From the IMG/VR virus record IMGVR_UViG_3300042475_004079, positions 1-29,629 of that record: DNA of 29,629 nucleotides; one strand, 5' to 3'. This document shows, piece after piece, positions 1-29,629 of this stretch. A model generated the notes under the pieces. That model was not told the origin of the DNA. It was given only the letters and a program-made list of their open reading frames with translations, and searched no databases. This DNA is from a virus. Numbering within the stretch: the first letter of the stretch is position 1; each line of letters begins with the position of its first letter. A program made the position numbers and the translations under genes.

Positions 1-1479
1 AATTTGAACTGCAGTTGGAACATATGCTGTTCCACCTTGATTCAAGACGAGTGTGAACGCTGTTGCATTATTTGCAGGCAATGTCACATTTGTAAAATTA
101 GCGGTAAAATTTGCACTGATGCTTGAGTGAACAAAGATTTGTCCAAGCGCACAATTATGCGTAACAGTACCAGTTGCACTAGACAATGCATTTGTTGATT
201 CAAACACTTGCTTGACGTTTAGAGCATTCAATGAAGGCGATGTTGTAAACGCAGTTGTTTGGTAAGTGCTATCTGGGAATCCTATGGCACCATTAGTACC
301 AAATACCCACTGACTTGTATTGCCTATACCATCATTAGAATTGATTACCACATCACCTGTACTTGACAACTTGACATACAAGTTATCGCTACCCAAGAAC
401 AACTCAGTTTGATATAAGTTGCCGCTGGCCAAGTGTATATGATCACCGTCACCTGCTGTTGGATATATCAACAATTTTTGATCGGTGGTAGTACCTGAAC
501 CTGCTGGTTGAAGAGTGATCGTATTGCCAGGAGCACCGCTTGGTGTAAATGGATTACCATAGATGATACCACCACCTGGTAATGATACATTGCCAGTAGT
601 ATCAAATGTCCAAGTTTGAGTTCCATATGCTGTAATGGTAAGATTACCATCGACTGTAGCAATATCGATATTACTATTGCCATTGGCTACTGGGAGACCC
701 ACTGGACCAGTCGGACCAGCTGCGCCAGATGGACCTTGCGGACCTTGTGGACCAGCCGCACCCTGTGGACCTTGTGGACCTTGAGGACCAGTAACTGACG
801 CACCTTGTGGTCCCTGCGGACCTTGTGCACCAGTTACGCCTTGTGGACCTTGTGGACCCTGTGGACCTTGTGCGCCAGTTACACCTTGTGGACCTTGCGG
901 ACCAGTTGAGCCAGCAGCACCCTGTGGACCTTGAGGACCAGTAACTGATGCGCCTTGTGGTCCTTGTGGACCAATGACGCCTTGTGGACCTCTTGCACCA
1001 GTTGTCGAAGTGACTTCCCATTGAGTGCCTGTATAGATTAATTCAGTTGTAATTCCTTTTAGTGGAATATACATCACGCCATCATTACCTTCAATTATGG
1101 CAGCGCCAGGATCAACATTTAAATTATTTGCAGAGAAATCACCACCATCAGTGATTTGAACATAATCACCATTGGCTGGTGGATATGGTAGAGTAATGGT
1201 GAAAGTGTTAACAGCAAGCGTGTTTGCAATAATGCGGTCTTTATTTACTGCAGTATAATTTGCGCTTTTAATTAACCATGGATTTAATCCAGCTGGACCT
1301 TGTGGTCCAACATTTCCCTGTGCACCCTGCGGACCTTCTGGACCACGGATGACTGAATCACGAACGACTGTACTGCCAGTTTGCGGCTGAACAACCGCAA
1401 TCTGATTCAGTGTAGGGTTAAGGACAACAGTGACTGTATTGCTTGTTGCCTGTACAATCGTTGGATTTTCTAGGCTCAT
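1..1479 (-). CDS. Collagen-repeat tail fibre / adhesin (3' end outside window)
   Basis: The open frame runs from an ATG at 1479 to the window edge (493 codons, no stop), so the C-terminal tip is missing. Residues 1-45 are a beta-rich head. A short collagen-like G-x-y run sits at about 46-64, a small beta domain at 65-160, and a long GPQGPQG-type run at about 162-261. Beta-rich shaft sequence follows, including an [13 protein letters not shown] segment of the kind common in phage fibre shafts. Collagen-like repeats in phage fibres form trimeric rods, so this is most likely a host-recognition fibre or fibre-like virion protein. Its ATG overlaps the stop of the upstream gene (ATGA), which suggests translational coupling with that small structural protein. 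I cannot tell whether it is the T4 gp37 equivalent or an accessory fibre. Confidence 0.8.
697..996 (-). repeat. Main collagen-like repeat block of the tail fibre
   Basis: Roughly 33 consecutive G-x-y triplets occur, dominated by GPQ. At DNA level they appear as degenerate 9-bp units (cctTGTGGA-like on the plus strand). A longer unit containing [12 protein letters not shown] occurs twice, near residues 176 and 226, showing that blocks of triplets have been duplicated. Such DNA is prone to slippage and so to length variation of the fibre rod. Confidence 0.85.
1288..1344 (-). repeat. Short collagen-like G-x-y block in the tail fibre
   Basis: About six G-x-y triplets ([10 protein letters not shown] and following) occur near the N-terminus of the fibre protein. 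They are separated from the main block by a roughly 100-residue non-repetitive domain, so the fibre appears to have two collagen-like rods. Confidence 0.7.
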
Positions 1480-1865
1480 AGTCTTGTAACTTCACCATAG
1501 ACGACCACATCGCCGAAGAGGAGTTTAGAAACTTTACCAGCACCATCGATCAACTCAAGATCGTAAACATAAGTTGATCGTGGTGGCTTTGAGGATGATT
1601 CCATGTCAACTGCAATGTTTGCTGTTCGTGAAGCGGCAAGTTCCAGAGCAACATTCCCAGTTGCTGCAGTGATTGAGATCTCACCATTTGCAGAAGTTAA
1701 TGTCTCAGTTACTGCACCAGAGTTATATCCTGGACGAATTTGCATACGTGCAGTATAACTTGTGAGGTTTTGTACCGCATTGTTTGCATCCCTCACAGTG
1801 ATTGCAAGACCGAAAGTCGATCCTTGCCACATAGTTAAATTATACTTGTTATCGTCGCAGTTCAT
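1476..1865 (-). CDS. Small beta-rich virion protein (BppU-N / Ig-like candidate)
   Basis: This 129-aa protein sits between the endolysin and the tail fibre. It starts at an ATG preceded by AGGA and its stop overlaps the fibre start. The pattern is almost entirely beta: a [14 protein letters not shown] strand pair, then [14 protein letters not shown], a Ser/Thr/Ala-rich middle and a final [24 protein letters not shown]. The order 'Q G x T F x L ... L T x Y x A R M Q I R' resembles the N-terminal domain of baseplate upper proteins and other small phage beta-sandwich proteins. That similarity is recognised by pattern only. Context suggests a fibre adaptor or baseplate/tail-associated protein. 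Function is otherwise unknown. Confidence 0.6.
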
Positions 1866-1874
1866 TTTGTTTTC

Positions 1875-3050
1875 CTATGAAATAAATCCTGGTTTGTAAA
1901 CTGTTTTGCCTTTTTCTGTGACAGCTGTTAATTTCTGTTTACGATTGTTACCGCTTCTTGTTACAGAGGCATGCACCCAACCAGAGTTTGGACCTTCTTT
2001 TGGATCATAGAATTCAAGTATGATTTGATCGAACTCACAATTCTCTGCAACCCACTTGGCTAGTTCAGGATTGGCAAGTCCGTCAATTTCAAAGTCGACT
2101 GCCTCTCCATTGCAGTGCTGTGATTTGGAGGATCCACCAACAGCAGCATTAAGAGCAGGACCGCGATAGCCACTATTGATACGAACAGGTTTGCCAAAAT
2201 GATTGCGAACTGGTTCAAGTATTTTCTCACATACATTTTTTAAATTCTCAGCGTGTGCGGCATTTGGAGTATTGTCAATTCTCTTGCGAATTGCTGTTTC
2301 TGACTTGGTGAACTCTTTAAGATTAAAGTGCTCTGTCAACTGCATTTCTGGATTGATCTTTGGACCAGCTGCTGGTGCTGCAGCAGGTGCAGCGGCTGGA
2401 GCCTTTGCAGGAGCAGGAGCAACAGCGGAACCTGGAGCACTTAACTGAGCATAGTAAGTCTTTGTCTTGGACTTACGATCTTCAAGACCATGAGTTCCAC
2501 CATTGACTTTCTTTGTGATAGCAAGAATCGCATTATCATTTACGCCTTGATCACAGAGTGCCCAGAGTTTATTTCTCTCAAAGAAGAACATGGCTGATTC
2601 GAATGCTAACTCAGTTGCAACCAAATCTGGATTGGTCATTACATCTGGGCGATTGCAATACTTTGAGAACGCGAGATAATTGTCGCGTCCTGTTAGTTGA
2701 AGCGCACCGCGACCACGGTATTTCCAACCATCTCCAGACGCTTCATTACCATTGCCCATACGGTTTGCATAAACGCGATTGGCGATCTTTTCTGGTTTTC
2801 TTTCATATTGAAGCGCAACTGAATCTGTTGGAAAATACTTTCCGAAAATTCCACGCAAGCCTTTGGCTCCGTAATTTAGATTTTCAGAAAATGCCTTAAA
2901 TCCACCTGTTTCATGGGATGTTTGACCGAAGAAGTGTGCAGCGCGAGCTGGTGACAACTTGTAGTAAGCAGCAGCGGCACGTAGAGTTCCTGGACCCCAT
3001 GCGCCGTCTGCTTTAACTCCGATCTTTTGCTGAAGTGATTGTAAACTCAT
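1875..3050 (-). CDS. Two-domain endolysin: GH19 chitinase-like muramidase plus M15-type peptidase
   Basis: This is a 391-aa lytic enzyme that should degrade host peptidoglycan at the end of infection. Residues 4-25 resemble a short peptidoglycan-binding repeat (LQQKIGVKADGAWGPGT). Residues 35-200 are a GH19-type glycosidase with the HETGGF catalytic-Glu motif (E47), ENLNY, YANRMGNG and GDGWKYRGRGALQLTG. An Ala/Pro-rich linker covers about 204-231. Residues 238-365 match a D-Ala-D-Ala carboxypeptidase/M15-like fold with INSGYRGPALN, SQHCNGEAVDF (zinc ligands H312 and D319) and GWVHASV (H360). Each domain alone could cut the wall, one at the glycan and one at the peptide. The ATG at 3050 follows a GAGGTG ribosome site. 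It lies directly downstream of a membrane protein and a lipoprotein, consistent with a lysis cassette. No signal peptide is seen, so a holin is needed. Confidence 0.88.
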   Translation of the reverse strand: MSLQSLQQKIGVKADGAWGPGTLRAAAAYYKLSPARAAHFFGQTSHETGGFKAFSENLNYGAKGLRGIFGKYFPTDSVALQYERKPEKIANRVYANRMGNGNEASGDGWKYRGRGALQLTGRDNYLAFSKYCNRPDVMTNPDLVATELAFESAMFFFERNKLWALCDQGVNDNAILAITKKVNGGTHGLEDRKSKTKTYYAQLSAPGSAVAPAPAKAPAAAPAAAPAAGPKINPEMQLTEHFNLKEFTKSETAIRKRIDNTPNAAHAENLKNVCEKILEPVRNHFGKPVRINSGYRGPALNAAVGGSSKSQHCNGEAVDFEIDGLANPELAKWVAENCEFDQIILEFYDPKEGPNSGWVHASVTRSGNNRKQKLTAVTEKGKTVYKPGFIS

Positions 3051-3058
3051 AAGTCACC

Positions 3059-3466
3059 TCAGGCGATTTGATCTTCGTCATCGTCTGCTGCAGCAACTGC
3101 AACTGCACCGACAGCACCAGCAACTACGAGCGGTGCAACTTCTGCTGCATCAGCACTTGGTTCTGGAACTAGATCTTGTGGACTGAGTTCAAGTGGCTCA
3201 TCCCTCTTTGGTTCTTCTTGTTTCTTGTCGTCATTCTTACCAAGCATAATGCCTGAAAGAATACCAGTCAAGAACGTTGCAATTGGTGTGATCAATTCAA
3301 AAAACTTTGCGTCGTTTGGTGACTGTGACATTGGCTGAGTTACAAAGATAAGTGAATATAGAACTACAAACACAATACCTGTAAGCGTAAATGCCAATGA
3401 AAGACCGACGATGAACTTCAATCGAGCCATCAATTCTGATTCAGTATAACGTGGACCCTTTAACAT
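3059..3466 (-). CDS. Small membrane protein, holin candidate
   Basis: This 135-aa protein has two clear membrane helices (about residues 18-43 and 56-76). A charged Lys/Glu/Pro-rich stretch follows, then a third Ala/Val hydrophobic segment (about 110-127) and an acidic tail. It lies between a lipoprotein gene and the endolysin gene, which makes it the best holin candidate in the window; sequence alone does not prove that. An ATG two codons earlier (3472) lies 1 nt from the AGGAG ribosome site. The ATG at 3466 has the ideal 7-nt spacing, so I chose it. The other possibility is a general phage inner-membrane protein unrelated to lysis. Confidence 0.6.
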   Translation of the reverse strand: MLKGPRYTESELMARLKFIVGLSLAFTLTGIVFVVLYSLIFVTQPMSQSPNDAKFFELITPIATFLTGILSGIMLGKNDDKKQEEPKRDEPLELSPQDLVPEPSADAAEVAPLVVAGAVGAVAVAAADDDEDQIA

Positions 3467-3468
3467 AA

Positions 3469-3711
3469 TCATTCTCCTGTTGTTTCATTATCATGAGGTG
3501 TTTCAGCAGCTGCTTCTTCAACCACAACTGGTGCTTCCTCTTTTTCTTTTGGTGGTAAACCATTTAACGTATCATAACACATGCCATCTGCCTCACAAGC
3601 AGGACGATTGCATTCTTCTTTATTCGCATTTGCTGGATCTTGACATGGATATCTATATGTATCTGAGCATCCAACTAATAACAAAGCAGTTAATAATAAT
3701 ACCGCTTTCAT
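3469..3711 (-). CDS. Small predicted lipoprotein (possible outer-membrane spanin)
   Basis: This 80-aa protein has a textbook lipoprotein signal peptide (MKAVLLLTALLLVGC), with the lipobox Cys at residue 15. The mature part has a Cys-rich head (YPCQDPANANKEECNRP, then PACEADGMC) and a Pro/Glu/Val-rich tail ending in acidic residues. Similar short lipoproteins with a 'YRYPCQDP' start occur in marine T4-like phages, as I recall the family. It precedes the holin candidate and endolysin and overlaps the former, so an o-spanin-like role in outer-membrane disruption is plausible. No coiled-coil partner (i-spanin) is evident nearby. The ATG at 3711 follows GAGGT. Confidence 0.65.
   Translation of the reverse strand: MKAVLLLTALLLVGCSDTYRYPCQDPANANKEECNRPACEADGMCYDTLNGLPPKEKEEAPVVVEEAAAETPHDNETTGE
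3474..3478 (-). promoter_or_regulatory. Ribosome binding site deciding the holin-candidate start
   Basis: AGGAG on the minus strand lies inside the last codons of the lipoprotein gene. It is 7 nt before the ATG at 3466 and only 1 nt before the ATG at 3472, favouring the shorter protein and coupling to lipoprotein translation. Confidence 0.6.
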
Positions 3712-3724
3712 TTTCTACCTCTTA

Positions 3725-4855
3725 TCATTTAATATGTTTTGTTGTATCGATATCTTTATGGTCTTCCGCACCCAATGTGGTTGATGTTCTATAATTTGCA
3801 GTAGCCTGGTCGCCATAAATTTGAGTTCTATGCACTTCCATTCTTTTGCTTGTATTTTTATGCTCGCCAGTCACAACTACTCCAGTTGAACCATCTTTGT
3901 GTTCAACCTTTAGGTTTTTAAAATGCGACAAGTAATTGTGAACGTGAGATTCAACGTCTGTAACGTGATGATCGTGGCTTGCATCATTATTGCGCGTGGT
4001 TTTTACAATAATATGAGGTAAGTGTGTTTTTCCTGCTTCAACGTCACCACCTTCTGTATGACCAACTGCACCAATACTGCGTTTGATGAATGACTTCAAG
4101 TGTTCATCTTGGTGTATTGGATTCTTAGCATGGTAGCGTTTGCTTAAACCCTCAGCATATTTCTTGGCTACTGTTTGTGACATTGTACGATGACTTGCAT
4201 CGATCTTATCAATTAAATTAGTTTTGCCTGCATCTCTAATTTCTCTATAATCGCCTCTATTTTTAATTTTATGCGATGCCAATAGTTTCTTGTGTGCTTC
4301 TTTTTCTGGTAAGTCATTTAAATCTGCACCAGAGAATCTCTCAAGTGTTTTCTGACCATGATTTGCCCAGTTTGTTTTAGTTTTCTTACCGCTTTCTGGA
4401 GATGAGTATTTGATGCTGACAGCCATCTTAGATCTTTTCGTGTGATCAGTGGAACCCTTTCCACCCTTCGTCACAATTAAGTCAGCCTTACTCAATGAAT
4501 CTTTCACGCCTGTTTCTTTTTCATGGTCTGCAGGTTGTGATGTCCAAGCAACTCTATGGTGTGATTTAGCACCCACAAACTTATTAAATTTTGATGCAAC
4601 ATCAGATGCAGCGCTGTGCATACTCTTATACTCGGCATTATTCTTATAATTCTTGCCAAATACTTGTGTTGCATAATCGTGGTGGATATCTTCTGGTTTC
4701 TTTCCTTCCACGCGATAATCTTCTGGAAAATTTCCCTGATTTAAATGCTTACCAACAAGCAATTCGTGCAATGGACCTTTAAGAGCAGCTGTCTTAGCAC
4801 TTAATCTAGCAGCACCTTCGGATAAAAAAGTAGAGAATGTTAATATGTTATGCAT
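3725..4855 (-). CDS. Capsid-targeted protein with possible restriction-endonuclease-like fold
   Basis: This 376-aa basic, His-rich protein starts MHNILTFSTFLSEGAA, which matches the T4 capsid-targeting/gp21-cleavage pattern F..FL.E followed by small residues. An ATG at 4867 is also open, but the ATG at 4855 has GGAAAG 4 nt upstream and avoids overlap with the preceding gene, so I chose 4855. The segment SKADLIVTKGG...MAVSIKYSS (about residues 122-151) resembles the D...(x)xK core of PD-(D/E)XK nucleases. A preceding GPLHELLVG helix could supply a Glu. The usual acidic residue of E-x-K is Ser here, as in some HpaII-like enzymes, so activity is uncertain. If the reading is right, this is a DNA-acting protein packaged in the head. 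It could instead be a structural internal protein. Confidence 0.55.
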   Translation of the reverse strand: MHNILTFSTFLSEGAARLSAKTAALKGPLHELLVGKHLNQGNFPEDYRVEGKKPEDIHHDYATQVFGKNYKNNAEYKSMHSAASDVASKFNKFVGAKSHHRVAWTSQPADHEKETGVKDSLSKADLIVTKGGKGSTDHTKRSKMAVSIKYSSPESGKKTKTNWANHGQKTLERFSGADLNDLPEKEAHKKLLASHKIKNRGDYREIRDAGKTNLIDKIDASHRTMSQTVAKKYAEGLSKRYHAKNPIHQDEHLKSFIKRSIGAVGHTEGGDVEAGKTHLPHIIVKTTRNNDASHDHHVTDVESHVHNYLSHFKNLKVEHKDGSTGVVVTGEHKNTSKRMEVHRTQIYGDQATANYRTSTTLGAEDHKDIDTTKHIK

Positions 4856-4856
4856 G

Positions 4857-5594
4857 TTACTTTCCATATCTTAGATACATCATGGCACCAGTTATTTCAT
4901 CTTCGACAATGATTGGTGCTTCTTTGTTTTCGAGTGCATATTGACGAATTTCTTCGCCAAGTGGACCATTGACCATTGAACGCCAATGTTGACCTTTCTT
5001 TCTTCCAAGAGTTGCTTTATAATAGTCGCCGCTTGGAACTGTGAATACTCTTTTGCCACCAAACATCTTTGGTGGTGGGCGACGAAGAATTCCAGGAGAT
5101 AAAAGCATGTCGCGACCAGCAATACCCACATCGACAGCTGTGTCTGCTCCGCTAATTCCTGCAGTACCCATTGCATTTGCTGGTGCTTCTTCTTGAACTT
5201 TACTTGCAGCTGCAGCTTGTGCAGCTTGTAAAATTTTCTTTTCTGTATCGTCTAATTGTTGACTTTTAGAAAAGAGCTGATGTTTAGTTAGGTTTACATT
5301 CTTTGCTGCAGCCACTGCATATTTTGCACCACCAACACGGAAGTTGCCATCATCATCTCTCCAGTAAGTTTGAGTTGATGCTTCTTGATTTTGTCGCTGG
5401 TCAGCTTTTGCAGCTCTTTCATTTGCCGATTGTTTTCGTGCATATTTTTCGTTTTTGGTGGCAACATCTGCAGCCATTCTTGCACGCTGCATTTGTTTAT
5501 TTTCCGCAGCACTTTGAGAAATACCTTGCGCTCTGGTGCGCGCTGCTATTTGTTTTTCTTCGCGGGATTTTTTAGATTCGTTGATTTCTTTCAT
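4857..5594 (-). CDS. Conserved-looking phage protein of unknown function, basic coiled N-terminus
   Basis: This 245-aa protein is not recognised. Residues 1-75 are highly charged and helical (Lys/Arg/Glu/Gln/Ala), probably a coiled coil. The middle (about 100-140) is Ala/Gln-rich. The C-terminal 80 residues look globular (GGKRVFTVPSGDYYKATLG, then HWRSMVNGPLGEEI and a final EITGAMMYLRYGK). There is no signal peptide or membrane helix. The ATG abuts the preceding stop (TAAATG), pointing to coupled translation, and only a weak AAAGAA ribosome site is present. Its place among putative internal-head proteins suggests a virion role, by inference only. Confidence 0.6.
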   Translation of the reverse strand: MKEINESKKSREEKQIAARTRAQGISQSAAENKQMQRARMAADVATKNEKYARKQSANERAAKADQRQNQEASTQTYWRDDDGNFRVGGAKYAVAAAKNVNLTKHQLFSKSQQLDDTEKKILQAAQAAAASKVQEEAPANAMGTAGISGADTAVDVGIAGRDMLLSPGILRRPPPKMFGGKRVFTVPSGDYYKATLGRKKGQHWRSMVNGPLGEEIRQYALENKEAPIIVEDEITGAMMYLRYGK

Positions 5595-5984
5595 TTATAT
5601 TTTCTTTAAAATCTCTACAATTTTAACATCTACTGGAATGTCTTTCGCTGAGATATCGCGACCATTTATTCCAGTAACAATAGAAGGCATTGCAGAAGTA
5701 TAAGATAAAAATGTTTTGAGTGTACTATAATCCTTTGGATCTATTTTGCAAAACATCATTCTTGTACTTGCTTCAATTCCAAAAACATTCTGAGCAACAA
5801 TAATATGATTTAAAATCAAACGCTCTTTTAAAACACCAGATATTCTATATCGATGTAGTAATCGCTTAACATAGCGAATTCGTTTATAATCCTCATCGAA
5901 TTCGCTGTCAATGTAATTGGGCTTATCATAGCATTTTGCAGCATATAATAATATATTCGAATCAGTCAAATTAACAAAATACAT
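5595..5984 (-). CDS. Small conserved T4-like phage protein, function unknown
   Basis: This 129-aa protein has the pattern NILLYAAKCYDKPNYID, FDEDYKRIRYVKRLLHRY, LKERLILNHIIVAQNVFGIEA and RMMFCKI. This order is familiar from small proteins conserved across marine T4-like phages, which are sometimes annotated only as a DUF. It is mostly helical with a hydrophobic centre but has no membrane segment. Its stop (TAA at 5597-5595) is immediately followed by the next ATG. I know of no demonstrated function. Its position between a capsid-tagged protein and a basic coiled protein suggests a structural or assembly role. Confidence 0.65.
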   Translation of the reverse strand: MYFVNLTDSNILLYAAKCYDKPNYIDSEFDEDYKRIRYVKRLLHRYRISGVLKERLILNHIIVAQNVFGIEASTRMMFCKIDPKDYSTLKTFLSYTSAMPSIVTGINGRDISAKDIPVDVKIVEILKKI

Positions 5985-5995
5985 AATATTCTTTA

Positions 5996-6481
5996 TCAGC
6001 CGTCATCGTCCATTCTTTTACGATACTTTTCGCCATAACTCATTTCTTCTTCATCATCTTCCATTTCTTCTTTTTCTTCACCCTCTTCTTCATCTTCACG
6101 AGGAACTTCTTCATCTGAATTCATAAGATTGTTTAATTCTGCTTCATCAACGACTTGAACATATCCTTCGACTTTAGCATTCTTGTGTGTATTGAATACA
6201 ACATAAAGATACAATCCGCTATCGCCTAATTGAAATGAGAGTTCAGAATCGAAGTTTAGGAAATGTCTTGTGGCACCTGGAGGAATGAGAATACCGTATC
6301 TCTCAAGTGTTCCGCGAAGTTGATTGTAAAACACGATTGAATTTTGATATGGTGCAGCTGTGAGGCGATCAAAATCGGCATTCATAGCATCCTTATTGTT
6401 TTCAATCATGCTTTTATCCACTTCTAGAAAGAGTGGATCCATTTGTGCTTGTTCATTGATGAATGTTTTAAACGTTTGCAT
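5996..6481 (-). CDS. Capsid-targeted acidic internal protein candidate
   Basis: This 161-aa protein has the N-terminus MQTFKTFINEQ, an almost residue-for-residue match in spacing to the T4 internal-protein tag MKTYQEFIAE, with Glu at position 10. Residues 14-115 look like one globular domain (DPLFLEVDKSMIENNKDA, YQNSIVFYNQLRGTLERYG, LYLYVVFNTHKN). Residues 120-160 are extremely acidic (EEEGEEKEEMEDDEEE) before a short charged end. Similar small proteins occur in cyanophage-type genomes as I remember them, without an assigned role. A strong AGGAG ribosome site precedes the ATG. A late-promoter-like AATAAATA lies about 47 nt upstream inside the preceding gene. Confidence 0.65.
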   Translation of the reverse strand: MQTFKTFINEQAQMDPLFLEVDKSMIENNKDAMNADFDRLTAAPYQNSIVFYNQLRGTLERYGILIPPGATRHFLNFDSELSFQLGDSGLYLYVVFNTHKNAKVEGYVQVVDEAELNNLMNSDEEVPREDEEEGEEKEEMEDDEEEMSYGEKYRKRMDDDG

Positions 6482-6495
6482 TAAATGCTCCTGAA

Positions 6496-7791
6496 TTAAT
6501 TTTTTTCACTCTTTAGAGTTGGTTCCATATTTATTTTGTTTTTCTCAGCCTCGGCATTTTCTTTACTTTTTTCTTTTCTCTTTGTCATCACTCGACCAAT
6601 GGCATTCATTGGCTTTACTTGATTCTCTTGAAGAGAATTGAAATCAGCAAATTGATACAATGGGAACATTCCGCGATATTGACCTAATGTTCCAATGTCC
6701 TGATCTGGACGATCACCCAATCTTAGTCTTGGAAGTGCGAATGGACGACGTGGCTTTCCACCGCGTGGCGGTCCACCGCGTGGCGGTCCACCGCGTGGCG
6801 CAGGTAATTGACGTGGATCAGATTTTGGACCTGCTATTGGTGATGGTCGAGTCACTGGTGGTGAGGATGGTGTTTTACCAACAGGTGACTTTTTAGGCAC
6901 AGGTACTGGTTGTGGTGATGGTGACTTACCAGGTTGTGGTGCTGGAGCTGGAGCAGGTTTTGGTTGTGGTGCTGGAGCTGGCTTTGCTGGTGGCAAAGGA
7001 GCAGGAGCTGGTGTTGATGGTTTAGCAGGTGGCAATGTCACAGGTGCTGGCGCTGGAGCAGGTGCTGGACCAGGTTTTGCTGGCGGCACAGGTGCTGGAG
7101 CTGGAGCAGGTTTTGTAGGAAACGGAACAACTTCACCTGGTTTCTTTGGAGTTTTAACTGGTTTCTCCTGTGGATTTGGAGTTGGCACAGAAGGACGACG
7201 ACGTTGTGGACGGCTTGGTGGTCTGGCTGGTGTTCTTCGTGGTGTTCTTCGTGGAGTTCTTGATGGTCTTGGAACAGCTGCGCCTCTAATCATAGAGAGG
7301 ATTGATGCTCCAGCTCTAGTAACGCCACCGAGAATATCTAGTTCAGGAAAAAGTGGTTCAATTGGCTTGTCGGTAGCCATGAGATTGCGAGTGTGAGCGT
7401 CACGCTTTTCTTTTTCCCACTCAATATCATTTTGAGTGGTGCGCGTGACCGTCTTACCAGTCGTTACATCGAAATATTGATTTGAAGCAACTTGTTGTGT
7501 GGCTGTTCCAACGTTCTTGGAACTTCCAGGAACAACTGAGCCAATATTTGTTTCTTTATTGAAGGGTCGCTTTAATGCTGCAGCCCCTTCAATCAACTGC
7601 TCATCTTTTTTTTTAAAGATCTTTGCTTCGTGGATGTAGTGACCTAATCCACGGAAGTGAGCAGTTGCACGAAGAAGTGCTTCATCTTCATTTCTTGCTT
7701 CAACCATATAGTTTGTGGTTGATTGTCTGCGGCGAAGCGAGACATGCTCATGCGCAGGATTTGAAGTTGTTACCGTTACGATGTGCTTCAT
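6496..7791 (-). CDS. Proline-rich modular late protein with Arg-rich segment
   Basis: This 431-aa protein has a small N-terminal domain (about 1-60; NYMVEARNEDEALLRATAHFRG then HYIHEAKIFKK) that looks like a compact alpha/beta unit. A hydrophobic helix (about 151-172) is followed by an Arg/Pro stretch (PSRTPRRTPRRTPARPPSR). About 110 residues of Pro/Ala/Lys repeats (PAPAPAP, PAKPAPAP) and a GGPPR triplicate come next. The C-terminal tail (about 365-431) contains DIGTLGQYRGMFPLY, which recurs in the lysozyme-like 264-aa protein, and a highly charged end. Possible gp21-like sites are QLIE/GAA (near 68) and SLQE/N (near 389). The extended Pro-rich region suggests a flexible spacer or an internal-head polypeptide. 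Function unknown. Its ATG overlaps the upstream stop (TAATG). Confidence 0.6.
   Translation of the reverse strand: MKHIVTVTTSNPAHEHVSLRRRQSTTNYMVEARNEDEALLRATAHFRGLGHYIHEAKIFKKKDEQLIEGAAALKRPFNKETNIGSVVPGSSKNVGTATQQVASNQYFDVTTGKTVTRTTQNDIEWEKEKRDAHTRNLMATDKPIEPLFPELDILGGVTRAGASILSMIRGAAVPRPSRTPRRTPRRTPARPPSRPQRRRPSVPTPNPQEKPVKTPKKPGEVVPFPTKPAPAPAPVPPAKPGPAPAPAPAPVTLPPAKPSTPAPAPLPPAKPAPAPQPKPAPAPAPQPGKSPSPQPVPVPKKSPVGKTPSSPPVTRPSPIAGPKSDPRQLPAPRGGPPRGGPPRGGKPRRPFALPRLRLGDRPDQDIGTLGQYRGMFPLYQFADFNSLQENQVKPMNAIGRVMTKRKEKSKENAEAEKNKINMEPTLKSEKN
6528..6535 (-). promoter_or_regulatory. Candidate T4-type late promoter upstream of the 161-aa gene
   Basis: The minus strand reads AATAAATA, which fits NATAAATA, the form reported for T4-like late promoters (T4: TATAAATA). 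It is about 47 nt before the ATG of the capsid-tagged 161-aa protein, within the last codons of the upstream gene. The short motif could occur by chance in AT-rich DNA. Confidence 0.45.
6758..6802 (-). repeat. 15-bp tandem repeat, three copies
   Basis: The plus-strand unit ccaccgcgtggcggt occurs twice perfectly and a third time with the last two bases changed. It encodes repeated GGPPR in the Pro-rich protein and is more GC-rich than its surroundings. Confidence 0.9.
6802..7272 (-). repeat. Pro/Ala-rich low-complexity coding repeat
   Basis: This region encodes residues ~174-330 of the 431-aa protein: an Arg/Pro segment, then irregular PAP/PAPAP/PAKP units. The DNA is a patchwork of gct-gga and gca-gga-like hexamers that would favour slippage. 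Confidence 0.75.
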
Positions 7792-9557
7792 TATTTCTTA
7801 CCCTTAATTGCAGCAGCAATCTTTTCTCTTCTATTCTTTAGATAGTCGTCGCTGCTATCTGAATCGCCGTCGTTGTCGACGTCTTCATCTTCTGAACCAA
7901 CATCGTCCATTGCTTCTGAAATTACTCTTTCAAGAATAACTTCTGCAAGTCCGAGTTCTGTCCACTCTGATTCTGTCATAATTCTCAAGCGACCAGTGTT
8001 ATCATAATAGTATGGTGATCTCATTTCAACTGGAGCATATTCTGTGTATACAGATTCTAGAAGTTCGTCGCCAAGCATCCAGCCTTCTTCTGTAAGAACT
8101 GCGCCCATACGGAGCAATGCTTCAGTAACTGCACGACCCATCTTCTTGTAACCAGAATAATAGGCATCATATTCTGCATCACCTTTTCGAATTTGACGAA
8201 CTTGTCCAGTCTTTTTATTTCTTACATTGAATGTAACGTCTTGACTTTCAACTTCGCCTGACTGTCTTGCCTTCTTATAAGCACTTTGTTTTATTTCTTG
8301 ACCGTCAAGACGGAATCGAATAGGAATCAATCCGCGACCACCTGATGGTTGATCGCCAGCCGCTGGTGCGGCACCAGAAGAGGATTGTGAGCGACCTGAA
8401 CTTGATGCGTCTGAATCATCATAATCCTTATCTCCTGGGAATGCAGCAGTGCCTTTTTGTGGTTCACTTGCACCACCACCTACGTTATAATCACCACGTT
8501 TCAATTCTCTTTCTTTTGCAATATCTGCAGCAGTGTCAGAAATCTTCTTTGTGAAGTCCTTACCAAAATCTCCTAGAGTTCCAGTGTCTCCTGGTGTGTA
8601 TGTTGTCTTACCGAGACGACCACCAGTAATCTTAGACAAGAAACTTTGCTTTACTTGTCCTGGCTTCATTGAAGCGATATCTGATTTTGTTTTATCTGCA
8701 ATAACTTTATCAGTTGCTTTTAACTGATCGCCGATTGCTTGATCAAGATTACCTGTGTCTAATTTTGTTTGTTTTGCTCTTTGTGTAACACTTGAAGCAG
8801 TTTTACTTGGAGGAGCATCAGCACCTGCTCTAATTTGAGCAGGAGTTGGGGATTTTGCTGTCGTTTTCTTTGGTGTTGTTTTCGTATTTGTTGTTTTTGC
8901 TGCACCAGTTGGCTTTGCTGGAGCCTTTGGTTTTGCAGCAGCTGCAACAACACCTTTTGGTTTCTGAGAAGCCATCATATTTACTGGAGCTGGAGCCTTG
9001 GCAGGAGCCTTGGCAGGAGCCTTTGCTGGAGCCTTTACAGCAGCCTTAACAGGTGCTTTTGCTGGTGCTTTTGCCTTCACAGGAGCTGTTTTCTTTTGTT
9101 GTGTTACGGCTTCATTGATCACATCATCGATGTAATCAGCACCATAATACTTCTCAACTACGTCGATGAATGGGATATCTTCTTCAATGAAGAGAATACC
9201 ATTATCTAACTCAACAATCTTTCCATTTTCTTCAACGATGTCGATAACGATCTCACCAGTTTCTTCGAAAGATTCGTTCATCATAGCACGAGCTGCTCTG
9301 TTTGCTGCATCATCCTTACCCTTTTGAATAAGTTTTTCTGCAGTTTCATCAGAAACTTTGCCAGCAAGAGCTGCGCGAGCCTCTTCTTCTTCTTTCTTAT
9401 TTGCAAGAGCTTTTGCTGCTTCTTGTTTTGCAGCAACCATTCTTGCAACTCTACCAACATCAGCACCAGCTGATCCATTAAGCGCAGCCATGACTGCCTG
9501 CACAGTTGGATTCACTGATTCTTCTTCATTAATTGATTTTTCGTTATCGTTGATCAT
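7791..9557 (-). CDS. Large modular late protein with histone-H1-like Lys/Ala/Pro segment and EF-hand-like C-terminus
   Basis: This 588-aa protein has a charged helical region at residues 1-95 and a small acidic domain at 96-150 ending in VINE. Residues 153-236 are a strongly basic Lys/Ala/Pro-rich stretch (KAPAKAPVKAAVKAPAK) very like histone H1 tails or AlgP. After a Gly/Ser-rich linker, a small domain (about 408-505) and the motif SPYYYDNTGRLR (514-525), the C-terminus carries DVDNDGDSDSSD (559-570). That spacing is a canonical 12-residue calcium loop. Sequences like VINE/A (149), VTE/A (479) and VISE/A (548) resemble T4 prohead protease sites, so the protein could be a precursor that releases a DNA-binding peptide inside the head; this is inference. 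The ATG follows AGGA. CTAAATA lies 40 nt upstream in one of the few real intergenic gaps. Confidence 0.6.
   Translation of the reverse strand: MINDNEKSINEEESVNPTVQAVMAALNGSAGADVGRVARMVAAKQEAAKALANKKEEEEARAALAGKVSDETAEKLIQKGKDDAANRAARAMMNESFEETGEIVIDIVEENGKIVELDNGILFIEEDIPFIDVVEKYYGADYIDDVINEAVTQQKKTAPVKAKAPAKAPVKAAVKAPAKAPAKAPAKAPAPVNMMASQKPKGVVAAAAKPKAPAKPTGAAKTTNTKTTPKKTTAKSPTPAQIRAGADAPPSKTASSVTQRAKQTKLDTGNLDQAIGDQLKATDKVIADKTKSDIASMKPGQVKQSFLSKITGGRLGKTTYTPGDTGTLGDFGKDFTKKISDTAADIAKERELKRGDYNVGGGASEPQKGTAAFPGDKDYDDSDASSSGRSQSSSGAAPAAGDQPSGGRGLIPIRFRLDGQEIKQSAYKKARQSGEVESQDVTFNVRNKKTGQVRQIRKGDAEYDAYYSGYKKMGRAVTEALLRMGAVLTEEGWMLGDELLESVYTEYAPVEMRSPYYYDNTGRLRIMTESEWTELGLAEVILERVISEAMDDVGSEDEDVDNDGDSDSSDDYLKNRREKIAAAIKGKK
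8850..9101 (-). repeat. Lys/Ala/Pro-rich H1-like coding repeat
   Basis: Imperfect tandem KAPA/KAPV units cover the part between 8985 and 9090. They come from ~12-bp DNA units (ggagccttggca, ggagcctttgct on the plus strand), followed by a Lys/Thr-rich stretch. The encoded segment has almost no acidic residues. Confidence 0.75.
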
Positions 9558-9596
9558 TGTGTTATTCCTAATACGTGTTGGTTAGATCAATAAAGT

Positions 9597-9603
9597 TATT
9601 TAG
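9597..9603 (-). promoter_or_regulatory. Candidate late promoter CTAAATA upstream of the 588-aa gene
   Basis: CTAAATA on the minus strand overlaps the stop codon of the upstream gene and lies 40 nt before the ATG at 9557, at the edge of a 42-nt gap. The same heptamer occurs 33 nt before the 448-aa gene in the other large late-region gap. The motif resembles the T4 late -10 box TATAAATA. Confidence 0.5.
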
Positions 9604-10526
9604 CCTCTTTCTGCCTGTAACTTTGCAGCGATTGCCATGATACGACGCTTTGCCTTTGACTTACCCTCGAACTGTGGTGCATCTGACTCTTGAAAGTCTT
9701 TGATTACATCACCCATCTTTGCAGTCTTTAGATTCATCTTTTCTTCAAGATAATCTGTGGCTAGAACTGATTCTTGCATCTCTAGACGTCCACGTCCAAC
9801 CATCTTACCTCTTGCTGGTATAGCGCGTTGTGCAGCTGGTATAGCGCGTTGTGCACCCTTTGGCATGGACTTCAATTTTGCGCGCATGTCTTTGAGTGTT
9901 CTCTTCATTTCTGGAGCTGGCTTCTCACCAGCAGCTTTCATTGAACGCTTCTCATCTTTGAGTGCGCGAATATCAGCCTTAATTCCTTTCTTCTCGGCTT
10001 TACCAGCTTCATCGCGTTTGACACCTAATTGGCTGCGGAGTTCTGCAGTTTTTGCAAGAACTTCTTTTCCGCGCTTCTTCAATTCTGCGCCACGAGCCAA
10101 TGCAGCATCAACTCCACGCAATCCTTCACGAGAATTGATATTTCTGCCTGGACCCTTTACAGCGCCTTTCTGTGGAACGATACCACGCTTTACGCCACCA
10201 AATAAACCTTTGAGTCCTTTGCCTTTATTTGGTTTTTCAGGAACTGGGATTTTTTTACCGCCACCAGCATCAATACGTTTCTTGACTTCTTCTGGTTTTT
10301 CATCTCTGTCATCTGTTCCGCTACCGTCACGGTCTTGGAAGTCTGCAGTACGCATGACTGGTTCCTTTTCCTTTTCTGGTGTTGGGATCATTTTGACTTC
10401 TTCTTTCTTTTCTCCACGAATACTTTCTTCAGAAAGAACACGCGCACGTAGTCTACCATTTTCATCATAGTAGAAAGGTGATTCATTGATCACAACTTCT
10501 GAATATAAATTATCTGTCTTAATCAT
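9600..10526 (-). CDS. Very basic late protein with EF-hand-like loop
   Basis: This 308-aa protein has a strong excess of Lys and Arg, chiefly in residues 90-245, consistent with nucleic-acid binding or a coiled internal-head protein. Residues 10-27 contain VVINESPFYYDENGRLR, sharing the SP[FY]YYD..GRLR motif with the 588-aa protein. Residues 65-76 (DRDGSGTDDRDE) match an EF-hand loop at positions 1, 3, 5, 6, 9 and 12. The final 40 residues (MGDVIKDFQESDAPQFEGKS, then RRIMAIAAKLQAERG) are of a type I remember as a recurring tail in marine T4-like phage proteins. A duplicated QRAIPA unit occurs near 226. A TTG at 10544 is open, but the ATG at 10526 has GGAG 6 nt upstream, so I chose it. It overlaps the upstream gene by 8 nt. 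Function unknown. Confidence 0.6.
   Translation of the reverse strand: MIKTDNLYSEVVINESPFYYDENGRLRARVLSEESIRGEKKEEVKMIPTPEKEKEPVMRTADFQDRDGSGTDDRDEKPEEVKKRIDAGGGKKIPVPEKPNKGKGLKGLFGGVKRGIVPQKGAVKGPGRNINSREGLRGVDAALARGAELKKRGKEVLAKTAELRSQLGVKRDEAGKAEKKGIKADIRALKDEKRSMKAAGEKPAPEMKRTLKDMRAKLKSMPKGAQRAIPAAQRAIPARGKMVGRGRLEMQESVLATDYLEEKMNLKTAKMGDVIKDFQESDAPQFEGKSKAKRRIMAIAAKLQAERG
9814..9855 (-). repeat. 21-bp perfect tandem duplication
   Basis: Two identical adjacent 21-bp copies (plus strand begins gctggtatagcgcg and ends ttgtgca) encode the repeated A-QRAIPA unit of the basic 308-aa protein. It is an in-frame duplication and looks recent because no base differs. Confidence 0.9.
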
Positions 10527-12543
10527 TTTTATCTCCGTAGACAAGACGTGTTGATGTTCTTGTTAAGAATTTAGATGCAGCATTCACAAATGGACTTTCA
10601 TCTTCTTCTTTTACGATTGGCTTTTGTCCTTTTGCTGCTGCAGGGACTGCAGGAACAGTTGGTGTTGGTTCTGGTAAAATATATCCAGGTGGATAAGATG
10701 CTGCTGGATTATCTGGAAGCATTGACTGTGGAACTAGTTCGTTCTCTGAAGGATTATCTGTTGGAAGTGCTGGTTTTTTCTTTTGAATTGCCTTCATAGT
10801 CTTTTGCATAATTTTTTCGCGCTTGATGTCATCACCAAATCCCTTTCCTGGAGGAATGACTGATTTACTTGGAAGCATTGAACGTGGAACTAGATCGTTT
10901 GTATCTACTTCTTCATCAACAGTATGTATTGCATTATGTTGAGCAACTAAATCATCTGCTGTTGCAGCAATACCTGCCTTCATCGCATTACGAGCAAGGT
11001 TGCGAACATAGCGATATTCTGCTGGCTGCTTTCCTGCTGGCATTTCTGGTCTTGTTGCGTTTGGATCGAATGGTAGATCTTTATCATCTGCTTCAGCAGC
11101 ACGAAGAGCATTTTCTTTCTCTTGTTTATCATCTAGCCCAACATTGATTTCTCTAGAACGCTCACCTGAACTCTGGTATCTAACTTTATTTCCATATCCA
11201 TATCCTCCGAGCACTCTATATCCTTGCATTGACCTTCTAAATCTTCCTTCATTAATCTGCTCGACTTCTTCATTCATATTCATCTCACTGCGCATGTAAT
11301 TTGCTGCAGTGAGAATATAATCTTCAGCAAGAGTAATCTTGCTCTGGACCCATTCAGGGAGATTTGTATTATCTTCTAACATGTCATGAAGCATTTTTGC
11401 ATTATAACCAATGCTGCGGAGTTGTGACTTTGCCATGTCGCCTTCGTAATCATACTCACCTGGCTCATCTTCGGCTTCTTTGACAGGTGGTTTGCTTTCC
11501 ATATTCATTTCCATTGGCATGCATTCTTGCAAACGCTTATCTTCCATTACCTTTGCAGCAAGTTCTTTTGCAGCTTGTGATAATGCATTTTCTTCATTGT
11601 TCATGTTATCTGATTCCTCATTAACTCTTGAAAGTTCTTCCATATTGCGACCTGTGTAATAACCGCCGCGCTTCTTTGCTTGATCTACAGGCATGTCACC
11701 ACCCTGTACAATCGTTGAGAATGGAAATCTTTTCCCTCGTGTATTAATTTCTGATCCAGCTGGTGGTGTTTTGATGATTGCATATTGTTCATCTCTATCA
11801 CCCATCCAACCACTCTTCATTCCTAGAATAGCACCCCAATTTGGATCTGTGCCTTTCTCTGGCCAATCTCTGCCCATTTCTGGTGGTTGAGTTACGCCAT
11901 CTACGCTCTGTCCCGTAATTGGGTCGCGAAATCCAGTTGCTCTGTCTGGTGGTAAAATTAATCTTGATCCTGATTTTTCTGTTGGTTTGTCTCCAAAAGC
12001 CAATTTATCAATATCTGTTCCAAATTTGTCAATGGCTTCTTTGTTTGCACCAACTCCCTTATCACTTTTTTCTGCTGCTCTCGCTTCTTTTTCAGAAGGA
12101 AATAATTGACCGTTATAGTACCAATTTCCTTCCTCGCTATAGACACCAGTTTTTGCTTCAAATAGACTTCCGAGTCCACCTGAACCAATGGTGCCGCCAC
12201 CACGAACGTGAGAAATGATGTCGCGATTTGTTTCTAATCCACCACCAAGTCCTTCGCCACCTTCACGGCGACGAACACCCATGGCTTGAACTGCAGCAGA
12301 AGAAACTTTAAGTTGATCGCGCTTTAATGCTTGCTGACGAATTAAAGCAAGACGTTGTTTCTGAACCTTTGCTTTATTTACTTTCTTGAGGCTTGTTGTA
12401 GCAACTGTGGCAGATGAACCAAAGTGTTGTGGAAAAGTCTGCTTGAACCAGGCTTCTCTTTCAGGAAACTGCTTGAAATACTTTTGCTTCCCAGCGCTGG
12501 AGAATTTCAATACTGCTTGTGCGCCTTTTTGCCAACCTTCCAT
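10519..12543 (-). CDS. Large late protein with conserved marine-phage 'WVQSKITLA' helix motif
   Basis: This 674-aa protein has an N-terminus rich in aromatic and basic residues (MEGWQKGAQAVLKFSSAGKQ and following; about 1-45), then a Lys/Arg/Gln-rich helix (52-80). The middle is mainly Gly/Pro-rich. Residues 367-417 hold the pattern MAKSQLRSIGYNAKMLHDML then LPEWVQSKITLAEDYI, a helical module I recognise as recurring in otherwise unrelated marine T4-like phage proteins. The repeated pair LVPRSMLP (551) / LVPQSMLP (603) lies in the Pro-rich C-terminal part. Sequences such as SLFE/A (129), QINE/G (432) resemble prohead protease sites. No enzymatic motif is seen. By context it is a virion-associated or internal-head precursor. 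Confidence 0.6.
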   Translation of the reverse strand: MEGWQKGAQAVLKFSSAGKQKYFKQFPEREAWFKQTFPQHFGSSATVATTSLKKVNKAKVQKQRLALIRQQALKRDQLKVSSAAVQAMGVRRREGGEGLGGGLETNRDIISHVRGGGTIGSGGLGSLFEAKTGVYSEEGNWYYNGQLFPSEKEARAAEKSDKGVGANKEAIDKFGTDIDKLAFGDKPTEKSGSRLILPPDRATGFRDPITGQSVDGVTQPPEMGRDWPEKGTDPNWGAILGMKSGWMGDRDEQYAIIKTPPAGSEINTRGKRFPFSTIVQGGDMPVDQAKKRGGYYTGRNMEELSRVNEESDNMNNEENALSQAAKELAAKVMEDKRLQECMPMEMNMESKPPVKEAEDEPGEYDYEGDMAKSQLRSIGYNAKMLHDMLEDNTNLPEWVQSKITLAEDYILTAANYMRSEMNMNEEVEQINEGRFRRSMQGYRVLGGYGYGNKVRYQSSGERSREINVGLDDKQEKENALRAAEADDKDLPFDPNATRPEMPAGKQPAEYRYVRNLARNAMKAGIAATADDLVAQHNAIHTVDEEVDTNDLVPRSMLPSKSVIPPGKGFGDDIKREKIMQKTMKAIQKKKPALPTDNPSENELVPQSMLPDNPAASYPPGYILPEPTPTVPAVPAAAKGQKPIVKEEDESPFVNAASKFLTRTSTRLVYGDKND
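10533..10536 (-). promoter_or_regulatory. Ribosome binding site fixing the 308-aa gene start
   Basis: GGAG on the minus strand, 6 nt before the ATG at 10526, supports this start over an upstream in-frame TTG at 10544. Confidence 0.6.
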
Positions 12544-12545
12544 CT

Positions 12546-12827
12546 TTAACCCTCAAGATTTTCTTGAATTTTAACTACTAAATCTGTCGTTCCACGTTTA
12601 ATTCGATGATAGGTATATGCTGGTATTACATATTCCTCACCGACTTTGAGGGTCTGTGGGAGTTGATTTTCAAACTGGATTTCCCAGTTTTCTCCTTCTA
12701 GAACCTCTACGATTCTGTCATTATGATCCCTATGCCAAACGAGTTCTTCACTCAGTACATCCTTTGAGAATGTGCGCAGGAACATATCATTATTTAGGTT
12801 TTTTTGTTCGTATGGGTTTACCACCAC
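12546..12827 (-). CDS. Small cupin-like protein
   Basis: This 93-aa protein has the strand order of a single cupin barrel: ELVWHRDHNDRIVEVLEG, W.IQFENQLPQTLKVGEEYVIPAYTYHRI and a final DLVVKIQE. His residues in WHRDH and YHR could bind metal or only reflect the fold. Similar small proteins occur among marine T4-like phages as I recall; no function is established. It seems to start at GTG 12827 (GTG GTG, after AGGG), overlapping the upstream gene by 10 nt. The first ATG (12785) would cut into the conserved N-terminus and has no ribosome site. Confidence 0.65.
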   Translation of the reverse strand: MVVNPYEQKNLNNDMFLRTFSKDVLSEELVWHRDHNDRIVEVLEGENWEIQFENQLPQTLKVGEEYVIPAYTYHRIKRGTTDLVVKIQENLEG

Positions 12828-15115
12828 TTTTGCCCTGAATCACTAAAGTATCTTGGCCAACGGCAAGCCCAATAGGATGCGCTGGTTTTATCTTTATTGC
12901 CATAACAATTATGTCTTGCAACGAAAGACTTAACTCTTGATGGCTCATTGAATCTCTTCTTCATACCAGACTGACTGAAATTGACCTTGATTACATTACC
13001 CTTTTCGTTGCGAACATAAACAGCTCCACCGCCTCTGGAACGGAATGGTTTGCCAATTCCTTTACCTTTAGTTGGATCATTTTCTTCTTCCATTGGAACG
13101 CAGTTAGGGACCATCTTGTCGCCTTTCTTCTTCATTCCTTTTTGTGTGTACCCTTTCCAACATTCTTCCATATCTTCTTCATATGGATAATCTAGAAGAA
13201 CTTGTTCGCCTTCGAATTCAGCCACTTCTCCGATATCGCTTTCGAGAAGATCTTGCTCATACTCATCCTTTGGAGTATACAAACCTTCAGCATATAATCT
13301 CTTTGCTTCCAAGATCATTGCAAAGAACATTTCAGATCCTGGACGATAAACGTTTTCGATGAGTGATAGATTATTCTGATGATGATAATCTACTGCTTCA
13401 GAAAGACCAAGGACTGGAAATCCACTAACAGAATCACCAGCATATTGATTGCCTGTTACATTTTTAATCTTACGAGTCTTGAGTGATGGAGTGAAATCGA
13501 CGCCGTCCTCTACTCCATCATCTTCTAGTTCTTCTTCGTCCTCGATTTCTTCTTCGCTTTCATCTTCTTCGACTTGCGGTTCTTCTTTGAGGTTTTTTCT
13601 GAGTTGTTTAAATGAAACTCCATCATTTCCATTAACTTCAGATCCAGTGGATTCATTTCCTTCACTGGTTTCTGAGGGTTCGGATTCCGAAGTAGTTTGA
13701 GGAACGCTGTTGCCATATGCTTCAGGTGGGAAAACATCTTCAATCTCCTGGTCTTGTCCTGGTGTCATTGCAATGGCATGTTGACGATATTCATCTGTTC
13801 CAACCAATTGCATCTCGTCTAGTTGTTCATCTTCGAAGATATTGGCGATACCAAAATCCTTTCCAGGATATCTTTCTTTTCTTTGTTGTGGTGTCAATGT
13901 ACGGCGTGCAGCTGCAGCTCTTGCTTCATTTTCACCTGGATCTGCATAATATTTCATCTTAGACATGAAGTCGCCGCTACCTTGCTTTTTAAACTGTTCT
14001 GGACTTGCCCCACCATCTCTTCCTTGCATGTACTGTACAGCGTGCTGCAATTCATGAACCATAGCATCTTTAGCACCACTTTCTGTTGGGCTCATAACTT
14101 GAATGCCACCAGACTTTCTACCACCCCATCGACTAAATTTTCCTCTTTGGGAAGTTGATAGTGCTTGTCCAGGAGTTAAACTTCTAGCAACTGTTGGTAG
14201 TCCAGAGAGTCCTGGGAATTTTTTAAATAATTGGTCATGCTTCACAACATTAGCGGCTGAATTCCAATTTTGTTGCTGACGTTGTTTACCAACACCCAAA
14301 TCACTTAATGGACCTTGTTGCTTGTAACCAGGAAGCTCCATCTTATCATCGCTAATTGGTTCCTGTAACCAACGACCTGTTTGTGGATGCTGGAACGCAC
14401 CAGTCTTTTTCCAAATATCCTCTTTCTTTGCACCAGTGCTTTGCATTTGACGAGCAGATTTAACTTGTGTCTCATCAGCACCAGTAAAAATTAATCTTTC
14501 AAATAATTGATTAATATCTACTGCTTCTGCAAGTCTTTCATTTGGTCCAGGTATGTATGGTTTTTTAGGTGGCTTATCGGGCTTTGGCTCAGATTTTGGC
14601 TCAGATTTTTGTTTTGGCACATATTGTATTTCACGTTTAGTGCTGAAAGGTAATTTTACCTCTACTTGTTCGTATTCGTTTCCAGCGTCATCAACAATTT
14701 TGCCGTCCTTATTATATAGTTGTTTAATAGTTTTGATTTCATCGTCTTTTTTTTCGGGTTCTGGCCACTCATCGTATTTTGGTTTTGGAATACTTTCACT
14801 TATGTTTGGTGTTACATCTTTTATTTTTACTGATGGGCGTTTCTCAAGATAACTCTGCATTGTTTCTTTCTTGAGTTCATTCAACTGTTCTGTACCTTCG
14901 CGCAGATCTTTATCTGCTGTATGATAGGTCTTACCTTTACGAAGGAAGGAATTTACACGAGCATGACCCCATTGTTGTGGAGTTGTTCCTGGACGATGTC
15001 CAGAATTCCAAGCAGCAACACCACGCTTATAAACTTTCTTGAGTGTGCCCAATGACACTCCAAACTTTCTGGCTTTTCCAGCAAGAGATAAATCTGGTTT
15101 TTTCTTATCACTCAT
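12818..15115 (-). CDS. Multidomain ('polyvalent') late protein with embedded HExxH metalloprotease
   Basis: This 765-aa protein has an N-terminal module (about 15-60; RKFGVSLGTLKKVYKRG, then AWNSGHRPGTTPQQWG) of a small DUF kind frequent in large phages and viruses. Residues 335-420 form a zincin-like domain: VHELQHAVQY supplies H354, E355 and H358, and YADPGENEARAAA supplies a third Glu (395 or 397). This arrangement, followed by RRTLTPQQR, matches metallopeptidase domains found in phage polyvalent proteins. An acidic linker (509-540) and a LSEAVDYHHQNN/LYAEGLYTP region follow. Then come CWKGYTQKGMKKKGDKMVPNC (652-672) and a C-terminal domain (688-765; SQSGMKKRFNEP, ARHNC, TSASYWACRWPRYF). 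Sites such as LSE/A (573) could be cut by a prohead protease. Likely a virion or internal protein; the protease activity is inferred. Confidence 0.7.
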   Translation of the reverse strand: MSDKKKPDLSLAGKARKFGVSLGTLKKVYKRGVAAWNSGHRPGTTPQQWGHARVNSFLRKGKTYHTADKDLREGTEQLNELKKETMQSYLEKRPSVKIKDVTPNISESIPKPKYDEWPEPEKKDDEIKTIKQLYNKDGKIVDDAGNEYEQVEVKLPFSTKREIQYVPKQKSEPKSEPKPDKPPKKPYIPGPNERLAEAVDINQLFERLIFTGADETQVKSARQMQSTGAKKEDIWKKTGAFQHPQTGRWLQEPISDDKMELPGYKQQGPLSDLGVGKQRQQQNWNSAANVVKHDQLFKKFPGLSGLPTVARSLTPGQALSTSQRGKFSRWGGRKSGGIQVMSPTESGAKDAMVHELQHAVQYMQGRDGGASPEQFKKQGSGDFMSKMKYYADPGENEARAAAARRTLTPQQRKERYPGKDFGIANIFEDEQLDEMQLVGTDEYRQHAIAMTPGQDQEIEDVFPPEAYGNSVPQTTSESEPSETSEGNESTGSEVNGNDGVSFKQLRKNLKEEPQVEEDESEEEIEDEEELEDDGVEDGVDFTPSLKTRKIKNVTGNQYAGDSVSGFPVLGLSEAVDYHHQNNLSLIENVYRPGSEMFFAMILEAKRLYAEGLYTPKDEYEQDLLESDIGEVAEFEGEQVLLDYPYEEDMEECWKGYTQKGMKKKGDKMVPNCVPMEEENDPTKGKGIGKPFRSRGGGAVYVRNEKGNVIKVNFSQSGMKKRFNEPSRVKSFVARHNCYGNKDKTSASYWACRWPRYFSDSGQKWW

Positions 15116-16715
15116 TGTTGCTCTCGTTATAATTTCCAGTTAGATACCAGCGTTGTGAGGATGGATGCTTGACGGCTTCCCACAACACATTGTTTTCATA
15201 ATAGACTGCTTTATTTTCTGATACATTTGTTAGTCTATTTGTAGGAATAGACAATTGATTAGTAATTGATTTTGTTGTATCAATTAGATCTTTAAGATTG
15301 TAATTTGTTGCTTCTTTAAGTGACTGCATTCTCTTTAGAATACTACGTTTTTGCATCACAGCCGTAATGTTACCTGTACGAGCAACACGATTTTTTCTTG
15401 GATCTACGACTGGTGGAATTGGCTTGTTGAAGTCGATTCCTTCATCCATCGCTTTCCGAATTGCCAATGTGTGCTTGCTTGGTTTGGTTTCAGCTGTAGC
15501 ATCACCTGGAGCTGGTTCATAGGCGCGTGAATCACGATCTGAATACTTTTCTTTTTCTTTCCAGTGTTTTGCGCGAGCCTTTGCAGTTGATGAACTTAGT
15601 CCAGCAACATACTTCTTTGGTAGACCAGATTCTTTATCCTTTGCAACACGATTCTTAAATCTTTCTGTGATTACAGTGAATGATCTGAGTTCAGGTGTTT
15701 CAACAGGATTGATACCATGACCTTGAATTCTACTCTCAAGTTTCACGGTCTGATCTTCGAAGATTAGTTTCTCAAATGCGCTTGCAGCATTGAAGTTCAT
15801 TGAATTGTTAAAAACAAATACATCGTCTAGAGACTCAACGAGCTTTTCTGTGTTTAATAACTTTTGAATTCTCTTTGACTCGTGCAATGGATTTTCGCGT
15901 TGTTCGTTGCGTTGACGGCTGACCTTATTTGTAACCGAAACATAGATTGTATCGAAATTATAATCTTCGTGTAGTGACTTAATTTCTTCGATCTTTCCTT
16001 CATCAATTGGTCCATTGATGACAAGATTTTTCTTTTCTTCGAACAATTGATTTGCAGTTCCATTTAGAACCTGATCAATCTGTACTTCCATCAAGTCATA
16101 TTTGGCAAAAGTATTCTTGAGAACAAAATCCTTTCCACTTCCTGGACCACCAATAAGAAAGAATGCTGTTGGACATACTTCTTCTTTTAGTTCTTTAAAG
16201 ATATCTTCGGCATGTGGGTGTAATGCTTTTGGAAGAAACTTCTTGAGTTCACGAGGATTCTTTGCATTGCGTGCTGCTGTTCCAGAAATGCCAGCAAGTC
16301 CTTTTGCCCCTTGCTTTCTTTCGCCGCCAACTTGCTTGAATTCGATATCATCGAATTTATAGAATCCGTGTTTACCTTCTTTATTGTTATAATCACGGAT
16401 GCGATCTGCAATTGAAGAACGATCAGATCCACCGTAAATAACTAACTTTCCTCTTTTACCAGAGGAATAAACTTGAGATGCAGCATGTAATGGAGTGACT
16501 GTTGTGTCTACGTTTACATCTGATCCAACTGCAGTTTTAATGTACTCGACTTTCTTTTCTGCTGAGATTGGACGGCGAGCAGATTGCGTTGTAAAGACAT
16601 TAACGCTGGTATGTTCACCAGACTTCATCTGATTTACATTTTCGTCATGTCCTTTAGTGAATGGTGAGAATCCACCAACCAACATTGCATGAGATTTTAC
16701 TTCTTTCTCACTCAT
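15108..16715 (-). CDS. Nucleotidyltransferase / P-loop kinase fusion with phage-specific C-terminal domain
   Basis: This is a 535-aa fusion. Residues 8-170 look like a cytidylyltransferase-fold nucleotidyltransferase: MLVGGFSPFTKGH carries the [HT]xGH motif (T20-H23), IYGGSD is central and ISGTAAR (143-149) stands where ISSTxxR is expected. Residues 184-305 are a P-loop kinase-like domain with Walker A GGPGSGKD (189-196). Residues 368-415 contain YVAGLSSSTAKARAKHW and RAYEPAPGDATAETKPSKHT, a short module shared by several large-virus and phage proteins as I recall. The rest is Arg/Lys/Asn-rich. The NTase-kinase order resembles NadR (NMN adenylyltransferase plus ribosylnicotinamide kinase), so NAD salvage is one option; substrate is unproven. 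It overlaps the next gene by 8 nt. Confidence 0.7.
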   Translation of the reverse strand: MSEKEVKSHAMLVGGFSPFTKGHDENVNQMKSGEHTSVNVFTTQSARRPISAEKKVEYIKTAVGSDVNVDTTVTPLHAASQVYSSGKRGKLVIYGGSDRSSIADRIRDYNNKEGKHGFYKFDDIEFKQVGGERKQGAKGLAGISGTAARNAKNPRELKKFLPKALHPHAEDIFKELKEEVCPTAFFLIGGPGSGKDFVLKNTFAKYDLMEVQIDQVLNGTANQLFEEKKNLVINGPIDEGKIEEIKSLHEDYNFDTIYVSVTNKVSRQRNEQRENPLHESKRIQKLLNTEKLVESLDDVFVFNNSMNFNAASAFEKLIFEDQTVKLESRIQGHGINPVETPELRSFTVITERFKNRVAKDKESGLPKKYVAGLSSSTAKARAKHWKEKEKYSDRDSRAYEPAPGDATAETKPSKHTLAIRKAMDEGIDFNKPIPPVVDPRKNRVARTGNITAVMQKRSILKRMQSLKEATNYNLKDLIDTTKSITNQLSIPTNRLTNVSENKAVYYENNVLWEAVKHPSSQRWYLTGNYNESNNE

Positions 16716-16719
16716 AATA

Positions 16720-17514
16720 TTATTTGTCCTCTTTTTCTAGAGATTCATTCATAATGATTTGTTCATAAATGTTTTTTCTGAAATCTTTAAATCGCACACC
16801 TTCAGCCATAGCAGGAAGGTTTTTATTTAATTTATTTCTCATCAGAGCCAATTTTCTTTTTAGTTTGTCTCTGGAAGAATGAAGAGCAAATTTTCCTCTA
16901 TACTGTCCCAATGTTCCAATGTCGTCTGTTTTAGATTCTACAGGTGAACCACCGCCTAATACACTACCAACGACACCAGTTGCAGCAGCTGCTACGATAG
17001 GTGCTGGAGCAGAAACTGTTGATGATGCACCCTTGCCGATACCACGCAATGCATGCCACGTATTTCCTAATGCCTCTGGTCCACGTGCAGCAGCTCTTGT
17101 ATAGAGATGCTTTGCGAGTTTTTCTTGTTCGTCTGAATTGAAAACAACATCTCTATAACTATCACCATAGAGACTTTTTGCAGTATCAATCAATGTGCTT
17201 TTTTCAAACTGATAACGACCAACGCCTGTGCTACCTGGATCACCTTTGAATCCCTGACGACGCAATTCTTCTTGACGGCTTGGAATGTTTAGTCCGTAAG
17301 CACGAGACTTATTTCTCATTTCGGATTCTTGCCAGTCGTTCAACTCACCAATCGTCATTTGAGAGATTGGTTTAGGTGCAACAATACCTGCTAGATTTCT
17401 TTTTGATCCATCTTTGTTAAGTCTGTCATATGCAATGGTATCATAGTCGTAACTTTCTTTGCCAGCGACTTTGTCCTTGACATCTTCCCATTTTGGTGGT
17501 GTATATGCTGTCAT
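16720..17514 (-). CDS. Lysozyme-like virion protein with hydrophobic segment
   Basis: This 264-aa protein has residues 15-155 like phage lysozyme/transglycosylase folds of tail or virion enzymes: VAGKESYDYD with candidate catalytic E20, ISQMTIGELNDWQ, GSTGVGRYQFEKSTLIDTAK, and NTWHALRGIGKG. An Ala/Val/Gly-rich hydrophobic stretch follows (about 168-188). The tail has DIGTLGQYRGKFALHS (198-211), which recurs in the 431-aa protein, then a Lys/Arg-rich helix and the end YEQIIMNESLE. MAE/G (238) resembles a prohead protease site. A second peptidoglycan-cleaving protein, apart from the endolysin and inside the late block, suggests a virion enzyme for entry rather than lysis. No lipobox or signal peptide is present. 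Confidence 0.65.
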   Translation of the reverse strand: MTAYTPPKWEDVKDKVAGKESYDYDTIAYDRLNKDGSKRNLAGIVAPKPISQMTIGELNDWQESEMRNKSRAYGLNIPSRQEELRRQGFKGDPGSTGVGRYQFEKSTLIDTAKSLYGDSYRDVVFNSDEQEKLAKHLYTRAAARGPEALGNTWHALRGIGKGASSTVSAPAPIVAAAATGVVGSVLGGGSPVESKTDDIGTLGQYRGKFALHSSRDKLKRKLALMRNKLNKNLPAMAEGVRFKDFRKNIYEQIIMNESLEKEDK

Positions 17515-17530
17515 AGTTTTCTCTTATCTC

Positions 17531-18877
17531 TTATTGTTGAACTTCAACTTCTTGCTCTGGTTGAGCAGCTTGTTGTTTCTGGAATCTTCCGCGATTGAAA
17601 TTAAGTCTGCTGAAATTTGGACGGTCAATAAACTTAACTGGAACGTCATTTCCTGTTTCTGGATTTGACATTACAACAACATGACCTTCCTGTGAATTTA
17701 CATTCTCTCCAGTGTCAGGATCGCTAATAGATCCTTGCATTAGGTTAGAGTTATTAACAGCATTTGCATCAAGTGATGGGAGCAATGCATTCTTTGCATC
17801 TGTAAGAGCTTGATGAATTCTTAAAGTTTGTCTCCACTTTACAGAGTTCATGTTAAGATCATTTAAAATCTCATCGCGCTTTTGAGTGATGGTTGGTGCT
17901 TTCTTTGCGTTCTTTGGATTTTCAATTTGTCTATTGAATTTTTGAGTAATATGGTCAACAAGACCTTCGTATGTAGAAGGAGCACCTGTCTTAACTGTGT
18001 CATTCACATAAGTTGATAGATGTTCAGCATGAGGAATAGCATGATTGAAATCATGTTTCTCAGACATAATCTTAACTTGCTTCACTGCTCGGTCATAAGC
18101 AGCCTGAGCATCTGATCCATAGTTTTCTGGATTTGGTGCTGTTGAACGTGGATCAATGACATGTACGTCTGAGTGTTTTCCAAATGATCTCAAAGGAACA
18201 TTAAATTGTCTCTTTGGGAATGAAAGCATCATCTGTCCAGTCTTAGAATGCGGCTTCCATGATGCGCTTGGGTATGCAGTATGAACCACGATTCCGAATT
18301 TAGATTGAGCAATCTTTTGCCCAAGTTTAGAATCAGCTGGAGCAGAATAATTAATAAGTTGTGGATTTAGAGAATAGCGATATCCATTCTCATCGTCACC
18401 CTCCTGCTTGACCATATCAGGAGTGTGCATGAAATCTCCCTGATAGATTCCCTTCATTGGAGTAACCTTTGGGAGATGCTCTAGAGCAGCGAGCATTTTA
18501 GATGCAAGTTCTGGGCGGTCGCCAAAGTGTGTCTGCACATCCTCTGGAGAAGTGATTAACTTCTGAGTTGTTTTATTAAATGCAGATTTTGTGGCAACGA
18601 AGAATTGACCAGGAGCATATCCGCTATTCTTAGCATTCTTGTTTGGTAGGCGACCGAAAACCATCGCTGGAGCACCGTCGTGTTTGACAGAAACTTTAGC
18701 AGCTGATGGTTCTCCTTTTAGATACTTGTGAATGTTATCTAAGAAATTTAGAGATAGATCTACACCTTCTTTTCCGTGTTTAATCGGAAGATCTTCAACG
18801 TGTTCAAGGTGTCCGCCATTAATGTCTTCGGTTTCGAATTTTGCGGCTTCAGTGAGATATTGGCTAAATCGTAGCAT
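17531..18877 (-). CDS. Capsid-targeted protein with nucleic-acid-ligase-like motifs
   Basis: This 448-aa protein begins MLRFSQYLTEAAK, closely matching the T4 capsid-targeting tag with Glu at residue 10 followed by Ala. The body shows an order of motifs like covalent nucleotidyltransferases (DNA/RNA ligases, capping enzymes). VSVKHDGAPAMVFG has K65-x-D-G (motif I). GIYQGDFMHT (143-152) may be motif III, FGIVVHTAY (194-202) motif IIIa, EGHVVV (397-402) motif IV and VKFIDR (414-419) motif V. The wide spacing between IIIa and IV and the lack of a known homologue that I can verify keep this at motif level. A tagged ligase would be packaged and injected with the genome, which could serve end sealing or RNA repair. 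CTAAATA lies 33 nt upstream in an otherwise unused gap. The C-terminus is Gln/Glu-rich. Confidence 0.65.
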   Translation of the reverse strand: MLRFSQYLTEAAKFETEDINGGHLEHVEDLPIKHGKEGVDLSLNFLDNIHKYLKGEPSAAKVSVKHDGAPAMVFGRLPNKNAKNSGYAPGQFFVATKSAFNKTTQKLITSPEDVQTHFGDRPELASKMLAALEHLPKVTPMKGIYQGDFMHTPDMVKQEGDDENGYRYSLNPQLINYSAPADSKLGQKIAQSKFGIVVHTAYPSASWKPHSKTGQMMLSFPKRQFNVPLRSFGKHSDVHVIDPRSTAPNPENYGSDAQAAYDRAVKQVKIMSEKHDFNHAIPHAEHLSTYVNDTVKTGAPSTYEGLVDHITQKFNRQIENPKNAKKAPTITQKRDEILNDLNMNSVKWRQTLRIHQALTDAKNALLPSLDANAVNNSNLMQGSISDPDTGENVNSQEGHVVVMSNPETGNDVPVKFIDRPNFSRLNFNRGRFQKQQAAQPEQEVEVQQ

Positions 18878-18909
18878 ATTAATCCACTCTATGGGAGTTT
18901 ATATGCTTC

Positions 18910-18916
18910 TATTTAG
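18910..18916 (-). promoter_or_regulatory. Candidate late promoter CTAAATA upstream of the 448-aa gene
   Basis: CTAAATA on the minus strand is 33 nt before the ATG at 18877, in the 35-nt gap that separates the sugar operon from the late block. It is the same heptamer and near-same distance as at 9597-9603. This is a plausible switch point from middle to late expression. Confidence 0.55.
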
Positions 18917-19818
18917 TTATTTTTACCAGTTAGTATTCCGTAAATAATGTCGTCGACGGTTTCTTGAATCGTGTATTGCGGTCTGTACCCCAGGGATTCA
19001 AGTTTGGTATTATCCATGAAGAAAGAACGAGAGGATTGGACTTTCTTGTGAAACTCTTTCTGTTCTATAGTGCGGAGTTCAGAAGCCGAATCCATTGAAT
19101 CTCGAGCGTATCGAATAATGTCTCGGAAGATTATTGGTCTCCCATTTCCGATGTTGTAGATTGAGTTAATTTCTCCTCGTTGAACAACGAGATCGATTGC
19201 TCGAGCGCAATCGCGAACATCAATATAATCACGATAAAAATACCCACTATCATAGAGATCCACTGGTCGATTGGACGCGATCTCCGCCAGTAAGTATTGG
19301 AGAGCGTTCTTTTTCGCAGATACCTTTTTATCTTGTTTACCCAATACATTTGCGAGCCTTAAAATTCGATATTGAAGTCCAAACGTCTCGCAGTAGGACA
19401 TCAATAACTGCTCGGCGCATCTCTTCGTGATGGAATAAAAACCTTTTGGCTCACATGGATCGGTTTCGGGAATTCCTCGCGGTCCATTGCCAATTTGTGA
19501 TGGATGACCACCACTAAATCCAGAGTCTTGTCCATAGACAAACCAGGAACTCATGAAGTTGAACACTCCTTGTTCACCAGTTCGTTTTATATAGTCTCGA
19601 TAGTTATCGAGGACTTTCATCAAGACAACGAGATTAGTATTAATATCCAAGAGAGAATCGACGTGTACATTATAGTTGTCAACGGTACTAATAAAGTAAA
19701 CGCAATTTGCACTCCGTACTTCGTAATTATCCCTGTAATTTTTGATCCAGCCTTTGGCAACGTTACAGTATTCACTTCCGACAAAACCATATCCCCCAAA
19801 AACGTTTACGATTGCCAT
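18913..19818 (-). CDS. NAD-dependent epimerase/dehydratase-family nucleotide-sugar reductase or epimerase
   Basis: This 301-aa extended short-chain dehydrogenase starts MAIVNVFGGYGFVGSEY with the GxxGxxG nucleotide-binding turn. It has FMSSWFVYG (Ser side of the triad) and YSITK (catalytic Tyr and Lys), then a DYIDVRDCARAI substrate-domain segment and IYNIGNGRPI. It is last in an operon after rmlB, rmlA and a 3-dehydratase, so it likely reduces or epimerises C4 of the resulting sugar. The exact stereochemistry cannot be read. An upstream in-frame start at 19875 would add 19 residues before the Rossmann fold, so I chose the ATG at 19818, which overlaps the upstream stop by 13 nt. Confidence 0.8.
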   Translation of the reverse strand: MAIVNVFGGYGFVGSEYCNVAKGWIKNYRDNYEVRSANCVYFISTVDNYNVHVDSLLDINTNLVVLMKVLDNYRDYIKRTGEQGVFNFMSSWFVYGQDSGFSGGHPSQIGNGPRGIPETDPCEPKGFYSITKRCAEQLLMSYCETFGLQYRILRLANVLGKQDKKVSAKKNALQYLLAEIASNRPVDLYDSGYFYRDYIDVRDCARAIDLVVQRGEINSIYNIGNGRPIIFRDIIRYARDSMDSASELRTIEQKEFHKKVQSSRSFFMDNTKLESLGYRPQYTIQETVDDIIYGILTGKNN

Positions 19819-21101
19819 TTTGCAAACACGCTTTCGTAATAGGCAAATACATCTTCGCCATAGTGTGGAGGGCAACCAACAAAGAACACGTTACTCAATG
19901 CCTTGTTCGCATTTGGATACTTCGAAGCATCGTCAAGATGTTTGTAACCAGGATGCAACAGAATATTTCCAGCAAAGTAGTTGCGAGTCTGAATACGATT
20001 TGCTTCGCAGAAGGCTTGGAGTTTTTCCTTGAGTTCAGGTGTATCAGTGATCAACGGCACACCGAACCAAGAAGGATCTGCCTTATCCAGAGCAGAGGCA
20101 ACGCGAACACCAGGAACGGAACGATAGAAGATGCTCTTGATGCGCTCGAAATTCAAACGACGCTTCACATCAATCTCATCTATTTTCTTCAACTGCTCAA
20201 TACCAATCGCACCTTGAAGATCAAGTGGCTTGAGATTGAATCCCATGTTTGAGAAGAGATACTTGTGATCAATTATTCCATTATATCCTTCAAGCCATTT
20301 ATCAAAGCGATTACCACATGTTCCACAAGCCAATAGATTAGCAGCACCGACGCAACGGCAATCACGACCCCACCAGCTAATGCTGCGAGCAGTGTTGATG
20401 AGTTGTTCGTCGTCTGAGCAAACCATCCCGCCTTCGCCTGTCGAAATGTGGTGAGCAGGATAGAAAGATGTTGTCCACGCATAGTAATAGTCCGTAAGAA
20501 GTTTACCATCCCAACGAGTGCCAAGTGAATCGCAGTTATCACCAATTAAAAGAAGATCATGTTTATCACAGATTTCTTTAATGCGATCCATATCAGGAGG
20601 ATTGCCGAGCACTGGTGAAACGAAAATAGCGGCTGTACGTTCTGTAATCTTTTCTTCAAGTTTATCAAGATCGAAATTAAGAGTGTCCATTTCAATGTCT
20701 ACAAACACTGGTTTTAGATTATTCTGAACGAGTGGTGCAATAGTCGTCGGGAATCCGACAGGTGATACAAGAACCTCAACGCCATCTTCCAAGTTCAGAT
20801 GCTTCTTGAGTGCTGCAACCATTGTCAAATTGGCAGAGGAACCAGAGTTGACCATGTGAGCATGCTTCACATTGAATTTGCGACAGAATGCCCATTGGAA
20901 CTTCGCAACATTCTCGCCAGAGACGAGCCACTTACCTGTTAGAAATGCAGTGACACCAGCAATGACTTCTTTCTCATCCCAATATGGACCAGAATAGAAT
21001 ACGGTATCTTTCTCAGGATTGAACTCTTTGCAATTGTATGCATACTTTGGTGTACCAACAGCGGCAACCAAATCTTCAATCATTTGCTTCACATCACTCA
21101 T
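19806..21101 (-). CDS. rfbH: NDP-4-keto-6-deoxyhexose 3-dehydratase, RfbH/E1 type (PLP and Fe-S)
   Basis: This 431-aa DegT/DnrJ/EryC1-fold enzyme should remove the C3 hydroxyl of a 4-keto-6-deoxy nucleotide sugar. The PLP fold is shown by NSGSSANLTM, GDNCDSLG (D188) and SFYPAHHISTGEGGM. Aminotransferases of this fold carry a Lys where this enzyme has His (H217/H218), the hallmark of 3-dehydratases. Cysteines at 190, 248 and 250, followed by 259 and 262, reproduce the C-x57-C-x1-C spacing of the [2Fe-2S] site of Yersinia E1 almost exactly; the last ligand is shifted by one residue. Its ATG overlaps the rmlA stop (ATGA). The usual NAD(P)H-flavin reductase partner (E3) is not in this window. The symbol is by similarity. 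Confidence 0.85.
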   Translation of the reverse strand: MSDVKQMIEDLVAAVGTPKYAYNCKEFNPEKDTVFYSGPYWDEKEVIAGVTAFLTGKWLVSGENVAKFQWAFCRKFNVKHAHMVNSGSSANLTMVAALKKHLNLEDGVEVLVSPVGFPTTIAPLVQNNLKPVFVDIEMDTLNFDLDKLEEKITERTAAIFVSPVLGNPPDMDRIKEICDKHDLLLIGDNCDSLGTRWDGKLLTDYYYAWTTSFYPAHHISTGEGGMVCSDDEQLINTARSISWWGRDCRCVGAANLLACGTCGNRFDKWLEGYNGIIDHKYLFSNMGFNLKPLDLQGAIGIEQLKKIDEIDVKRRLNFERIKSIFYRSVPGVRVASALDKADPSWFGVPLITDTPELKEKLQAFCEANRIQTRNYFAGNILLHPGYKHLDDASKYPNANKALSNVFFVGCPPHYGEDVFAYYESVFAKWQS

Positions 21102-21973
21102 ACTTTCATCCTCAAGATTTGTCCAAGATATTTACCATAATCTGATTTACTATACTTCTCAGCGGCACTACGAACATCATGCTCTGTAATCCATGCATTC
21201 TTGTATGCGATTTCTTCAGGGCATGCAATCATCATACCTGTTCTCTTTTGCACTGAACCAACAAATACAGATGCTTCTGAGAGAGACTCAAATGTACCTG
21301 TGTCAATCCAAGCAATACCACGATTCAAATACTCAATCTTGCAATCATTGTTTTGCATATAAAGATTGTTGATGTCAGTAATCTCCAATTCTCCTCTTGC
21401 AGAAGGTGAGATCCTCCAGGCATATTCTACTACATTATTGTCATAAAAGTAAAGCCCAGTGACAGCATAATTACTTGGAGCAAATTTAGGCTTTTCGACA
21501 ATTCGAATTGGGTTTCCATCATTATCTAATTCTACCACTCCAAACCGTTCAGGGTCCGCGACATGGTAGGCGAAAACTGTGCAACCAACATGATTGTTTT
21601 TTGCGGCATTGAAACGATTGATCAATTCATTACCATAGAAAATATTGTCACCGAGAATCAGAGTGACTTCATCATCATCAATCCATTTTGCTGCAATGCG
21701 GAAACATTCAGCAATTCCTCTTGGTTGCAACTGAGTTTCATAAACAATATTCAATCCCCACTGAGATCCATCACCAATAAGTTTCTCAAATGGTGCGCGA
21801 TCAGCTGGCGATGTAATAATCATAATATCACGAATGCCAGCAAGCATCAATGTAGAAATTGGATAATAGACCAATGGCTTGTCATAAACAGGCAATAACT
21901 GTTTTGAAATAACCTTTGTGCATGGATAGAGGCGTGTACCTAATCCACCTGATAAAATAATCCCTTTACGCAT
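21098..21973 (-). CDS. rmlA: Glucose-1-phosphate thymidylyltransferase
   Basis: This 291-aa enzyme joins glucose-1-phosphate to dTTP, making dTDP-glucose. Near-perfect family motifs are present: KGIILSGGLGTRLYP (nucleotide loop, near the N-terminus), KQLLPVYDKPLVYYP, LGDNIFYG (catalytic Asp), EKPKFAPSNYAVTGLYFYDN and RGELEITDINNLY. IAWIDTGTFESL and CPEEIAYKNAWI follow. Length matches RmlA (about 290). An earlier ATG (22033) would add 20 unrelated residues over the rmlB gene. The ATG at 21973 has GGAG 7 nt upstream, overlaps the rmlB stop by 8 nt and fits the family start. It is second in the sugar operon. Confidence 0.95.
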   Translation of the reverse strand: MRKGIILSGGLGTRLYPCTKVISKQLLPVYDKPLVYYPISTLMLAGIRDIMIITSPADRAPFEKLIGDGSQWGLNIVYETQLQPRGIAECFRIAAKWIDDDEVTLILGDNIFYGNELINRFNAAKNNHVGCTVFAYHVADPERFGVVELDNDGNPIRIVEKPKFAPSNYAVTGLYFYDNNVVEYAWRISPSARGELEITDINNLYMQNNDCKIEYLNRGIAWIDTGTFESLSEASVFVGSVQKRTGMMIACPEEIAYKNAWITEHDVRSAAEKYSKSDYGKYLGQILRMKV

Positions 21974-22916
21974 TATACCACTCCAAAGTTTTCTCCAGTC
22001 CTTGGACGATCTTGGTCTTTGCGGACCAACCAAGTTCCTTGAAGATTTTATCCGAATTCATAGAATATCTAAAATCATGACCCTTACGATCATTTACAAA
22101 ATTAATCCAGTTTTGATACATGTGAACTGGTTTACCCATTAAGTCAAGAATCAATGTTACCATTTCTAAGTTAGTGATCTCATGACCACCGCCAATGTTG
22201 TAACGTTCACCAGATTTAAAATTCTGACCAATTGCGAGTAATGCCTCACAATGATCTTCAACAAACAACCAATCACGAATGTTTGTTCCAGTGCCGTAGA
22301 CTGGAATTGGTGTATTGTTTTTAATATTGCGAATGATCGTTGGAATAAATTTCTCAGTATGCTGGCGAGGACCATAGTTGTTTGAGCAATTGGTAACAAC
22401 TGCATCAATCTTATGTGTGTTTACATAAGCACGAACGAGATGATCGCTGGCTGCTTTGGTTGCAGAGTATGGATTGCGTGGATCGTACGGAGTTGTTTCA
22501 GTGAACGAAGGATCTTCTGAATTTAAACTTCCATAGACTTCATCAGTTGAAACGTGAACAAGTTTACCACCATACTTGCGAATACACTTTAGAATGTTAT
22601 GAGTGCCATTAACATTAGTGCTGAGGAAATCATCGTCCCCAGTAATAGAATTGTCAACATGAGACTCAGCAGCAAAATGAAACGTAATGTCTGGTTCATA
22701 GTCATGATACATGTGGTCTAAGAATTCAAGATTCCGAATGTCGACTTTTTTGATATTAAGTCGCCAGTCGTCATAGAAACCATTTAGATTGCTGCCATTT
22801 GCAGCGTATGAGAAGTTGTCGAGAATGACAACCTCATCAGAAGGATATTTTTGTAGGTGAGAGATTACAAAATTAGAACCAATAAATCCCAAACCACCAG
22901 TCACAAATGTAGTCAT
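21966..22916 (-). CDS. rmlB: dTDP-glucose 4,6-dehydratase
   Basis: This 316-aa extended SDR converts dTDP-glucose to dTDP-4-keto-6-deoxyglucose. It has TGGLGFIGSNF (NAD-binding), HFAAESHVDNSI, VSTDEVYG (catalytic Asp-Glu pair), YSATKAASDHL (catalytic Tyr and Lys), NCSNNYGPRQHTEKFIPTII and YGTGTNIRDWLFVEDHC, all signatures of RmlB. It is first in the four-gene sugar operon; the ATG at 22916 follows GAGG. The dTDP specificity is supported by the adjacent rmlA, though the sequence is also near CDP-glucose dehydratases. Confidence 0.93.
   Translation of the reverse strand: MTTFVTGGLGFIGSNFVISHLQKYPSDEVVILDNFSYAANGSNLNGFYDDWRLNIKKVDIRNLEFLDHMYHDYEPDITFHFAAESHVDNSITGDDDFLSTNVNGTHNILKCIRKYGGKLVHVSTDEVYGSLNSEDPSFTETTPYDPRNPYSATKAASDHLVRAYVNTHKIDAVVTNCSNNYGPRQHTEKFIPTIIRNIKNNTPIPVYGTGTNIRDWLFVEDHCEALLAIGQNFKSGERYNIGGGHEITNLEMVTLILDLMGKPVHMYQNWINFVNDRKGHDFRYSMNSDKIFKELGWSAKTKIVQGLEKTLEWYNA
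21981..21984 (-). promoter_or_regulatory. Ribosome binding site for rmlA
   Basis: GGAG on the minus strand inside the end of rmlB, 7 nt before the ATG at 21973, decides the rmlA start. Confidence 0.6.
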
Positions 22917-22926
22917 AAAACCTCAA

Positions 22927-23322
22927 TTACAATTCAACTTCCTCATAAATTGCAGGATTTGATTTACCATAATTTCTCATGATGACACCAGCCTTGCTGT
23001 TTGCTTCGTTTTCAAACTCGCTGCCTGTCTCACCTGCATAACTATGTAGTACACCATCTTCGTTCTGTTTGTGGTGGACTAGTTCATGTCCCAATGTGCG
23101 TAGAACGTCAGCAAGATGACGTCCTGCGATGTTTAGATGAATAACTCTTTCACTTGGAGAGTAACCACCGAAACTCGTATTCTCTCTCGCTGTATCGCGA
23201 TTGTCAATAATTACGAGTTTTGGGAGTTCCGCAATACCTAAATTGTCTTTGCAGTAACCCATGAAGTCTTGAATGCTGCTATGGGTTTCTTGTTCCTTCA
23301 GGTATTCTCTGAATTTTTTCAT
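22927..23322 (-). CDS. Capsid-targeted HExxH metallopeptidase-like protein
   Basis: This 131-aa protein has the N-terminus MKKFREYLKEQETHS, which fits the T4 capsid-targeting pattern with Glu at residue 10. Residues 72-118 are a zincin core: LGHELVHHKQNEDG gives H79, E80 and H83, and GSEFENEANSKAGVIMRNYG gives a third Glu (104 or 106). This pairing is familiar from small putative peptidases in marine T4-like phages. It overlaps the upstream 216-aa zincin gene by 44 nt. A TATAAATA octamer lies about 124 nt upstream inside that gene, so late expression separate from the replication genes is possible. Substrate unknown. If packaged it could act in the head or after injection. Confidence 0.72.
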   Translation of the reverse strand: MKKFREYLKEQETHSSIQDFMGYCKDNLGIAELPKLVIIDNRDTARENTSFGGYSPSERVIHLNIAGRHLADVLRTLGHELVHHKQNEDGVLHSYAGETGSEFENEANSKAGVIMRNYGKSNPAIYEEVEL

Positions 23323-23929
23323 TTAGTTTATAAACCTTTTTCAAGAATCTTTTCCAGACTCTCGGATCTTGATTTCGGAAAGTCTTTCGATACATAAAGA
23401 TGGCTTCAGAATCTTGCCAGCCAATTTTATGCGCTGTTCGAAGTTTATTTATATCAATTCGTTCAGCCTGAGTTTCATAGGCATGAGCGTCGATTTCGTC
23501 TGGATTTCCATAATACATCGCCTTCATCTTATTCTGTTTCGGTCTAGGCTTGTATTCTTTTTGTAATAAAAGAGGTCGTTTTTGCTGTTGATGCTTATGG
23601 CGATACTCATGATGAATCGCGCGAATAATCTTTAATGCTAGGTTTTTGGCACTAACTTTAGTGAGATGAACCTTTTTCTGTCTTTTGGGAAAGTGTAATT
23701 CAATGTATATGTGTTCAGGGATGAAGTTAGATATCCTGCCACAATAATGTGCATTGACAATCACATTATGGTCTTTGAAATATTCGCCCTCAAATCGTTC
23801 GGAAGAGAAACAAACGATATTTCGTTTGAAGGCTGCGTTCAAAGATCGAATAATAGAAGGGACGTGTTTTTTGCCCACCCAATTTTCAGCGAGAGCATTT
23901 ACCTTCTTCTCTATCTTTTCAAGTTTCAT
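23279..23929 (-). CDS. Second HExxH metallopeptidase-like protein
   Basis: This 216-aa, very basic protein contains IIRAIHHEYRHKHQQQKR, an HExxH site at H107-E108-H111. Thirty-four residues later comes YYGNPDEIDAHAYETQAE with a candidate third ligand (E145). This is the zincin arrangement, with an insertion rich in Lys, Arg and Gln between the elements. It lacks the capsid tag of its downstream neighbour. The ATG overlaps the gp41 stop by one base (TAATG), so it is translated with the helicase. The 3' end overlaps the next gene by 44 nt. Function is unknown; a SprT- or WLM-like DNA-associated protease is one possibility but is not shown. Confidence 0.65.
   Translation of the reverse strand: MKLEKIEKKVNALAENWVGKKHVPSIIRSLNAAFKRNIVCFSSERFEGEYFKDHNVIVNAHYCGRISNFIPEHIYIELHFPKRQKKVHLTKVSAKNLALKIIRAIHHEYRHKHQQQKRPLLLQKEYKPRPKQNKMKAMYYGNPDEIDAHAYETQAERIDINKLRTAHKIGWQDSEAIFMYRKTFRNQDPRVWKRFLKKVYKLNEKIQRIPEGTRNP
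23446..23453 (-). promoter_or_regulatory. Perfect T4 late-promoter octamer inside the 216-aa gene
   Basis: TATAAATA on the minus strand lies about 124 nt before the capsid-tagged 131-aa gene. It sits in coding sequence where GAT ATA AAT AAA encodes D-I-N-K, so it may be chance. The distance is longer than for the other candidates. Confidence 0.35.
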
Positions 23930-25305
23930 TACACTTTCAGATTCTTGAATTTATCTGTACTCTTACCGCGATCAAAGACTGGCTTTGATTCGGCTTCTTG
24001 CATCACAGCGTCTTGTGCCTTCTGTTCAAGATCATAGAGTTTCATCTTGGCTCTATCGACTCCGATCGTAAATCGTTTATGGAGGTTGGGATCGTTATAA
24101 CGATTCTTGAGTTGCTTGACGAGTAACTGATTAAGTTGCTGCAACTCTTCAGTGCTAACAAGAGCAAACATAAAGTCAGCAGTCGCAGGTAGACCGAACG
24201 ATTCAGAAGTATCTTCCAGTCCAGGGTCAGAGTTGCTAAAGCCAGATCGAGTTGTCTGAGTAGCCGACACAATCGGTACGTTATTCTCCACCGCCAAGCC
24301 GCGAAGTTCTTCTGCAATCGCTTTGATGTAGGTGTAAGAATTAACATTGGCACCAGGTTTGATTCTAGCAGACGCACAAATATTTAGATAGTCGATGAAG
24401 ATAATATCTGGTCGGAAATTCTTCTTGAGAGATAGATCGTTGATCAATGCGCGGAAGTGAGCAGGATTGGCAGAGGCAGTTGGATATTCCTTAATGATCA
24501 ACTTGCCTTTGATACGTTCTTTAATCTTACCCATGCGTTTCTCATACATGTCCTTTGGCATGTTCATAAGATCTTCCAATGTCACATTGAGAAGATTCGC
24601 ATCAATACGTTCAGCAATCTTCTCTTCACTCATTTCTAGAGTAATGTAGAGAACGTTGTAGTTTTGAGCCAAGCAACCAGCAGCAACATGGCACATAAAC
24701 AGAGACTTGCCGACGCCAGTACCTGCAAGAGCAATGTTAAGGGTCTTTTGCGGAAGTCCACCTTTAGTGATCTTGTTGAAATACTCAAGATCGAAGGGGA
24801 TTCGTTTTTCGATACGATGATAGAAATCGTAGCGATCAGCGTAACCATCCAAAAAGTCGTGACCAATATGAGGATCGAAACTAACCCCCAAAGCATCAGA
24901 CAAGAGAGTAGGAATGCTTCCTTTACCACGGTTCGGGTCTTTACCGTCAAGAATCTGAATGGAATCCATGATAGCATTGTACACAGCCTTTTCTTGACAG
25001 AACTTTTCAGTTGTATCAAGAAGCCATTCGAGTTTCTGTTCTGATTTGTCATTGGAAACTTCCTTCAGGAGTTCTAATGACTTATTTAACTCACCCTCTG
25101 TGAGTTTGGTAGATTCTTTAAGACTGATTTCCAGTGCTGCTGTCGGCGGCAGACTGTTGTACTTCAGAATGAACTTTTTTATTTCTTCGAACAGTTTTCT
25201 TTCGTGGCTTTCGCTCAGGTACTCGTTCTTCAGAAACGGTAGAGACTTCCTCATGAATGGCTCGTTCCGAATCAGATTTGAGAGAATCAGTGTTTCCGTT
25301 TTCAT
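23929..25305 (-). CDS. 41: Replicative DNA helicase, gp41 family (DnaB-like)
   Basis: This 458-aa hexameric 5'-3' helicase acts at the phage fork. The N-terminal domain lines up with T4 gp41 (ETLILSNLIRNEPF with T4 EIILSHLIFDQAY; YNSLPPTAALEISL with YHSVPSINALNVAL). The ATPase core shows ALAGTGVGKSLFM (Walker A), VLYITLEMSEEKIAERID, LIIKEYPT, DIIFIDYLNIC (Walker B) and NSYTYIKAIAEELRGLA. SESFGLPATADFMFALVSTEEL follows. Length is like T4 gp41 (475). The ATG at 25305 has AAGGATTC upstream, supporting a start well inside the previous gene (188-nt overlap). No gp61 primase is present in this window. Confidence 0.95.
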   Translation of the reverse strand: MKTETLILSNLIRNEPFMRKSLPFLKNEYLSESHERKLFEEIKKFILKYNSLPPTAALEISLKESTKLTEGELNKSLELLKEVSNDKSEQKLEWLLDTTEKFCQEKAVYNAIMDSIQILDGKDPNRGKGSIPTLLSDALGVSFDPHIGHDFLDGYADRYDFYHRIEKRIPFDLEYFNKITKGGLPQKTLNIALAGTGVGKSLFMCHVAAGCLAQNYNVLYITLEMSEEKIAERIDANLLNVTLEDLMNMPKDMYEKRMGKIKERIKGKLIIKEYPTASANPAHFRALINDLSLKKNFRPDIIFIDYLNICASARIKPGANVNSYTYIKAIAEELRGLAVENNVPIVSATQTTRSGFSNSDPGLEDTSESFGLPATADFMFALVSTEELQQLNQLLVKQLKNRYNDPNLHKRFTIGVDRAKMKLYDLEQKAQDAVMQEAESKPVFDRGKSTDKFKNLKV

Positions 25306-25621
25306 TTGAATCCTTGATAGCGTTTTCGATTGAACTATGAATTATATTACGAAAGATGTCACCAGTAAAGTTTTTAAATCGCTTTGATTCAACATCACAA
25401 AGATTTGGATTTGCAATCACATTGAAGTCATACGACATCTGGTTATCTGTAACCATTTGTAGATTGGAATACTCTGCAATAACACCAGGAAACTTTTTAA
25501 GAATCCTGATAGTTACTGCATTTGTATTGCTCATGTCAAACATGAACTCATAGTGCTCGTCGACTTTGATAGCCTTTTTTGAATACCAAAATCTTAGACT
25601 AGCAATCAAATCATCAAGCAT
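25118..25621 (-). CDS. gp40-position protein between uvsX and gp41
   Basis: This 167-aa protein has a helical, compact N-terminal part (about 1-105; MLDDLIASLRFWYSKKAIKV, EFMFDMSNTNAVTIRIL, SYDFNVIANPNLCD). The tail is low complexity and basic (VPERKPRKKTVRRNKKVH). It sits where T4 has gene 40, the head-vertex assembly chaperone, so it may be the positional equivalent. I cannot confirm homology. An ATG 15 nt earlier is open, but the ATG at 25621 has GGAG 6 nt upstream. The final ~62 codons overlap the well-supported start of gp41 in another frame, an unusually long overlap of two apparently real genes. Confidence 0.65.
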   Translation of the reverse strand: MLDDLIASLRFWYSKKAIKVDEHYEFMFDMSNTNAVTIRILKKFPGVIAEYSNLQMVTDNQMSYDFNVIANPNLCDVESKRFKNFTGDIFRNIIHSSIENAIKDSNENGNTDSLKSDSERAIHEEVSTVSEERVPERKPRKKTVRRNKKVHSEVQQSAADSSTGNQS

Positions 25622-26666
25622 CTTCTTCTCCAGCATCTGCCATCAGAGTAGAAACTGCTGAACTGAATTGATAGTTTTCGCGAATCCATTCTTTGAATGT
25701 GGCGTCGCCAAGAATGCTATCCCAGAATTCAGGACACTCAGTGTCAGCAATGCGCCACTTCTTGGCTTCAACTTCGCCAGTAGCAGTGTTCACCTTTGCA
25801 TACCAACCAACGTTTGGCTTGGTTACATGACCCGACTCAAGTGCCATATCCAAAAGACCGCTGTACTTGCTAATGCCACCATCGAAACGAACAGTGACAG
25901 GGATACGAGCTTTTTCACGAACATAACGAGATTTCTCCACGTTGATGATGAAGTTGTATCCAATCAATTCAGTGCCATCTTTTTCTTGCTGACGACCGAG
26001 GATGTAGATATTATCTGCAGAATAGTAAGAGCCTGTGCCACCACCGACGATGTCCTTTGGATACAAACCAATTTCCTTATAAGTGTGGTTTACAACCACC
26101 ATTGGAATATCCTTTAGAGTGAGATGTGGTGTTACCATGCGAAACAGAGACTTGATTTGCTTGGCACGAGTCATGTCACCGACAGACTTTTGCTCAAGTG
26201 CATCTTCAACTTCTTTCTTCGAAGCAAGGTTGCCAATTGAATCAACTACAACCATCACGCGATCACCACGTTCGATGTTTTGCAACTGATTCATGATATC
26301 AAACTTCAACTGCTCAACATCAGTCACAGGCGTGTGAACAACACGATCCGTATCAATGCCGAAAGAAGTGAAATAGTTTTGTGGCGTACCAAACTCAGAA
26401 TCATAGAACAGGACAACTGATTCAGGATACTTATCTTGATATGCTTTTGCCATCAAAAGACTGAATGCAGTCTTGAAGTGCTTCGACGGACCAGCCCACA
26501 TCGTGAGTCCAGGAGTAAAGCCACCATCAAGATCGCCAGAGAATGCAACATTGACAACAGGAATGCTGGTCTGAACCATATCCTTTGCTGCAAAGAACTT
26601 GGACTTTGCGAGGATCGCAGTATCAGCAATTGTAGAATTTTTCTTTAACTTATCAAGTAGACTCAT
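25614..26666 (-). CDS. uvsX: RecA-like recombinase UvsX
   Basis: This 350-aa strand-exchange protein for recombination-dependent replication has Walker A GPSKHFKT (59-66, matching the T4 form GPSKSFKS). VVLFYDSEFGTP (85-95), MVVVDSIGNLASKKEVEDAL (Walker B at about 137-146), MVVVNHTYKE and DIVGGGTGSYYSADNIYILGRQQ follow, all in UvsX order. It is slightly shorter than T4 UvsX (391). An upstream in-frame ATG (26723) would add a 19-residue unrelated leader. The ATG at 26666 has GGAG about 10 nt upstream and begins MSLLDKLKK. A sigma70-like promoter precedes it. Confidence 0.95.
   Translation of the reverse strand: MSLLDKLKKNSTIADTAILAKSKFFAAKDMVQTSIPVVNVAFSGDLDGGFTPGLTMWAGPSKHFKTAFSLLMAKAYQDKYPESVVLFYDSEFGTPQNYFTSFGIDTDRVVHTPVTDVEQLKFDIMNQLQNIERGDRVMVVVDSIGNLASKKEVEDALEQKSVGDMTRAKQIKSLFRMVTPHLTLKDIPMVVVNHTYKEIGLYPKDIVGGGTGSYYSADNIYILGRQQEKDGTELIGYNFIINVEKSRYVREKARIPVTVRFDGGISKYSGLLDMALESGHVTKPNVGWYAKVNTATGEVEAKKWRIADTECPEFWDSILGDATFKEWIRENYQFSSAVSTLMADAGEEDA
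25628..25631 (-). promoter_or_regulatory. Ribosome binding site for the gp40-position gene
   Basis: GGAG on the minus strand at the end of uvsX, 6 nt before the ATG at 25621. It lies inside the codons that the upstream ATG (25636) would use, favouring the 167-aa form. Confidence 0.6.
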
Positions 26667-26694
26667 TTGTATTTCTCCATATGAAGATTTGTAT

Positions 26695-26723
26695 ATTATA
26701 TCGCGGTTTAAGCAAAAAAGCAA
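26695..26723 (-). promoter_or_regulatory. Sigma70-like promoter before uvsX
   Basis: TTGCTT, a 17-nt spacer and TATAAT occur on the minus strand in and just before the 41-nt gap between gp43 and uvsX. The -10 box is perfect while the -35 box matches three of six. It lies 30 nt before the uvsX ATG and would allow uvsX-gp40-gp41 to be expressed early, apart from gp43. Confidence 0.55.
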
Positions 26724-29248
26724 TCCAGAGATTCGACTTTCTCAGAGTGCCAATTAATCGAAGAAAGAATAATATCAAGAGGTTCTAAGAATGACTTTGC
26801 AAATTGTACATCATAATCAATAAATTGTTGAGCATCAAATTGCTTTGGTAACTCAGAGAGGAATGCAAGAGTGTTATTGTTGAACGTATTTGGTTGTTTC
26901 AGATAGATGAACTTAATCTTTTCGCCCTCTTGAATCAATTGATAGCGTTTGGTCAATTTCATCTCTCGCAAATAATGATTGAACACCAATGCACCTTTCA
27001 CGTGAATCGGCGTGCCCTTTTTGAAGATACTAGCAGGATCAGCATACTCAGTCAGCCCATTCACGCTTCTTGGAAACGCAATCGCATCAATCGGAAGCGT
27101 TTTGAATTCTGTTCTGAATTCTTCAATGAACTTGTGAAGATCATCTTGAGTTTTGTTCATGATGATACTGATGGCTTCTTTAATCTTAACGCGACACGCA
27201 CCTGGAGTTGAAGACTTGACAGCCTCGAGACCCATGATCTTCAGTTTAGGTTTGGCATATACAACACCTTCACTATCATGCACATTAAGAATATATCGCT
27301 TCTTCGCAGTCCAGATTGCCTTGTCAGCCAATGACTCGCGCTTCATTTCCATACGCTGCTGGAATGCATTAACATGGTCAGCGAGTTCTTGATACGATTT
27401 ATCAATGAATGGCTGGAACTTCTGTTCACAAACCTTATCCATGAACTTGATCACTTTTTTAGTGTCACTTACATCTGGATAAAGTTTCTGTACAAGCGGA
27501 CCCATGTTCAGATAAATCGAATCTGTGTCAGAGGCAATTACATAATCAACATCCTCTGTCTTGAGAAGTTCATTCATATATTCGTTGATTCGTTTCTCAA
27601 TCCAACGAATAGACAACTGACCTGCTGTCGTGATTCCTTCAGCGATGCGAATATCAAAGAAGCGGAAGTATTGATTACCTAGTGCACCGTAAGCAGAGTT
27701 CAGAGTAACCTTCTTTGCTAACTGGAGATTATTATATCGAGCAACTTGCTTCTCAAGATACTCAACTTGATTTTTATCTTCAAGAACAGTTTCGATTTTC
27801 TTTTTGGCTTCTAGTGCCAACTTCTTATATCGTGTACGGTCTTTGTACATGCTATCCATAATCTCAGGAAGCACACCTTGTTTCTTCACGTTGAAGAACT
27901 GGCAGTTTGGTGTCAGTGTAACACCAACATTCTTGAGGTAATCCAATCGAACTTGACGATTGAGCATGCTGTCAACGTTCACTTTGTTTTCGCGAACTGT
28001 ATTGCGCATCTCAATTGAGTAATTGCTTGGCTGAACAAGTGTCTCCATTGAGATGTTATACTGCATGATCAAGTGAGGATACAGGCTGTTCAAGTCAAAC
28101 GAAACAACCCATTCATGCATTCCGCATATTGGATCCTTGACATATGCACCTTCGTATTGAGTTTTCTTTTCGCCCATCTTCATCTGTGGGATTACAATCT
28201 TTTTCTTCATCAAGTGATTGTATACAATCGAGTCCCACATGCGCACCTGAGTGAACACATCGTCATAGTTTACTTTGTTGTCGTAAGCAAGAGTCAAAGC
28301 CAACTCAATCAACTTCATCTTATCTTCGAGTTTTTCAACAAGTTCTACGTCCTTGATGTTATACTCAATGAACTTTTGGTAGTCGTATTTGTAGAGTTGA
28401 TGCAGAGTTTCGAACTCAGAGTAATCTAATTTCTTTTCACCCAACTCAACGTGAGCAATATGATCAAGGCGATAAGACTCTTGCTGCGAGTAAGTAAACT
28501 TGCGATAGAGTTCAATATAATCAAGTGTAGCAATACCATCAAGATCAAACACTTGATGTTCGCGGTTCATTACAAATGCCTCGCGCTCGGACAAACGATT
28601 CCATGGCGAGAGTTTCTTTGCCTCATCCTCGCCAAACAGTTTGGTGATACGATTTACGAGATAAGGTATATCGAAGAACTTGATGTTCCATCCTGAAATA
28701 ACATCGGGGTAGAATCTTGTCCAGAGGTCCATGAATCGCTTGATGAGGTCGAACTCGTCACGGCATTTAGCGTAATGAACATCGTCACGATGCTTGCTAT
28801 AATCGCCGACACCAAACACAAAATAATTACCTTTGATCTTGAGTGTGATAGCGGTGATTTGTTCTGCAGCATCTCTTGGTTCTGGAAATCCATTTTCGGA
28901 TCCAACTTCAATATCAAGATAGGCAGTAAGAATTTTACTAGCATCCCAAAGAATATCGTCAGGATACTCATCAGCAATATAAGCGTACTCATACCGATTA
29001 TTGCCAAAAACAGGAAAATTGTCGACACCTTTATACCTCTCAAGAAATTCGCGACACTCAGAAATTGTTCCTGGCTGGATAGGTTTTACGCATTCACCTG
29101 CCAGTGTGGTGAATTCAGATTGTTCTTGTGACAAAAGAAAAAAGGTCGGGCGATACTCAACTTTTCGCCTGACCCTCTTTCCATTCTCGACACCTCGCAG
29201 TAGGATGAACTTTCCAGAGACTGCGACGTTCGTGTAAAAATCGGACAT
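26708..29248 (-). CDS. 43: Family B DNA polymerase gp43
   Basis: This 846-aa replicative polymerase has 3'-5' proofreading. Exonuclease motifs are YLDIEVGSE (D112, E114), ISGWNIKFFDIPYL (184-197) and YNIKDVELV (D300). Polymerase motifs are FDLNSLYPHLI (motif A, D385), KKVTLNSAYGALG (motif B, 512-524) and ASDTDSIY (motif C, D574 and D576). The C-terminal SLDCFFA resembles the sliding-clamp-binding tail of T4 gp43. Length is close to T4 (898). It lies 1 nt after a small conserved gene and before uvsX. No inteins or splits are seen. Confidence 0.97.
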   Translation of the reverse strand: MSDFYTNVAVSGKFILLRGVENGKRVRRKVEYRPTFFLLSQEQSEFTTLAGECVKPIQPGTISECREFLERYKGVDNFPVFGNNRYEYAYIADEYPDDILWDASKILTAYLDIEVGSENGFPEPRDAAEQITAITLKIKGNYFVFGVGDYSKHRDDVHYAKCRDEFDLIKRFMDLWTRFYPDVISGWNIKFFDIPYLVNRITKLFGEDEAKKLSPWNRLSEREAFVMNREHQVFDLDGIATLDYIELYRKFTYSQQESYRLDHIAHVELGEKKLDYSEFETLHQLYKYDYQKFIEYNIKDVELVEKLEDKMKLIELALTLAYDNKVNYDDVFTQVRMWDSIVYNHLMKKKIVIPQMKMGEKKTQYEGAYVKDPICGMHEWVVSFDLNSLYPHLIMQYNISMETLVQPSNYSIEMRNTVRENKVNVDSMLNRQVRLDYLKNVGVTLTPNCQFFNVKKQGVLPEIMDSMYKDRTRYKKLALEAKKKIETVLEDKNQVEYLEKQVARYNNLQLAKKVTLNSAYGALGNQYFRFFDIRIAEGITTAGQLSIRWIEKRINEYMNELLKTEDVDYVIASDTDSIYLNMGPLVQKLYPDVSDTKKVIKFMDKVCEQKFQPFIDKSYQELADHVNAFQQRMEMKRESLADKAIWTAKKRYILNVHDSEGVVYAKPKLKIMGLEAVKSSTPGACRVKIKEAISIIMNKTQDDLHKFIEEFRTEFKTLPIDAIAFPRSVNGLTEYADPASIFKKGTPIHVKGALVFNHYLREMKLTKRYQLIQEGEKIKFIYLKQPNTFNNNTLAFLSELPKQFDAQQFIDYDVQFAKSFLEPLDIILSSINWHSEKVESLDCFFA

Positions 29249-29249
29249 G

Positions 29250-29549
29250 TTACCCCGTAATCAATTGCTTTGGAGGCACCACAATTCCTGCCCCGAAGAT
29301 CTGATTATACCCGTTTTTCACTTCATCGGCAACATTTGCAATACAAATGATCTTGTTTCTGTCAACAGTGAACGGACCATCTGCTGCATGCATCCAAGGC
29401 ATGAAGCCAAGTGCTGCGCCACCAGTATTCTGTGAACGCTGTAGTACTGAAGCAACTGGATTCTTGAATGTTACAGAAGAATCATTTTCATCTGTAATTT
29501 CGACTACTAATTCCTCGCCACTTACGAGTTTGAGTGCTTTGATTGTCAT
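29250..29549 (-). CDS. Small Sm-like candidate protein conserved beside gp43
   Basis: This 99-aa protein begins MTIKALKLVSGEELVVEITD, typical of an Sm-fold strand pair. It continues FKNPVASVLQRS, LGFMPWMHAADGPFTVDRNKIICIA and NGYNQIFGAGIVVPPK, a pattern that I remember from marine T4-like genomes near the polymerase. The fold suggests a possible RNA-binding or oligomeric role, but no function is known to me. The ATG at 29549 follows AAGGTG. Its stop is 1 nt from the gp43 start. Confidence 0.65.
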   Translation of the reverse strand: MTIKALKLVSGEELVVEITDENDSSVTFKNPVASVLQRSQNTGGAALGFMPWMHAADGPFTVDRNKIICIANVADEVKNGYNQIFGAGIVVPPKQLITG

Positions 29550-29629
29550 TTGTGTTCACCTTCTTGTATTTGTCAAATAAACCTTTTTGCTTATGATTTT
29601 GTTTTTCACCATTTAAATAAAGAACATCG
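29488..29629 (-). CDS. C-terminal fragment of an unidentified upstream gene (5' end outside window)
   Basis: An open frame enters at the window edge (LYLNGEKQNHKQKGLFDKYK and then Asn/Thr/Arg-rich residues) and stops at TGA 29490-29488. It overlaps the start of the Sm-like gene by about 60 nt. Its first 25 residues look like real protein and there is no other explanation for this stretch. The overlap part may just be an out-of-frame run. Identity unknown. Confidence 0.35.
   Translation of the reverse strand, partial: DVLYLNGEKQNHKQKGLFDKYKKVNTNDNQSTQTRKWRGISSRNYR

What the first reader, a model, noticed from the sequence alone, without database searches (positions are those of the whole stretch)
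17531..18877. Ligase-like enzyme with a capsid tag
The 448-aa protein has KHDG (motif I-like), GDFMHT, FGIVVHTAY, EGHVVV and VKFIDR in the order of covalent nucleotidyltransferases, behind a capsid-targeting start. A ligase delivered with the genome would be unusual; T4 packages an ADP-ribosyltransferase but not its ligases, as far as I know.
Basis: inference. Interest (0 to 1): 0.8.

Follow-up and report, generated by a model that had tools for sequence, protein, structure and literature searches.

The report
Ligase-like phage enzyme with head-packaging leader
A protein family of unknown function, carried by hundreds of marine T4-like phages, looks like a distant cousin of DNA and RNA ligases, and in this phage's lineage it begins with the short address tag that T4-type phages use to pack proteins inside their heads, so it may be injected with the genome.

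Summary
The 448-aa protein (17531-18877, minus strand) is real. It belongs to Pfam DUF6267 (E 4.5e-67), function unknown, found in about 470 phage records, mostly T4-like cyanophages. K65, D67, G68, E397, G398, K415 and R419 are invariant in 73 homologues. Confident AlphaFold models find mostly covalent nucleotidyltransferases (DNA/RNA ligases, capping enzymes) as nearest solved folds, but each match is weak (E about 0.05-0.5) and profile comparison with T4 Rnl1, Rnl2 and gp30 fails. So it is ligase-like in fold and motifs; ligase activity is unproven.

The leader MLRFSQYLTE matches T4's capsid-targeting sequence at every mapped residue (4, 7, 8, 10). Such leaders are enriched on DUF6267 (52/106) and on its neighbouring HxGH nucleotidyltransferase (28/61) against 46/666 other neighbours. 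In published virion proteomes the HxGH proteins found in particles bear this leader; leaderless DUF6267 proteins were not listed.

New here: the family usually sits beside, or is fused to, that HxGH enzyme. Thirteen of fifteen DUF6267 phages examined lack any canonical DNA ligase, a gap noted for cyanophages in 2010. Two have both, so simple replacement is not proven.

The parts
17531..18877 (-). DUF6267 protein, 448 aa: ligase-like covalent nucleotidyltransferase candidate
   Evidence: ORF; PF19782 E 4.5e-67, 227.5 bits against a cut-off of 27; AlphaFold2 pLDDT 89.5, pTM 0.87
18848..18877 (-). N-terminal leader MLRFSQYLTE, T4 capsid-targeting-sequence type; predicted cleavage after Glu10 (L-T-E)
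   Evidence: T4 leader MKTYQEFIAE found twice in the T4 record; positions 4 and 7 (targeting), 8 and 10 (processing) as in PMC9026906; enrichment
18674..18685 (-). Motif I, K65-H-D67-G68; K65 is the predicted nucleotidyl-lysine
   Evidence: K65, D67, G68 invariant; strand 61-64 leads into it in the model
18428..18451 (-). Motif III-like strand GIYQGDFM (143-150); Gln146 and Asp148 invariant; Asp where ligases usually have Glu
18272..18295 (-). Motif IIIa-like strand GIVVHTAY (195-202); Gly195, His199, Tyr202 invariant
17756..18115 (-). All-helical insertion (residues 255-374) between motifs IIIa and IV; much shorter in S-SM1-type members
   Evidence: model secondary structure; short form
17672..17689 (-). 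Motif IV, E397-G398-HVVV
   Evidence: E397, G398, V400 invariant
17621..17641 (-). Motif V, PVK415FIDR419
   Evidence: K415 and R419 invariant
15108..16715 (-). Neighbour: HxGH nucleotidylyltransferase domain followed by a P-loop kinase-like domain (535 aa); the conserved partner gene of DUF6267
   Evidence: phrog_3041 cytidyltransferase 5.7e-20; weak zeta-toxin/AAA_33 matches; synteny
16720..17514 (-). Intervening gene, 264 aa, matches a phage virion-structural family
   Evidence: phrog_6126 3.3e-10
22927..23322 (-). Another leader-bearing protein (MKKFREYLKE): metalloprotease-like
   Evidence: phrog_87 metallo-protease 2.4e-5; leader
5996..6481 (-). Another leader-bearing protein (MQTFKTFINE), function unknown

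Best explanation
A divergent member of the covalent (lysyl-nucleotidyl) transferase fold, the fold of DNA and RNA ligases, which in this phage lineage is packed into the head by a T4-type targeting leader and injected with the genome. Inferred mechanism: during prohead assembly the leader binds the scaffold core; the gp21-type protease cuts after Glu10; the enzyme enters the cell with the DNA. There K65 takes a nucleotidyl group (probably AMP) from NTP or NAD+ and passes it to a nucleic-acid end. It probably works with the neighbouring HxGH nucleotidylyltransferase and kinase, to repair or join ends before phage genes are expressed. Shown here: motif conservation, fold class of the models, leader and its enrichment, partner linkage and fusions, presence of the protease in long relatives. 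Inferred: catalysis, nucleotide, substrate, and packaging of this particular protein.
For: Catalytic-type residues invariant in 73 long forms and in a mixed set of 59. Two confident models; for the short form PDB ranks 1-18 are all RNA or DNA ligases, and for the full protein ranks 2-8 are DNA ligases or ligase complexes. Leader matches the mapped T4 determinants and is enriched on DUF6267 and on HxGH partners (Fisher p 1e-24 and 1e-14). gp21-type protease in 3 of 3 long relative contigs and in Melnitz. HxGH neighbour close downstream in 82 of 98 loci with enough flank, and fused in 2 more. HxGH proteins found in virions of S-SM1, S-SZBM1 and S-CREM2 all bear the leader.
Against: Single fold matches are not significant (E 0.05 or worse, TM about 0.2). 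Profile comparison with T4 Rnl1, Rnl2 and gp30 is negative, and an unrelated control scored higher. Motif III has Asp, not Glu. Half the family lacks the leader. Leaderless members were not listed in the S-SZBM1 and S-CREM2 virion tables. The pair pattern 'one leader per pair' could not be separated from ancestry. Many loci are close relatives, so the Fisher p values are overstated.
Confidence: 0.5

Rival explanations
1. It is the missing replicative DNA ligase of T4-like cyanophages and their relatives, working in the replisome, with the leader secondary.
For: PF01068 and PF01653 absent from 13 of 15 DUF6267-bearing phages or long contigs tested; the absence of g30 in cyanomyoviruses was noted in 2010, with unrecognised distant homologues considered but thought less probable (PMC2984593). 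The gene often lies between uvsX/gp41 and gp61.
Against: DLP6 and Vibrio phage EniLVp02 carry both. The gene is outside the replication block in DLP6 and S-CREM2. A packaging leader is not needed for a replisome enzyme. No OB domain follows motif V. Host ligase could serve.
Confidence: 0.17
2. A nucleotidyltransferase for a small molecule, protein or RNA cap rather than a ligase, acting with the HxGH (NMNAT-like) partner in NAD+ or nucleotide chemistry on the host.
For: The most constant neighbour or fusion partner is an HxGH nucleotidylyltransferase, called NMNAT-like in virion papers; the window's partner joins HxGH and P-loop kinase domains, the layout of NadR.
Against: Nearest folds are mostly nucleic-acid ligases; no PDB or NadR-family sequence match for the partner.
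Confidence: 0.2
3. A structural or scaffold head protein that kept a dead nucleotidyltransferase fold.
For: Leader; no activity known for the family.
Against: Every catalytic-type residue tested is invariant across long and short forms, and members without a leader keep them too.
Confidence: 0.08

Closest known systems
PF19782 / DUF6267 (phrog_455; T4-GC 71 of cyanophages)
   Same: Sequence membership is clear.
   Different: Family has no assigned function; the cyanophage members examined lack the leader seen here.
Covalent nucleotidyltransferase superfamily: ATP/NAD+ DNA ligases, RNA ligases (Rnl1, Rnl2, Rnl3, Trl1), mRNA capping enzymes
   Same: Order and strand context of motifs I, III, IIIa, IV, V; nearest solved folds.
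   Different: Asp in motif III, long helical insertion between IIIa and IV, no OB domain, no detectable profile similarity to T4 ligases.
T4 internal head proteins (IPI-III, Alt) with a capsid-targeting sequence
   Same: Leader of the MKTYQEFIAE type, L/I-X-E cleavage site.
   Different: Cargo is a ligase-like enzyme; T4's known cargo includes IPI (anti-restriction) and Alt (ADP-ribosyltransferase).
HxGH 'cytidylyltransferase/NMNAT-like' proteins of cyanophage virions (T4-GC 190)
   Same: Neighbour or fusion partner; same leader; found in virions by mass spectrometry.
   Different: Different fold and chemistry; a partner, not a homologue.

Membership tests
PF19782 DUF6267 | HMM score above the curated cut-off over the full model | tested here: met
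   227.5 bits against 27, model positions 3-374 of 376
Covalent nucleotidyltransferase superfamily | Motif I KxDG with conserved lysine | tested here: met
   K65, D67, G68 invariant in 73 and 59 sequences
Covalent nucleotidyltransferase superfamily | Motif IV EGxV and motif V lysine downstream | tested here: met
   E397, G398, V400, K415 invariant; order and spacing
Covalent nucleotidyltransferase superfamily | Motif III acidic residue (usually Glu) | tested here: inconclusive
   Invariant Asp148 instead of Glu
Covalent nucleotidyltransferase superfamily | Nearest solved folds are of this superfamily | tested here: met
   PDB ranks 1-18 for the short form, ranks 2-8 for the full protein
Covalent nucleotidyltransferase superfamily | Individually significant structure match (not a defining feature, but the usual proof) | tested here: inconclusive
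   Best ligase matches E 0.05-0.07, TM about 0.2; none reaches E 0.001
Covalent nucleotidyltransferase superfamily | Nucleotidyl-lysine intermediate | not testable with these tools
   Needs biochemistry
T4 Rnl1, Rnl2 or gp30 ligase families | Sequence-profile similarity | tested here: not met
   hhalign probability 4.4%, 0.2%, 0.7%; an RmlA-type control scored higher
ATP-dependent DNA ligases | OB-fold domain after motif V | tested here: not met
   Only helix 419-438 and a low-confidence tail follow
T4 capsid-targeted internal proteins | Leader with aromatic residues 4 and 7, L/I at 8, Glu at 10 | tested here: met
   MLRFSQYLTE against MKTYQEFIAE
T4 capsid-targeted internal proteins | gp21-type prohead protease in the same phage | tested here: inconclusive
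   Window is a 29.6-kb fragment; present in 3 of 3 long relative contigs and Melnitz
T4 capsid-targeted internal proteins | Protein found in the virion, leader cleaved | not testable with these tools
   No proteome of a leader-bearing DUF6267 phage found; leaderless orthologues not listed in S-SZBM1 and S-CREM2

The most novel reading that the evidence does not exclude
DUF6267 and its HxGH partner form a two-part nucleotidyltransferase apparatus that is packaged in the head, one leader per pair being enough to bring in both, and injected to join or modify nucleic-acid ends at the moment of entry. In cyanophages it also supplies the ligase that these T4-like phages have seemed to lack.
Probability: 0.2. 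Interest if true: 0.88.

Novelty: new variant of a known kind. Interest (0 to 1): 0.64.

Why it matters
The family is carried by about 470 sequenced phages, mostly of abundant ocean bacteria, and has no assigned function; no paper in the held library names it. If it is an injected ligase-like enzyme, it adds a new class of cargo to the T4-type head and makes a question raised in 2010, how cyanophages manage without a DNA ligase, directly testable. The leader rule also gives a simple way to predict other injected proteins in these phages.

Tried and rejected
Sequence search of the PDB with the protein and its profile: nothing real. Profile comparison with T4 Rnl1, Rnl2 and gp30: negative; an RmlA-type control family scored higher, so uncalibrated pairwise HH scores were not used as support. 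'One leader per pair' (HxGH only 36, DUF6267 only 31, both 4, neither 11, fused with one leader 2) looked like evidence of a complex, but on a tree there are too few independent changes to test it. Strict complementarity with a canonical DNA ligase: rejected, because DLP6 and EniLVp02 have both. A T4-type late promoter (TATAAATA) upstream: matches no more frequent than in shuffles and no exact match at this gene. Defence-system library: no match for this protein. Bacterial genome hits are nearly all metagenome bins, most simply phage contigs (not followed). A genome-wide leader scan of Melnitz with a strict pattern found only the gene just upstream of DUF6267; the Melnitz DUF6267 itself has the leader motif three residues further in from its annotated start.

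Full report
What is there. The ORF at 17531-18877 lies on the minus strand and encodes 448 aa. It matches Pfam DUF6267 over almost its whole length and phrog_455, both of unknown function. tblastn finds 466-471 phage records with a relative, mostly Synechococcus and Prochlorococcus T4-like phages, with pelagiphage HTVC008M, Methylophilales phage Melnitz, and Vibrio, Pseudoalteromonas and Stenotrophomonas phages. The window is a 29.6-kb IMG/VR virus record with no close DNA match among named phages.

Conservation. In 73 homologues, 27-81% identical to the query, the invariant residues include K65, D67, G68, Q146, D148, G195, H199, Y202, E397, G398, V400, K415 and R419. A second set of 59 that adds the shorter S-SM1-type proteins keeps the equivalents of nearly all of them.

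Structure. AlphaFold2 with the 73-sequence alignment gives pLDDT 89.5 and pTM 0.87. K65 follows a strand, E397 precedes a strand, K415 lies at the end of the next strand, and a helical block (255-374) is inserted between motifs IIIa and IV. Foldseek against the PDB gives DNA ligases or ligase complexes at ranks 2-8. The short-form model (pLDDT 87.7) gives RNA or DNA ligases at every one of ranks 1-18, among them tRNA ligase, the P. pacificus and Naegleria RNA ligases, LigA and human Lig1. Each match is weak (E 0.05 or worse). The consistency of the list, not any single score, is the evidence. Against predicted viral proteins, the only strong matches are other family members or proteins named as cytidyltransferase-like fusions.

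Sequence profiles do not support kinship with T4's own ligases: hhalign probabilities were 4.4% (Rnl1), 0.2% (Rnl2) and 0.7% (gp30), and an unrelated RmlA-type family scored 36-73%. The short Rnl1 match falls in the motif IV region but is not significant. There is no OB domain after motif V. I therefore call it ligase-like in fold and motifs, not a member of a named ligase family.

The leader. T4's internal proteins are targeted by their first ten residues; residues 4 and 7 matter for targeting, 8 and 10 for processing, and gp21 cuts after L/I-X-E (PMC9026906). The T4 record encodes MKTYQEFIAE twice. Here the leader is MLRFSQYLTE: aromatic at 4 and 7, Leu at 8, Glu at 10. A strict pattern is found on 52 of 106 DUF6267 proteins, 28 of 61 HxGH nucleotidyltransferases and 46 of 666 other neighbours, against 3 of 5071 internal methionines. 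Many of these loci are related, so the Fisher p values are too small, but the leader trait changes at least nine times on the DUF6267 tree and looks alike on unrelated proteins: metalloproteases, P-loop kinases and HAD phosphatases. hhalign aligns the leader alone between DUF6267 and three other neighbour families. A gp21-type protease is present in all three long relative contigs and in Melnitz.

Published proteomics. The HxGH 'cytidylyltransferase' was found in virions of S-SM1 (PMC3037559), S-SZBM1 (PMC9146016) and S-CREM2 (PMC10665884). All three begin with the leader: MKKFSAFLNE, MRFRQFIIE, MKNFSSFLTE. In S-SZBM1 and S-CREM2 the DUF6267 protein (SSZBM1_141, gp87) is absent from the published lists, and both start without a leader. 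So the leader tracks virion presence where it can be checked. The S-SM1 table itself was not readable. The authors of the S-CREM2 and S-SCSM1 papers caution that such proteins could be contaminants that survive CsCl purification.

Neighbourhood. DUF6267 is followed closely by an HxGH nucleotidylyltransferase in 82 of 98 loci with enough flank, and 2 more are fused to one (fused proteins, including L053, L054, L059 and L077). S-PM2 carries a 591-aa form annotated as cytidyltransferase-like. In the window the partner (15108-16715) adds a P-loop kinase-like domain. In many phages the pair lies between gp43/uvsX/gp41 and gp61/nrdA, but in DLP6 and S-CREM2 it does not.

The ligase gap. A 2010 review notes that cyanomyoviruses lack g30 DNA ligase and considers unrecognised distant homologues less likely than use of the host ligase (PMC2984593). 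I find no ATP-type (PF01068) or NAD+-type (PF01653) DNA ligase in 13 of 15 DUF6267-bearing phages or long contigs (DUF6267 present in all 15). DLP6 and the vibriophage EniLVp02 carry both. DUF6267 as the missing ligase is thus possible but not required.

Mechanism. Most likely: scaffold-targeted packaging, cleavage after Glu10, injection, then K65-dependent nucleotidyl transfer to a nucleic-acid end, with the HxGH/kinase partner. The first steps rest on the T4 precedent plus the leader. Catalysis rests on invariant residues and fold class. The substrate is a guess. My rough odds: nucleotidyltransferase fold 0.85; packaged in this lineage 0.75; catalytically active 0.75; a true ligase 0.45.

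Noticed in passing
15108-16715 (-) and loci L002-L156: Leader distribution on DUF6267/HxGH pairs is close to 'one per pair' (HxGH only 36, DUF6267 only 31, both 4, neither 11, fused with one leader 2). Confounded by ancestry; too few independent changes to test.
   Followed up: yes
P-HM1, S-PM2, HTVC008M, Melnitz, S-SZBM1, S-SM1, S-CREM2, C48C1, DSL-LC02, P-RSM6 and three long contigs: None of these 13 T4-like genomes or contigs has a PF01068 or PF01653 DNA ligase, while all carry DUF6267.
   Followed up: partly
L066, L067, L071, L074, L081, L090, L091, L094, L108: A second leader type on DUF6267, MKLFEIxxQTPxxLLTES, still ending in an L-x-E site; possibly a variant targeting sequence.
   Followed up: no
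L098:4075-4758, L105:3395-3976, L053:1661-2287, L069:9054-9629: P-loop kinases (AAA_33/adenylate-kinase type) and HAD-phosphatase-like proteins near DUF6267 also carry the head-targeting leader; together with a ligase-like protein they resemble an end-repair set.
   Followed up: partly
22927-23322 (-): Metalloprotease-like protein with a textbook leader (MKKFREYLKE), conserved in relatives; a candidate injected protease.
   Followed up: no
3725-4867 (-): 380-aa protein with ILTFSTFLSE near its start; 36% identical to L061:3416-4549, which follows DUF6267 in its contig and has a clean leader. Contains KADLIV...SIK, faintly like a PD-(D/E)XK nuclease; no Pfam support and the motif is not in the L061 relative.
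   Followed up: partly
18913-22916 (-): Nucleotide-sugar cassette (RmlA-like, dehydratase/epimerases, DegT aminotransferase) inserted between the replication genes and DUF6267.
   Followed up: no
S-PM2d138 (L112:7983-9758) and short forms L119-L156: DUF6267 proteins vary from about 295 to 736 aa: the helical insertion shrinks in S-SM1-type members and an HxGH domain is fused in others.
   Followed up: yes
L254, Nonlabens xiamenensis contig of 188 kb: DUF6267 in an isolate genome assembly; probably a co-sequenced phage.
   Followed up: no
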